From NCBI GenBank assembly GCA_944380855.1, contig CALWIW010000010.1, positions 1 to 54,232 on the forward strand: 54,232 bases of DNA, written 5' to 3'. This document shows, one piece after another, positions 1 to 54,232 of the stretch (position 1 is the stretch's first letter; every line of letters starts with the position of its first letter). Origin of the DNA: an uncultured Clostridia bacterium (lineage in GTDB: Bacteria; Bacillota; Clostridia; Oscillospirales; Acutalibacteraceae). The notes beneath the pieces were generated by a model. It was not told the DNA's origin. It was given only the letters and a program-made list of their open reading frames with translations, and did not search any database. The position numbers were made by a program, and so were the translations under genes.

Positions 1-27
1 CCATTCGATTTTACTCTTAACCTCCCG

Positions 28-204
28 CAATGTCAATCGCCTTTGCCCGAAAGGCGGTCGTTATAACATATTCTTAGGAGGCGGTCGCTCTATCCAGCTG
101 AGCTACGGAAACATCTTTAAAATCTATTCAATTTTAGGCTTTTTCTAACTCAATGTCAATCACTTTTCCTCAAAAGGCGGTCGTTATAACATATTCTTAG
201 GAGG
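28..204. repeat. Tandem 123-bp-period repeat abutting the tRNA-Arg fragments
   Basis: Positions 50-81 and 173-204 are an identical 32-bp sequence, and 28-38 and 151-161 share an 11-bp sequence (caatgtcaatc). The two units are 123 bp apart. The bases between the two shared parts differ by only a few positions, while the tRNA halves to the right differ much more. This pattern fits a conserved element end joined to different tRNA-Arg(CCU) genes at the anticodon loop, as site-specific recombination could produce. More units may lie left of the window. Confidence 0.6.
73..112 (-). pseudogene. 5' half of tRNA-Arg(CCU), copy A
   Basis: Read on the minus strand, this has a 7-nt acceptor strand (GTTTCCG), TA, a D arm with stem GCTC/GAGC, one base, the 5' anticodon stem strand ACCGC and the loop CTCCTAA, giving anticodon CCU (Arg). 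A complete tRNA would continue with GCGGT and then the variable and T arms. Instead the sequence continues with AATATGTTATAACGACCGCC, and no T arm follows. The break falls just after the anticodon loop. It is a truncated gene, not a working tRNA. Confidence 0.7.
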
Positions 205-234
205 GGTTTATTATATCCATTTAACTAAGAGGGC
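196..234 (-). pseudogene. 5' half of tRNA-Arg(CCU), copy B
   Basis: A second, different tRNA-Arg(CCU) 5' half read on the minus strand. It has acceptor strand GCCCTCT, a D arm GTTA/TAAT, the stem strand AACCC and loop CTCCTAA. It breaks at the same base as copy A and is followed by the same AATATGTTATAACGACCGCC. The AT-rich D arm resembles tRNAs of phages or mobile elements more than a housekeeping tRNA (inference). No 3' half is present. Confidence 0.65.
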
Positions 235-240
235 TAATAT

Positions 241-545
241 TAATAAATAATTATTTCATGCTTGTTTATTCTATAATGTTTTCAATAAAATGTCAATATG
301 CATAAGCAAAAATAGAATTTAATTTTAAAGGTCATTATCAGAAATAAAAAACATTGATTGTTTGGCGTTAGGTGCCAATACAATTTATTAATGTTGCTTA
401 AGCGTTTTTAGTGTGTTTTTTATTTATTGTTTGGAATCATGTGGATGATATATGAGGTATTTAAGTTAGAATTTTTACATACATATTTTCATAAACTAAA
501 TTGTGTGTATTATCTAAATTTATATCCTAAAAAACCGGTATAGGG
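241..545. other. AT-rich intergenic region with no gene seen
   Basis: I see no open reading frame with a ribosome binding site, no tRNA arms and no convincing terminator hairpin here. The sequence is strongly AT-rich and lies between the tRNA fragments and the promoter of the PTS cluster. Confidence 0.5.
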
Positions 546-574
546 TTGACATTTTACAAAAAAACTGATAATAT
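546..574 (+). promoter_or_regulatory. Sigma-A promoter of the PTS cluster
   Basis: A perfect -35 box TTGACA (546-551), a 17-bp spacer and a -10 box TAATAT (569-574). Transcription would start near 581 and give a leader of about 245 nt before the IIA gene. Confidence 0.75.
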
Positions 575-619
575 ATCTTTAATGATTATTGTAACGGATA
601 TAAATCAAAATAATTTGTT

Positions 620-640
620 TAACACTTGGTGTGTTTTTTT
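620..640 (+). terminator. Possible weak leader hairpin with T run
   Basis: AACAC and GTGTT can pair across a 5-nt loop and are followed by a run of T (636-640). It sits inside the PTS leader, so it could be an attenuator of the type controlled by BglG/GlcT-family antiterminators. The stem is short, and I could not recognise a clear antiterminator target sequence. Confidence 0.3.
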
Positions 641-826
641 ATTGGGACAGAGATGAGACAATATTGATAATGTTGTGTCGGACTGTTTGTTTTGTCTTTT
701 GCTCCGATGTTTTGTGCTTTGTAATTGGAAGGTAAAATGAATATACATGATTTATTTTCCTTTAAAAATACAATACTTTACATTATTTGACTGAGGTAAA
801 TGTTCAGGCAGGAAGGAGAATTTTAA

Positions 827-1342
827 ATGGCAGGCTTTTTTAAAAAATTATTTGGAGACAACAGTGCTGAAAAAACTCCGGCATCAAACGAGATAAAGCT
901 TTTTAATCCTATCGAGGGAGAGGTTATTCCTCTTTCTGAGGTTAAAGATGAGGTTTTCAGCCAGGAAATTCTGGGAAAAGGTATCGCTGTAAGACCGGCG
1001 GTCGGCAAGGTTTTTGCTCCGGCTAACGGAACTATTCAGCAGATTTTTGATACACTTCATGCAGTAAGTATTCTTACCGACGATGGTGTTGATGTTCTTA
1101 TTCATGTTGGTTTTGATACTGTAAAGCTTAAAGGCAAACACTTTAAAGGACACGTTACAGCAGAACAAAAGGTTAAAGCCGGTGATTTGCTGATTGAATT
1201 TGATGTTGACGCTATAAAAGCGGAGGGCTATGACCTCACTTCTCCGATGATTGTATGCAACACCTACGATTATAAAGATGTTATAACAAAAACCGGCGAA
1301 ATGAAGCCACTTGAAGAAGTAATTCAACTGGTTAAAGGTTAA
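827..1342 (+). CDS. crr: PTS glucose-type enzyme IIA
   Basis: Cytoplasmic phosphocarrier of 171 aa that accepts phosphate from HPr and hands it to the IIB domain of a sugar permease. The family signature is clear around residues 45-110: a proline-containing entry (AVRPAVGKVFAPANGTI), then VLIHVGFDTVKLKGKHF, whose His is the phosphorylated residue. Length is normal for a free-standing IIA of the glucose/sucrose family. The start is ATG with GGAAGGAG eight bases upstream. It is the first gene of the cluster behind a strong promoter and is followed 46 bp later by enzyme I. The matching IICB gene at 3647 has no IIA domain of its own, so this protein probably serves it. Confidence 0.93.
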   Translation: MAGFFKKLFGDNSAEKTPASNEIKLFNPIEGEVIPLSEVKDEVFSQEILGKGIAVRPAVGKVFAPANGTIQQIFDTLHAVSILTDDGVDVLIHVGFDTVKLKGKHFKGHVTAEQKVKAGDLLIEFDVDAIKAEGYDLTSPMIVCNTYDYKDVITKTGEMKPLEEVIQLVKG

Positions 1343-1388
1343 TTTTTGTTTTTACTGTTTAAAAATTTAATCGGGTAGGTGAAAGGTA

Positions 1389-3032
1389 ATGCAAACCGGA
1401 AACGGAAAAGGTGTTTTTGCCGGAATAGCCATAGGTAAAATTTTTGTGTTTAAGAAGCAGGAACTTGTAATTGTAAGAGGAACTGCTAATACTGTTGAAG
1501 AAGAAATTGAAAGATATAAAGCGGCTAAAGAACTTTCGGCAAAACAGTTAAAGGTTTTGTTTGATAAAACAGCAGCTGAGGTTGGTCAGGAAGAAGCGAT
1601 GATTATTGATGTTCAGCTTCTTATGCTTGACGACCTTGACTATGAAGAAGAGGTATTAAGAAAAATTACCGAAGAAAAAGAAAATGCTGCTTATGCGGTT
1701 ACTGCAACCGGAGAAGAGTTTGCAGAATTCTTTGCTTCTATGGACGACCCTTATATGAAAGCCAGAGCCGTCGATGTTGGTGACGTTTCAAAACGTATTG
1801 CAATGAATATTCAGGGAATAAATCCCGACGGAATAAAGATGGAAGAGCCGATGGTTATAGTTGCTGAGGATTTAACGCCAAGTGAAACCTTGCAGCTTGA
1901 CAAAAATATGATTTTGGCATTTGTTACGCAGAAAGGCTCTTCAAACTCTCATACTGCTATTCTTGCAAGAACTATGAATATTCCTTCTCTTGTAGGTGCA
2001 GACATTGAAATTACACCTGAGCTTAACGGAAAGCTTATGATAGTTGACGGCAACAGCGGTAAATACTATATTGACCCTGACGATATTACGCTTGATGAAA
2101 AAGAAAGACGCCGTAAGGCTCAGCTCCAACAGAAAGAGCTTTTAAATCAGCTTAAGGGCAAGGAAAACGTAACTATTGACGGTAAAAAAATCAATATTTA
2201 TGCAAATATAGGAAATCCAAAAGACGTTGATCTTGTTATAAACAACGACGCAGGCGGCATCGGACTGTTCAGAAGTGAATTTTTATATTTGGGAAGAGAT
2301 AGTGCTCCGACTGAAGAGGAACAGTTTGCAAGTTATAAATATGTTGCCGAGAAAATGAACGGCAAAAAGGTTATTATCAGAACCCTTGATATCGGTGCTG
2401 ATAAAAAGGCTGATTATTTTGGTTTTGCGGAAGAGGAAAATCCGGCTTTGGGATACAGAGCTATAAGAATTTGTCTTGATCAGGTTGACCTCTTTAAAAC
2501 GCAGCTTCGTGCCATTTACAGAGCTTCTGCTTTTGGACAGATTTCAATTATGTTCCCCATGATTATCTCAGTGGCTGAGGTAAAAAGAATTAAGGAAATT
2601 TGTGAAGAAGTTAAGGAAGAGCTTATAAAAGAAGGACACGAAATTGCTCCTCACGTAGAGCTTGGTATAATGATTGAAACACCGGCTGCCGTTATGGTTT
2701 CCGATGAGCTGGCTAAGGAAGTGGAGTTCTTCAGTGTAGGAACAAACGATCTTACCCAGTATACTTTGGCAATTGACAGGCAGAATGCAAAGCTCGATAA
2801 GATTTATGATGCACATCATCCGGCAATTCTTAAGATGCTGAAGATGATTGTAGATAACGCTCACAAGGCAGGTGCCTGGGCAGGAATTTGCGGTGAACTG
2901 GGTTCAGATACAACTCTTACTGAAACTTTCCTCAGAATGGGCTTTGACGAGCTTTCTGTGTCTCCTACTTTTGTTCTCAGCGTAAGAAAAGCTGTAAGAG
3001 ATACAGATCTATCAAAAAAGACTACAGTATAA
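1389..3032 (+). CDS. ptsI: Phosphoenolpyruvate-protein phosphotransferase (PTS enzyme I)
   Basis: Cytoplasmic enzyme of 547 aa that takes phosphate from phosphoenolpyruvate and passes it to HPr, the first step of PTS sugar uptake. The N-terminal part holds the HPr-binding helices and the phosphohistidine loop GSSNSHTAILARTMNIPSL (around residue 190). The C-terminal barrel has the PEP-site sequences MIETPAAVMVSDELA, FFSVGTNDLTQYTLAIDR and the catalytic Cys in GICGELGSD. Length is slightly short of the usual 570 aa but all key motifs are present. Start is ATG with an AGGTGAAAGG binding site. It lies between the IIA and HPr genes and is probably cotranscribed with them. Confidence 0.95.
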   Translation: MQTGNGKGVFAGIAIGKIFVFKKQELVIVRGTANTVEEEIERYKAAKELSAKQLKVLFDKTAAEVGQEEAMIIDVQLLMLDDLDYEEEVLRKITEEKENAAYAVTATGEEFAEFFASMDDPYMKARAVDVGDVSKRIAMNIQGINPDGIKMEEPMVIVAEDLTPSETLQLDKNMILAFVTQKGSSNSHTAILARTMNIPSLVGADIEITPELNGKLMIVDGNSGKYYIDPDDITLDEKERRRKAQLQQKELLNQLKGKENVTIDGKKINIYANIGNPKDVDLVINNDAGGIGLFRSEFLYLGRDSAPTEEEQFASYKYVAEKMNGKKVIIRTLDIGADKKADYFGFAEEENPALGYRAIRICLDQVDLFKTQLRAIYRASAFGQISIMFPMIISVAEVKRIKEICEEVKEELIKEGHEIAPHVELGIMIETPAAVMVSDELAKEVEFFSVGTNDLTQYTLAIDRQNAKLDKIYDAHHPAILKMLKMIVDNAHKAGAWAGICGELGSDTTLTETFLRMGFDELSVSPTFVLSVRKAVRDTDLSKKTTV

Positions 3033-3105
3033 ATTATTGTACTATTATAAAAGAGAGATAATAAAAGGGATAAATGAGTAAATAAAATAAACGGAGGTTT
3101 TTCCA

Positions 3106-3363
3106 ATGAAAACTGTAACATATACTATTAAAGATGAGCTTGGAATTCATGCAAGACCGGCAGGACTTATAGTTAAGCTTGCTAACGGTTTTAAAAGTGA
3201 TATCAAGCTTGCTGTAGGCGATAGATCAGGTGACGCTAAGAGAATTATCGGCGTTATGAAGATGGCTGCAAAGCAGGGAGAAGTTCTTACCGTTACAATA
3301 AGCGGTGAAGATGAAGATGCAGCAGCTGCTGAAATTCAGAAATTCTTGGAAGTAAATCTGTAA
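3106..3363 (+). CDS. ptsH: Phosphocarrier protein HPr, lacking regulatory Ser46
   Basis: HPr of 85 aa, which relays phosphate from enzyme I to IIA. The active-site His15 is in GIHARPAG exactly as in the family. The regulatory site differs: residues 45-51 read KRIIGVM where Firmicute HPr has KSIMGVM, so Ser46 is Arg46 (codon at 3241-3243). In Firmicutes HPr kinase phosphorylates Ser46 to form the CcpA cofactor. This protein could not be modified there, although its sugar transport role should be intact. Start is ATG after GGAGG. It follows ptsI by 73 bp. Confidence 0.95.
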   Translation: MKTVTYTIKDELGIHARPAGLIVKLANGFKSDIKLAVGDRSGDAKRIIGVMKMAAKQGEVLTVTISGEDEDAAAAEIQKFLEVNL

Positions 3364-3395
3364 TTTCGTTAATGCTCAGGTAACTGTTTGTGATG

Positions 3396-3426
3396 ACACA
3401 AGGAAAGGCATTGCTTTTCCTTGTGT
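3396..3426. other. Strong hairpin between ptsH and the IICB gene
   Basis: An 11-bp perfect inverted repeat (ACACAAGGAAA / TTTCCTTGTGT) with a 9-nt loop. It is not followed by a T run, so it is not a standard terminator. It could be an RNA processing or stability element that separates the levels of the upstream genes from the permease gene. The 283-bp gap also leaves room for a separate promoter for the permease. Confidence 0.5.
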
Positions 3427-3646
3427 CCGGAAAGTACATAAATGCTTGAGCTGAATACAGTTTTCTTTAGTTTTATTACTTTCTGCGGATTGTAATATGA
3501 ACCCTGAAAAATAAATATTGAGTGGTTATTTTAATCAGGTATATTAAAAGCACAGTAACCGTATTCATTGGGCGAGAGTGGATTTTGTGTTTAGTGCTTT
3601 GATATAAAAGATACAATACATCAAAATATGAAAGGAGTAAATTTTT

Positions 3647-5182
3647 ATGATGAAGTATCTTCAGAGATTGGGCAAATCTTTGATGCTCCCAGTAGCATGT
3701 TTGCCTGTTGCTGCTATCCTCATGGGTATCGGTTACTGGATTGATCCAAATATAATGGTTACAGGATCTACTAATCCAGTTGCAATGTTCCTTGTAAAAG
3801 CCGGCGGTGCACTTGTAGATAACATGGCTATTTTGTTCGCAGTTGGTGTTGGTGTTGGTATGACATTAGACAACGACGGTACAGGTGGTCTTGCAGGTCT
3901 TGTATCATGGCTTGTTATCACCACATTGTTGGCTCCTGCTGTTTCTTCCGTATTCCTTGGATACGGCAATGCAGATGCATTTAAAGAGATGAATTATGAT
4001 TCTTGGTATGCATTCAACAAAATTCAAACTCAGTTTATCGGTATCCTCTGCGGACTTATCGGTTCAGCTTGCTACAACAAATTCCACAAGGTTAAGCTTC
4101 CTGACTTCCTTGGATTCTTCAGCGGCAAGAGAAGCGTTGCTATCGTTACAGCAGTTGTTTCCTGTATAGCGTCTTTCATTCTTCTCTTCGTATGGCCATT
4201 TATTTTCGGCGGCCTTATGACATTTGGTAAGTGGATCATTACACTTGGACCTATCGGTGCTGGTATCTATGCATTCTTTAACAGACTTCTTATTCCGTTT
4301 GGTCTCCACCACGCTCTCAACTCCATATTCTGGTTTGACGTTGCAGGTATCAACGATATCGGAAGATTCTGGGGTACAGCTGAAGGCGGTCTCCTCATGG
4401 CTGGACAGTCAGAGGTTAACGGCGAGATCATTAATCCTCTCCTCATGAACACAGGTGACCAGATAACAGGTATCTATATGTCAGGTTTCTTCCCTGTTAT
4501 GATGTTCGGTCTTCCTGCTGCTGCTCTTGCTATGTACCACATGGCTAAGAAAGAGAAAAAGGGCGTAGCAATGGGTCTTTTGGCTTCTGCTGCTCTTGCA
4601 TCATTCTTCACAGGTGTTACAGAGCCTCTCGAGTTCTCATTTATGTTCCTTGCTCCGGCTCTCTACGCTGTTCATGCTGTTCTCACAGGTATCTCTGTTG
4701 CTGTTACAGCTATGCTTCCAACAAGAGCAGGCTTCAACTTCTCAGCAGGTCTCGTTGACTGGTTCCTCAGCTTCAAAGCCCCTGGAGCAATGAATGTTTG
4801 GATGCTTCTCCTCATCGGCGTTGTTGTTGCTGTAATCTACTATGTAGTATTCAGATTCATGATTGCTAAGTTCAACTTCAAGACACCTGGCCGTGAAGAT
4901 GACGACACAGATGAGACAAAGGTTACACTTTCAAACAACAACTACACAGAAGTTGCTAAGATCGTTCTCGAAGGCGTAGGCGGCAAGGGCAACGTTGCTT
5001 CTATCGACAACTGTATAACAAGACTTCGCCTTGAAGTTAAGGATTACACAAAGGTTGACGAGAAGAAGATTAAGTCTGCAGGTGTTGCAGGCGTTATCAG
5101 ACCGGGCAAGACCAGCGTTCAGGTTATTATCGGAACACAGGTTCAGTTCGTTGCTGATGAGTTCAAGAAGCTTTGCAAATAA
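3647..5182 (+). CDS. PTS glucose/N-acetylglucosamine-family permease, IICB
   Basis: Membrane permease of 511 aa that imports and phosphorylates a hexose. Residues 1 to about 410 form the IIC channel: an amphipathic start (MKYLQRLGKSLMLPVACL), many hydrophobic segments and the conserved loop GVTEPLEFSFMFLAP. After a charged linker comes the IIB domain (about 430-511), with the phosphorylated Cys in the context NCITRLRLEVKD. There is no IIA domain, so the IIA protein encoded at 827 probably supplies phosphate. Start ATG follows GAAAGGAG. The family covers glucose, N-acetylglucosamine and related sugars, and sequence reading alone does not decide the substrate. Confidence 0.9.
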   Translation: MMKYLQRLGKSLMLPVACLPVAAILMGIGYWIDPNIMVTGSTNPVAMFLVKAGGALVDNMAILFAVGVGVGMTLDNDGTGGLAGLVSWLVITTLLAPAVSSVFLGYGNADAFKEMNYDSWYAFNKIQTQFIGILCGLIGSACYNKFHKVKLPDFLGFFSGKRSVAIVTAVVSCIASFILLFVWPFIFGGLMTFGKWIITLGPIGAGIYAFFNRLLIPFGLHHALNSIFWFDVAGINDIGRFWGTAEGGLLMAGQSEVNGEIINPLLMNTGDQITGIYMSGFFPVMMFGLPAAALAMYHMAKKEKKGVAMGLLASAALASFFTGVTEPLEFSFMFLAPALYAVHAVLTGISVAVTAMLPTRAGFNFSAGLVDWFLSFKAPGAMNVWMLLLIGVVVAVIYYVVFRFMIAKFNFKTPGREDDDTDETKVTLSNNNYTEVAKIVLEGVGGKGNVASIDNCITRLRLEVKDYTKVDEKKIKSAGVAGVIRPGKTSVQVIIGTQVQFVADEFKKLCK

Positions 5183-5223
5183 GATTTCTTAAACTACATA
5201 ATTTTAAATTACTCGCTGATTGG

Positions 5224-5252
5224 GACGGGTCGCTCTGCGGCCCGTCTTTTAC
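5224..5252 (+). terminator. Terminator of the PTS cluster
   Basis: GACGGG and CCCGTC pair across a GC-rich loop and are followed by TTTT. It lies 41 bp after the permease stop codon. Confidence 0.8.
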
Positions 5253-5400
5253 ATTGTTTCTCCATAGAAAATTATAGATAATTAGTTTAAGAGTTTATCT
5301 GTCTTTTTACTGTTTGCTGATTTTTAACTTAGGGCTTATAAAGTAAATAAAAAAATTGTGAAAATAGTGTGTTTTTTATGGGGAAATAATGTAAAATTTA

Positions 5401-5429
5401 TTGAAATTACATTAAAAATATTATACAAT
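5401..5429 (+). promoter_or_regulatory. Promoter of the NifX/NifB-like gene
   Basis: TTGAAA (5401-5406), a 17-bp spacer and TACAAT (5424-5429), ending 52 bp before the gene start. Confidence 0.6.
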
Positions 5430-5481
5430 ATCATAGAAGATAAAGTGCCGTTCTATTATTTGATGAAAGGAATTGTTTAAA

Positions 5482-5868
5482 ATGAAGAAAATTGCGGTTA
5501 CATATGACAACGGTCAGATTTTTCAGCACTTTGGTCACACGGAGTTTTTTAAAATTTACACAATTGAAAACGGTGCTGTTGTTAATTCAGCAGTTGTTTC
5601 TACAAACGGAAGCGGCCATGGTGCTTTATCCGGTTTTTTGCAGAAAAACGGTGTAGATACCCTTATTTGCGGCGGAATTGGCGGCGGTGCAAAAATGGCA
5701 CTGGCTCAGGCCGGGATTACTCTGTACGGTGGAGCAGCGGGAGATGCTGATACAGCGGTTCAAAATCTTTTAGACGGTATTCTCAGTTTTAACCCTGACG
5801 TTATGTGCAGTCATCATAATCACGGAGATGGCCATAATTGCGGAAATCATTCCTGCGGCAATCATTGA
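5482..5868 (+). CDS. NifB/NifX-type iron-molybdenum cofactor-binding domain protein
   Basis: Small cytoplasmic protein of 128 aa of the dinitrogenase iron-molybdenum cofactor family. It starts with KIAVTYDNGQIFQHFGHTEFF and contains the loop CGGIGGGAKMAL, both typical of the family. The C-terminus is a metal-binding tail rich in His and Cys (CSHHNHGDGHNCGNHSCGNH). Such proteins occur widely in anaerobes without nitrogenase and probably bind iron-sulfur or metal clusters; the exact role is unknown. The ATG at 5482 was chosen because AAAGGA lies 11 bases upstream, whereas an in-frame TTG at 5473 would be too close to it. It has its own promoter. Confidence 0.85.
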   Translation: MKKIAVTYDNGQIFQHFGHTEFFKIYTIENGAVVNSAVVSTNGSGHGALSGFLQKNGVDTLICGGIGGGAKMALAQAGITLYGGAAGDADTAVQNLLDGILSFNPDVMCSHHNHGDGHNCGNHSCGNH

Positions 5869-5926
5869 TATTATACAAATTTAATAATTATAAAAGATTT
5901 TATATCGGATAAATTTAATAAAAGTG

Positions 5927-5955
5927 TTGAAAAACATAAAAGTATCTGATATAAT
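5927..5955 (+). promoter_or_regulatory. Promoter of the cohesin gene
   Basis: TTGAAA (5927-5932), a 17-bp spacer and a perfect TATAAT (5950-5955). It lies 35 bp before the start codon. Confidence 0.75.
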
Positions 5956-5990
5956 TTAAAAACGATAATATTAATTGAAGGAGAATTACA

Positions 5991-6872
5991 ATGAAATTTA
6001 CCAAAAGAATTTTAGCGGTTATGGCAGCAGTTCTCATACTTGCTGTATCATCCTTTACAGCGGTTGTTTCGGCAGATGAAAGTACATTGACTTTTAATGG
6101 TGGAAAGACTGCTAATGTAGGCGACACAATTACTTATACTTTCAGCCTTGGGGATTGCCCTGAACCTTTGGTTGGTATTCAGATGTATCTTTACTATAAC
6201 CCTGAATATTTAAAGGCCAGTGAAAAATATAAGACTGATTTGTCAGGCTATGCTATTAATACTGCTCATATTGACGATAAAGGCAATGCACAGGTTAGAA
6301 TTGCCTGCTCAAATATAAGCGGCATGGATTTCAGTTCTAAGGGAACAATTATTAGCCTTGATTTTGAGGTTCTTAAGGGCGGAGAAAGCGATATTACTTA
6401 TTTTGTAACCGAGATGTATACTCTGGATAATTCAGGCGATGTTCCTGAAATAGTACCGCTTTCGGCTTACACTTTCCATCAGGACATTACTGTTAACGGT
6501 AATTCTGTTGCAGAAAATGAAACACCTAAGCTTGAAACTGACGATGACAAGTTTACAGATGATCAGATTTCCAACTTTGTGAATAATGAAGAGGGAAAGA
6601 GCGACGGACAGACTACATATGTTCCCGAGGTTGAATCCACCACAGAAGCCGGTCAGGGTGAAACAACAGAACCTGTTACAGACGAAAACGGAGAAGTTGT
6701 TACTACACCTGTTTCAGATGGTGAAAATCAGCAGGCAACAACCGACGGACAAAATGCAGATGGTGAAAATCAGCAAGAGGGCAATAACATTGTTTTGATT
6801 ATCGTAATTATTGCAGGCGTAGTTGTTGTGGTTGGAATTATTCTTCTCCTTGTAACAAAAAAGAAAAATTGA
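5991..6872 (+). CDS. Membrane-anchored single-cohesin surface protein
   Basis: Secreted, membrane-attached protein of 293 aa. Residues 1-28 are a signal peptide ending near VVSA. Residues 30-170 look like a cohesin-type beta-sandwich: VGDTITYTFSLGDCPEPLVGIQ, then LYYNPEYLKAS, then a later KGTIISLDFEVLKGG, in the order and spacing of cohesins. Residues 170-262 are a Thr/Glu/Gln-rich flexible linker. Residues 266-289 are a hydrophobic segment followed by KKKKN, a membrane anchor with a short cytoplasmic tail. Cohesins bind dockerins, and three dockerin proteins lie in this window, so this may display them on the cell (inference). A related cohesin-fold carbohydrate-binding domain is the main alternative. 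Confidence 0.75.
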   Translation: MKFTKRILAVMAAVLILAVSSFTAVVSADESTLTFNGGKTANVGDTITYTFSLGDCPEPLVGIQMYLYYNPEYLKASEKYKTDLSGYAINTAHIDDKGNAQVRIACSNISGMDFSSKGTIISLDFEVLKGGESDITYFVTEMYTLDNSGDVPEIVPLSAYTFHQDITVNGNSVAENETPKLETDDDKFTDDQISNFVNNEEGKSDGQTTYVPEVESTTEAGQGETTEPVTDENGEVVTTPVSDGENQQATTDGQNADGENQQEGNNIVLIIVIIAGVVVVVGIILLLVTKKKN

Positions 6873-6927
6873 TTTAATACTCGCATAATTAAATAAAAAA
6901 GAATCGTGCTTCAAAATTTGTAAACTT

Positions 6928-6982
6928 AACCGACCTCCAAAGATCAGACTAAGAATCTGACAGTTGTGAGGTCGGTTTTTTA
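6928..6982 (+). terminator. Terminator after the cohesin gene
   Basis: AACCGACCTC pairs with GAGGTCGGTT, a small inner hairpin (TCAGA/TCTGA) lies between them, and a TTTTTT run follows. Confidence 0.85.
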
Positions 6983-7210
6983 TGGTTCTATACCAAATGT
7001 TGGGGTAATCAAGTAAAGTCTGAAAAACAAAATAAAAGCAGTTCTTTCCAGAAATTCTGTAATGGGATAAGGGAATAATGAGGTTTTACGGAAGACTGTA
7101 ATAAAAAATCAGAGTTCTTTATAGAGACGCATAAAGTTCCGGAAATTTTAAGCATTTTCCCAGTCTTATTATGTATTGTTTTATCATAAACATATAAGAT
7201 TACAAACATA

Positions 7211-7250
7211 AAAAAGCAGGCGGTTTTTTAATTAAAACTGCCTGCTTTAT
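7211..7250 (-). terminator. Terminator of the dockerin protease gene
   Basis: AAAGCAGG(C) pairs with (G)CCTGCTTT, with A- and T-rich flanks on both sides, so it can act in both directions. It lies 54 bp beyond the stop codon of the minus-strand gene. The stretch from 6983 to 7210 holds no gene that I can see. Confidence 0.75.
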
Positions 7251-7303
7251 CTATTTTTTCTAATCCCGGCTATTGAAAGATAGCAATAACTTTCCTAATT
7301 AAC

Positions 7304-9010
7304 TTATGATACGAGATACACTTGAATATATGTAGCGTCTATAATGCTGATTCTGCCGTCTTGATTATAATCGGCAAGAGATTCATCAAATTCATCTGAT
7401 GCAGCCACCAATTTTACCAGGAATTTCTGAATTAAGCTTGCATCCGAAATGTTTATCTTTCCGTCCATATTAACGTCTCCCAGTTCATAATCATCGGGAT
7501 TTTTTGTGGTAACCTCTACAACATAAACTTCAGACATAAAGGAATGATATGTTGATGAAAGAGCAACTCCGAAACGATATTTTGTACCGGGAGTCAAATC
7601 TGTGAAAACAGGTGACGGCTGCCATTCAGACTCCGGAGCGGATGAGTACATTGCACCGTCAATGCTTTGCAAGGTTACAGATGTGGAAGAAATTTTTTCC
7701 ACATTTACTTCCGGTATTTTAGGTCTATCCGGAACATCAAGATGATAAATTTGACTTTTAAAATCATTATAGGTAGCGTTTCTTTGAATGTACAAATCAA
7801 CTCCCGGCATCAGCACAAATTCAGGCTGTTCTGCAATATAAACAGCGTCGGACATATCCGGATTTGTACTTACCATGTAGTTTCCGTCAAATACTTTATA
7901 GATTTTATTGTAGATGTATGCTATACGCAAAGGCTCAATTTCAAAACGGCTGGGGATAAAATTAACAAACTCCTCTCCGCCGTCAGCAGGAGTTACTGTG
8001 AGCAGGGTAGCTTCATCGTCTTTTATCATGTCAGAAACAGATGAATCGGAAAAGAGTATATTTCCATTTTCATCTTTAACAGTATAAGCGTCCTGGTCGT
8101 AAATAATAGTCTCATTTTCATAGTCAAAGGATATTTCATTTTTGTAAATGTTAAAAACATATTCTGTAGGATTTTTACCCTCTGCCTCAGATACAATTTT
8201 CACTGTTGTTTTTCCCGGTGAGGTAAAGACCTTTTCATTCCAGTCGGCAAAATTAACTTCCTCTCCGTCTAAGAAAATTTTATCTGTACCCTGAGCCATA
8301 AAACGCACTCTGTCATCAAATTTTGAAAGGTAAATATTCTTTTCCGTAAAGTTTTCCGTGTTATAATATTCTTTTTTGTCGCCGTACTGCACAGCTAAAT
8401 CCGTAAGATCTGAGGAAGCCTTTGTGTATTCTTTTTTCTCTGTATTTCCTCGGTTTCCCTGATTATCAACGCCGTATGCGTACAGTGTCACATTTTCGCC
8501 GGCGGTGAAATCTATTGTTATTGGAGCAGTGTATTTTTCATAGGAAGAATTATCAAAGGAGTAATAGATTTCTTCTGTTCCGTTGGCGGAAAGGGAAATC
8601 TCAGTTCCGTCCGGAATAGGGCCTTCCATTTCTGAAAATCTTACAGTTGACACAGCTGAATCAGAATCCGGCAATGGGTTTGTAAAGCCTTTTATGCATA
8701 CGTTTGTTACATAAGCGTCATCCCCCATAGGACCATATACATCAGCCCATTCGTCGTTTACATATACATAGCTCTCTCCGCCGCTTCCAAGATACTGCGG
8801 CACATAATCGGGTGTTGGTTTTATGCACATTTCAACAGCTACAGGAGATGTATAGTTTGGGTTTTCAAGCTCTATAACAATACTGAAACGTTCGCCTTTG
8901 TTAAGCTTTACAGGATGGTCAAGCTCTATTGTGTGATATCCTGAATATACCTCTGTTCCGGTTTGGTTTTCCAGCTTTAATGTGCCGGATTGAGGCTGAC
9001 TCTCTTCCAC
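7304..9010 (-). CDS. 3' part of an interrupted papain-family protein: lectin-like, repeat and dockerin domains
   Basis: This frame continues that of 9056-10222 and was one gene with it. The codons between the TAA at 9056-9058 and 9010 read TTDVGTSYSISVYTG with no frame change. From N to C it encodes the rest of a beta-sandwich lectin-like domain, a Ca-independent chitobiase-C-like repeat (about 135-200, ending TLYAYGVDNQGN), a cadherin-like region, a fibronectin-like stretch and a dockerin at about 508-568. The dockerin has two Ca loops (DVNMDGKINISDASLIQKFL and DYNQDGRISIIDATYIQVYL). Without readthrough it lacks a signal peptide and probably is not exported. The start at 9010 is only the first GTG after the stop and has no convincing ribosome binding site. 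Confidence 0.75.
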   Translation of the reverse strand: MEESQPQSGTLKLENQTGTEVYSGYHTIELDHPVKLNKGERFSIVIELENPNYTSPVAVEMCIKPTPDYVPQYLGSGGESYVYVNDEWADVYGPMGDDAYVTNVCIKGFTNPLPDSDSAVSTVRFSEMEGPIPDGTEISLSANGTEEIYYSFDNSSYEKYTAPITIDFTAGENVTLYAYGVDNQGNRGNTEKKEYTKASSDLTDLAVQYGDKKEYYNTENFTEKNIYLSKFDDRVRFMAQGTDKIFLDGEEVNFADWNEKVFTSPGKTTVKIVSEAEGKNPTEYVFNIYKNEISFDYENETIIYDQDAYTVKDENGNILFSDSSVSDMIKDDEATLLTVTPADGGEEFVNFIPSRFEIEPLRIAYIYNKIYKVFDGNYMVSTNPDMSDAVYIAEQPEFVLMPGVDLYIQRNATYNDFKSQIYHLDVPDRPKIPEVNVEKISSTSVTLQSIDGAMYSSAPESEWQPSPVFTDLTPGTKYRFGVALSSTYHSFMSEVYVVEVTTKNPDDYELGDVNMDGKINISDASLIQKFLVKLVAASDEFDESLADYNQDGRISIIDATYIQVYLVS

Positions 9011-9055
9011 TCCTGTATATACAGAAATTGAATAGGAGGTTCCAACATCTGTTGT

Positions 9056-10222
9056 TTAGAAAGATACAGCTTCAAGCTGTTCGTCGTTTTCAGCGGTGAA
9101 AATATTTGCTACCATTGCTGATTTTGGATTTTCTGAATTTGTCGGTAGGGAATATGACCATCCCATGGTGTCGTACTGGTAGTTGCTTAAATAGTTGTCC
9201 GCTTCTTCCAATATGTATGTGTTGCCGGCTACAGTGGTTTTGTCCTCGTATGAGAGCCAGAAATATCCTTCATCTCCCCAGTCTGTTCCCCAGCTGTTGC
9301 GGACAAGCCATGCACCATCGTTTTCCGGCTGTTTGTTATCGTTAAAATTCTCTTTAGGATAATTATCATCCCAGCCAACAATAGTTACTACGTGGTTTGT
9401 GTTTTCATACTCATCGTTATACCATGCGTAAGTCACGGGATTATAGTTATCGTTGTTTGCACTGTAGAGAATAGCAACAGAACCGTAATTGAGGATTACT
9501 TCTTTTGTTATATCAAGAGGAACACCTCTGTCTGATGAACCGAAAATACCTGTTGGCATATAATAGGCGTCCTGCAAATGATAATCCGCTGTATATCGTA
9601 GTTCTTCATCAGGGTTTTGAGGATTTACACCGTCAAAAGGAGCTTTTTCGCTAAAAACCGGACCTTTCCACGCAGCCATTGTGCCCACTGCAAATCCGTT
9701 TGAACCGCCCTGCATATACGGGTCGTTGGTTTTGTAAAACTCTTCTTCCTCATCTCCTCTGTATGCAAACCACGCTGTATGGAGAGAGGAAAAACTCGTG
9801 TGAGGAAACTGGTCTAACAATGAGCTTTCAGCTACTGAATTTGCAGATACAGCCCAGCAAACTCCCAGCAGTTCCTGATTGTATACCGGAGAAATTTTTC
9901 CGGTGTCTCTTAAATCATATTTTTCCGGCAATTTTTCCAAGGCAGAATAGTTCTGTCTTGAAAAATACTTAATATAGCTTTCAGATAGATAGGAAAAATC
10001 CTGCATACTTGGTGCAAATCCCTGACCTCCGTTTTCAAGCCACTCTATGTACACCGAATTTATGTCTGACTCATCAAAGACATCTGTACGTGGGCTTGTC
10101 CTGATTTCAGGGTTTGTTTTATTTTTATCAGTGCTTTCCGCTGCATAAGCAGAAATTGTGCCTAATACAAGGACAACCGATAAAATAATGCTTACAGTGC
10201 TTTTTAACATTCGTTTTTTCAA
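9056..10222 (-). CDS. 5' part of a secreted papain-family cysteine protease, ended by premature TAA
   Basis: Secreted C1-family peptidase of 388 aa. Residues 1-28 are a signal peptide (cut near SAYA). The mature part starts with a propeptide-like stretch and the catalytic domain begins at YDLRDTGKISPVYNQ. The catalytic Cys is about residue 122 in GVCWAVSA, the His about 277 in NTNHVVTIVGW and the Asn about 307 in VRNSWG. The oxyanion Gln is present in YNQ. Start is TTG at 10222, eight bases after GGAGAG; a longer frame to 10258 has no such site. The stop TAA sits inside the lectin-like domain at EAVSF-stop-TTDVGTSY, where homologues usually have Tyr. The protease domain itself is complete, so a shortened active enzyme without dockerin is possible. 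Confidence 0.85.
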   Translation of the reverse strand: MKKRMLKSTVSIILSVVLVLGTISAYAAESTDKNKTNPEIRTSPRTDVFDESDINSVYIEWLENGGQGFAPSMQDFSYLSESYIKYFSRQNYSALEKLPEKYDLRDTGKISPVYNQELLGVCWAVSANSVAESSLLDQFPHTSFSSLHTAWFAYRGDEEEEFYKTNDPYMQGGSNGFAVGTMAAWKGPVFSEKAPFDGVNPQNPDEELRYTADYHLQDAYYMPTGIFGSSDRGVPLDITKEVILNYGSVAILYSANNDNYNPVTYAWYNDEYENTNHVVTIVGWDDNYPKENFNDNKQPENDGAWLVRNSWGTDWGDEGYFWLSYEDKTTVAGNTYILEEADNYLSNYQYDTMGWSYSLPTNSENPKSAMVANIFTAENDEQLEAVSF

Positions 10223-10343
10223 ATAACATCTCTCCTTTTTTAATATATACTTTAACAAAAATAATTTTACAATAAAAAAACCGGCAAGGCAAGAAAAACA
10301 AAATCACATTGACTATATAATCAGAAAAATATAACCTATATGT

Positions 10344-10432
10344 AGGCAAGCCACTCCCAAAAAGCAAAAGGAAGGTCTTGCCCGCCTTGAAACTAACTTG
10401 ATTTTTAAATACAGGTTTTGCAAGGGGGAACT
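10344..10432 (+). repeat. Dispersed two-stem repeat, locus 1, unit a
   Basis: Stem P1 is GCAAG (10346-10350) with CTTGC (10377-10381). Stem P2 is CCGCCTTG with CAAGGGGG, one mismatch, separated by an AT-rich loop. The conserved box AAGGTCTTGCCCG links them. Related copies are at 10506, 29217, 29323, 32608 and 32810. Confidence 0.7.
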
Positions 10433-10440
10433 AAAAAACA

Positions 10441-10471
10441 AAACGTGGCTTGCAAAATGCAAACCACGTTC
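10441..10471 (-). terminator. Probable terminator of ilvBNC
   Basis: On the minus strand ACGTGG pairs with CCACGT, with an inner TTGCA/TGCAA pairing, followed by TTTTGTTTTTT. It lies 200 bp downstream of the ilvC stop, beyond a repeat unit. Confidence 0.7.
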
Positions 10472-10505
10472 ATTATCTAAATATAGTAAAATTTCATTCT
10501 ATATG

Positions 10506-10663
10506 CAGGCGAGCCATTCCAAATAACTAAAGAAAAGGTTTCACCCACCTTGAAACGAACTTAATTTTTAAATACAAGTTTTGCAAGGCGGAAATAAAAA
10601 TAAAGGTCTCGCCCGACGTGTGCAGAACCTAACCGTTAGATTAAACCAATGCACGTCGGAATT
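10506..10663 (+). repeat. Dispersed two-stem repeat, locus 1, units b and c
   Basis: Unit b has the box GCGAGCCATTCCAAA, then the stem CACCTTG/CAAGGCGG with an AT-rich loop. Directly after it, unit c repeats GGTCTCGCCCG and has the stem CCGACGTG/CACGTCGG. This stem differs from CCGCCTTG/CAAGGCGG at matching positions on both arms. It ends 5 bp before the ilvC stop codon. Confidence 0.7.
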
Positions 10664-10667
10664 AAAA

Positions 10668-12213
<1,546 letters not shown>

Positions 12214-12225
12214 ATCTTCACCTCG

Positions 12226-13848
12226 TTATATTGACGGTGTATCGGGATACACATTACAAACAAGAATAAAAGGTCCGTCTGTTTTCAGCATTTGTTCCGC
12301 GTATTTTTCTGCTTCTTCATTTGAGGAAGCCATTGCACATGGAATGTCATAGGCTTCTGCAATTTTAAGGAAGTCAGGCTTTGTATCAAGAATTGTCGCT
12401 GAATGTCTGTGGTCGTAAAGCTTGTCCTGAAGCTCTCTTACCATTCCGAGACGTGTGTTTCTCATTATAATTATTTTAACGCTGATATTGTTCTGAACGA
12501 TAGTTCCAAGCTCGTTCATGTTCATTTGAAAGCTTCCGTCACCGCAGACAGCCATAACTTCCCTTGTAGGTCTTGCTATTTTTGCACCTACTGCCGCAGG
12601 AACGGAATATCCCATTGTTCCCATTCCGCCGGTGGTTAGAAATCTTCCTTCTTTTATCTTAAAGTTATTTGCACACCAAATCTGATTTTGTCCCACGTCA
12701 GCCACAAGTATTGCTTTTGACGGGAGCATAGAGCTGAGCTTTGATATGAAAGCTCTCGGTTCTACAAAACCGTCAAATGTGGGGGGGACTCTGTAAAGCT
12801 CTTGTTTCCAGCGTTTTAAAGTTTCGCCCCAAGCATTGGAAATATGGTATTCCCCGATTTCTTCCAAAAGCTTGTTTACGACATTTTTCATATCGCCTAC
12901 AATAGGAATAGTGGTTTTAACATTTTTTCCTATTTCAGCAGGGTCAATATCAATATGAATAATTGTAGACTTTGAAGACATCTGGTCGGGAGCCGCAACG
13001 GCTCTGTCTCCCAGTCTTGCTCCGCATACTATTACAAGATCGGCTTCATGCAAAGCTCTGTTGGCAGTAGCTTTCCCGTGAGTACCAAGCATACCCAAAT
13101 AAAGCTCATGGTCTGAGGGCATAACGCCTATTCCCATCATTGTTGAAACAACAGGTATGCCTGTTTTCTTTGCAAATTCCACAAGCTTTAGCTTTGAGCC
13201 TGAGGAAAGCACGCCGCCGCCTGCCACAATCACAGGTCTTGTACTGCTTTTTATCAGTTCTATTGCTCTCTTTATCTGAACCTGATGACCTTTTGTGTTA
13301 GGCTTATATCCGATAATGTCAACGGTTTGCGGGTAAACAAATTCTTTTATTTCATTTTGCTGTATATCTATCGGAATATCAATAAGTACCGGACCCGGTC
13401 TGCCTGTTGAAGCAATATGAAACGCCTCTTTAAAAACTCTCGGCAAATCCTCGGTTTTGCTCACAAGATAGCTGTGCTTTACGAAAGGCTCACAGGCTCC
13501 TGTTATGTCTGCCTCCTGGAAAACATCTCTTCCAAGCAAGTCGCTTCTTACCTGTCCTGTAATTGCCACCATGGGTATTGAGTCGGTATAAGCAGTGGCA
13601 ATACCGGTAATAAGATTTGTAGCTCCCGGACCTGAAGTAGCAACGCAAACTCCGGGTTTTCCGCTGGCACGGGCATAACCGTTTGCAGCGTGGGCAGCGT
13701 TCTGCTCCTGCCTTACAAGAATATGCCTTATTGACGAATCATATAAGGAATCGTAAAACGGACAGATTGCCGCTCCGGGATATCCGAACACTACTGAAAC
13801 GCCCTCAGCTTCAAGGCATTTCACCATAATGTCTGCACCGTTTATCAT
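12226..13848 (-). CDS. ilvB: Acetolactate synthase large (catalytic) subunit
   Basis: ThDP-dependent catalytic subunit of 540 aa that joins two pyruvates, or pyruvate and 2-oxobutyrate, at the entry to branched-chain amino acid synthesis. The catalytic Glu lies in VFGYPGAAICPFYD at the N-terminus. The FAD/central domain follows, and the ThDP-Mg motif is at VCGDGSFQMNMNEL...NNISVKIIIMRN. Start ATG at 13848 has GGGAG eight bases upstream; a TTG six codons earlier overlaps that site. First gene of the operon, with its own promoter at 13945-13973. I see no T-box core in the leader. Confidence 0.95.
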   Translation of the reverse strand: MINGADIMVKCLEAEGVSVVFGYPGAAICPFYDSLYDSSIRHILVRQEQNAAHAANGYARASGKPGVCVATSGPGATNLITGIATAYTDSIPMVAITGQVRSDLLGRDVFQEADITGACEPFVKHSYLVSKTEDLPRVFKEAFHIASTGRPGPVLIDIPIDIQQNEIKEFVYPQTVDIIGYKPNTKGHQVQIKRAIELIKSSTRPVIVAGGGVLSSGSKLKLVEFAKKTGIPVVSTMMGIGVMPSDHELYLGMLGTHGKATANRALHEADLVIVCGARLGDRAVAAPDQMSSKSTIIHIDIDPAEIGKNVKTTIPIVGDMKNVVNKLLEEIGEYHISNAWGETLKRWKQELYRVPPTFDGFVEPRAFISKLSSMLPSKAILVADVGQNQIWCANNFKIKEGRFLTTGGMGTMGYSVPAAVGAKIARPTREVMAVCGDGSFQMNMNELGTIVQNNISVKIIIMRNTRLGMVRELQDKLYDHRHSATILDTKPDFLKIAEAYDIPCAMASSNEEAEKYAEQMLKTDGPFILVCNVYPDTPSI

Positions 13849-13944
13849 TTTTTTCGCTCCCGTCAATTATTGTTATCTGCATTTCGACAGGATTTATCTC
13901 TGTATGAGCATTTACCCAAATCGTATTTTAATGCAATTTAATTC

Positions 13945-13973
13945 ATTATAATATAAACAAAATAAAATGTAAA
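13945..13973 (-). promoter_or_regulatory. Sigma-A promoter of ilvBNC
   Basis: On the minus strand TTTACA (13973-13968), a 17-bp spacer and perfect TATAAT (13950-13945). The leader would be about 90 nt. Confidence 0.7.
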
Positions 13974-14091
13974 GTGGAAAAGCCTATTTTAGAAGAAAAA
14001 AATTTTAAAAAGCTAAAGCGTTAAAACGGTAGTGTGTAAAAATAAAATTTATGTTTTCAATGTTTTTATGCACAATTTGACCTGTGAATTA

Positions 14092-14120
14092 TTGAAAAAC
14101 TATTTTATTTATAATATCAT
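14092..14120 (+). promoter_or_regulatory. Promoter of the NusG-II gene
   Basis: TTGAAA (14092-14097), a 17-bp spacer and TATCAT (14115-14120), 38 bp before the chosen start. An overlapping TATAAT-like box gives some ambiguity. Confidence 0.5.
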
Positions 14121-14158
14121 ATTAGTGTAAAATTCAGTTTTTTGTGAAAGGATATTTT

Positions 14159-14560
14159 ATGTCAAATAATAAAAGAAATCTTTTTTCAAAGGGTGACATA
14201 TTCATTGTAGGCACGGTAATTATAATATCTTTGTGCTTTTTGTTTTCAGCTTTTAATTCTGCTAATGAATCGGATAAGGCGGTGTGTATAAAAGTAAACG
14301 GCGAAATTTATACGGAAATATCTTTATCAAAGTCACAGGAGCCTCGGGAAATACGCCTTGAGAATAACGGACACAATGCCGTAATTTATATAGAAAAGGG
14401 AGAGGTTTGTTTTTCTTACTCGGACTGTCCCGATAAGCTTTGTGTAAATCAAGGGAAAATTTCAAAAACAGGCGAGAGTATTGTGTGTTTGCCGGGACGT
14501 TTTTCTGCTTCCATAATCTCTTTAAAAAACGACAGCGGATTAGACGCTGTTGTTCACTAA
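14159..14560 (+). CDS. NusG domain II-containing membrane-tethered protein
   Basis: Protein of 133 aa with one N-terminal membrane segment (IFIVGTVIIISLCFLFSAF) and an extracellular domain of the NusG_II family. Recognisable features are the VKVNGEIYTEISLSKS-like start of the domain and the SDCPDKLCVNQGKISKTGESIVCLPGR core with paired Cys. Function is not established. It is commonly found next to a Gx/HepS-like membrane protein, as here (14572), and electron-transfer genes. Start ATG at 14159 has GAAAGGA seven bases upstream, better than the GTG at 14144. Confidence 0.8.
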   Translation: MSNNKRNLFSKGDIFIVGTVIIISLCFLFSAFNSANESDKAVCIKVNGEIYTEISLSKSQEPREIRLENNGHNAVIYIEKGEVCFSYSDCPDKLCVNQGKISKTGESIVCLPGRFSASIISLKNDSGLDAVVH

Positions 14561-14571
14561 GGAGGCGGCGT

Positions 14572-15102
14572 ATGAAAAAAAATAAACTTACATTATCTCT
14601 GACTCAGAACGCTCTTTTTTGTGCCTGTGCCATTGTACTTTCCATATTTGAAAGCTTCCTGCCGGATTTGCCCGTTGCTGTTCCGGGAATGAAACCCGGA
14701 CTTGCAAATATTGTAACCATGACAGCCATTGAGGTTCTGGGGTTTTCTTCGTCACTTTACGTTACAGTGGCAAAATCCTGCTTTGTCCTTTTGACAAGGG
14801 GAGTAACCGCTTTTTTAATGAGCATTTCCGGAGGATTGTGCAGTATGGTTTTGATGTATGTGATTATGAGAAGTAAAAAGCCCCGTTTCGGCTGTATCGG
14901 AACTGCTGTTGCCGGTGCATTTGCTCATAACATGGCACAGCTTACTATGGCTTCGTTGCTTACGAATACCCTTATATTTTATTATGTTCCTTTTATTTCG
15001 ATAATATCGGTTGTAACAGGAAGCATAACGGGAACAGCAGTATATTTTGTATTGCCGCCTATTGTAAGAGCTTTAAAACATTCGGGTGATATACCTAAGT
15101 GA
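14572..15102 (+). CDS. Gx transporter family / HepS-like integral membrane protein
   Basis: Hydrophobic protein of 176 aa with about five membrane segments. It belongs to the family annotated as Gx transporter or heptaprenyl diphosphate synthase component I. The typical part is PGMKPGLANIVTMTAIEVLG followed by FMSISGGLCSMVLM and AHNMAQL. It resembles S components of ECF transporters, and its substrate is unknown. ATG at 14572 has GGAGG just upstream; the frame extends further upstream but only over the preceding gene. It is 11 bp after the NusG-II stop, so the two are cotranscribed. Confidence 0.8.
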   Translation: MKKNKLTLSLTQNALFCACAIVLSIFESFLPDLPVAVPGMKPGLANIVTMTAIEVLGFSSSLYVTVAKSCFVLLTRGVTAFLMSISGGLCSMVLMYVIMRSKKPRFGCIGTAVAGAFAHNMAQLTMASLLTNTLIFYYVPFISIISVVTGSITGTAVYFVLPPIVRALKHSGDIPK

Positions 15103-15155
15103 GATTTAAAATTCATGTTATTTTCACACAGTTGTGAACAAAGGGGGCAGCCTTA

Positions 15156-15189
15156 TACATTGCAATACTGCGGCAGTACAATGTATAAT
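15156..15189 (+). promoter_or_regulatory. Promoter with overlapping palindrome before the ABC exporter
   Basis: TTGCAA (15160-15165), an 18-bp spacer and TATAAT (15184-15189). An inverted repeat spans the spacer: TACATTG and TACTGC on the left mirror GCAGTA and CAATGTA on the right (15156-15185). A repressor or a MerR-type activator site is plausible. A second perfect palindrome (TTCACACAGTTGTGAA) lies at 15123-15138. Confidence 0.55.
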
Positions 15190-15237
15190 AATATATAAAA
15201 CTCTGCGTAAGCGAAGAATAAACAAACGGAGGCGTTT

Positions 15238-17472
15238 ATGAAACAAGAATTACATCATCTTAAAAAGTACACACTTCCTATTTTCGCCTGCCTTGCCTTG
15301 CTCTGTGTTCAGGCTTACTGTGACTTGTCACTGCCGGAATATATGAGCAATATAGTTAATGTGGGTATTCAGCAGGGAGGAATTGAATCAATCGTTCCCG
15401 AAAGACTCAGGGCAGATGACATGGAAGCTTTGGAATTGTTTATGACACCTGAAGAAAAGGAAACTGTTTTAAGTTATTACACTCCTGAAGAAGTCTACGG
15501 CGACCCGATGTATGTTCTTGGGGATATAAAAACCGAGGAGCTTAAAGAACTTGAGGAAAGCTTTAAAAGCCCCATGGCGACTCTTTACCTTTTGCAAAAT
15601 TCCGCTTCTCAAAACGGGGAGAACAGCTCGGAAAGCGGAAATCTTACCGACAGCGTTTTGGGCAGCGAACATCAAATGACCGTGCCTGAGGGTATGGACA
15701 TAACTGACGTTTTGTCCTCTATGCCGGAAGAGGGAAGAATGGCAATAAGGGATAAGGTTGAACAGGCAATGGCACAGATGGAAACATTGGGCGGCGATAC
15801 CGTCAATCAGATGCTTACTGTCTACGTTCAGGAGCTTTATAAACACGCCGGTGTAGATACAGATTCCATAAGAAACGGATATCTGATAAAATCCGGTCTT
15901 ATAATGATTCTTTATACTCTGTTTATGGCGGCTGCAAATATCTCTACAGTGTTTATCGCTTCAAAGGTAGGTTCGGGATTTTCAAGGGACTTGCGGCGTT
16001 CGGTATATACAAAGGTTATCCGTTTTTCGGGAAAAGAATCTGCAAAGTTTTCAACAGCTTCACTTATTACCAGATGTACAAACGACATACAGCAGATACA
16101 AATGGTAATTATAATGTTTATAAGAATAGTTTTGTATGCACCTATACTGGGAATAGGTGCTTTGGTAAAGGTTTTATCCTCGGGGGCAGATATGTCATGG
16201 GTAATTCTTGTTGCAGTACTTGCTGTTTCCCTCGTGGTGATAATTCTTATGATTTTTGCAATGCCGAAATTTACCAGCCTGCAAAAGCTTATTGATAAGC
16301 TTAACCTTGTTTCAAGAGAAATCCTTACCGGCCTGCCGGTTATCAGAGCTTTTTCACGAGAAACCTATGAGGAAAGACGTTTTGCGAAAGCAAACAAAAA
16401 CCTTATGAAAACAAACCTGTTTGTAAACAGAATAATGGCGGTTATGATGCCGGCAATGATGTTCATAATGAACGGAACCAGCGTACTTATAATTTGGGTA
16501 GGATCAGGATATGTTGACAGCGGAGCATTGCAGGTCGGAGACATGATGGCGTTTATCCAGTATACAGTGCAGATTATTCTGAGCTTCCTTATGCTTTCCA
16601 TGATGAGTATTATGCTGCCGAGAGCGTATGTTTCCGCAAAGCGTGTAAACGAGGTTTTAAGCACTGAAATATCCATAGCAGATCCGACAAATGAAAATCT
16701 CCGTTCCTTTGATGAAAGCAAAAAAGGCATAGTTGAATTTGACAATGTATGTTTTAAATATCCTGGAGCCGAGGAATGTGTTTTGAAAAACATAAGCTTT
16801 ACAGCTTATCCTTCTCAAACTACGGCATTTATCGGAAGCACCGGCTCCGGAAAATCCACCCTTATTAATCTTATCCCGAGATTTTATGATGTTACGGAAG
16901 GTTCCATAAAGGTTTCGGGAACTGATATAAGAAATGTAAAAATCCATGATTTGCGTGAGAAAATCGGTTATGTTCCTCAAAAGGGCTTTCTTTTCAGCGG
17001 CACAATAGCTTCCAATATTGCTTACAGCAACGAGGATATGGAGGATTCAAAAATTGAAAAGGCTGCACAGATTGCACAGGCTGAGGAATTTATTAACAGC
17101 AAGCCTCAGGGATACGACTCAGGTATTTCACAGGGAGGCACAAATGTTTCGGGAGGTCAAAGGCAAAGACTTTCTATAGCGAGAGCGGTTGCCAAGAACC
17201 CGGAAATATATATATTTGACGACAGCTTTTCCGCACTTGACTTTAAAACAGATAAGGAGCTTCGTGCCGCTTTGAACAAAGCAACAAAAGACAGCACAAT
17301 ACTTATTGTGGCTCAGCGTATTTCCACAATACTCCATGCGGACAATATAGTTGTTTTGGACGAAGGAAAAATTGCCGGAATGGGAACTCATCAGGAGCTT
17401 TTGAAAAACTGTGAAGTATACAGACAAATCGCATCATCTCAGCTTTCAAAGGAGGAATTGAACAATGGCTAA
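15238..17472 (+). CDS. ABC exporter half-transporter, degenerate ATPase subunit
   Basis: Fused permease-ATPase of 744 aa, one half of a heterodimeric multidrug/lipid-type exporter in the plasma membrane. Six membrane helices, with an unusually long extracellular insert of about 150 aa between helices 1 and 2 (about residues 40-205, acidic, Met-rich). The nucleotide domain (about 490-740) has Walker A GSTGSGKST and signature NVSGGQRQRLS. After Walker B it has Asp instead of the catalytic Glu (IFDDSFSALD). This is the pattern of BmrC-like subunits. ATG start after GGAGG. Its reading frame overlaps the next gene by 8 bp. Confidence 0.9.
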   Translation: MKQELHHLKKYTLPIFACLALLCVQAYCDLSLPEYMSNIVNVGIQQGGIESIVPERLRADDMEALELFMTPEEKETVLSYYTPEEVYGDPMYVLGDIKTEELKELEESFKSPMATLYLLQNSASQNGENSSESGNLTDSVLGSEHQMTVPEGMDITDVLSSMPEEGRMAIRDKVEQAMAQMETLGGDTVNQMLTVYVQELYKHAGVDTDSIRNGYLIKSGLIMILYTLFMAAANISTVFIASKVGSGFSRDLRRSVYTKVIRFSGKESAKFSTASLITRCTNDIQQIQMVIIMFIRIVLYAPILGIGALVKVLSSGADMSWVILVAVLAVSLVVIILMIFAMPKFTSLQKLIDKLNLVSREILTGLPVIRAFSRETYEERRFAKANKNLMKTNLFVNRIMAVMMPAMMFIMNGTSVLIIWVGSGYVDSGALQVGDMMAFIQYTVQIILSFLMLSMMSIMLPRAYVSAKRVNEVLSTEISIADPTNENLRSFDESKKGIVEFDNVCFKYPGAEECVLKNISFTAYPSQTTAFIGSTGSGKSTLINLIPRFYDVTEGSIKVSGTDIRNVKIHDLREKIGYVPQKGFLFSGTIASNIAYSNEDMEDSKIEKAAQIAQAEEFINSKPQGYDSGISQGGTNVSGGQRQRLSIARAVAKNPEIYIFDDSFSALDFKTDKELRAALNKATKDSTILIVAQRISTILHADNIVVLDEGKIAGMGTHQELLKNCEVYRQIASSQLSKEELNNG

Positions 17473-19345
17473 CAATCACGGCAGAAGAGGTCGCGGTCCC
17501 GGAATGGGCGGAGGTATGCACGGAGGAATGAACCCGGCAGAAAAAGCCAAGGATTTCAAGGGTACCATGAGAAAGCTTTTCAGATACTTAGGCAATTATA
17601 AAATCGGCTTAATTGCCGTATTCATTTTTGCCGCCGCAAGCACTGTGTTTACCATTGTAGGTCCTAAAATTTTAGGTAATGCTACAACGGAAATATTTAA
17701 CGGAATTATGAGTAAGTTTTCCGGTGGAAGCGGAATAAATTTCGGAGCAGTAGGTCAAATTCTGATTTTTCTTCTTTGCCTGTATGTTATATCAGCTTTA
17801 TTGGGTTTTATTCAGGGTCTTATAATGTCAACAATAACCCAAAAAATAGGTTATAAAATGAGAGATGAAATAAGCAGAAAAATACACAGGCTTCCTATGA
17901 ACTTTTTTGATAAAAGACAAACAGGCGACGTGCTTTCTGTTATAACCAACGACGTGGACACGTTCACAACAGGACTTAACCAATGCTCCACACAGCTTAT
18001 AACCTCTGTTACAACCATTATAGGCATACTGATAATGATGTTTTCCATGGACGTTGTTCTCACTCTTGTGGCTCTCGTAACTTTACCAATATCCTTTTTT
18101 GTTATTTCTAAGGTTATAAAAAAGTCTCAGAAACACTTTGTGGATCAGCAGAACTATCTGGGAGAGGTAAACGGTCAGATAGAGGAAACCTTCAGCGGTT
18201 CAACGGTTGTTCAGGTGTTTAATCACGAAGAAGAAAATATCAAGGACTTTGACAAGTCAAACAGCAAGCTTTACAGTTCCGCTTGGAAATCACAGTTTTT
18301 ATCAGGACTTATGATGCCTATAATGCAGTTTATAGGTAATCTGGGATATGTTGTTATAGCAGTTTTGGGAGGATATTTTGCTATAACCGGAAGAATTACG
18401 GTTGGTAATATCCAGTCATTTATTCAGTATGTAAGACAGTTTACCCAGCCGGTTCAGCAAATCGCTCAAATTTCAAATATGATGCAGTCTATGGCGGCTG
18501 CGGCAGAAAGAGTTTTCAAATTTCTTGATGAGAAAGAGGAAAATCAGACCGCTGAAAACCACGCTAAAATTTATAAAGACGGAGAATACAAAAATGTTAC
18601 TCCAAATGACATTATAGGAAACGTAACATTTAAAAATGTTTGCTTCGGTTATAATCCTGACAAAATTATAATAAAGAATTTCTCATCACAGGTTAAGCAA
18701 GGACAGAAAATAGCTATTGTAGGTCCTACCGGAGCGGGAAAAACAACGATAGTAAAGCTTCTTATGCGTTTCTATGATTTAAACAGCGGCTCAATTTATA
18801 TTGACGACTACAATATTACGGATTTTGACCGCAGTGAGCTAAGAGAGGTTTTCGGCATGGTTTTGCAGGATACATGGCTGTTTAACGGTACAATTATGGA
18901 AAATATCCGTTACGGAAGTCTCGGTGCAACAGACGAAGAGGTAATAAAGGCTGCAAAAGCCGCTCATGTTCACGGCTTTGTGCAGACTCTCCCCGACGGC
19001 TACAATATGGTATTAAACGAGGAAGCTTCAAATGTTTCCCAAGGACAAAAACAGCTTCTGACTATAGCCAGAACTATTCTTGCAGACCCGAAAATACTTA
19101 TTCTTGATGAAGCTACGTCCTCAGTTGATACAAGAACGGAAATTCAGATTCAAAAGGCAATGGATAACCTTATGCAGGGAAGAACAAGCTTTATAATAGC
19201 TCACAGACTTTCCACAATTAAAAATGCCGATCTTATCTTGGTTATGAAAGACGGAGATATTGTGGAGCAGGGAACTCACGATGAACTTATTGAAAAGAAC
19301 GGCTTCTATGCAAATCTTTATAATTCTCAGTTTGAGGCAGCGTAA
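17465..19345 (+). CDS. ABC exporter half-transporter, catalytic ATPase subunit
   Basis: Partner subunit of 626 aa. A Gly/Met-rich N-terminal tail (about 25 residues) precedes six membrane helices. The nucleotide domain has Walker A GPTGAGKTT and a complete Walker B with catalytic Glu (LILDEATSSVD). Its signature reads NVSQGQKQLL, not SGGQ. Combined with the Asp-for-Glu change in the partner, one ATP site is degenerate and one is active, as in BmrCD/LmrCD. The overlap with the upstream gene implies coupled translation. Substrate unknown. Confidence 0.9.
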   Translation: MANNHGRRGRGPGMGGGMHGGMNPAEKAKDFKGTMRKLFRYLGNYKIGLIAVFIFAAASTVFTIVGPKILGNATTEIFNGIMSKFSGGSGINFGAVGQILIFLLCLYVISALLGFIQGLIMSTITQKIGYKMRDEISRKIHRLPMNFFDKRQTGDVLSVITNDVDTFTTGLNQCSTQLITSVTTIIGILIMMFSMDVVLTLVALVTLPISFFVISKVIKKSQKHFVDQQNYLGEVNGQIEETFSGSTVVQVFNHEEENIKDFDKSNSKLYSSAWKSQFLSGLMMPIMQFIGNLGYVVIAVLGGYFAITGRITVGNIQSFIQYVRQFTQPVQQIAQISNMMQSMAAAAERVFKFLDEKEENQTAENHAKIYKDGEYKNVTPNDIIGNVTFKNVCFGYNPDKIIIKNFSSQVKQGQKIAIVGPTGAGKTTIVKLLMRFYDLNSGSIYIDDYNITDFDRSELREVFGMVLQDTWLFNGTIMENIRYGSLGATDEEVIKAAKAAHVHGFVQTLPDGYNMVLNEEASNVSQGQKQLLTIARTILADPKILILDEATSSVDTRTEIQIQKAMDNLMQGRTSFIIAHRLSTIKNADLILVMKDGDIVEQGTHDELIEKNGFYANLYNSQFEAA

Positions 19346-19380
19346 TGCTGTAAAAAGGCTAATATAAAATATAAAAACGA

Positions 19381-19421
19381 AAAGAGGCTGCGGTGAGATA
19401 AACTCGCCGTAACCTCTTTTA
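19381..19421. terminator. Bidirectional terminator between exporter and UDG genes
   Basis: AAAGAGG...GGTGAG pairs with CTCGCC...CCTCTTT across ATAAA, with A and T runs on both sides. Confidence 0.8.
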
Positions 19422-19432
19422 CTTGTATACGA

Positions 19433-20020
19433 TTATTCTTCGGTATCAGTATATGTATGGGTACATATTTCTTTTATTTTATCACGAAGGGTCAAAAAAT
19501 CCTCAAAGGCCTCAGGCTTTTTTCGAGGGTCACGCAGTACAGCCGCAGGATGTAGCATTGCCATCATTTGAACGCCGTTTTTTTCAAAGAATATTCCGTG
19601 TTCCTTGGTGATTTTTATATCCGGCTTGATTATCTTCGCGGCGGCAATTCTGCCGAGGCAAACAATAATTTTAGGACGGATAAGCTTAACCTGATTTCTC
19701 AGCCATTCAATACACATTTCCTGTTCTTCCGGACGTGGGTCGCGGTTTTTCGGAGGTCTGCATTTTACCATGTTTCCTATGTAAATGTTTTTATGTCTGT
19801 CCAAATCTACTGCTGTAAGCATCTTATCAAGAAGCTGACCGCCTCGTCCTACAAATGGTTCTCCCTGCAAATCTTCGTTTTCTCCCGGACCTTCTCCTAT
19901 AAACATAACCTCGGCATTTCTGTTTCCTGTTCCGAATACCACGTTTGTGCGGTGTTCGCATAAACCGCATTTGCGGCACTGCATACATTCTTTTTCAAGG
20001 GCTTCCCAATTATCAAACAT
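19433..20020 (-). CDS. Family-4 uracil-DNA glycosylase
   Basis: DNA repair enzyme of 195 aa that removes uracil from DNA. The N-terminal Cys set [12 protein letters not shown] together with later Cys residues holds a 4Fe-4S cluster. The active-site motif is [17 protein letters not shown], and the DNA-binding end is [11 protein letters not shown]. These are typical of the thermophile/Clostridia family 4. Start ATG follows AAGGATG. It stands alone, divergent from pduL. Confidence 0.9.
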
Positions 20021-20080
20021 TTTGTCAACATCCTTTTCTGTAAATTTGTATTTTAATTTAAGATATATACCTTATAACGG

Positions 20081-20109
20081 TTGAAATTTCTTTTATGTAG
20101 GTGTAAAAT
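20081..20109 (+). promoter_or_regulatory. Promoter of pduL
   Basis: TTGAAA (20081-20086), a 17-bp spacer and TAAAAT (20104-20109), 53 bp before the start codon. Confidence 0.6.
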
Positions 20110-20161
20110 ATACTAAAGATAAGATTCGGCATTGCCGATAAAAAGGTAAGGTGGTTATAAT

Positions 20162-20728
20162 ATGAAAATTATGGTAGAAACATCAGCAAGACATATTCAT
20201 GTTACTAAAGAGGTTTTCGCAACTCTCTTTGGCGAGGGTGCAACTCTTACAAATAAGAAAGACCTTTCTCAGCCGGGACAGTTTGCCTGTGCGGAAAAAG
20301 TTACTGTTGTAGGTCCAAAGGGACAAATCACAATGTCTATTTTAGGACCTTTCCGCAGTGCTTCTCAGGTTGAGGTTGCTTTGACAGACGCAAGAAAGCT
20401 TGGCATAGCAGCTCCTGTACGTGAGTCCGGAGATATAGAGGGAACACCTGGCTGCAAGCTTGTAGGACCTTGCGGCGAATGTGAAATTGACAAGGGCGTT
20501 ATTGCAGCAAAAAGACACATTCATTTCACACCTGAAAACGCAAAGGAATGTGGTGTTGAGGACAAGCAGGTTGTATCTGTTAAAATCAATTCACCGGAAA
20601 GAAGCCTTGTTTTCGGCGACGTTGTTGTAAGAGTAAGCGAGAAGTTCGCACCTGCAATGCACATTGACACAGACGAGTCAAATGCGGCAGGTATTACCGG
20701 AACAGTAGACGGAGAGATTATCCTCTGA
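20162..20728 (+). CDS. pduL: PduL-type phosphate acyltransferase
   Basis: Enzyme of 188 aa that interconverts acyl-CoA and acyl phosphate. Two zinc-binding His motifs are visible, SARHIHV at residues 8-14 and KRHIHFTPENA at about 120. The two beta-barrel halves match the family. Some homologues carry an N-terminal extension for entry into a microcompartment; this one starts directly at MKIMVETSARH. No microcompartment shell genes are near, so it probably acts as a phosphotransacetylase in acetate or propionate metabolism (inference). ATG start after AAGGTGG. Confidence 0.93.
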   Translation: MKIMVETSARHIHVTKEVFATLFGEGATLTNKKDLSQPGQFACAEKVTVVGPKGQITMSILGPFRSASQVEVALTDARKLGIAAPVRESGDIEGTPGCKLVGPCGECEIDKGVIAAKRHIHFTPENAKECGVEDKQVVSVKINSPERSLVFGDVVVRVSEKFAPAMHIDTDESNAAGITGTVDGEIIL

Positions 20729-20763
20729 TAATTTTAAATTACCTATTATATTATAAAGCATAA

Positions 20764-20802
20764 AAGCAGCTGTGAAAAGTATTTTTTACGGCTGTTTTTT
20801 TT
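20764..20802 (+). terminator. Terminator of pduL
   Basis: GCAGCTGTGAAAA pairs with TTTTTTACGGCTG, allowing G-T pairs, followed by TTTTTTTT. Confidence 0.75.
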
Positions 20803-20832
20803 ATTTGATTATTCTGTTTTAACATATTTAAG

Positions 20833-20861
20833 TTGACTTAATGGCTATAAAGTGTTATTAT
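20833..20861 (+). promoter_or_regulatory. Promoter of the LRR-dockerin gene
   Basis: TTGACT (20833-20838), a 17-bp spacer and TATTAT (20856-20861), giving a leader of about 80 nt. Confidence 0.6.
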
Positions 20862-20946
20862 AATACTAAAATACGGTAAGATTTTGATAATTTTTATATT
20901 ATTTAACAAAATTTATTGTTATGTAAAAGGAGGTCTTTAAATTAAA

Positions 20947-22344
20947 TTGAAAAAAACAAAAATTTTGGCAGGAATACTTACTTCGGCTATTCTGCTGTCA
21001 TCTATGCCTGTATATTCATTTGCGGCAGAGGGAGATGTGGAAATAAACGAAACTAACTTTCCTGACGAGAGCGTACGTTATGTGGTAAAAAAAGCAGACA
21101 AGGATAAGAACAATGTTTTGTCTCAGGAAGAGATAGCGGCGGTAACCGAGCTTAAATTCTCGTCCCATCCGTCTCCCTTGGCAGATACAACAGGTCTTGA
21201 ATATTTTACAAATGTGGAAACTTTGAACATTTCCAGCACATCTATGACAGAAATGGACTGGGGAATTTTCCCGAAACTCACCACTTTAAATTGTTACAGC
21301 AACAGAAGCGTTAAGAAGCTTGATGTAAGCAAAAATACAGAGCTTGTAACCCTTGACTGTTCCGGAGATCAGATAGAAGCGTTGGATTTGAGCAACAACA
21401 CAAAGCTTGAAACAGCAAAAGTCAATACCAATAATCTTTCTGTTCTGGTTTTGGGTGATAATAAAAATCTAAAAGAGCTGAACTGTGAAAGAAATAAGCT
21501 GACAGAACTTGACGTCAGCGGTTGTACAGCACTTGAAAATCTCGCATGTCCAAACAATATGCTTGTAAATCTTGACCTTACAAATAATACAGAACTTATC
21601 AGGCTTTCAGTAAACAATAATCATAACCTTGAGAGTCTTGATATTACTAAATGTACAAAGCTTACACATATTGATACAGGATTTACTGAAGCTATGAAAG
21701 AGCTTGACCTGAGAAATAATACCGCTCTTGAAGATGTAAGCTCAAGCTACGGAGGTCTTGTGCATATCTATTTGGGTGACTGCTATCCTAATTTGAAAAA
21801 TCTGGGAATTGATACAAATGACCTTGTTGAGGTTGATTTAAGCGGAGTTACAAATACAGGATTTATCAATTTAAGAGATAATAATCTTACAAGTTTAGAC
21901 ATAAGCAACTGTGTCGAGGGAGCAAATGTTCAGACTGTCGGTAACTCTTATGATATTGAGGTTGACCCGACACGTACATTTGATCTTTCAACACTTCCCG
22001 GAAAATTTGACGTTACAAAGGCTTCAAACTGGACCGGCGGTACGGTAGACGGAAATATTCTGACAGTTGACGAGGGAGCAGAAAAAGTTACATACAGCTA
22101 TGATATAGGAAAGAACACGACAGCCGAGTTTATGTTAAATGTTACGGCTAAAGCATTTGAATTGGGCGATGTTAATGAGGACAATGCAGTAAACATTGTA
22201 GACGCAACTTTGATACAGAAGTATATTGTTAAGATTATAGCGGACGGAGAAGGCTTTAATGCCAAGCTTGCAGATGTTAATCAGGACGGTACTGTAAGTA
22301 TTATTGATGCAACAAAGGTTCAGGTTATGATTTCAAAAGAATAA
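20947..22344 (+). CDS. Secreted leucine-rich-repeat protein with C-terminal dockerin
   Basis: Exported protein of 465 aa. Residues 1-27 are a signal peptide (cut near SFAA). An EF-hand-like segment (DKDKNNVLSQEEI) leads into about ten leucine-rich repeats of the Cys/Asn type (about 70-330; for example LKELNCERNKLTELDVSG). These repeats usually bind proteins or peptides. The dockerin is residues 404-465 with two Ca loops (GDVNEDNAVNIVDATLIQKY and ADVNQDGTVSIIDATKVQ). Start is TTG, 13-14 bases after AAAGGAGGT, a little far; an ATT two codons upstream is at a better distance. It could be attached to cells through a cohesin (inference). Confidence 0.88.
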   Translation: MKKTKILAGILTSAILLSSMPVYSFAAEGDVEINETNFPDESVRYVVKKADKDKNNVLSQEEIAAVTELKFSSHPSPLADTTGLEYFTNVETLNISSTSMTEMDWGIFPKLTTLNCYSNRSVKKLDVSKNTELVTLDCSGDQIEALDLSNNTKLETAKVNTNNLSVLVLGDNKNLKELNCERNKLTELDVSGCTALENLACPNNMLVNLDLTNNTELIRLSVNNNHNLESLDITKCTKLTHIDTGFTEAMKELDLRNNTALEDVSSSYGGLVHIYLGDCYPNLKNLGIDTNDLVEVDLSGVTNTGFINLRDNNLTSLDISNCVEGANVQTVGNSYDIEVDPTRTFDLSTLPGKFDVTKASNWTGGTVDGNILTVDEGAEKVTYSYDIGKNTTAEFMLNVTAKAFELGDVNEDNAVNIVDATLIQKYIVKIIADGEGFNAKLADVNQDGTVSIIDATKVQVMISKE

Positions 22345-22350
22345 AATAAA

Positions 22351-22391
22351 AAATGGCTGCAGCGAAAGAAAAATCACCGCAGCCGTTTTTA
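22351..22391 (+). terminator. Terminator of the LRR-dockerin gene
   Basis: GGCTGC pairs with GCAGCC, flanked by AAAAAT and GTTTTTAT. Confidence 0.75.
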
Positions 22392-22443
22392 TTATTAAAA
22401 AGGTTATTTAACCAAAACCGATAATATTTATTTTGATAATATA

Positions 22444-23640
22444 TTAATACTCATTGCATACCTGGAAAATGTAAAATTTCAGATAATATGATTCATCAGC
22501 TGCCCACAAAATTGGGTGGTCAGGTGACTGGGTTCTGAATTCCACCTGCCTGAGTCTCTTATGAACGTTTTTGGCAGCCTGACCGATTGTTTTTGTAAAA
22601 AGCTCATAGGTCATAAAATGTGAACATGAGCAGGTGGCAAGAAAACCTCCGTCTTTTACCAGCTTCATGGCTCTAAGGTTTATTTCTCTGTAACCCTTTG
22701 TAGCGTTCTTAACAGAGTTTTGAGATTTTGCAAAAGCAGGAGGGTCAAGAATAACCACATCAAATTTTTCTCCTTTTTCCTCAAGCTCAGGCAAAAGCTC
22801 GAAAACGTCACGGCAAATAAATTTTACCTTTGAGTCAAGACCGTTAAGCTTTGCGTTCTTTTCTGCCTGTTCCACAGCAAGCTCGGAAGCGTCAACTCCC
22901 AAAACATTTTCTGCACCGCCTATTCCCGCATTAAGTGCAAAAGAGCCGGTGTGTGTAAAGCAGTCCAAAACAGAAGCTCCCTTACACAGCTTTTGAATTG
23001 CAAGACGGTTGTATTTTTGGTCGAGAAAAAATCCTGTCTTTTGTCCGTTTTCTATATCAACGTAATATTTAACTCCGTTTTCCGTAATGATTACATCGGT
23101 GTCAAAGGGCTTCCCTAAAAATCCTTTAGTTCTGGGCATTCCCTCTAAGGAACGTACCTTGGCGTCGCTTCTTTCATAAACGCCTTTTATTTCTATTCCG
23201 TCCTCTTTCATAACTTCAACAAGCAGAGAAACTATAAGCTTTTTTTGAATGTCGATACCTAACGCCAATGACTGCACAACAAGAACGTCGGAAAATTTAT
23301 CTATTACAAGACCCGGAAGAAAATCAGCTTCCCCGAAAATTACACGGCAGCAAGAGATATCAACCGTTTTCTTGCGGTAGTCCCATGCGTTTTTGACTCT
23401 TTCTTTAAAGAATTTTTCGTTAATTTCCGTATTTGGATTTCTTGTAAGCATTCGTACTCTTATTTTTGAGTTGTCGTTTATAAAGCCTTTGCCCATGGGA
23501 TAACCGTCAAAATCAAGCACATCAACAATATCGCCGTTTTTATATTCGCCTTTAGTCTTAGAGATTTCATTGTCGAATATCCACATACCGCCTGATTTTA
23601 AAAGTCTGCCTTCGCCTTTTTTAAGTATTACTGTTGCCAT
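22444..23640 (-). CDS. RlmI-like class I rRNA cytosine methyltransferase
   Basis: Cytoplasmic enzyme of 398 aa of the RlmI family, which puts a methyl group on C5 of a cytosine in 23S rRNA. The N-terminal PUA domain (residues 1-70, GEGRLLKSGGMWIFDNEI) binds RNA. The middle has the family segment NGQKTGFFLDQKYNR. The Rossmann part has the SAM motif VLDCFTHTGSFALNA, followed by DPPAFAKS, and the catalytic Cys lies in ATCSCSHFM. Normal length. ATG start after an AAAGAAGAGG-type site. Single gene between two terminators. Confidence 0.9.
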   Translation of the reverse strand: MATVILKKGEGRLLKSGGMWIFDNEISKTKGEYKNGDIVDVLDFDGYPMGKGFINDNSKIRVRMLTRNPNTEINEKFFKERVKNAWDYRKKTVDISCCRVIFGEADFLPGLVIDKFSDVLVVQSLALGIDIQKKLIVSLLVEVMKEDGIEIKGVYERSDAKVRSLEGMPRTKGFLGKPFDTDVIITENGVKYYVDIENGQKTGFFLDQKYNRLAIQKLCKGASVLDCFTHTGSFALNAGIGGAENVLGVDASELAVEQAEKNAKLNGLDSKVKFICRDVFELLPELEEKGEKFDVVILDPPAFAKSQNSVKNATKGYREINLRAMKLVKDGGFLATCSCSHFMTYELFTKTIGQAAKNVHKRLRQVEFRTQSPDHPILWAADESYYLKFYIFQVCNEY

Positions 23641-23749
23641 ATTTCCATTTCCTCTTCTTTTTTGTTTGCTATGATTATATCACAAAAACCTGCAAAATAA
23701 CAAGGCGGATAAATTGAAAAAAATACTTTTTCCTGATTGTTTGCAGAGA

Positions 23750-23784
23750 AAAACAGCCGTTGTAAATAATAAAACGGCTGTTTT
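23750..23784. terminator. Bidirectional terminator between ktrA and the methyltransferase gene
   Basis: AAAACAGCCGTT pairs with AACGGCTGTTTT over a TGTAAATAAT-type loop. It serves the minus-strand ktrA gene. Confidence 0.75.
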
Positions 23785-23799
23785 GATATTTAGTGTTTA

Positions 23800-24444
23800 T
23801 TACTTTAATAGAGGGTTAACGTCGGTGCTGTGTCCCATTATTATGAGAGTTTCGTCACGTCTGAATACGTGGTCAGGACTGGGGAGAGGACTTATAACAT
23901 CTCCCACCTTTGTTGCAAGTATGCTGATATTGTATTTTGAACGTATGGATTTTTCAATAATACTTTTTCCTACCCAAGAAGATGGTACGGAAATTTCATA
24001 AATCGCATACTCTGAGGTCAGCTCTATATAGTCAAAAACATTCTTTGCACCGAATTTCATTGCAAGACGTTCTGCCGTTTCCTTTTCGGCGTATATAACA
24101 TAGTCTGCTCCGTTTCTGAGAAGCAATTTCTTGTGAACCTCGGTATCAGCTCTGGCGATTACAAATTTTGCACCGAAATCTTTTAAAAGCACTGTTATTT
24201 CCAAGGCACTTGGGAAATTGTCGCCGATAGCAACAACGCAGATATCAAAGTTTGCAACGCCCAAGGCTCTTATAAACTCTTCGTTTGTGCAGTCTCCGAT
24301 TTCTACATTGCGGACGTACTTCAAAGAGGATTCAGCACGAACCTCGTCTTTTTCTATGGCAAGAACCTCATTTCCTTCTTCAATCAGCTTTTTTGCCATA
24401 AATATTCCGAATCTGCCTAAACCGATAATGAGAACGCTTTTCAT
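23800..24444 (-). CDS. ktrA: Potassium channel regulatory subunit, KtrA/TrkA type
   Basis: Cytoplasmic gating subunit of 214 aa. Residues 1-125 are an RCK_N Rossmann fold (SVLIIGLGRFGIFMAKKL binds nucleotide), and 135-214 are an RCK_C domain. One RCK unit of this length is the KtrA type; E. coli TrkA has two. It binds the membrane subunit encoded directly upstream and controls K uptake in response to nucleotides or cyclic di-AMP. ATG start after GGAGG. It is 52 bp behind the TrkH/KtrB gene. Confidence 0.92.
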   Translation of the reverse strand: MKSVLIIGLGRFGIFMAKKLIEEGNEVLAIEKDEVRAESSLKYVRNVEIGDCTNEEFIRALGVANFDICVVAIGDNFPSALEITVLLKDFGAKFVIARADTEVHKKLLLRNGADYVIYAEKETAERLAMKFGAKNVFDYIELTSEYAIYEISVPSSWVGKSIIEKSIRSKYNISILATKVGDVISPLPSPDHVFRRDETLIIMGHSTDVNPLLK

Positions 24445-24496
24445 TTATATTTCCTCCGTTAATTTGCACTTTGTCTTTTTGTTTTTTAAATTAAAA

Positions 24497-25864
24497 TTAA
24501 CCTATCTGTATTTTTTCCTGAGGAAGCTTTGAAAGGGGAGACAAATGCTCCGCGGAAAAAGCAAATAGAATAGTAAGAGAACCTACTCTTCCGAATATCA
24601 TCAGAAGTATTAATATTATTTCTGAAGCCATAGAAAGCCCCGGAGTTATTCCTAAAGTAAGACCGACAGTAGCAATAGCCGATACACATTCAAACATGGC
24701 GGCATTAAGGGTTACGCCCTCGATTGCGGAAACAGCCATGGTAGCGGCGATTGAAAGCACAATATACATTGCAACAACGGTAAAGGCTTTTTTTGCAATG
24801 TCATCGTCAATTCTTCTGCGGAAACATTCAATTGATTTTTTTCTTTTAAATGTAGATATAATACTTAAAAGAAATACTGCAAATGTTGTTGTTTTAAGAC
24901 CGCCGGCAGTAGAACCCGGAGAACCGCCCACTATCATAAGACAAATAATAACAAGCTGGCTGGCGTGGGTTAGATTTGCAAGGTTTACAGTATTAAAGCC
25001 CGCTGTTCTTGCGGTAACTGACTGAAAAAGAGAATTTAAAATCTGGTCGCCTATATTTTTTCCCTGTAGCTCAGTTCCTTTAAGCTCGCAAAGATATATA
25101 ATTAATGCTCCTGAGATTATCAGAAACAAAGTAAATGTAAGCACAATTTTACTGTGAAGTCTTAACATACTGAATCGGCCTTTGTTTGTAACAATATCGT
25201 TCCAAACAAAAAATCCAAGACCGCCTATAATAATCAAAAACATAATAATCAGGTTAAAGTACCAGTTGTTTTCAACGCTTGTAAGGGAAGAAAAAGCCTG
25301 CTGATAACCCATAAGGTCAAAGCCTGCATTGCAAAAGGCGGAAATTGAATGAAAAACCGAATAAAAAAGTCCCATACCGAATCCTAAATGGGGAACAAAA
25401 TAAAAGGACAGCAGAAAAGCTCCGATTGCTTCTATAAGCATAGAGCCTATAAAAATAAATTTTGTGATTTTGACTATTCCCCCAAGCTGAGGCATAGCAA
25501 CGGATTCCTGCATAAGAACACGCTGGGAAAGTCCTATTTTTCTTTTTGTCAGCGTGATAAGGGATATGGCCAAGGTCATAAAGCCGATACCGCCTATTTG
25601 AATAAGTGCCAAAATTACCACTTGACCGAATAAAGACCAATACTGATATGTATCGAATCTGACAAGTCCGGTAACGCAGGTAGCTGAGGTTGAGGTGAAC
25701 AGTGCGTCAATAGGTGATGTTACTATTCTTTCTTTTGTGGCTATGGGGAGCATTAAAAGCAATGCACCGCCGATTATTATTACGCAATAGCCTAAAAGTA
25801 TTTTTTTCATTGTTGAAATATTTCTGATTTTTTTCCAGAAAGAAATCTTCCCGTTGTCTATCAA
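24497..25864 (-). CDS. ktrB: Potassium uptake membrane subunit, KtrB/TrkH type
   Basis: Integral membrane protein of 455 aa with the four pore-loop repeats of the Trk/Ktr/HKT superfamily. Pore signatures are visible as TCVTGL, CNAGFDLMG, ARTAGFNTV and ATVGLTLG, each with the Gly that lines the filter. It imports K coupled to Na or H and is gated by the neighbouring RCK protein. TTG or ATG start near 25864 (MIDNGKISFWKK). Operon with ktrA. Upstream of it lies the 385-bp region shared with secA. Confidence 0.92.
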   Translation of the reverse strand: MIDNGKISFWKKIRNISTMKKILLGYCVIIIGGALLLMLPIATKERIVTSPIDALFTSTSATCVTGLVRFDTYQYWSLFGQVVILALIQIGGIGFMTLAISLITLTKRKIGLSQRVLMQESVAMPQLGGIVKITKFIFIGSMLIEAIGAFLLSFYFVPHLGFGMGLFYSVFHSISAFCNAGFDLMGYQQAFSSLTSVENNWYFNLIIMFLIIIGGLGFFVWNDIVTNKGRFSMLRLHSKIVLTFTLFLIISGALIIYLCELKGTELQGKNIGDQILNSLFQSVTARTAGFNTVNLANLTHASQLVIICLMIVGGSPGSTAGGLKTTTFAVFLLSIISTFKRKKSIECFRRRIDDDIAKKAFTVVAMYIVLSIAATMAVSAIEGVTLNAAMFECVSAIATVGLTLGITPGLSMASEIILILLMIFGRVGSLTILFAFSAEHLSPLSKLPQEKIQIG

Positions 25865-26249
25865 ACAATCATCTCCTGCAAAATTATTTTCTATATTTTA
25901 ATGAAAAACAGTAAGATGTGACTAAATCTTAGGATATATTATAGCACATAAAAAATAAATTACAATTTCTTTTCAATTATTTTTTCTCTATTTATCACAT
26001 GATTATATAAAAGACAACATATACAGGAAAATTTGTTTGTTTTTCCCTTAACCGAGATTTTTTTATTAAAGACATCTTTGCAATCTATATTATTTATTAT
26101 AATTGTTAAAAAAGGGGTTTATTTTACACCTATTAGGTGGTATAATATAAAGGATTGTTAAAATGTGATAAGTGTTGCTCTTTGAGAAAGGACAGCAGTG
26201 ACATTAACATAAAGAAATCCGCAAGGATAAATGAAAGGATGAACAGTTT
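25865..26249. promoter_or_regulatory. Divergent intergenic region with secA promoter and palindrome
   Basis: No gene seen. For secA there is a perfect TATAAT at 26141-26146 with only a weak -35 (TTTATT). The palindrome CACCTATTAGGTG (26127-26139) lies directly before the -10 box, where a repressor could act. I could not fix the promoter of the minus-strand ktrBA operon. Confidence 0.4.
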
Positions 26250-29132
26250 ATGAGTCTTCTTAAAACATTGTTCGGCAATTACAGCAAAAAGGAGCTTAAA
26301 AGAATTCAGCCCATCTGCGACAAGGTTCTTTCCTTGGAAGATAAGTATGCGGCCATGTCAGACAAAGAATTAAAAGCACAGACACCTTTGTTTAGAGAAA
26401 GATTTGAAAAGGGAGAATCTCTCGACGATATTTTGCCCGAGGCTTTTGCCGTTTGCCGTGAGGCTTCCTGGCGTGTGCTTGGAATGAAGCACTTCCCTGT
26501 ACAGATTATCGGCGGTATTGTTCTTCACCAGGGAAGAATTGCGGAAATGAAAACCGGTGAAGGTAAAACACTTGTGGCAACACTTCCTGCATACCTCAAC
26601 GGTCTTACCGGAAAAGGCGTACATATAGTAACCGTCAACGATTACCTTGCACGCCGTGACTCAGAATGGATGGGCAAGCTTTACAGATTTTTGGGACTTA
26701 CTGTTGGACTTATAGTTCACGACCTTGATAATGAAAAGAGAAAAGCAGCTTATGATGCGGACATTACTTACGGCACAAACAACGAGCTGGGCTTTGACTA
26801 CCTCCGTGACAACATGGTTGTTTACAAGGAAAAGAAAGTTCAGAGAGAGCATGTGTTTGCCATCGTGGACGAGGTGGACTCAATCCTCATCGACGAAGCA
26901 AGAACACCGCTTATTATTTCAGGTAAAGGCGACAAGTCCAGCGACCTCTACGAAAGAGCCGATAAATTTGCTCAGACCCTCACCTGTCACAAGTTTACGG
27001 AGATAGACGCAAAAGAGGACATGGAGGACTATTATAAGGAAAACAAAATTGACTATATAGTTGACGAAAAGGCAAAGACTGCAACTCTTACTCAGCTTGG
27101 CGTTAAAAAGGCTGAGGAATATTTCCAGCTTGAAAACCTTACAGACCCTGAAAACCTCACAATCCAGCACCACATCAACCAGGCTATAAAAGCCCGCGGA
27201 ATTATGAAAAGGGATATCGACTACGTTGTTAAGGACGGCGAGGTTATAATCGTTGACGAGTTCACCGGACGTCTTATGTACGGAAGAAGATACAACGAGG
27301 GTCTTCATCAGGCAATTGAAGCAAAAGAGGGCGTTAAAATCGAAAGTGAAAGCAAAACCCTTGCCACTATCACATTCCAGAATTTCTTCCGTCTTTACAA
27401 GAAGCTTTCCGGTATGACAGGTACAGCGGCAACAGAAGAAGCCGAGTTCCGTGAAATTTATATGCTGGATGTTGTGGAAATCCCAACAAACAAGCCTTTG
27501 GCAAGAAAGGATTTGCCGGACCTTGTTTTCCGCACAGAAGCAGGAAAGTTCAACAATGTTATTGAAGATATAATAAAGTGCCATGAAAAGGGTCAGCCTG
27601 TCCTTGTTGGTACTATTTCAATTGAAAAGTCAGAAATCCTCAGTAAAATGCTGAAGAGAAAGGGTATTGAACACAACGTGCTCAATGCTAAACAGCATGA
27701 CCGTGAGGCTGAAATAGTTGCTCAGGCAGGTAAATTCGGTGCGGTTACAATCGCCACTAACATGGCAGGACGTGGTACCGATATCGTGCTGGGCGGTAAC
27801 GCTGAATACATGGCTAAAGCCAAAATGAGAAAGCAGAATATTCCTGAGGAGCTTATCGCAGAGGCAACAGGCTTTGCGGATACTGACAACGAGGAAATCC
27901 TTGAGGCAAGAAGAATTTACAAGGAATATTACGACAGCTTTAAGGATGAGATAAAGGAAGAGGCAGAAAAGGTAAGAGCAGCCGGCGGACTTTATATTAT
28001 GGGTACGGAACGTCACGAGTCAAGACGTATCGACAACCAGCTCCGCGGACGTTCAGGACGTCAGGGCGACCCTGGCACCAGCCGTTTCTATCTCAGCACC
28101 GAGGACGACCTTATGCGTTTGTTCGGCGGCGACAGAATGAAAGCCATGATGCAGCGTCTTAATGTGGACGAAAATATGCCTATAGAGAATAAGATGCTCT
28201 CAGGAATTATCGAAAGCTCACAGGAAAAAGTTGAAAGCCGTAACTTTGCAATAAGAAAGAACGTATTGCAGTATGACGATGTTATGAACAAACAGCGTGA
28301 GATAATCTACGGTCAGAGAAATCAGGTTCTTAACGGTGAGGATATCCACGATACTATTATAAAGATGATAGAGGAAACAATTTCCGACGCTGTTGCAAGA
28401 TATGTTCACAAGGACAGCAGCTGGGAGGATTGGAACCTTAAAGGTCTTAGAGATTTCTTTAACGGCTGGATTATCACAGACGAAGAGAAATATACTTTTA
28501 CAGAAAAAGAACTTGAGGATATGAAGCCTGAAAAGCTCACTGAGATGATAACCGAGGACGCAATGGCTATCTACAAGGAAAATGAAGCAATGCTTCCTGC
28601 TGAGGTTATCAGAGAGATGGAGAGAGTTTACCTCTTAAAGAGCGTTGACGTTCACTGGATGGATCATATCGACAACATGGAACAGCTTAAGCAGGGTATC
28701 AGACTGAGAGCTTACGGTCAGCGTGACCCGGTTGTTGAATACCGCCTTGAGGGCTTTGATATGTTCGATGAAATGATTGCCATGATAAGAGAGGATACCT
28801 CAAGAGCCATGCTTGTTGCTCCAAAGCGTTATGTAAAGATAATGGAAAGACAGGCGGAGATTGCAAGACTTAGAGAAGAGGCGGCAAAGAAGGCTGCTGC
28901 CGCACATCAGGTGAGCTTAAATCAACCTGAACAGCCAAAGCCTGTTACAGTTCCGGCAGCGGTTCAGGCGTCTTTAAAGAGAGAGCAGGTGGCAAAGCCC
29001 ACAGCAACCTCAGGTGACGGCACAGACACTTCAAGAAAGACAGTTGTAAAGGGCAAGAAAGTCGGCAGAAACGACCCATGCCCATGCGGAAGCGGCAAAA
29101 AGTACAAGAAGTGCTGCGGAAAAGACCTTTAA
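26250..29132 (+). CDS. secA: Preprotein translocase ATPase SecA
   Basis: Motor ATPase of 960 aa that pushes unfolded preproteins through SecYEG. Walker A is MKTGEGKT (near 100), the DEAD-like box is [16 protein letters not shown], the helicase motifs continue with [14 protein letters not shown] and [10 protein letters not shown], followed by the scaffold helix region. The C-terminus is a zinc-binding SEC-C motif ([17 protein letters not shown]) that contacts SecB or ribosomes. Full length. ATG start after AAAGGATGA. It lies alone behind its own promoter. Confidence 0.97.
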
Positions 29133-29149
29133 TATGAAAAATTAAAAGC

Positions 29150-29179
29150 CTGTGGGCACACAATAAGGTGTGCCCGCAG
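29150..29179 (+). terminator. Hairpin after secA
   Basis: GGGCACAC and GTGTGCCC pair over AATAAG, 18 bp after the stop codon. The 3' tail (AGTTATTG) is only weakly T-rich. Confidence 0.6.
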
Positions 29180-29216
29180 TTATTGCAAAATAAAGAAAAA
29201 TAAAATTAGTTTTATG

Positions 29217-29314
29217 AGAGCGAGCCATTCCGAAGAATAAAGGAAAGGTCTCGCCCGCCTTGAAATGATATATATTTCTAAGATAAAGTTTTGCAAGGCG
29301 GATATAAAAAATAA
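29217..29314 (+). repeat. Dispersed two-stem repeat, locus 2, unit a
   Basis: P1 is GCGAG/CTCGC and P2 is CCGCCTTG/CAAGGCGG around an AT-rich loop. It is followed by GATATAAAAAATAA. This copy shows both stems fully paired and serves well as the reference unit. Confidence 0.75.
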
Positions 29315-29322
29315 GTTAAATT

Positions 29323-29422
29323 AGAGCGAACCATTCCAAAGAATAAGGAAAAGGTCTCGCCCGACCTGTGCAGAACATAAAGATTAGATGTAACATTTGC
29401 AGGTCGGATATAAAAATAAAAG
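29323..29422 (+). repeat. Dispersed two-stem repeat, locus 2, unit b
   Basis: Starts AGAGCGAACCATTCCAAAG. P2 is CCGACCTG/CAGGTCGG, a variant with changes on both arms relative to unit a. It ends a dozen bases before the gltX start codon, so it would lie in the gltX leader. Confidence 0.75.
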
Positions 29423-29434
29423 AAAGGTGCGACA

Positions 29435-30883
29435 ATGATGAAGGTTAGGACAAGATATGCCCCAAGCCCAACAGGATTTATGCACGTGGGAAATCTCAGA
29501 ACTGCATTATATGAGTATCTTATCGCTAAATCTCAGGGCGGTTCTTTTGTATTGAGAATTGAGGATACAGACAGAGAAAGACTTGTTGAGGGTGCAGTTG
29601 ACGTTATATATAATACATTGAAGATTGCAGGTTTAAAGCATGATGAGGGTCCCGACATCGGCGGTGATTACGGCCCTTATGTTCAGAGCGAAAGAAAGGA
29701 TATGTATCTTCCTTACGCTATGAAGCTTATTGAGGAGGGCAAGGCCTACAGATGCTTCTGCTCTAAGGAAAGACTTGAAAAAATTCAAAATGAGAACGTG
29801 GGCGGCGGCTACGACAGACACTGCCGTGATTTGCCTCAGAAGGAAATAGACAGACTTCTTGCCGAGGGCGTTCCCTATGTTATACGACAGAAAATGCCTA
29901 CAGAGGGAAGCACAACCTTTGTTGATGCAGTTTTCGGTGAAATCACTGTTGATAACAGCGAGCTTCAGGATCAAATTCTTATCAAGACAGACGGATACCC
30001 AACATATAATTTCGCCAATGTTATTGACGACCATACAATGGGTATTACTCACGTTGTAAGAGGCTGCGAGTATTTAAGCTCCGCTCCTAAATATAATCTC
30101 CTCTATGAAGCATTCGGCTGGGAAGTTCCAACATATGTGCATCTTCCGCTGATTATGGGTAAAAATGAGGACGGTTCTGTTTCCAAGCTTTCAAAAAGAC
30201 ACGGTGCAACAGGCTTTGAGGATTTGATTAAAGAGGGTTATCTCCCTGAAGCTATCATAAACTATATAGCACTTCTGGGTTGGTGTCCTGCCGATAATCA
30301 GGAGATTTTCTCCCTTAAAGAGCTGGAAGAGGTTTTCTCTGCGGACAGAATAAGCAAGTCACCGTCAGTTTTCGATTACGATAAGCTTACATGGTTCAAC
30401 GGCGAGTACATCAGAAAGATGTCTCTTGAGGAGTTCACAGACCATTGTATGCCTTATTACAAAGAGTTTTTCGGGGATAAGGAAATGCCTTGGGAAAAGC
30501 TCAGTGCAATTCTCCATCAGCGTGTTACAAAGTTTACACAGATTCCTGAAATGGTTGATTTCTTCAAGGAAATTCCCGAGTATGATGTTTCAATGTTTGT
30601 AAACAAAAAGAGCAAAACCAATATGGAAAATGCTCCTGTTATGCTCAAGGCGGTATACAATAAGCTTTCTTCACTCGAAGGCTGGACTCAGGAAGCTATC
30701 CACGACGCTCTTATCTCTCTTGCCGAAGAACTTGGAGTTAAGAACGGAACAGTTATGTGGCCGGCAAGAATTTCAGTTGCCGGAAAGACAGTAACACCTG
30801 GCGGTGCAGTGGAAATTCTCGATATTTTGGGAAGAGAAGAGTCCTTGAAGAGAATGAAAGCCGGACTTGCAAAGTTTGAATAA
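29435..30883 (+). CDS. gltX: Glutamate-tRNA ligase
   Basis: Cytoplasmic class I aminoacyl-tRNA synthetase of 482 aa. The ATP motifs are [12 protein letters not shown] at the N-terminus (HIGH box) and VSKLSKRHG (KMSKS box) around residue 250. The anticodon-binding C-terminal domain is complete ([20 protein letters not shown]). A GlnRS gene follows directly, so this enzyme can be a specific GluRS and need not misacylate tRNA-Gln (inference). The start may be either of two adjacent ATGs (29435, 29438) behind AGAAAGGTG. Confidence 0.95.
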
Positions 30884-30903
30884 TGAGAGACGGAGGAAAG
30901 ATT

Positions 30904-32598
30904 ATGCCTGAAAATAAAAAAAAAGTTGCCGAAGAGCCGGTAATGGCAGGCAACTTTATACACGATATTATTGAAGAGGAAATCGCCGAGGGCGGCAGAT
31001 GCGAGGGAAAAAAGGTTCACACACGTTTCCCTCCGGAGCCTAACGGCTATCTCCATATCGGTCACGCAAAGGCTATCTGCATTGACTTTGGCACAGCGGA
31101 AAAGTACAAGGGTATCTGCAACCTGAGAATGGACGACACAAACCCCACAAAAGAGGACGTGGAGTATGTTGACGCAATAAAGGAAGATATTCACTGGCTC
31201 GGTTTCGACTGGGAAGACAGATTTTACTATGCTTCCGAGTATTTCGATGATATGTATAACTTTGCCGTTGAGCTTATAAAGAAAGGCCTTGCCTATGTGT
31301 GCGAGCTTACACCTGAGCAGATGAGAGAGAACCGCGGCGACCTTTCCACACCTGCAAAGTCACCATACCGTGACAGACCTATTGAGGAAAGCCTCGACCT
31401 CTTTGAAAGAATGAAGAACGGCGAGTTTGAGGACGGAAAAATGACGCTCCGTGCAAAAATTGACTTGGCTTCCGGAAACTTTAATATGCGTGACCCGGTT
31501 ATTTACAGAATTAACCGTTTAAAGCACCACAGAACAGGGGACAAGTGGTGCATCTATCCTATGTACGACTTTGCTCATCCAATCGAGGACGCAATGGAGG
31601 GTATCACCCACAGCCTTTGCTCCTTGGAGTTTGAGGACCACAGACCTCTCTATGACTGGGTTGTAAACAACACATCTGTTCCGTCAAAGCCACGTCAGAT
31701 TGAATTTGCAAGACTGGGTATCAACAACACTGTAATGAGCAAGAGAAAGCTCAGAACTCTTGTCGAACAGAACTATGTCAGCGGCTGGGACGACCCGAGA
31801 ATGCCCACACTCTGCGGACTCAGAAGAAGAGGTTACACCCCTAAGTCAATCCGTAATTTCTGCGACAGAATAGGCGTTTCAAAGGTTAATTCCATTGTTG
31901 AATACAGCTTTTTGGAGCATTGCCTCCGTGAGGATTTAAACGAAAGTGCACGCCGAGTTATGGCTGTTATCAACCCAGTAAAGCTTGTTATCACAAACTA
32001 TCCGGAGAATATGACTGAGGAATTTCAGGTTGAAAACAACCCCAACCGCCCCGAGGACGGCGACAGAACAATAACATTCTCCCGTGAATGTTATATCGAA
32101 GCCGAGGACTTCATGGAAGAACCAATCAAGGGTTATCAGAGAATGTACCCGGGCAACGAAGTTCGTCTTAAATCAACCTACATTGTAAAATGCACAGGCT
32201 GCAAAAAGGACGAGGACGGCAAGGTTATAGAGGTTTACGCCGAGTACGACCCCGAAACAAGAGGCGGCAACACGCCTGACGGAAGAAAAGTACGCGGCAC
32301 AATACACTGGGTAGACGCAAATAATTGTGCTGAAGCAGAAGTAAGACTTTACGACAGTCTTTTCACAGTTCCGGACCCTGACACAGGGGACAAGAATTTC
32401 CTTGACTACCTCAGCGAGAACTCGCTGAAAGTAATAAACAACTGCAAAATCGAAAAGTCAGTTGAAAATGTAGAAGCTCCAATGAGCTTCCAGTTTATGC
32501 GTCTTGGTTATTTCTGCGTAGACAACAAAGATTCCAAGCCCGGACACCTTGTATTCAACCGCAGCGTATCACTGAAAGACGGCTTCAAGAAAAAATAA
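30904..32598 (+). CDS. glnS: Glutamine-tRNA ligase
   Basis: Class I synthetase of 564 aa that charges tRNA-Gln directly. The HIGH box is [17 protein letters not shown] and the KMSKS-like loop is VMSKRKL, both in GlnRS-specific surroundings ([26 protein letters not shown]). The C-terminal beta-barrel anticodon domain is complete. Most Firmicutes use the GatCAB route instead; GlnRS occurs in a minority, where it is thought to be acquired by transfer. The start ATG at 30904 has GGAGG upstream. An ATG overlapping the gltX stop lacks one. Cotranscribed with gltX. Confidence 0.95.
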
Positions 32599-32607
32599 TT
32601 TTTTTGG

Positions 32608-32694
32608 TTCCGCCGTGCCAAGGCTTTCGTAGGAAGTTAACGACAGCACACGTCGGGCGAGACCTTTTGTTAAACGACATAAAATGGCTCGCTC
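32608..32694 (-). repeat. Dispersed two-stem repeat, locus 3, unit a
   Basis: Same family in reverse orientation: GCGAGCC...GGTCTCGC, then CCGACGTG paired with CACGGCGG, one mismatch. It begins 10 bp after the glnS stop. A degenerate relative lies at about 32725-32790. Confidence 0.65.
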
Positions 32695-32809
32695 ACATTT
32701 GGGTTTAATTTTTAGACATTTTAGCTACGCCGTGTGTTGTTTTGAGGTTTTCTTTCCTGCCTGAGAATGGCTATTCTCACATAAAGGTTTAATTTTTTAA
32801 ATATTTTAC

Positions 32810-32959
32810 TTCCGCCGTGGCAAGGTTTTCGCTGGAGGTTAACGACAGCACAGGTCTGGCGAGACTTTTGTTTCCGCCTTGCAGAACGTTATCTTAAAAA
32901 TATACATTATTTCAAGGCGGGCGAAACCTTTTGTTAAGCGACGCAGAATGGCTTGCTCA
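32810..32959 (-). repeat. Dispersed two-stem repeat, locus 3, unit b (composite)
   Basis: Reverse orientation. Reading the minus strand: GCAAGCCATTCTG, AAAGGTTTCGCCCG, the stem CCGCCTTG/CAAGGCGG, then a second GTCTCGCC box and an outer hairpin ending in CCACGGCGGA. The two-unit organisation equals locus 1 units b and c. Confidence 0.65.
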
Positions 32960-32998
32960 TATTTGGATTGATTTTTTATATTATTATAAAAACAACAA

Positions 32999-33036
32999 CC
33001 GTGGTTCATAAAATTTTTGAACCACGGCTATTTTTA
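32999..33036. terminator. Bidirectional terminator between glnS and ybjQ-like gene
   Basis: CCGTGGTTCA pairs with TGAACCACGG over AAAATTTT, with T-rich tails on both sides. Confidence 0.8.
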
Positions 33037-33069
33037 TGCGTATATTATTTTGTAAATAAGAAAAGCTGA

Positions 33070-33381
33070 TTACTTAAATTTAACTGCTGTTCCGTATGCC
33101 ATTATTTCGGCAGAGCCCTGCATTATCTCTGAACTTGAATATCTTACTCCTACGATAGCGTCCGCATTGATACTCATAGCTTCTGCAATCATTCTATCCA
33201 TGGCAATGCTTCTTGCTTCTCTCATCATTTCGGTGTATTCGTTTACTTCACCGCCCACAATTGTTCTGAATGACGCTACAAAGTCCTTTCCCACGTGCTT
33301 TGCACGGACTGTACTTCCTGTGACAATTCCCAAAACCTCGAATTCTGCTCCAGGTATAAAATCTGTGGTTACTGTTAACAT
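33070..33381 (-). CDS. YbjQ/UPF0145-family heavy-metal-binding-like protein
   Basis: Small cytoplasmic protein of 103 aa. The family pattern is plain: GIVTGSTVRAKHVGKDF near the start, MMREARSIAMDRMIAEA in the middle, then ADAIVGVRYSSSEIMQGSAEIMAYGTAV. Family members form pentameric rings and are described as heavy-metal-binding-like, but no clear function is known. Length is exact for the family. ATG start with AAAGGGG upstream. Single gene. Confidence 0.9.
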   Translation of the reverse strand: MLTVTTDFIPGAEFEVLGIVTGSTVRAKHVGKDFVASFRTIVGGEVNEYTEMMREARSIAMDRMIAEAMSINADAIVGVRYSSSEIMQGSAEIMAYGTAVKFK

Positions 33382-33589
33382 AAAATTACCCCTTTCTCGG
33401 TAAATTTTTATGTGAATATTATATCATTATGCTGATATTCAGTCAATAATTAAAAAAATTCCTCTAAGTTCTGAGATAACAGAGAAAAGAGTACTATGCA
33501 GGACTGCAAATTTTTTATTCATTTTTATTTCTTAAAAGCAAAAATTAATTCTGATATTCATGAAATGAATTTTTTATTTGAAAAATCTA

Positions 33590-33618
33590 TTGATTATTCC
33601 TGCACAAGGTGGTACAAT
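33590..33618 (+). promoter_or_regulatory. Promoter of the citrate synthase gene
   Basis: TTGATT (33590-33595), a 17-bp spacer and TACAAT (33613-33618), 33 bp before the GTG start. Confidence 0.6.
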
Positions 33619-33651
33619 TAATAAAGATACGAAAATTAGGGAGTGGTTGCA

Positions 33652-35013
33652 GTGCAGAATAGCTACAGCGATTTAATACCGGAGATTTTGGAATACAGTG
33701 AACTTTGTAAGAAAAACGGAAAAATAGACCCTGAGCTTTACAACAAATATGATGTAAAGAGAGGCCTTAGAGATAAAAACGGAAAAGGTGTTTTGACAGG
33801 ACTTACTGAAATTTCTGAGGTAAACGCTTTTGAAGTTAAAGACGGACAGAGAGTTCCTATTGACGGTCAGCTTTTTTACAGAGGTTACAATATAAGCGAC
33901 CTGGTAAACGGTTTTATCAACGATAAGCATTTTGGTTTTGAAGAGATAACCTATTTGCTTCTTTTCGGCGAGCTTCCAAACAGGGAACAGCTTAACAAGT
34001 TTAACGAGATTTTGGGATATTACAGAACTCTTCCCAACAGCTTTGTAAGAGATATAATCATGAAAGCACCGAGCCGTGATATTATGAACGCCCTTTCAAG
34101 AGAGGTTTTGACACTTTATTCCTATGATCTTAAAGCGGACGATACCTCTATTGAAAACGTGTTAAGACAGTGCTTGCAGCTTATTGCACTTTTTCCTGTT
34201 TTGTCTGTTTACAGCTATCAGGCATACAACTACTACCACGACAATCAGAGCTTGTTTATACATTCTCCTCAGCCTAATCTTTCAACTGCGGAAAACTTTC
34301 TCCACATGCTCAGACCTGACAGCTCATATACAATGCTTGAAGCAAAGCTTCTTGATATGGCTTTGGTACTTCATGCAGAGCACGGCGGCGGTAACAACTC
34401 CACCTTTACAACACACGTTGTAACAAGTTCAGGCACAGACACATATTCAGCCATTGCGGCGGCTTTGGGTTCACTTAAAGGCCCTAAGCACGGCGGTGCA
34501 AACGTTAAGGTTGTTCAGATGTTTGAGGAAATCAAGGAAAATGTTAAAGACTTCCACGATTATGACGAGGTTGAAGCCTTTGTTTCAAAAATCCTCGATA
34601 AAGAAGCATTCGACAGAACAGGTCTTGTTTACGGTATGGGTCACGCTATTTATACAAAGAGCGACCCACGTGCTATGGTATTCAAGGGCTATGTTGAGAG
34701 CCTTTCAAGGGAAAAGGGAAAAGAGGACGAGTTTGCACTCTATCAGAATGTTGAAAAGGCGGCTGAAAAGCTTATTTCTCAACGCAGACACACATTTAAA
34801 GGAGTGTCCGCAAATATTGACCTTTACAGCGGATTTGTTTACAGTATGCTTAATCTGCCATTAAAGCTTTACACTCCGCTTTTTGCTATTGCAAGAGTTA
34901 CAGGCTGGAGTGCACACAGAATTGAAGAGCTTGTAAATCCAAGCAAGATTATCAGACCTGCTTATGAAAACGTACAGCCAAGACATGAGTACAAGACAAT
35001 GGACGAAAGATAA
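33652..35013 (+). CDS. Citrate synthase
   Basis: Enzyme of 453 aa that condenses acetyl-CoA and oxaloacetate, giving citrate for glutamate synthesis in anaerobes. Catalytic signatures are LHAEHGGGNNSTFTTHVV, the GSLKGPKHGGAN segment and VYGMGHAIYTKSDPRA. The N-terminal extension of about 90 aa before LFYRGYNI is typical of the longer clostridial type. A 2-methylcitrate synthase activity cannot be excluded. Start GTG at 33652 is eight bases after TAGGGAG; the GTG at 33643 overlaps that site. Confidence 0.92.
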   Translation: MQNSYSDLIPEILEYSELCKKNGKIDPELYNKYDVKRGLRDKNGKGVLTGLTEISEVNAFEVKDGQRVPIDGQLFYRGYNISDLVNGFINDKHFGFEEITYLLLFGELPNREQLNKFNEILGYYRTLPNSFVRDIIMKAPSRDIMNALSREVLTLYSYDLKADDTSIENVLRQCLQLIALFPVLSVYSYQAYNYYHDNQSLFIHSPQPNLSTAENFLHMLRPDSSYTMLEAKLLDMALVLHAEHGGGNNSTFTTHVVTSSGTDTYSAIAAALGSLKGPKHGGANVKVVQMFEEIKENVKDFHDYDEVEAFVSKILDKEAFDRTGLVYGMGHAIYTKSDPRAMVFKGYVESLSREKGKEDEFALYQNVEKAAEKLISQRRHTFKGVSANIDLYSGFVYSMLNLPLKLYTPLFAIARVTGWSAHRIEELVNPSKIIRPAYENVQPRHEYKTMDER

Positions 35014-35058
35014 TCTTTTAAATCTTGTAATTTATAAATAAATATGTTATTATAAAAA

Positions 35059-35156
35059 GGTAAGGGGAATGAAGTTCTCCCCGGGATAAATCCCGAACCG
35101 CAATTATTGCTGATGACTTCTGCGAAATTTTTACGCAGAAGTTGTCGGCTTTTTTG
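35059..35156 (+). ncRNA. Fluoride (crcB) riboswitch with terminator
   Basis: The aptamer matches the fluoride class: GGGGAATGAAGTTCTCCCC (first stem-loop, with the conserved ATGxxGTTC), then AACCGC and GCTGATGACTTCTGC. The 3' strand of the aptamer (35109-35124) can pair fully with 35134-35149, allowing G-T pairs, to make a 16-bp stem followed by TTTTTT. That is a terminator in competition with the aptamer, so fluoride should turn the gene on. The antiporter gene follows, a known partner of this class. Confidence 0.85.
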
Positions 35157-35212
35157 TTTTATAGAGCAGTAAGCTTTCTGTGTTTAATGGTTGTATGGCA
35201 AATGTTGGGGAA

Positions 35213-35280
35213 AATTTAGGGATTCCAAAGGGACCACTGTCCCTTTGGCAGGTGGTTTGGAGGACAGAGTTCTCCATGGA
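35213..35280 (+). repeat. Hairpin-rich leader element before the antiporter
   Basis: CCAAAGGGAC pairs perfectly with GTCCCTTTGG (35225-35248), followed by GGAGGACAGAGTTCTCC, which pairs GGAG/CTCC. Similar sequences occur in many copies in Ruminococcaceae genomes as I recall, so it may be a dispersed element. Only this copy was seen here. Confidence 0.4.
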
Positions 35281-35295
35281 AAGGAGTTAAAATTT

Positions 35296-36474
35296 ATGTT
35301 GAGAAGTTTGGCGTTGATTTTTCTTGTTGGTCTGCTTATGGGAGGTGTTTTTAATAAATTAAAGCTTCCGTCGCTGTTGGGTATGATAATTACAGGTATG
35401 ATTTTAAGTCCCTATGCTTTGAATCTACTTGACCCGTCAATTATGGGAATATCGGCGGATTTAAGGCAGGTAGCGTTGGTTGTAATTCTCACACGAGCAG
35501 GACTTTCGCTGAATATTGAGGACTTGAAAAAGGTGGGACGTCCGGCGGTTTTGATGTGCTTTGTTCCTGCCTGTTTTGAGATTGTCGGGGTAATGCTTAT
35601 AGCTGTGCCGCTTTTGGGAGTTTCCGTCACGGAAGCCGCAATAATGGGAAGTGTTTTGGCGGCTGTTTCTCCGGCGGTCGTTGTTCCGAGAATGTTAAAA
35701 ATCATGGAAGAGGGATATGGGGTGAAAAAAAGTATACCTCAGCTTATTTTGGCAGGTGCTTCCGTTGATGATGTTTTTGTAATAGTTTTGTTTACCGCTT
35801 TTACCTCTATAGAAACAGGCGGACAGGTTTCGCCTATGTCATTTGTTCAGATTCCCGTATCAATTATTTTGGGAGTTGCCTTAGGTTTGATCTGCGGACT
35901 TGCACTTATATGGTTTTTCAAAAAGTTTCATATGAGAGATTCTGTAAAAATACTGATTTTTTTAAGCATTTCTTTTCTGCTTATTGAACTGCAAAACGCT
36001 CTTGAGGGAATAGTTCCCATATCGGGACTTTTGGCTATAATGAGCATGGGAGTTGCCCTTTATAAATGGTACAATGTGCTGGCGGTTCGCCTTTCCTCAA
36101 AATACAACAAGCTGTGGGTAGCTGCCGAAATTCTGCTTTTCGTTCTTGTAGGTGCTACGGTAGACTTAAATTATGTTGCAGCAGCCGGACTTCTGTCCTT
36201 GTGTGTTGTAGTGTTTGCCATGATTTTCAGAATGGCAGGAGTTTTTTGCTGTCTGCTTAAAACAAAGCTTGATAAAAAGGAGAGAGGGTTCTGTATGGTG
36301 GCGTATACACCAAAAGCCACTGTACAGGCGGCAATCGGCGGAATACCTCTTTCAATGGGTCTTGCCTGCGGAAATCAGGTTTTGGCTCTTGCGGTAATAG
36401 CCATACTTATAACCGCACCTTTCGGAGCGATATGTATTGATAAGCTTTACAAAAAACTTCTTGAAAAGAATTAA
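35296..36474 (+). CDS. Cation/proton antiporter under fluoride riboswitch control
   Basis: Membrane protein of 392 aa with about 12 hydrophobic segments, of the monovalent cation:proton antiporter superfamily (CPA). Typical parts are the N-terminal LLMGGVFNKLKLPSLLGMII and the ion-binding region with LILAGASVDDVFVIVLF, with adjacent Asp residues in the membrane. Its location after a fluoride riboswitch suggests a role in fluoride resistance, perhaps by F/H or Na/H exchange (inference). ATG at 35296 has AAAGGAG ten bases upstream. The frame is open back to 35191 but without a binding site. Confidence 0.88.
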   Translation: MLRSLALIFLVGLLMGGVFNKLKLPSLLGMIITGMILSPYALNLLDPSIMGISADLRQVALVVILTRAGLSLNIEDLKKVGRPAVLMCFVPACFEIVGVMLIAVPLLGVSVTEAAIMGSVLAAVSPAVVVPRMLKIMEEGYGVKKSIPQLILAGASVDDVFVIVLFTAFTSIETGGQVSPMSFVQIPVSIILGVALGLICGLALIWFFKKFHMRDSVKILIFLSISFLLIELQNALEGIVPISGLLAIMSMGVALYKWYNVLAVRLSSKYNKLWVAAEILLFVLVGATVDLNYVAAAGLLSLCVVVFAMIFRMAGVFCCLLKTKLDKKERGFCMVAYTPKATVQAAIGGIPLSMGLACGNQVLALAVIAILITAPFGAICIDKLYKKLLEKN

Positions 36475-36491
36475 AATAAAAGCAAAGAAAA

Positions 36492-36520
36492 AAACCGCAG
36501 ACTTAATTCTGCGGTTTCTT
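36492..36520 (+). terminator. Terminator of the antiporter gene
   Basis: AAACCGCAG pairs with CTGCGGTTT over ACTTAATT, followed by CTT. From 36521 to 36769 I see no gene. Confidence 0.75.
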
Positions 36521-36769
36521 GACAGATGTATATTTCTCACCATACAATCTGTGATTATGTGCCTGTTGCGGGATGACACATAAAATAAAACAAGGAAGAA
36601 TGAAAAAAATGATGAAAAGAATGTTCAGTGTTAAAAACACTTTAATGTCTTCAACTGTGTTAAATTATAATATATTTTCCGAAAATTGTCAACTATTTTT
36701 ACTAATTTAATCAATAAAATTTGAAATTTTTGAATATTTTAGTTAGAAAAATACAAAATGTGTTGTGAA

Positions 36770-38497
36770 TTATATTCTCTTTCCGTTTTTGGCAAATTTC
36801 ATGAGCTTTTCGGCTATTTTGTCGGTCAACAGTTCCTGACTTACTCTCCATTCCCAGTTTCCGCCCAAGGTGGAAGGTGTATTCATTCTTGCTTCGCTTC
36901 CAAGCCACAATATGTCCTGAAGCTGTATAATAACCGTGTTTGCCTTTGAATTATAAAGCACAGTAAGTATCATATCGAGAATTTCTTCGTCGGTAAGCTT
37001 TAGTTCCTCGGAAAGCTTTAAGTCCTGCTTGTATTTAAGTGTAAGCCTGTGGTTACGCTCTTTTTCTTTCTTATCTTCTTCAAGCTTTTTATTGTAGTCC
37101 TCAAGCTCCTCTGCTGTAAGCTTTTCTATCTCTTCCTCTGTAAGCTCCTCGGTTTCTTCTGCGGATTTTGTTGTTACCTCTTCATCTTCCTCTTCTTCTA
37201 TTTCAGGAACTTTGTCAGGATAACATTCGCTGTAAATTCTGCCCAAGGTCAAGGCAGGCTCCTTTTCAAACCAGCCTCTCAAAGTATCGTTGTCGTGGGT
37301 TCCTGTGTAAGCTACACAGTTTTCACAGTAATTGTGGGGAAGATAGCCGTTTTGGTCGTCGCCGTCAAAAGCAAATTCAAAAACCTTCATGCCGGGATAA
37401 CCGCTTTTTTCAAGCAGTACATATACGCTGTCGGCAAGAGAACCCAAATCCTCTGCAACTATTTCAGGGTCGCCCAGCTCCTCTTTAAGCTTCTCAAAAA
37501 ATTCAATTCCCGGACCGTTGAGCCAGTCTCCGATAACTGCATCTTCGGCAGGGTAGGGGATTGCGTAATATGTGTCGAAAGCACGGAAATGGTCAATTCT
37601 TGTTATGTCAAAAAGCTCGGTGGCAGCCTTAACACGGTTAATCCACCACTTGTAATCGGTCTTTTTCAAATATTCCCAATTATAGAGAGGATTTCCCCAA
37701 AGCTGACCCTTTACGGAGAAATAATCGGGGGGACAGCCTGCAACACGCACAGGTTTTCCCTCTTCGTCAAGCCAGAAAATTTCCGGGTTTGCCCATGTGT
37801 CGGCACTGTCCATAGCAACGTATATTGGCATATCTCCCAAAATTTTAATCCCAAGGCTGTTTACATAGCCTCTGAATTCCTCCCACTGCTGATAAAATTT
37901 AAATTGGAGAAATTTCCAAAACAGAATTTTATCGGCACATTTTTTTCTGTATTTTTCCAAAGCCTCGGGTTTTCGCAGACGTATATCCTCGTCCTCCCAC
38001 TCTGTCCATGCCTTGTTTTCAAATTCGGACTTAACGGACATGAAAAGGGCATAATCCTCCAGCCAGGCTTTATTCTTTTGACAGAAATTTTCAAAGTCTG
38101 TTAATTCAGGATTGTTTTCTTTTGCAAAAAACCTTGCACAGGCGTCCTCTAAAACTATAAATCTGCATTTATATATACGCTCGTAATCAACGTAATTTTC
38201 GTTTTCGCCCCAATTAAAATATTCTATAAGACTTTTTTTGAGAAGACCCTCTTCCCATAATTTTTCAAGGTCAATAAAGTAAGGGTTTCCTGCGTATGTT
38301 GAAAAGGACTGGTAGGGGGAATCTCCGTAGCTTGTAGGGCCTACAGGCAGAATTTGCCATATCTTATGTCCCGACTTTTTCAAAAAGTCTGCAAATTTTC
38401 GTGCTTCCTTTCCCATGGTTCCTATTCCGTAGGGTGATGGCAGAGAGGAAATCGGCATCAATATTCCCGCTGCTCTTTTGTTGTTTGTTGTATCCAT
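36770..38497 (-). CDS. malQ: 4-alpha-glucanotransferase with acidic insertion
   Basis: GH77 amylomaltase of 575 aa that moves glucan chains between maltodextrins. The catalytic residues are visible: nucleophile Asp in DITRIDHFRAF, acid/base Glu in VAEDLGSLADSV, and Asp in GTHDNDTLRGWF. The N-terminal GILMPISSLPSPYGIGTMG is typical. The family is usually near 500 aa. Here residues about 430-483 are an extra charged stretch very rich in Glu, Lys and Leu (for example EEEIEKLTAEELEDYNKKL), placed just before the last helix bundle. The stretch looks like a coiled coil or disordered loop. ATG start after GGAGCTGA. Single gene. Confidence 0.93.
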   Translation of the reverse strand: MDTTNNKRAAGILMPISSLPSPYGIGTMGKEARKFADFLKKSGHKIWQILPVGPTSYGDSPYQSFSTYAGNPYFIDLEKLWEEGLLKKSLIEYFNWGENENYVDYERIYKCRFIVLEDACARFFAKENNPELTDFENFCQKNKAWLEDYALFMSVKSEFENKAWTEWEDEDIRLRKPEALEKYRKKCADKILFWKFLQFKFYQQWEEFRGYVNSLGIKILGDMPIYVAMDSADTWANPEIFWLDEEGKPVRVAGCPPDYFSVKGQLWGNPLYNWEYLKKTDYKWWINRVKAATELFDITRIDHFRAFDTYYAIPYPAEDAVIGDWLNGPGIEFFEKLKEELGDPEIVAEDLGSLADSVYVLLEKSGYPGMKVFEFAFDGDDQNGYLPHNYCENCVAYTGTHDNDTLRGWFEKEPALTLGRIYSECYPDKVPEIEEEEDEEVTTKSAEETEELTEEEIEKLTAEELEDYNKKLEEDKKEKERNHRLTLKYKQDLKLSEELKLTDEEILDMILTVLYNSKANTVIIQLQDILWLGSEARMNTPSTLGGNWEWRVSQELLTDKIAEKLMKFAKNGKRI

Positions 38498-38634
38498 TTA
38501 TATCAGCTCCGTTTGTGTTATGAGATAAAGTTTTATTGTTGTACAAAAAAAATCAACTTGTTAATTTTAACATATAATTTATAAATTTTCAAGTGTTTTT
38601 GTATTTTATCTACAACTAAGCGGAGAAAAAAGAT

Positions 38635-39183
38635 TTAAAGCTTTAAAATTTCTTCCAAAGCCAAAAGCATGACAGCCTTTGCCGCAGTTTCTCTGATATT
38701 TTCTCTTGCTGTAGTCTTATAAAACTCGCCTTTTACAGCGAAAACTCTATCATTTACGCAGACTCCCATATAAACAAGTCCGACAGGCTTTTCTTTGGTT
38801 CCGCCTGTGGGTCCTGCCACGCCTGTTGTGGATATTCCCACCTGTGCATTAGAAAGCTCTTTAATTCCTTTTGCCATCTGACAGGCTGTTTGGTTTGACA
38901 CGGCTCCGAATTTTTCTAAAACAGAATTTTCAACACTTAAAATTCTGTGCTTTATTTCGTTTGAATAAGAGCAGACTCCGCACTCAAAAATCTCGGAAGC
39001 ACCGGAAATTTCCGTTATTTTTTTTGATACAAGACCGCCGGTACAGCTTTCCGCTGTGGAAATTTTAATGCCTTTACTTATAAGAATTTTTACAAGAGCA
39101 TACTGGATTTCACTTTCGGATATTCCGTAACCTGAGCATTTTTCAGATATAAAATCTTCGTTTATTATCCTTTCTGTTTCCAT
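38635..39183 (-). CDS. pncC: Nicotinamide-nucleotide amidase, CinA C-terminal domain type
   Basis: Stand-alone CinA-C protein of 182 aa, which deamidates NMN to nicotinate mononucleotide in the pyridine nucleotide salvage cycle. The hallmark ISTAESCTGGLVSKKIT and the later GISTTGVAGPTGGTKEKPVGLVY are present. About 20 residues precede the domain. No competence or RecA gene is nearby. Start ATG follows AAAGGAG. Confidence 0.9.
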   Translation of the reverse strand: METERIINEDFISEKCSGYGISESEIQYALVKILISKGIKISTAESCTGGLVSKKITEISGASEIFECGVCSYSNEIKHRILSVENSVLEKFGAVSNQTACQMAKGIKELSNAQVGISTTGVAGPTGGTKEKPVGLVYMGVCVNDRVFAVKGEFYKTTARENIRETAAKAVMLLALEEILKL

Positions 39184-39261
39184 TTCTATTCTCCTTTTGT
39201 TTTTTATTTAATTATACACCTTGAAGTAAGATTTTCAACATAAAAGGCAAATAAAGCTCGG

Positions 39262-39290
39262 TTGCAATTATCGGATAATTTTGATATTAT
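39262..39290 (+). promoter_or_regulatory. Promoter of rsmE-mtnN
   Basis: TTGCAA (39262-39267), a 17-bp spacer and TATTAT (39285-39290), 38 bp before rsmE. Confidence 0.55.
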
Positions 39291-39327
39291 ATAAGATAGA
39301 ATTTTTACAAAGAAAGAGGCAGGATTT

Positions 39328-40062
39328 ATGCCAAGATTTTTTATAGACCGCCCTGTTGATAAGGACGAAACCAGTATTGTGCTTGAGGGCGAGGACGGAC
39401 GTCATATTGAACGCTCTTTGAGAATGTCTTTAGGGGAAGAAATAGCCGTTTGCGACAGCCTTGAAAATGAGCATTACTGTAAAATCATAAACATTCAAAA
39501 CGGTGCCGTAACGGCAGAGATACTTTACAGTCAGCCATGCAAAAATGAACCTTCTGTAAAGGTTACTCTTTATCAGGCTCTTACAAAGGGTGATAAAATG
39601 GAAAAAAAAAAAAAAAAAGCGGTGGAGCTTGGTGTTACAAGTATAGTTCCTGTTTTGACAAAACGCTGTGTGTCCAGACCTGATGAAAAAAGTCTTGTTA
39701 AAAAATGTTTGCGTTGGCAGAAAATTGCCCAGCAGGCGGCAATGCAGTCTCACCGTGGTATTATTCCTGTGGTGGAAAAGCCTGTTGATTTTAAAAAAGC
39801 CTTGGAAAACAGCAGGGAAAACCAAAAGAATATTCTTTTCTATGAAAAGGGCGGAGAAAAATTATCCGACTGCGGTTTAAAAAATGTTAAAAATCTCGGT
39901 ATTTTTATAGGAAGCGAGGGAGGCTTTGACCCTGAGGAGGTTTCAGCCTTTTTGGAGCATGGAGGAAATACCGCAACCTTGGGTAAAAGAATTTTACGTG
40001 CGGAAACGGCTCCCCTTGCGGCTCTTGCGGTAATAATGTATGAAACGGGAAACATGGATTGA
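39328..40062 (+). CDS. rsmE: 16S rRNA (uracil-1498-N3)-methyltransferase
   Basis: SPOUT-fold enzyme of 244 aa that methylates U1498 of 16S rRNA. Family parts: LEGEDGRHIERSLRMSLGEEI in the N-terminal barrel, YQALTKGDKME, VPVLTKRCVSRP, and the knot GIFIGSEGGFDPEEV with LGKRILRAETA. At residues 93-97 the gene has KKKKK encoded by a run of 17 A (39602-39618), where relatives have mostly hydrophobic residues before KAVELG. The frame and length are right. The run could cause slippage or be an assembly error. Cotranscribed with mtnN. Confidence 0.92.
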   Translation: MPRFFIDRPVDKDETSIVLEGEDGRHIERSLRMSLGEEIAVCDSLENEHYCKIINIQNGAVTAEILYSQPCKNEPSVKVTLYQALTKGDKMEKKKKKAVELGVTSIVPVLTKRCVSRPDEKSLVKKCLRWQKIAQQAAMQSHRGIIPVVEKPVDFKKALENSRENQKNILFYEKGGEKLSDCGLKNVKNLGIFIGSEGGFDPEEVSAFLEHGGNTATLGKRILRAETAPLAALAVIMYETGNMD

Positions 40063-40078
40063 GAAAGGAAGTTTTGTG

Positions 40079-40774
40079 ATGATTGGCGTTATATGTGCTA
40101 TGGCGATAGAAGCTGACGGTATAAAAAATATGATGCGTGATGTGGAGAAAAATACTGCGGCAAAAATTGAGTTTGCTAAAGGCAAAATCCACGGAAAAGA
40201 TGTGGTTGTTGCCCAGTGCGGAATAGGCAAGGTAAACGCTGCAATTTCAACACAGATAATGATAGATATGTATAAACCCGATGTGATTATTAACAGCGGT
40301 GTTGCAGGTTCTTTAAGCGAAAAACTGACGGTGGGTGACATAGTTATTTCAGATAAAGCGGTTCAGCATGATATGGATATAACCGCGTTGGGCGATCCTT
40401 TGGGACAGATAAGCTTTAACGATGAGCAGATTATTTATATTCCCGCTGACCAAACTGTTTCTGACAGACTTTTTTCAGCCTGCCAAAAGCTTAAAAACAC
40501 AAGGGTCATAAAGGGAACAGTGGCTTCGGGAGATAAGTTTATTTCAGATGTTGAGGAAAGACTTAAAATCGGAAGAACCTTTGACGCTTTGGCTTGTGAA
40601 ATGGAGGGAGCCTCTGTGGGTCAGGTTTGCTACAGAAACTCGGTTCCTTATTCAATTTTAAGAAGTATCTCCGATGATTTAAAATCAAACGAAGGAACAG
40701 ATTATATGGAATTTTGCAAATCAGCCGCCGAAAAATCCATAGCGGTGATTGACGAGTACATCTCAAGCCTTTGA
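40079..40774 (+). CDS. mtnN: 5'-methylthioadenosine/S-adenosylhomocysteine nucleosidase
   Basis: Enzyme of 231 aa that removes adenine from methylthioadenosine and S-adenosylhomocysteine, recycling products of SAM-dependent reactions. It starts MIGVICAMAIEADGI with the substrate loop VVVAQCGIGKVNAA, followed by NSGVAG and the active-site segment ACEMEGASVGQVC. Asp of the catalytic dyad is in LRSISDD. ATG at 40079 has GAAAGGAAG upstream; the frame extends back over the rsmE end without a site. 16 bp after rsmE. Confidence 0.95.
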   Translation: MIGVICAMAIEADGIKNMMRDVEKNTAAKIEFAKGKIHGKDVVVAQCGIGKVNAAISTQIMIDMYKPDVIINSGVAGSLSEKLTVGDIVISDKAVQHDMDITALGDPLGQISFNDEQIIYIPADQTVSDRLFSACQKLKNTRVIKGTVASGDKFISDVEERLKIGRTFDALACEMEGASVGQVCYRNSVPYSILRSISDDLKSNEGTDYMEFCKSAAEKSIAVIDEYISSL

Positions 40775-40831
40775 CTGTGACTTGCTGAAAAAAGGTTTTA
40801 GAGGAAAATAACTTGATTTGAGGCGAGATGA

Positions 40832-42436
40832 ATGGACAAGGTTGTAATTCTTGATTCTACATTGAGGGACGGAGCACAGGGAGAGGGAATATCCTTTTCT
40901 TTACAGGATAAGCTGTCAATTGCCTATGCTTTGGACGATTTGGGAATTGATTATATAGAAGCAGGAAACCCTTTTTCCAATCCCAAGGATATGGAGTTTT
41001 TTGAACTGCTGAAAAGCAAAAAAAAGTTTAAGCACTCTACCCTTGTGGCGTTTGGAAGTACAAGGCGAAAGGATAAAACCGTTGAAGAGGATAAAAATAT
41101 CAAGGCACTTTTGGAAACGGAAACAAAGGCAGTTGCCGTTTTCGGAAAAGCCTGGCTTCTTCATGTTTCGGAAATTCTTTGTACAGACGGAGAAACAAAC
41201 CTAAGCATGATATATGATACGGTTAAGTATTTAAAGGAAAAAGGGAAAGAAGTTTTCTTTGACGCTGAGCATTTTTTTGACGGCTATAAGGACAGCAGGG
41301 AATACGCGGTAAAGGTTTTGCATACTGCTTATAATGCAGGTGCTGACAGTATTGTGCTTTGCGACACAAACGGAGGAGCTTTTCCCGATGAAATATTTGA
41401 AATATGCACCGAGATGAACAAGCTTTTCCCGGGAAAAATAGGCATACATACTCACAATGACAGGGGAATGGCAGTGGCCAACACGGTAATGGCGGTAAAA
41501 GCCGGAGCGACCCATGTTCAGGGAACATATTTGGGATTCGGAGAAAGATGCGGAAACGCAACCCTTTCAACAATAATTCCAAACCTTACAATAAAGATGA
41601 ATAAATCCTGTATACCGGAAGGTAACCTTCCAAAGATTACGCCGTCGGCAAGAAAAATTGCCGAGATATGCAACATAAGCATAAAAAGAAACGAGCCGTA
41701 TACAGGTACTGCAGCTTTTGCACACAAGGCGGGTATGCACGCTGACGGTGTTTTAAAGCTTTCAAAAAGCTTTGAACATATCAGTCCCGAAACTGTAGGC
41801 AACACGAGAAAAATACTTATGAGCGAAATTTCAGGACGAGGAGCAGTGCTTCAGGAAATAAGAAAAATAAATCCTCATATAACTAAGGACAGTCCCGAAA
41901 CCTTAAAAGTTTTAGAGGAGCTTAAAAAATTGGAATCTCAGGGATATCAGTTTGAGGGTGCGGACAGCTCCTTTGAAATGCTTATCCGCAGATGTATAGG
42001 TGCTTATAAAAACTTTTTTGAATTGCTTAATTATAAAATCGTAACAGGCAGACCATGCGAAGATGGCTGTTCCGCTACTGCAACGGTTAAAGTTAAGGTT
42101 GGGGATAAAACTCAGCTTATGGCGGCAGAGGGAAACGGACCTATCAACGCTTTTGACAAGGCGTTGAGATTTGCACTTGAAGTGTTTTATCCGAGCCTTG
42201 TGAAAATGCGTCTTATTGACTATAAGGTTAGAGTTATGGAGAGCAAGCGTGCAACAGCGGCACCGGTAAGAGTTTTGATAACATCTACCGACGGCAAACG
42301 TATTTGGACAACTATAGGAGTATCCGGAGACGTGGTTGACGCTTCAAGACTTGCCTTGACAGAGTCTATAGAATACAAGCTTATAAAAGACACAGTGGAC
42401 AATGCTGTTTTTCTCATTCCGTCGGGAAATCAGTAA
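40832..42436 (+). CDS. cimA: (R)-citramalate synthase
   Basis: Enzyme of 534 aa that condenses pyruvate and acetyl-CoA to citramalate, opening a threonine-independent way to isoleucine. The catalytic TIM barrel starts DSTLRDGAQGEGISFS, has FFDAEHFFDGYKDSREYA, LCDTNGGAFPDEI and the metal site IHTHNDRGMAVANT. The insert KAGMHADGVLKLSKSFEHI and the C-terminal regulatory leucine-binding domain are present. Together with ilvBNC in this window it supports isoleucine synthesis. ATG start after GAGGCGAGATGA. Homocitrate or isopropylmalate synthase is less likely because of the start motif and length. Confidence 0.93.
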   Translation: MDKVVILDSTLRDGAQGEGISFSLQDKLSIAYALDDLGIDYIEAGNPFSNPKDMEFFELLKSKKKFKHSTLVAFGSTRRKDKTVEEDKNIKALLETETKAVAVFGKAWLLHVSEILCTDGETNLSMIYDTVKYLKEKGKEVFFDAEHFFDGYKDSREYAVKVLHTAYNAGADSIVLCDTNGGAFPDEIFEICTEMNKLFPGKIGIHTHNDRGMAVANTVMAVKAGATHVQGTYLGFGERCGNATLSTIIPNLTIKMNKSCIPEGNLPKITPSARKIAEICNISIKRNEPYTGTAAFAHKAGMHADGVLKLSKSFEHISPETVGNTRKILMSEISGRGAVLQEIRKINPHITKDSPETLKVLEELKKLESQGYQFEGADSSFEMLIRRCIGAYKNFFELLNYKIVTGRPCEDGCSATATVKVKVGDKTQLMAAEGNGPINAFDKALRFALEVFYPSLVKMRLIDYKVRVMESKRATAAPVRVLITSTDGKRIWTTIGVSGDVVDASRLALTESIEYKLIKDTVDNAVFLIPSGNQ

Positions 42437-42468
42437 TGTATATTGCAAAAGTTGAGAGGTGAGAAGAT

Positions 42469-43206
42469 TTGGAGGACAGATACAACGAGCTTATCGAAAT
42501 GGTTTATAAAGCCAAGAATAATTCCCGTGAGGCAGATAATCTTGTAAGGCTTTATATGGGCTTTATCAAGTCTGAAACGGTGAAATTTTTGGGAAAAGAT
42601 GTCACAATGGGTGAGGACGACGAGCTTAGTATCGCGATGCTTGCCTTTTATGAAGCAGTTCTTGGTTACAGCAGATGGAAAGGCTCATTTGTATCCTATG
42701 CCAGACTTCATATAAAACACAGGCTGATAGACCATTACAGAAAAGAAAAAAAGTATCGCGGGATTGTTTCCCTTGATACGGAAAGTCAGCATGAGGATAC
42801 TCCGCCCCTTATAGAAACCTTGGAAGAAAATAAAAGCGAGCTGGAAGAGTTCAAGGCTTTAAGCGATACAAAATCGGAAATAAAGGAATATTCAACCGAG
42901 CTTGAGGGATTTTCCGTTGAGTTAACGGAAATAGCGGAAAATACCCCGAAGCAAAAAAGAACCCTGAATGCCTGTTTTAAGGCATTGGAATTTATGAAAA
43001 GCAATAGCCGTCTTATGGATAATTTTCTAAAGACAAAAAAGCTTCCGATAACAGAGATAGCCAACAATACAAAGGTTGATAAAAAGACTTTGGAAAGGCA
43101 CAGAAAATATCTTGTGGCTATTATTTTGGCATATACCAACGGCTATGATATAATACGGAACCATATAAAGGGGATAAATCCCAAAAAGGAGGGAGAAAGT
43201 CTATGA
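42469..43206 (+). CDS. sigI: RNA polymerase sigma-I factor
   Basis: Alternative sigma factor of 245 aa. Region 2 has DDELSIAMLAFYEAVLGYSRWKGSFVSYARLHIKHRLIDHYRKEKK (about 45-95), the best-kept part of the SigI family. A variable acidic middle is followed by a C-terminal DNA-binding part (ITEIANNTKVDKKTLERHRKYLVAIILAYTNGYDIIRNHI). Start TTG after AGAGGTGAGAAGA. Its stop overlaps the start of an RsgI-like anti-sigma gene in ATGA. In Clostridium thermocellum SigI factors control cellulosome genes, and they respond to heat in Bacillus. The targets here are unknown. Confidence 0.9.
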   Translation: MEDRYNELIEMVYKAKNNSREADNLVRLYMGFIKSETVKFLGKDVTMGEDDELSIAMLAFYEAVLGYSRWKGSFVSYARLHIKHRLIDHYRKEKKYRGIVSLDTESQHEDTPPLIETLEENKSELEEFKALSDTKSEIKEYSTELEGFSVELTEIAENTPKQKRTLNACFKALEFMKSNSRLMDNFLKTKKLPITEIANNTKVDKKTLERHRKYLVAIILAYTNGYDIIRNHIKGINPKKEGESL

Positions 43207-43796
43207 AATACCTTGTAATGGAACGTCATGAAAGCTATGTTGTTGTGCTTGATGAGCAGGGAAGATTTTTTAAGGTTGCAAACATGGACTACTTTCCCGG
43301 TCAAACCCTGACAAAGGTAATACCTATGGAGGACTTTGTGGAAAAAAGAAAGAAAAGAGCAGTTTTCTTTTCTTTGTTTTTGGCGGTTGTCCTATTGTTT
43401 GCCTTTGGAATTTACTTTTTCTTTTTTTCTTCTTCCGGCACGGACTCTGTTGTTTTCAGAATAAATATGGGCGGAGAAATTGCCGTTACCTGCGACAGGA
43501 AAAATAATGTAACAAAGATTGAGGGTAAGAATCCCGAGGGGGAAATTCTTGCACAGGACGTGGATTTTAATAACAAAAGCATAAAGACAGTATCCGCTGA
43601 ACTGCTGGAAAAATCCGTGAATATGGGATTTTTCGGCAAAGACGAAGAAATATTTTTGTCCATTGAGGGAATATATGACGATGATAATGAACGCCTTGAA
43701 AGCCTCGGAGATTTTTTGGAAGATTATGCCGAGGACAGATACGATATAGAGGTGGAAAAATGCTCGTGGGAAGAATACTCTTTTGAAAAAAGCTGA
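43203..43796 (+). CDS. rsgI: RsgI-type membrane anti-sigma factor, short form
   Basis: Membrane protein of 197 aa. Residues 1-50 form an RsgI_N domain (ESYVVVLDEQGRFFKVAN, PGQTLTKVIPM) that should bind SigI in the cytoplasm. Residues 52-76 are one membrane helix. The outside part (77-197) resembles the conserved extracellular domain of RsgI proteins, but there is no C-terminal carbohydrate-binding or enzyme module. The usual Asn-Pro site of autocleavage appears as INMGG. Overlaps sigI in ATGA, so the two proteins are made in balance. Confidence 0.85.
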   Translation: MKYLVMERHESYVVVLDEQGRFFKVANMDYFPGQTLTKVIPMEDFVEKRKKRAVFFSLFLAVVLLFAFGIYFFFFSSSGTDSVVFRINMGGEIAVTCDRKNNVTKIEGKNPEGEILAQDVDFNNKSIKTVSAELLEKSVNMGFFGKDEEIFLSIEGIYDDDNERLESLGDFLEDYAEDRYDIEVEKCSWEEYSFEKS

Positions 43797-43830
43797 TATA
43801 ATGCTGAGCTTAGGAAAAAAATAAAAATTA

Positions 43831-43869
43831 AAAAACTTTTCTCAGACCCCGTTTTGAGAAAAGTTTTTT
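43831..43869 (+). terminator. Terminator of sigI-rsgI
   Basis: AAAAACTTTTCTCA pairs with TGAGAAAAGTTTTT over ACCCCGTT, followed by T. Confidence 0.85.
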
Positions 43870-43926
43870 CGTATTCTCTTAATGAAAACAAAATAAAAGA
43901 TTTACAATGAAAGAGAGGAATTAATT

Positions 43927-44736
43927 ATGAAAAAGATATTAGTTAAAAAAACAGCAGGTTTGCTTGCAGTGCTGACGGTTGTTGTTTCTTTGCTGGCAGG
44001 CTGTGCAGGTTCAAATACAGCCACGGAAAGACAAAATTCTGCAACTGAACCTGACAAAAGTACGGTTTACAGCGACGGTCAGTCGGTTAAGGATATTTTC
44101 CTTGAGGACGCAAAAATAATAGCTTTTGAATATGTGGGAATAAGTCCTGACGATGCAGCCGTATACAAAGCTGAGCTGGACGATGGTATTTACGAAATAG
44201 AATTTATTTACGGTGATGAAGATTACGAAATCGGAGTAAATAAATCAACCGGTGAAGTGGTAAAATTTAATAAGGAAAAGCATAAATCAGGCAATGTGAA
44301 TGCAGCAGATGAAGGGGGAGAAATTACCCTTGAGCAGGCAAAGACGATTGCTTTTGAGTATGCGGGAGTTTCATCGTCAGATGCGACAGTACTGAAAGAA
44401 GAACTTGACGACGGAAACTATGAAATAGATTTTACAGCACTAGATACAAAGTATGAGGTAGACGTAAACAAATCAACGGGAGAGGTTGTAAAATTTGACA
44501 AGGAAATTATAGGAAACAGTCAGTCGGCAAGCGGTACGGAAATAGAATTTGAAGAAGCTTTAAATATTGCTTACAATCATGCAGGAGTAAACCCCGAGTC
44601 TGTTTATGACAGAGAAATTGAGTTTGAATATAATCACTATGAAATAAGCTTTAAATATGACGGTTATGAGTATGAGTATGAAATTTCCACAGACGGAACC
44701 ATACTAAAATCAGAAAAAGAGAGAGATTATTTTTAA
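43927..44736 (+). CDS. Lipoprotein with three PepSY domains
   Basis: Surface lipoprotein of 269 aa. The signal peptide ends in the lipobox LLAGC (Cys 26). Three PepSY-like repeats of about 60 aa follow, each starting with an Ala-rich helix (DAKIIAFEYVGIS, QAKTIAFEYAGVS, EALNIAYNHAGVN) and ending with beta strands and VNKSTGEVVKF-like text. The first two repeats are nearly the same. PepSY domains are thought to inhibit or bind proteases or to sense the envelope; the function here is unknown. ATG start after AAGAGAGG. It follows the sigI-rsgI terminator and could be its own unit. Confidence 0.85.
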   Translation: MKKILVKKTAGLLAVLTVVVSLLAGCAGSNTATERQNSATEPDKSTVYSDGQSVKDIFLEDAKIIAFEYVGISPDDAAVYKAELDDGIYEIEFIYGDEDYEIGVNKSTGEVVKFNKEKHKSGNVNAADEGGEITLEQAKTIAFEYAGVSSSDATVLKEELDDGNYEIDFTALDTKYEVDVNKSTGEVVKFDKEIIGNSQSASGTEIEFEEALNIAYNHAGVNPESVYDREIEFEYNHYEISFKYDGYEYEYEISTDGTILKSEKERDYF

Positions 44737-44760
44737 GATATTTTAAAAATTAAAACAGCA

Positions 44761-44799
44761 AAAAGCGTACCTGAAGATTTGGTTTTCAGATACGCTTTT
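44761..44799. terminator. Bidirectional terminator between PepSY and ybaK genes
   Basis: AAAAGCGTACCTGAA pairs with TTCAGATACGCTTTT with one mismatch over a GATTTGGTT loop. Confidence 0.8.
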
Positions 44800-44818
44800 G
44801 ATTTATAATGTTAAAATG

Positions 44819-45292
44819 TTAATCCACACAGACATCGAAAAACAGGGGATTGACTGACTTTTCAAGATTTTCGATGGTAAGTTCAACCTGATAGCCGATT
44901 TTGCCTGCACTGAAGATGATAGACGGAAAGCTTTTTGCACTTGTATCGGTTATTGTTACAAATCTTTTCTTCATGCCGATTGGGGAACAGCCACCGTGTA
45001 TATATCCCGTAAGGGGAAGAAGCTCCTTTGACTTTATCATCTCAATGGATTTTTCTTTTACCGCAATTGCAGCTTTTTTCAGGTCAAGCTCTCTGCATAC
45101 GGGAATCATAAAAACGTAGTTTTTACCGGATTTTCCCACCGTTACAAGAGTTTTAAAAACCACGTCTGGGTTTTGCCCCAAAGCCTTTGCCACTTCCTCA
45201 CCGCTTAAAGCGTCGGTGTCGGCGTAGCAGTAATGATTATAGGGGATTTTTTGCTTGTCAAGCAATCTCATAACATTTGTTTTGTAATCCAT
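44819..45292 (-). CDS. ybaK: Cys-tRNA(Pro)/Cys-tRNA(Cys) deacylase YbaK
   Basis: Cytoplasmic editing protein of 157 aa that hydrolyses Cys-tRNA-Pro made by ProRS. The family pattern is present: GEEVAKALGQNPDVVFKTLV, the pocket Lys and VMIPVCRELDLKKAA, then LTGYIHGGCSPIGMKKR. Start ATG at 45292 after AAAGGTGATAAGA; a GTG three codons earlier lies too near to that site. It may be cotranscribed with the symporter gene upstream (13 bp). Confidence 0.92.
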   Translation of the reverse strand: MDYKTNVMRLLDKQKIPYNHYCYADTDALSGEEVAKALGQNPDVVFKTLVTVGKSGKNYVFMIPVCRELDLKKAAIAVKEKSIEMIKSKELLPLTGYIHGGCSPIGMKKRFVTITDTSAKSFPSIIFSAGKIGYQVELTIENLEKSVNPLFFDVCVD

Positions 45293-45305
45293 TCTTATCA
45301 CCTTT

Positions 45306-46748
45306 TTATTTTTTTAATAGTCCTGCTTTTTCAATAAATGTATTTGCCTTTTCCTTTTCAGGCTTTGTGGCAAGACTTACGATAACATATACACAGGCGG
45401 AAATACCTGTTCCCACTAACACCTGCAAAGCAGACTGCATTTCCCAAAAAGCAGGCAGTTCCACACCGAAAAATATCATCAGGTTGTAAAGGGAAAACAA
45501 AGGTCCCGCCGCCATCGAAGCCAAAGCTCCCTTTGGGTTTCCTCTTTTCCAAAAGAAACCAAAAACAAGAGGTATGAAAACTCCGGTGGTTATTACGTCC
45601 GAGGCTATCCAGGAAATCTCCAGAATAGAACGTATAGAAACAGATATAACAAACGCCACCGCCGTCACCAGCAATGTGGCGATGCGTGAAAAATTCAGCT
45701 TTTGGCTTTCACTTCTGTTTTCGGGAAGCAAGTCCATGGAAAGGGTCATGGCTCCGGTATTTATCAGAGAATCCATAGTTGACATGATAGCCGCAGAAAT
45801 TCCCACAAACGCCAAAGCCCCAAGCACAGGCGGCATATAGCCTGTAACCAAGGAAGTGACAATTCCGCCCTCGGGCATTTTATCAAATATTACAAGCCCT
45901 GCCATTCCCGTGAAAACAACTATCAAATAAAGCGGAATATAGGCAAAAAAGCTCATTACCGTCATTTTCCTTGCGTCCTTGTCGCTTCTTGCGGCTGAAA
46001 TTCTCTGCCAAACATTTGCCTGTATCATCCATGCACAGCCGAAGGTTATAACATATCCGAAATATTTTGAAGCTCCCGCACCCATATTCATATAATAGTT
46101 TTTTCCTGTTTCCTCTGCCGCTTGGACAATCTTAGAAAAACCTCCGCTGTTCATCATAGCCATAACGAAAACACAAACCGCAGACGCCAAAAGCAGGATA
46201 AACTGAATAATATCTGTGAGAACAACCCCTCGAAATCCTCCGAACATGGAATATATCAAAACTATCAAAGTTCCCGTTAAAACCGCCGCTTCATAGTTCA
46301 TTCCCATATATGTGCCGAAAAAATTTCCTATTCCCACCATCTGGGACGCCGCAGTAAAGGTCATAAATATAAGTATCATTACGGAAAGCATTTTCGCCGT
46401 GGCTTTTGAATACCTCGCCTCCATCATCTGTCCCTGGGTAAGATATCCCACACGCCTTATGGCTTTTGCTCCGATAATCATAAGAAATGTGGAAATAAGC
46501 ACAGGCACACCGTAATACCAAAACGCACCCAGTCCGTCCTCATAGGCAAGGTCAGCTGTGGAAATAGCCGAACCCGCTCCCCACCATGAAGCGATAAAGG
46601 TTATAGATAAAGCCCAAAAGGGCAAACTTCTTCCAGCAAAAAAGTAATCTAAAACATTTGTGTTTTTCTTTTCCTTTGTAACCGCAAAAAGCAAAAGTCC
46701 AAAATATAGTATAAGACCGATAAGGGACATGATTTGCAGATTTGTCAC
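45306..46748 (-). CDS. Sodium/solute symporter, SSS family
   Basis: Integral membrane transporter of 480 aa with 13 predicted hydrophobic segments. The family segments are NVLDYFFAGRSLPFWALSITFIASWWGAGSAI, GGFRGVVLTDIIQF and ISAAIMSTMDSLINTGAMTLSMDL. The last contains the Na-binding Ser/Thr part. Substrate cannot be told; relatives carry proline, pantothenate, sugars or carboxylates. Its gene sits beside the CoA cluster, but on the far side of ybaK and with its own start, so pantothenate is only one option. Start GTG at 46748 after GAAAGGATG. Confidence 0.88.
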   Translation of the reverse strand: MTNLQIMSLIGLILYFGLLLFAVTKEKKNTNVLDYFFAGRSLPFWALSITFIASWWGAGSAISTADLAYEDGLGAFWYYGVPVLISTFLMIIGAKAIRRVGYLTQGQMMEARYSKATAKMLSVMILIFMTFTAASQMVGIGNFFGTYMGMNYEAAVLTGTLIVLIYSMFGGFRGVVLTDIIQFILLLASAVCVFVMAMMNSGGFSKIVQAAEETGKNYYMNMGAGASKYFGYVITFGCAWMIQANVWQRISAARSDKDARKMTVMSFFAYIPLYLIVVFTGMAGLVIFDKMPEGGIVTSLVTGYMPPVLGALAFVGISAAIMSTMDSLINTGAMTLSMDLLPENRSESQKLNFSRIATLLVTAVAFVISVSIRSILEISWIASDVITTGVFIPLVFGFFWKRGNPKGALASMAAGPLFSLYNLMIFFGVELPAFWEMQSALQVLVGTGISACVYVIVSLATKPEKEKANTFIEKAGLLKK

Positions 46749-46827
46749 TATATCACATCCTTTCAAAACATAATATATTTTTTATTATAGCACATATAAA
46801 TAAAAACCGCTACCTTCAGAAACACAA

Positions 46828-46862
46828 TAAAAGGACAACACAAAAATCTGTGCTGTCCTTAT
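46828..46862 (-). terminator. Terminator of the coaX operon
   Basis: On the minus strand AAGGACAGCACA pairs with TGTGTTGTCCTT, allowing G-T pairs, followed by TTATTG. It lies just past the coaX stop codon. Confidence 0.75.
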
Positions 46863-46864
46863 TT

Positions 46865-47635
46865 TTAGTTTTTATTTTTCTCGTAAATCTTTAAAAGTCC
46901 CATAAGGAGAAGATTTTCATCATAGTAGATTTTATGTTTGCAGAAAGGAAGAACAGTTCCCATAAGTCCTCCGGTGGCAACGGCCGTTACCTTTTCTCCC
47001 ATTTCCTCTTCGGCTCTTTCGATAAGTCCGTCAATCATGGCGGCATTGCTGTAAATAGCTCCCGCTTTCATACAGTCGATTGTGTTTTTGCCGATAAGTC
47101 TTTCCGGCGGTTCTTCAAGGTTTATAAAAGGGAGCTGTGCGGCTCTTCCCGACAAAGCGTCCATGGAAAGCCTGAGACCGGGGATAATGACTCCGCCTGT
47201 GTAGTTTCCCTCTTTGTCAATAACTGACATTGTTGTTGCTGTTCCCATATCGAAAATAACAAGGGGAGGTTTACACACATCAAGAGCTGCCACTGCGGCA
47301 ACCAAAAGGTCTGCACCTACCTGGGCTGGAATATCCATTTTTATTTCCATACCTAAATCCATTTTATTTGTTACCACAAGGAATTTTTTGCCTGTGAGTA
47401 TTTCCATTGACTTTCTCAGCGAGTATCTAAGCTCAGGCACAACGCTGGAAATTATTCCACCTTCAACCTTGTTGAAGTCAACGCCTTTTTCGCTTAAAAG
47501 ACCCCTCAAATGAAAAACATACTCGTCAACGGTTTTGTTTCTGTCGCTGGTCATTCTAAGGCTGAATTTTAAAACTCCGTCAACAAAACCGCCCACAACC
47601 GTGTTTGTGTTTCCCACATCAAGAGCCAGCATCAT
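46865..47635 (-). CDS. coaX: Type III pantothenate kinase
   Basis: Cytoplasmic enzyme of 256 aa that phosphorylates pantothenate, the first committed step to CoA. The ASKHA-fold motifs are LALDVGNTNTVVGGF (phosphate 1), DMGTATTMSVIDKEGNYTGGVIIPG (phosphate 2) and the VGADLLVAAVAAL region. Type III enzymes are not feedback inhibited by CoA. Two adjacent ATGs are possible (47635, 47632) behind GGGGGAA. It follows the ECF S-component gene by 21 bp, on the same strand. Confidence 0.95.
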   Translation of the reverse strand: MMLALDVGNTNTVVGGFVDGVLKFSLRMTSDRNKTVDEYVFHLRGLLSEKGVDFNKVEGGIISSVVPELRYSLRKSMEILTGKKFLVVTNKMDLGMEIKMDIPAQVGADLLVAAVAALDVCKPPLVIFDMGTATTMSVIDKEGNYTGGVIIPGLRLSMDALSGRAAQLPFINLEEPPERLIGKNTIDCMKAGAIYSNAAMIDGLIERAEEEMGEKVTAVATGGLMGTVLPFCKHKIYYDENLLLMGLLKIYEKNKN

Positions 47636-47656
47636 AAAATCTATTCCCCCTGTTTA

Positions 47657-48322
47657 TTAATATTGTTTAAGGAATTTTTGCAGCGGAAGTACAATTACAG
47701 GAACTAAAACTGCGGCTGCTATTGCTTCCGGTACGCCGTTTGCACCTACTATTCCCAAAATTGCAGCCAAAACCGCGTCTACAGGAATTCCGTTCATTGC
47801 GGCATATGCGTCCTTAAATACAAAATAGATAAGTCCCATTACAAGTGCTGTGTTTACTATTGCACCGAAAGCACCTGCTATTACCGCACCCACTGTTCTG
47901 AAACCTATTTTAGAACCGGCAAGCTTTTCAATGCCCTTGTAAATAAGCCATGCCCCAGGGCCTATTAACATTCTTGGTATAATTGAAATAACTACAGCCC
48001 AAAAGCTTCCGCTGTCAGTTCCCGGAACAGGCACAAAAGGGGAAAAGGCGAATGATAAGGCACTGGGAACCATTGTGTTTTTCACAAGGCTTGCAATTCC
48101 GAATATGGCTCCCAAAAAAGCTCCCTTTTTCGGTCCCATAAGGATTGCACCGATAATTACCGGAACATGGAGAATTGTTGCCTTTATCAGCGGAAGGTCA
48201 ATAAGACCTATAGGCGTAAAGGTCATCAACAGGATTATTGCCACGAAAAGTGCAAGTAATACCATGTCACGGATTGCGGCTCTCCTTGCAGTAGGAGAAA
48301 CTGTTTTTACATTACTGCTCAT
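47657..48322 (-). CDS. ECF transporter S component, probable pantothenate uptake
   Basis: Substrate-binding membrane subunit of 221 aa of an energy-coupling-factor transporter. It has six hydrophobic helices and the family elements PLIKATILHVPVIIGAILMGPKKGAFLGAIFG near the N-terminus and AAAVLVPVIVLPLQKFL at the end. The operon with coaX and the divergent coaBC point to pantothenate (PanT-like) as substrate; that is context, not direct evidence. The A/T ATPase components must be encoded elsewhere. ATG start after GGAGG. The leader contains a structured element at 48374-48446. Confidence 0.85.
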   Translation of the reverse strand: MSSNVKTVSPTARRAAIRDMVLLALFVAIILLMTFTPIGLIDLPLIKATILHVPVIIGAILMGPKKGAFLGAIFGIASLVKNTMVPSALSFAFSPFVPVPGTDSGSFWAVVISIIPRMLIGPGAWLIYKGIEKLAGSKIGFRTVGAVIAGAFGAIVNTALVMGLIYFVFKDAYAAMNGIPVDAVLAAILGIVGANGVPEAIAAAVLVPVIVLPLQKFLKQY

Positions 48323-48373
48323 TAAAAAACCTCCAATGCCGTTCTTCCTTTGAAGATACAGCTTAAAATATAT

Positions 48374-48446
48374 GTATGCTCAAAATTTCAGTCTTTTGTC
48401 TGCCGTCCGTTAAGGTACAGCGAACTGCTTTTTTCTTTGAGCATAC
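48374..48446 (-). promoter_or_regulatory. Structured leader upstream of the ECF S-component gene
   Basis: An 11-bp perfect stem (GTATGCTCAAA / TTTGAGCATAC) encloses about 50 nt in which a smaller stem is possible (GTTCG with CGGAC, minus strand). The element lies 50-125 nt before the start of the ECF S-component gene. I cannot match it to a known riboswitch class. A cis-regulatory RNA sensing pantothenate or CoA is a guess. Confidence 0.45.
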
Positions 48447-48583
48447 TAATTATACTCAATACAACTGGTTATTGCAAGGAAATATTGTCATTTTATTCCT
48501 TTTGATTTACTTTTATCATTTTATTTGATATACTGAAACAAAATAAAGTTAATTTATACAAGCTTGGAAAAGAGGTTATATAT

Positions 48584-49780
48584 ATGCTGAAAAATAAAAC
48601 TGTGCTTTTGGGTGTTACGGGAGGTATTGCCTGTTATAAGGCTGCGGCTCTTGCTTCTGCTCTTGTAAAACAGCACTGCAACGTACATGTTATAATGACA
48701 AAAAACGCCACGGAATTTATATCCCCTCTGACCTTTGAGCATCTAACGGGAAACAGAACCGTCACCGATACCTTTGACAGAAACCACTCTTTTCAGGTAG
48801 AGCATATTGCTTTGGCAGATATGGCTGATTTAGTTATGATAGCTCCTGCCACGGCAAACGTCATGGCGAAGCTTGCCCACGGAATAGCTGACGATATGCT
48901 GACAACTACGGTTCTTGCCTGCGATTGTCCTAAAATCATTGCACCAGCTATGAATACAAAAATGTATTTAAACCCGGTTACTCAGGATAATATGAAAATC
49001 CTTGAAAAATACGGCTGGGAGGTAATAGAGCCTGCAAGCGGCAGGCTTGCCTGTGGAGCTGTGGGGGCAGGAAAAATGCCTGAGCCTGAGGATTTGCTTG
49101 AAAGCATTATTCACGCAGTTTCCCATGAAAAGGATATGGCAGGAATAAATCTTTTGGTGACAGCAGGTCCCACACAGGAATCCCTTGACCCGGTAAGATA
49201 TATGACAAACCATTCCACCGGCACAATGGGCTACGCCATAGCAAAATCGGCTTCCGCAAGAGGAGCAAACGTCACCTTGGTATCAGGTCCTGTAAATCTT
49301 AAAGAGCCTGCTTATGTGGATACTGTAAAGGTTGTTTCAGCAGAGGATATGTTTAACGCAGTTACAAAACTTTCAAAAAAGCAGGATATAATTATAAAAG
49401 CGGCGGCGGTGGCTGATTACCGCCCTGCAAATGTAGCTGAGGATAAAATTAAAAAATCCCAAAACGACGACGACCTTTCACTGCCTCTTGAAAGAACAAA
49501 GGATATTTTAAAATGGCTTGGAGAGAACAAAAGGCCTAATCAGTTTTTATGCGGTTTTTCCATGGAAACAAAAGACCTTGTGGAAAACTCAAGAAAAAAG
49601 CTTGTAAAGAAGAACTTGGATTTAATCGCCGCCAATAATTTAAAGGTAGAGGGAGCAGGCTTCGGAGGAAACACAAACGTAGTGACCCTGATTTCCGAAA
49701 ACAACATAGAAGAACTCCCCCTAATGACCAAAGACCAAGTAGCAAATAGAATTTTGGATGTTATTATGGGGATGAGATAA
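48584..49780 (+). CDS. coaBC: Phosphopantothenoylcysteine decarboxylase / phosphopantothenate-cysteine ligase
   Basis: Bifunctional CoA-synthesis enzyme of 398 aa. The N-terminal FMN decarboxylase half (CoaC, 1-185) has GVTGGIACYKAAALAS, the active His in FQVEHIALAD and APAMNTKMY. The C-terminal ligase half (CoaB) has VTAGPTQESLDPVRYMTNHSTGTMGYAIA and AAAVADYRPAN, with the Lys in KIKK. Divergent from the ECF/coaX operon, so three genes for CoA are grouped. ATG start after AAAGAGG. Confidence 0.95.
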   Translation: MLKNKTVLLGVTGGIACYKAAALASALVKQHCNVHVIMTKNATEFISPLTFEHLTGNRTVTDTFDRNHSFQVEHIALADMADLVMIAPATANVMAKLAHGIADDMLTTTVLACDCPKIIAPAMNTKMYLNPVTQDNMKILEKYGWEVIEPASGRLACGAVGAGKMPEPEDLLESIIHAVSHEKDMAGINLLVTAGPTQESLDPVRYMTNHSTGTMGYAIAKSASARGANVTLVSGPVNLKEPAYVDTVKVVSAEDMFNAVTKLSKKQDIIIKAAAVADYRPANVAEDKIKKSQNDDDLSLPLERTKDILKWLGENKRPNQFLCGFSMETKDLVENSRKKLVKKNLDLIAANNLKVEGAGFGGNTNVVTLISENNIEELPLMTKDQVANRILDVIMGMR

Positions 49781-49826
49781 ATAACATCCCTATTCTAATT
49801 TTCTTTTCCATTTATTTATAACAACA

Positions 49827-49859
49827 AAAATGCCTGTAGATAAAAACTACAGGCATTTT
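49827..49859. terminator. Terminator of coaBC
   Basis: AAAATGCCTGTAG pairs with CTACAGGCATTTT over ATAAAAA, and it works in both directions. Confidence 0.85.
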
Positions 49860-49894
49860 GTATATCTTATATAAATATATGATTGAGGTTATCA

Positions 49895-50554
49895 CTAAAC
49901 AACTACTATCACTGTTCCAACCCAATGATGCTTAATTTCAGAAAGACCGTTTGCATCAACAACAAATCTATATGTACTTGAAACTCTGCCATATGAATTA
50001 ACCGTAATAACAAATGAAACTTCTTTTTTACTCTCCATAGCATCAAGAAAATCAGAAAAGATGTTATTGCTAGTTGAACTTCTAGAAATATAAATTTCAC
50101 CGTTTTGAGGATCAAGATAATATGCAGTTCCTTCGGTAACAACATCGTCAACTTTTATTTTTATTTGCACATCCTCTGCATTAACACCCAAAAAACTTGC
50201 TTTATGATTTCCATATTCAACCAGTCTTATGCGAAATACATCATCATTTAAAAATCCAGTGCCAAGCGTTAACTCTTTATCCATAAAAAAATATACTGCA
50301 AGATAAGAGCTTGCTGTAGCGCTGTTGCTGAAAGTGCCTTCAAATGCACCACGAATATACTTTTCATCAGTAGGATCATTAAATTCATCCACATAATACT
50401 CTTCTGTCCAATGAGTTTCTTTAAATTCTGTTGCCGCAGTTGAGGACTCCTGTGTTTCTTGAGTTTCAACAGTAGCAGGTGAATTATTGCTTCCGCATCC
50501 GACACAATTACTAATCAAAATAAGAATAATAAGTCCTAATAAAGCTCTTTTCAT
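49895..50554 (-). CDS. Hypothetical surface lipoprotein
   Basis: Exported lipoprotein of 219 aa of unknown function. Hydrophobic signal (KRALLGLIILILISN) with a lipid-attachment Cys at CVGC, though with an atypical -3 residue. A Thr/Glu-rich linker follows, then a soluble domain I do not recognise, with two mirrored halves rich in beta strands. ATG at 50554 has GGAGAG upstream; a longer frame to 50608 does not. Its promoter overlaps two palindromes and it is divergent from an XRE regulator, which suggests a regulator-target pair. Confidence 0.75.
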   Translation of the reverse strand: MKRALLGLIILILISNCVGCGSNNSPATVETQETQESSTAATEFKETHWTEEYYVDEFNDPTDEKYIRGAFEGTFSNSATASSYLAVYFFMDKELTLGTGFLNDDVFRIRLVEYGNHKASFLGVNAEDVQIKIKVDDVVTEGTAYYLDPQNGEIYISRSSTSNNIFSDFLDAMESKKEVSFVITVNSYGRVSSTYRFVVDANGLSEIKHHWVGTVIVVV

Positions 50555-50579
50555 AATATCTCTCCTACTCATTTTTATT

Positions 50580-50598
50580 TGACATTTAGTGAATGTCA
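50580..50598. promoter_or_regulatory. Operator 1, 19-bp palindrome
   Basis: TGACATTTAGTGAATGTCA has outer arms TGACATT/AATGTCA around TAGTG. It falls in the initially transcribed region of the lipoprotein gene and near the weak -35 of the XRE gene. A second copy is at 50633-50651. Confidence 0.65.
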
Positions 50599-50609
50599 AT
50601 TTCATCAAT

Positions 50610-50638
50610 AGTATACCATATAATTATAGAATTGACAA
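50610..50638 (-). promoter_or_regulatory. Promoter of the lipoprotein gene
   Basis: On the minus strand TTGTCA (50638-50633), a 17-bp spacer and TATACT (50615-50610). The -35 box is part of operator 2. On the plus strand TATAAT (50619-50624) can be the -10 of the XRE gene. Confidence 0.6.
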
Positions 50639-50651
50639 GCACTGAATGTCA
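50633..50651. promoter_or_regulatory. Operator 2, 19-bp palindrome
   Basis: TGACAAGCACTGAATGTCA shares TGACA...ACTGAATGTCA or its mirror with operator 1. The centres are 53 bp apart, close to five helical turns, so two bound dimers would be on the same face. Confidence 0.65.
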
Positions 50652-50666
50652 TTTTAAGGTGATTAT

Positions 50667-50915
50667 ATGTTTATTAACAAAAGTATTGACGGGAAAAATA
50701 ATATTTGCGGAACAAAAATAGCAAAATATCGAAAGGTTCAGGGAAAATCTCAGAGGGAGCTTGCAGATGAGCTTCAGCTTATCGGGCTGGACGTTGATAA
50801 AAATGCGATACAAAGAATAGAAGCAGGGAAAAGATTTGTAACGGATATCGAACTTGTGTACCTTGCAAAGGTTTTAAAGGTTTCCGTTGAGGACTTATTG
50901 TCTTTTGAAGTATAA
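50667..50915 (+). CDS. XRE-family DNA-binding regulator
   Basis: Cytoplasmic repressor-type protein of 82 aa with one Cro/CI helix-turn-helix. The helices read GTKIAKYRKVQGKSQRELADELQL, NAIQRIEAGKRFVTDIELVYLAKVL, VSVEDLL. The length leaves no ligand domain. It is divergent from a lipoprotein gene with two palindromic operators between them, so it probably regulates both (inference). ATG start after AAGGTGAT. Confidence 0.88.
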   Translation: MFINKSIDGKNNICGTKIAKYRKVQGKSQRELADELQLIGLDVDKNAIQRIEAGKRFVTDIELVYLAKVLKVSVEDLLSFEV

Positions 50916-50920
50916 AAATA

Positions 50921-50973
50921 AATTCTCGGGAAGAAACAAGGCGAATTGTTTGCCTTGACCCCGGGAATTTTTT
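50921..50973 (+). terminator. Terminator of the XRE gene
   Basis: AATTCTCGGG pairs with CCCGGGAATT (one bulge), with an inner CAAGGC/GCCTTG stem, followed by TTTTT. Confidence 0.75.
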
Positions 50974-50989
50974 ATGTTATTATCTCTAA

Positions 50990-51290
50990 AGACAGGAAGC
51001 AATCGGATATTGCAAAAATCTATTTTGCAGGAAGTCGGGTGAGATTCCCGCACAGGAACGCTGCTGTAATTGCGGAGTTTTTCTTCATTGATTAAGTTCG
51101 GTCACTGAAAGCTGTTTTTCGGGAAGGCGAAGAAAAATGCTGATGCAGAGTCAGAATACATCTGTTGCTTTATGAACAAAACTCTTCGTGCTCAGGGGTG
51201 TGTTTGCATATCGGACGTACTTTTTATATGTCCGACTTTTTGCCGTGTCATGCATAATGTATTCCCAACGCCGAGTATCGGCGTTTTTTT
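50990..51290 (+). ncRNA. Cobalamin (B12) riboswitch with terminator platform
   Basis: The aptamer (about 50997-51170) has the cobalamin-class core: GGAAGTCGGGTGAGATTCCC with GCACAGGAACGCTGCTGTAA, then GGGAAGGCGAAGA, and GATGCAGAGTCAGAA ahead of the closing stem AAGCAA/TTGCTT. Two hairpins follow. TCGGAC/GTCCGA with a T tail is at 51211-51242, and AACGCCGA/TCGGCGTT followed by TTTTTTT is at 51267-51290. Such a design stops transcription when B12 is bound. The genes 51325-54232 are downstream. Confidence 0.9.
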
Positions 51291-51324
51291 GTTCTCTGTT
51301 AAAAAAATTAAAGGAGTTATGTAC

Positions 51325-53373
51325 ATGAAAAAAACTATTGCCGTCATATTGGCGGTACTGCTTATGGCACAGACTGCCGTTTTGTTTGCTTCGGCACAGG
51401 AAACCGAAAACACCGAAATATCACTCGATACGGCCATATCAGAAACTGCCGAATACCTTTTGGAAAATCCCAAAAATGACTGGGAGGTAATTGCACTTTT
51501 AAAAAGCGGTGCGGTTATTGATGACCTTTCTTTTACCGATGAATATTACAGCGGAATTGTTACAAAGCTTCAGGAAACCAAATCTCCTGTATTAAGCGGA
51601 GATGAAGACCTGCTTACAGACAATTCAAAGGCAATCCTTGTTCTCAGCTCAATGGGAATAAATTGCAGGAATATTGAAGGCTATGATATTGTAGAGCCTT
51701 TGAAAAGAATAGAGGGAATAAAGGTTCAGGGCATTAACAGCGGGATATATGCTTTGCTTGCCTTGGATTCAGGCAAATATACAACCTCTGACAGTGAAAC
51801 AAGAGACAAGCTTATTGATTATATTCTTTCCGAGCAGATTGAAAACGGTTCTTGGGCTTTTTCAAAAATATGGAGTCCGAACGGTGATGTTGATATGACT
51901 GCAATGGCTGTTCAGGCTTTGGCTCCTTATTTGGTTTCAAGACAGGATGTAAAAACCGCTGTAGAAAAAGCTGTTTCCTATATGTCAGAACAGCAGCAGG
52001 AAAACGGCGGTTACGTATCATTCGGAACAGAGAGTTGTGAAACAGCGGCTCAGGTAATTATTGCTCTTACTTCTTTGGGGATAAATCCCGAGACATCTGA
52101 GGAATTTACAAAATCTCAGGGTAATCTGCTTGACAATCTTTTAGGTTTTTATGTAAAGGGCGGCGGTTTTTCCCATACAAAGGGAGGTTCTGTAAACCAA
52201 ATGGCTACGGTTCAGGCAATGCTTGCCATGGATTCCTGTAAGCTTATGGAAAAGGGACTTTCTCTTTACTATTCCGTTCCCGAAATGGTAAACTATGCTT
52301 CAGAAAAGTCCAAAGAATATCTTTTACAGAATATTTCCCTTAAATACAATGACGAGTGGGCGGTGTTTGCTCTTGCAAGACTTGGCGAGGACGTTGTTTC
52401 AACGGGAACTTTTGACGGATATGTTGCAGATGTAAAAGCTAAGATTGCACAGACAGGTCCTGTGCTTAATACCGACAGCGGTTTTCTTACCGACAATGCA
52501 AGAGTTATTATCGCACTTACTTCTTTGGGCATAGACTGTACAGATATCGACGGCATTAATATTGTAGAGCCTCTCTCTAATCTTGATATAATTAAGGAGC
52601 AGGGTGTAAACAGTGCAATTTATGCTTTGCTGGCACTTAATACTGCCAAATACTCAACCTCTGACAAACAGCTTAACGAAAAGCTCGTGGAATATATTTT
52701 AAGCGAAAGACTTGAAAACGGTACATGGGCTTACTCTGTTGTTTGGTCGCCAAACGGAGATATTGACCTTACCGCTATGGCAGTTCAGGCTTTGGCACCT
52801 TACATGGATACAAACCAAGAGGTCAAGGCGGCTGTTGAAACAGCGATGAATTTCCTTAAAGATGAGCAGACAGAGTTTGGTTATTATGCGGCTTTTGGAA
52901 ACGCAAGCAGTTCAAGTACGGCTCAGGTTGTTTGTGCTTTGCAGGAGCTTGGAAGGGACAGCCTTTCAGACTCTGATTTTACGGTAAGCAATGTTTCTGT
53001 TTTGGACAGTCTGCTCGCATTTGCTTCAAATAACGGAGGCTTTTCAAGCAAGCTTGCTTCCAATCCCGACGCTTTTTCTACAACTCAGGCAATGTACGCA
53101 TTAACAAGCGTTATAAGAAGTCAAAAGGGCATGACTTCCCTTTACGATATGACAGATGTTTTGGATAAGAGTGCGGAAATTTTATACGGTGATGCTGACG
53201 GCAACGGAAGAGTAAATATTTTGGACGCAACGCTTGTTCAGAAATATTTGGCAGAGATAGAGGTATTGTCAGAAAATGGCAAAGCTGCCGCAGATATGGA
53301 CAGAAACGGAGTTATAAATATTTTGGATGCAACAGCTATTCAAAAGGCGATTGTAAATGAATTTGCCGCCTAA
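51325..53373 (+). CDS. Secreted double alpha/alpha-toroid protein with dockerin, B12-riboswitch controlled
   Basis: Exported protein of 682 aa. Residues 1-25 are a signal peptide (cut near FASA). Two homologous domains of the prenyltransferase/squalene-cyclase toroid type follow (about 30-330 and 335-615), each with SPNGD-DxTAMAVQALAPY and a GxFTxD-like series of helices. The dockerin (622-682) has Ca loops GDADGNGRVNILDATLVQKY and ADMDRNGVINILDATAIQ. This toroid fold is also that of the alpha domain of animal cobalamin carriers. With the riboswitch and the next gene, B12 binding is likely (inference). ATG at 51325 has AAAGGAG eight bases upstream; earlier in-frame starts lie over the terminator. 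Confidence 0.85.
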   Translation: MKKTIAVILAVLLMAQTAVLFASAQETENTEISLDTAISETAEYLLENPKNDWEVIALLKSGAVIDDLSFTDEYYSGIVTKLQETKSPVLSGDEDLLTDNSKAILVLSSMGINCRNIEGYDIVEPLKRIEGIKVQGINSGIYALLALDSGKYTTSDSETRDKLIDYILSEQIENGSWAFSKIWSPNGDVDMTAMAVQALAPYLVSRQDVKTAVEKAVSYMSEQQQENGGYVSFGTESCETAAQVIIALTSLGINPETSEEFTKSQGNLLDNLLGFYVKGGGFSHTKGGSVNQMATVQAMLAMDSCKLMEKGLSLYYSVPEMVNYASEKSKEYLLQNISLKYNDEWAVFALARLGEDVVSTGTFDGYVADVKAKIAQTGPVLNTDSGFLTDNARVIIALTSLGIDCTDIDGINIVEPLSNLDIIKEQGVNSAIYALLALNTAKYSTSDKQLNEKLVEYILSERLENGTWAYSVVWSPNGDIDLTAMAVQALAPYMDTNQEVKAAVETAMNFLKDEQTEFGYYAAFGNASSSSTAQVVCALQELGRDSLSDSDFTVSNVSVLDSLLAFASNNGGFSSKLASNPDAFSTTQAMYALTSVIRSQKGMTSLYDMTDVLDKSAEILYGDADGNGRVNILDATLVQKYLAEIEVLSENGKAAADMDRNGVINILDATAIQKAIVNEFAA

Positions 53374-53397
53374 TATTAATGAAAGACAGTTGATAAA

Positions 53398-54174
53398 ATG
53401 AAGAAACAAAAAATATTATCTCTTTTAGCGGTACTGATTCTTACTTTTCTTTTGGTTTTTTCAGGCTGTTCGTCAGATGAAAAACAGCCTGTTTCAGATA
53501 CAACCTCAGTGTCGGAAAGCACCGAAAAAGAAACAAAATCTACGGATACTTTAAAGGAAACTACAGAGGAAAGTTCTTCACTAAGCCAAGGAACTGAAGA
53601 AAAAGAAACAGAGGGTAAGGAAAATTCCTCAAATAATCAAATTTACGGAAATGACAGCGGTAATGTTAAACCGTCGGAAAATCAACAGACCACAGAACCT
53701 GCGGTTACTCAGCCGTCAACTCAGCCCGTTACGGAAAAACCGACTGAGCCTGCAACCGAACCTCAGGCAAAGGTTTGTACCATTAATATAAGCTGTGCAA
53801 CTGTGCTTAATAATATGGATAAGCTGAAAGAGGAGAAAAAAGGAATTGTTCCTCCCGGCGGTATTATTCTAAGCGGCTATCAGGTAGAGATAAAGGACGG
53901 AGATACGGCGTATGACGTACTTGTGAGGGCTTGTCAGGAAAACAGGATACACATGGACGCTGATTTTACGCCGGCTTACGGTTCGGCTTATATAAAAGGT
54001 ATAGGCAACATTTATGAAAGGGATTGCGGAAGACTTTCCGGCTGGACTTACTGCGTAAACGGAAAATTCCCCGGCATGGGGTGCAGTTCCTATGATGTCC
54101 ACGAGGGCGATACGGTGGAATTTCTCTACACCTGTGATTTGGGGGCAGATGTGGGAAATTCTTACGGCGGATAA
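53398..54174 (+). CDS. DUF4430 lipoprotein, transcobalamin-beta-like
   Basis: Surface lipoprotein of 258 aa. Signal peptide with lipobox VFSGC (Cys 23), a long Ser/Thr/Glu/Pro-rich spacer (about 25-120), then a DUF4430 domain (124-258). The domain has GDTAYDVLVRACQENRI, AYIKGIGNIYERDCGR, LSGWTYCVNGKFPGMGCSSY and GDTVEFLYTCDLG. The DUF4430 fold matches the C-terminal beta domain of intrinsic factor/transcobalamin. Cotranscribed 24 bp behind the toroid-dockerin protein under a cobalamin riboswitch. ATG start; a start-near GAAAGACAG serves as weak binding site. A role with other ligands cannot be excluded. Confidence 0.85.
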   Translation: MKKQKILSLLAVLILTFLLVFSGCSSDEKQPVSDTTSVSESTEKETKSTDTLKETTEESSSLSQGTEEKETEGKENSSNNQIYGNDSGNVKPSENQQTTEPAVTQPSTQPVTEKPTEPATEPQAKVCTINISCATVLNNMDKLKEEKKGIVPPGGIILSGYQVEIKDGDTAYDVLVRACQENRIHMDADFTPAYGSAYIKGIGNIYERDCGRLSGWTYCVNGKFPGMGCSSYDVHEGDTVEFLYTCDLGADVGNSYGG

Positions 54175-54212
54175 ATATTAATTATTTTTTAACTGAAAAG
54201 GGGTGACACGAA

Positions 54213-54232
54213 ATGTATAATGAATTTACAAA
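54213..54232 (+). CDS. Start of a further gene, cut by the window end
   Basis: ATG at 54213 follows AAAAGGGGTGA at normal distance. Only MYNEFT is visible, too little to name it. It is likely the third gene of the cobalamin-riboswitch operon; a transport component would fit. Confidence 0.5.

What the first reader, a model, noticed from the sequence alone, without database searches (positions are those of the whole stretch)
50990..54232. A split intrinsic-factor-like B12 capture system under a cobalamin riboswitch
Seen: a cobalamin riboswitch with terminator, then a secreted protein with two alpha/alpha-toroid domains and a dockerin, then a DUF4430 lipoprotein, then a further gene start. Known: intrinsic factor, transcobalamin and haptocorrin hold B12 between an alpha/alpha barrel and a beta domain related to DUF4430. 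Inferred: the two bacterial proteins together make a B12-binding pair on the cell surface, one lipid-anchored and one attached by dockerin, and hand B12 to a transporter. This would be a Gram-positive counterpart of the Bacteroidetes BtuG/BtuH capture system.
Basis: partly seen in the sequence, partly recalled or inferred. Interest (0 to 1): 0.88.

Follow-up and report, generated by a model that had tools for sequence, protein, structure and literature searches.

The report
Split bacterial transcobalamin-like B12 capture operon
A gut-type Clostridia bacterium carries, under a vitamin-B12-sensing RNA switch, two separately anchored surface proteins that look like the two halves of our own B12 carriers, next to genes for a B12-type membrane importer; such operons were predicted in 2007, and this is a split form of them with many relatives.

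Summary
Observation confirmed. Window 50983-54232 holds a cobalamin riboswitch, terminator-like hairpins, a secreted protein with two alpha/alpha toroids and a dockerin, a DUF4430 lipoprotein, and the first codons of EcfT. The window stops at a contig end; the operon continues on contig C27 (150-base overlap, one mismatch) as EcfT, EcfA-A' and an S component. A same-genus genome has it uninterrupted.

Interpretation supported by computation. The DUF4430 model matches transcobalamin, intrinsic factor and haptocorrin best (17 of 19 PDB hits at E<=0.001). A natural toroid-DUF4430 fusion has those carriers as its 15 best PDB hits. The S-component profile finds B12-specific CbrT (2e-14; next 0.011). 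Among 80 chosen relatives a toroid gene lies upstream in 54 of 59 with enough sequence, EcfT downstream in 63 of 74, a riboswitch upstream in 40 of 59 by a home-made model (of 22 of these checked with Rfam, 17 pass).

Not a new kind: Burroughs et al. 2007 predicted bacterial transcobalamin-like/toroid operons with CbiO/CbiQ for B12 scavenging. New relative to what I read of it: halves on two polypeptides with different anchors, tandem toroids, riboswitch, CbrT link. B12 binding is untested.

The parts
50983..51183 (+). Cobalamin riboswitch aptamer (RF00174)
   Evidence: 55.5 bits, E=3.9e-11, full model 1-189; only match in the held genome
51211..51235 (+). First terminator-like hairpin with T run
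   Evidence: 51205-51245 folds alone at -12.5 kcal/mol
51267..51285 (+). Intrinsic-terminator-like hairpin, 8 pairs followed by T run; likely expression platform (inference)
   Evidence: 51262-51296 folds alone at -11.2 kcal/mol
51325..53373 (+). Secreted protein, 682 aa: signal peptide (by eye), two alpha/alpha toroids, C-terminal type I dockerin
   Evidence: Pfam, toroid profile n=2
51394..52302 (+). Toroid domain 1 (approximate limits)
52303..53163 (+). Toroid domain 2 (approximate limits), 44% identical to domain 1
53185..53352 (+). Dockerin_1 domain
   Evidence: 50.6 bits against cut-off 22.9
53398..54174 (+). DUF4430 lipoprotein, 258 aa (lipobox FSGC by eye, Thr/Glu/Pro-rich linker, transcobalamin-like beta-grasp domain)
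   Evidence: Pfam; AlphaFold2 of the domain pLDDT 94.9; Foldseek
53899..54132 (+). DUF4430 core (Pfam limits)
54213..54232 (+). First codons of EcfT (MYNEFT...), cut by the contig end; the gene is intact at L046:11530-12399 (-), followed by EcfA-A' and the S component

Best explanation
A cobalamin-repressed operon for scavenging B12 at the surface of a Gram-positive cell. When intracellular cobalamin is low, the riboswitch lets transcription pass the terminator. The toroid protein is exported and hung on a cohesin scaffold by its dockerin; the DUF4430 lipoprotein is held at the membrane. One toroid and one DUF4430 domain close around a cobamide, as the alpha and beta domains of transcobalamin do. 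The lipid-anchored half then brings the ligand to a dedicated ECF importer (EcfT, EcfA-A', CbrT-like S component), which carries it into the cytosol for enzymes such as MetH. SHOWN: the genes, their order, the riboswitch match, the domain families, the fold match and conservation of the operon. INFERRED: B12 as ligand, the alpha/beta pairing, dockerin docking, hand-over to the ECF importer, riboswitch repression.
For: Riboswitch. Operon continuation and intact copy in a same-genus genome. DUF4430 model: 17 of 19 PDB matches at E<=0.001 are transcobalamin, intrinsic factor or haptocorrin, the other 2 are chains of R. gnavus 3u7z. Natural fusion model: the best 15 of 51 PDB matches at E<=0.001 are all these carriers, E 1.0e-11 to 1.3e-9, aligned over both domains; squalene cyclase follows at 2.3e-5. 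S-component profile (33 of 63 loci plus the genome's own): CbrT 6fnp_A 2e-14, next and last 4hzu_S 0.011; 6FNP is ECF-CbrT. Synteny in 80 chosen loci: toroid upstream 54/59, EcfT 63/74, EcfA 53/61, EcfS 55/61. 21 ORFs in 92 scanned sources hold both domains. Toroid-protein tails: SLH 24, dockerin 21, LPXTG 2 of 57. The genome has a MetH-like protein, cohesins and no CbiC match.
Against: No experiment. Profile-to-sequence searches of PDB with the DUF4430 and toroid alignments did not list transcobalamin; the toroid profile listed squalene cyclases first, so the likeness rests on fold. The fusion model does not reproduce the carriers' domain orientation (query TM 0.34-0.46, rmsd 10-12 A). Pfam's best match for the S component is the riboflavin-type model PF07155 (53.0 bits, cut-off 26.7), just ahead of the general ECF_trnsprt; NCBIfam's folate and riboflavin models match below cut-off. 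The ATPase passes NCBIfam's cbiO (cobalt) cut-off as well as ECF_ATPase_1. No riboswitch by Rfam in the 19 of 59 loci that the home-made model missed, and 5 of 22 checked positives fail Rfam's gathering score. 9 of 74 loci have no EcfT just downstream. The genome has two FecCD permease matches over cut-off that could be another B12 importer, and no PF01923 adenosyltransferase (other adenosyltransferase families not searched).
Confidence: 0.85

Rival explanations
1. The system captures a corrinoid other than B12 proper (cobinamide or other cobamides and precursors); same mechanism, different preferred ligand.
For: ECF-CbrT takes both cobalamin and cobinamide (PMC5997447 passages); the S-component family is CbrT-like.
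Against: Nothing here separates corrinoids; RF00174 is the generic cobalamin family.
Confidence: 0.3
2. Cobalt uptake: the riboswitch controls an ECF cobalt transporter, and the surface proteins bind metal. 3u7z, a DUF4430-like structure, is titled 'putative metal binding protein'.
For: Cobalamin riboswitches also control cobalt transporters (PMC3766115 passages); the ATPase passes NCBIfam's cbiO cut-off (TIGR01166); 3u7z title.
Against: The ATPase also passes the general ECF_ATPase_1 cut-off; the S component matches ECF vitamin-type Pfam models and CbrT, and no cobalt-type component was listed; no CbiC match in the genome, so cobalt for corrin synthesis is not expected (incomplete genome); two-domain carrier architecture.
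Confidence: 0.05
3. The toroid protein is a polysaccharide-acting or terpene-cyclase-like enzyme of the cellulosome, only co-transcribed with a B12 transporter.
For: Dockerin; toroid profile matches squalene cyclases by sequence; GH105 enzymes among weaker fold matches.
Against: Toroid upstream of DUF4430 in 54 of 59 loci; 21 ORFs contain both domains; SLH takes the dockerin's place in many relatives (24 SLH and 21 dockerin of 57 tails), which argues against a cellulosomal enzyme.
Confidence: 0.06

Closest known systems
Bacterial transcobalamin-like SLBB proteins with alpha/alpha toroids in CbiO/CbiQ operons (Burroughs et al. 2007, PMC1796856; abstract, section 7 part 1 of 2, section 11 and passages seen)
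   Same: Same beta-grasp domain, same toroid partner, surface location, ECF-type ATPase and permease genes, same proposed role: scavenging B12 or its precursors.
   Different: A common architecture there is the one-chain toroid-SLBB fusion (stand-alone bacterial SLBB domains are also mentioned). Here the halves are on two polypeptides with different anchors, the toroid is doubled, and a cobalamin riboswitch and a CbrT-like S component are shown. The parts I saw do not mention dockerin, SLH or riboswitches.
ECF-CbrT of Lactobacillus delbrueckii (PMC5997447; passages)
   Same: Related B12-type S component (6fnp, 2e-14) with EcfT and two ATPase domains.
   Different: Here the ECF module is encoded in the same operon, the two ATPase domains are one chain, and there are extracellular capture proteins; the passages I saw mention none for CbrT.
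Transcobalamin / intrinsic factor / haptocorrin
   Same: Alpha/alpha toroid plus beta-grasp domain; best fold matches.
   Different: Animal carriers are one soluble chain; here two anchored proteins. No Pfam Cobalamin_bind hit was listed for either protein.
Bacteroidetes BtuG2 (PMC6977713 passages)
   Same: Surface B12 capture upstream of a transporter.
   Different: BtuG2 is a beta-propeller working with outer-membrane BtuB; no sign of homology in the Pfam listings here.

Membership tests
Transcobalamin-like SLBB/toroid scavenging operons (Burroughs 2007) | Surface protein with a transcobalamin-type beta-grasp domain | tested here: met
   Pfam DUF4430; fold
Transcobalamin-like SLBB/toroid scavenging operons (Burroughs 2007) | Beta-hairpin insert after the helix | tested here: inconclusive
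   Model has strands 64-69 and 74-80 after helix 49-59; topology not superposed
Transcobalamin-like SLBB/toroid scavenging operons (Burroughs 2007) | Alpha/alpha toroid fused or in the operon | tested here: met
Transcobalamin-like SLBB/toroid scavenging operons (Burroughs 2007) | CbiO/CbiQ-like (ECF A and T) genes in the operon | tested here: met
   L046 and L034; EcfT by homology to its relatives and gene order only, no library match
Transcobalamin-like SLBB/toroid scavenging operons (Burroughs 2007) | Host lacks key B12 biosynthesis genes | tested here: inconclusive
   No CbiC, but the genome is 86.2% complete and only one corrin-ring enzyme was tested
Transcobalamin-like SLBB/toroid scavenging operons (Burroughs 2007) | Binds B12 | not testable with these tools
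   needs a binding assay
CbrT-type ECF B12 transporter | S component related to CbrT | tested here: met
   6fnp_A E=2e-14, next 0.011; but Pfam's best model is riboflavin-type PF07155
CbrT-type ECF B12 transporter | Transports cobalamin | not testable with these tools
   needs a transport assay
Cobalamin riboswitch RF00174 | Match above gathering score | tested here: met
Animal transcobalamin/intrinsic factor family | Single chain with Pfam Cobalamin_bind | tested here: not met
   not among the families listed for either protein; two separate chains
BtuG | Beta-propeller working with BtuB | tested here: not met
   no propeller family among the Pfam listings of either protein
Type I dockerin proteins | Dockerin_1 domain, cohesins in the genome | tested here: met
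   7 of 10 cohesin matches over cut-off; the pairing itself was not tested

The most novel reading that the evidence does not exclude
A 'come-apart' transcobalamin: the carrier is split on purpose, so that a scaffold- or wall-bound toroid loads B12 far out and a membrane-bound beta domain takes it over and releases it to a CbrT-like S component. Separation of the halves would be the release step, which animal carriers instead achieve by lysosomal digestion (recalled). The one-chain animal carriers would descend from such bacterial systems, as Burroughs et al. proposed.
Probability: 0.35. Interest if true: 0.85.

Novelty: new variant of a known kind. Interest (0 to 1): 0.62.

Why it matters
It gives concrete, testable protein pairs for a 2007 prediction for which my searches listed no experimental follow-up (open-licence library only, listings capped). 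Relatives sit in gut and rumen Clostridia by their record titles, Ruminococcus bromii among them, so B12 capture by some Gram-positive gut bacteria may rest on a transcobalamin-like system that could compete with the host's own carriers of the same architecture (inference). A dockerin on a vitamin-capture protein would extend cellulosome-type scaffolds beyond carbohydrate enzymes.

Tried and rejected
Profile-to-sequence search of PDB for transcobalamin with the DUF4430 and toroid alignments: no carrier listed; the fold comparison was needed. Pfam and NCBIfam gave nothing for EcfT; its identity rests on gene order and on homologues beside EcfA/EcfS. Viral fold library: no match at E<=0.001. The nine-sequence DUF4430 alignment was too divergent for the scan; five were used. 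Cobalt uptake and a cellulosomal enzyme were considered and rated low (rivals). The home-made riboswitch model R1 has only 15 base pairs and was built from riboswitches that Rfam had already found, so its counts were cross-checked with Rfam. A crude pattern count of N-terminal anchors of the DUF4430 proteins (lipobox 26, hydrophobic run only 54, neither 0, of 80) misses visible lipoboxes and cannot tell lipoproteins from transmembrane anchors well; I do not use it as a result, but several relatives look transmembrane- rather than lipid-anchored.
Full report
OBSERVATION. RF00174 scores 55.5 bits at 50983-51183 and is the only match in the held genome. Terminator-like hairpins lie at 51211-51235 and 51267-51285. 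The next gene (51325-53373) has a signal peptide by eye, two toroid domains and a dockerin. The DUF4430 gene (53398-54174) has a lipobox by eye and a Pfam match of 57.1 bits.

BEYOND THE WINDOW. The window ends where contig C10 ends. Searching the own genome with EcfT and the S component of a same-genus genome found both on contig C27. C27's end overlaps the window's last 150 bases with one mismatch, at 54156. Reading on: EcfT 290 aa, a double ATPase EcfA-A', an S component of 237 aa. Pfam gives ABC_tran for the ATPase, and for the S component PF07155 (riboflavin-type, 53.0 bits) and ECF_trnsprt (51.3 bits), both over cut-off. In the same-genus genome G001 the order riboswitch, toroid-dockerin, DUF4430 lipoprotein, EcfT, EcfA-A', EcfS is contiguous. 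Its contig has the length of the An172 contig of locus L047 (125010), so G001 is most likely Anaeromassilibacillus sp. An172 (inference).

FIRST RELATIVES. Ten stretches around the best toroid matches in related genomes were fetched (L034-L043). RF00174 lies in 6 of 10 (L034, L035, L038, L039, L041, L042). A DUF4430 domain accompanies the toroid in 8 of 10 (not L035, L043), and ECF genes in 7 of 10 (not L035, L041, L043).

CONSERVATION. They are a chosen sample, the nearest to the query, and not all independent (L067 and L099 share a contig). A toroid gene lies upstream on the same strand within 4 kb in 54 of 59 loci with 3 kb or more upstream; the five misses are L053, L063, L077, L103, L106. 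EcfT follows in 63 of 74 loci with 1.2 kb or more downstream; two of the eleven misses (L100, L119) have an EcfT frame that slightly overlaps, giving 65. With 4.5 kb or more downstream, EcfA was found in 53 of 61 and EcfS in 55 of 61; in 47 of 61 the two are one ORF. L067 and L099 have EcfT/EcfA upstream instead.

RIBOSWITCH COUNTS. The home-made model R1, at E<=0.1, finds a riboswitch upstream in 40 of the 59 loci. All 46 R1 rows in the 80 oriented loci are on the + strand, 45 of them upstream of the main DUF4430 gene; the other, in L060, precedes a second toroid gene. Rfam at gathering was then run on 44 of the 80 loci. Of 15 mostly weak R1 loci, 9 pass and 6 do not (L069, L108, L058, L100, L093, L102). 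All 10 strong ones pass. None of the 19 R1-negative loci passes; some of these are cut by a contig end within the upstream gene. Within the 59: 22 R1-positive loci were tested, 17 pass and 5 do not; 18 R1-positive loci were not tested with Rfam.

FUSIONS AND ANCHORS. 21 ORFs in 92 scanned sources (80 loci, L034-L043, L046, window) contain both toroid and DUF4430 (both orders occur; L070, L085, L092 and L094 start at a contig or locus end). In L037 and L040 one ORF with toroid then DUF4430 is followed directly by EcfT and EcfA. The parts of the toroid proteins after the toroid (57 tails: the window plus 56 of the 64 loci with an upstream toroid ORF, those with a tail of more than 90 bases) match SLH in 24, Dockerin_1 in 21 and LPXTG in 2. 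The attachment therefore differs while the toroid stays. Tandem toroids were seen only in the window and in L047 (1 of 64 toroid ORFs of the 80 loci).

STRUCTURE. AlphaFold2 of the window's DUF4430 domain has mean pLDDT 94.9. Foldseek against PDB gives 19 matches at E<=0.001: 17 are transcobalamin, intrinsic factor or haptocorrin, two are chains of 3u7z, a R. gnavus protein titled 'putative metal binding protein'; rank 20 is at 0.056. A natural fusion from L080 (451 aa, toroid plus DUF4430) has pLDDT 91.3 and pTM 0.74. Its 15 best PDB matches are all the B12 carriers, aligned over both domains; terpene cyclases follow. Full-length TM-scores are low (query-normalised 0.34-0.46), rmsd 10-12 A: the domains match in order, not in relative placement. 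By sequence alone, profiles of either domain did not list a carrier in PDB.

TRANSPORTER. The S-component profile (34 sequences: the genome's own and 33 of 63 loci) finds CbrT of ECF-CbrT, 6fnp_A, at 2e-14 and only 4hzu_S at 0.011 beside it, with the limit at E 10. 6FNP is the B12-specific ECF complex (PMC5997447 passages). This separates B12 from other ECF substrates with solved S components better than the riboswitch alone does. Against it, Pfam's best model is the riboflavin-type one, and NCBIfam's folate and riboflavin models match below cut-off. The ATPase passes both ECF_ATPase_1 and cbiO cut-offs.

HOST. The genome has a MetH-like B12 enzyme (NCBIfam metH 415.6 bits, below that model's cut-off), no CbiC match, no PF01923 adenosyltransferase, seven cohesin matches over cut-off and two FecCD matches over cut-off that might be a second B12 or an iron importer. 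At 86.2% completeness absences are weak.

PRIOR WORK. Burroughs, Balaji, Iyer and Aravind 2007 (PMC1796856; abstract, section 7 part 1 of 2, section 11 and passages) defined the SLBB superfamily. They noted bacterial fusions of the transcobalamin-type domain with alpha/alpha toroids, stand-alone bacterial domains, operons with a second SLBB protein, CbiO-like ATPase and CbiQ-like permease, the usual lack of key B12 synthesis enzymes, and proposed scavenging of B12 or precursors. [quoted passage not shown] A second 2007 review by the same group repeats the SLBB part (PMC1949818 passages). My other searches listed no experimental test; one search listed 20 of 693 papers, none of the 20 with dockerin. 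PMC6593275 passages list CbrUVT among B12 transporters.

VERDICT. A split, doubly anchored form of a predicted but, as far as my searches reach, untested bacterial B12 capture system. Confidence in B12 or corrinoid capture 0.85; the hand-over mechanism remains inference.

Noticed in passing
window 35056-35129 (+), gene 35191-36474 (+): A fluoride riboswitch (RF01734, 48.9 bits) lies upstream of a 427-aa cation/proton-antiporter-looking ORF (named by eye, no family search).
   Followed up: partly
window 6102-6449 (+), 7307-7537 (-), 22132-22338 (+): A cohesin match and two further dockerin matches on this contig: the organism has a dockerin-cohesin system.
   Followed up: no
L080:5825-9010, L107, L116, L070, L048, L051: Large surface ORFs with toroid and one or more DUF4430 domains beside or upstream of the main pair (L080: DUF4430-toroid-DUF4430), suggesting further capture modules.
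   Followed up: partly
L049, L050, L070, L071, L079, L104: Loci with a toroid plus DUF4430 pair but no ECF genes immediately downstream (L050 has an EcfA-EcfS ORF further off on the other strand); what they feed is unknown.
   Followed up: partly
L069, L098, L102, L108 upstream of the toroid gene: R. bromii and similar loci give 25-31 bits with R1 just upstream of the toroid gene; L069, L102 and L108 are below Rfam's gathering score, L098 was not tested. Possibly a shortened cobalamin riboswitch.
   Followed up: partly
PDB 3u7z (R. gnavus RUMGNA_00854): A solved DUF4430-like structure titled 'putative metal binding protein' may be a cobamide-binding beta domain; no paper holding that locus tag was found.
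   Followed up: no
L060, L090: Two metagenome-assembled records titled Alistipes (a Bacteroidetes genus) carry the whole Gram-positive-type operon; a mislabelled or mixed bin seems likely.
   Followed up: no
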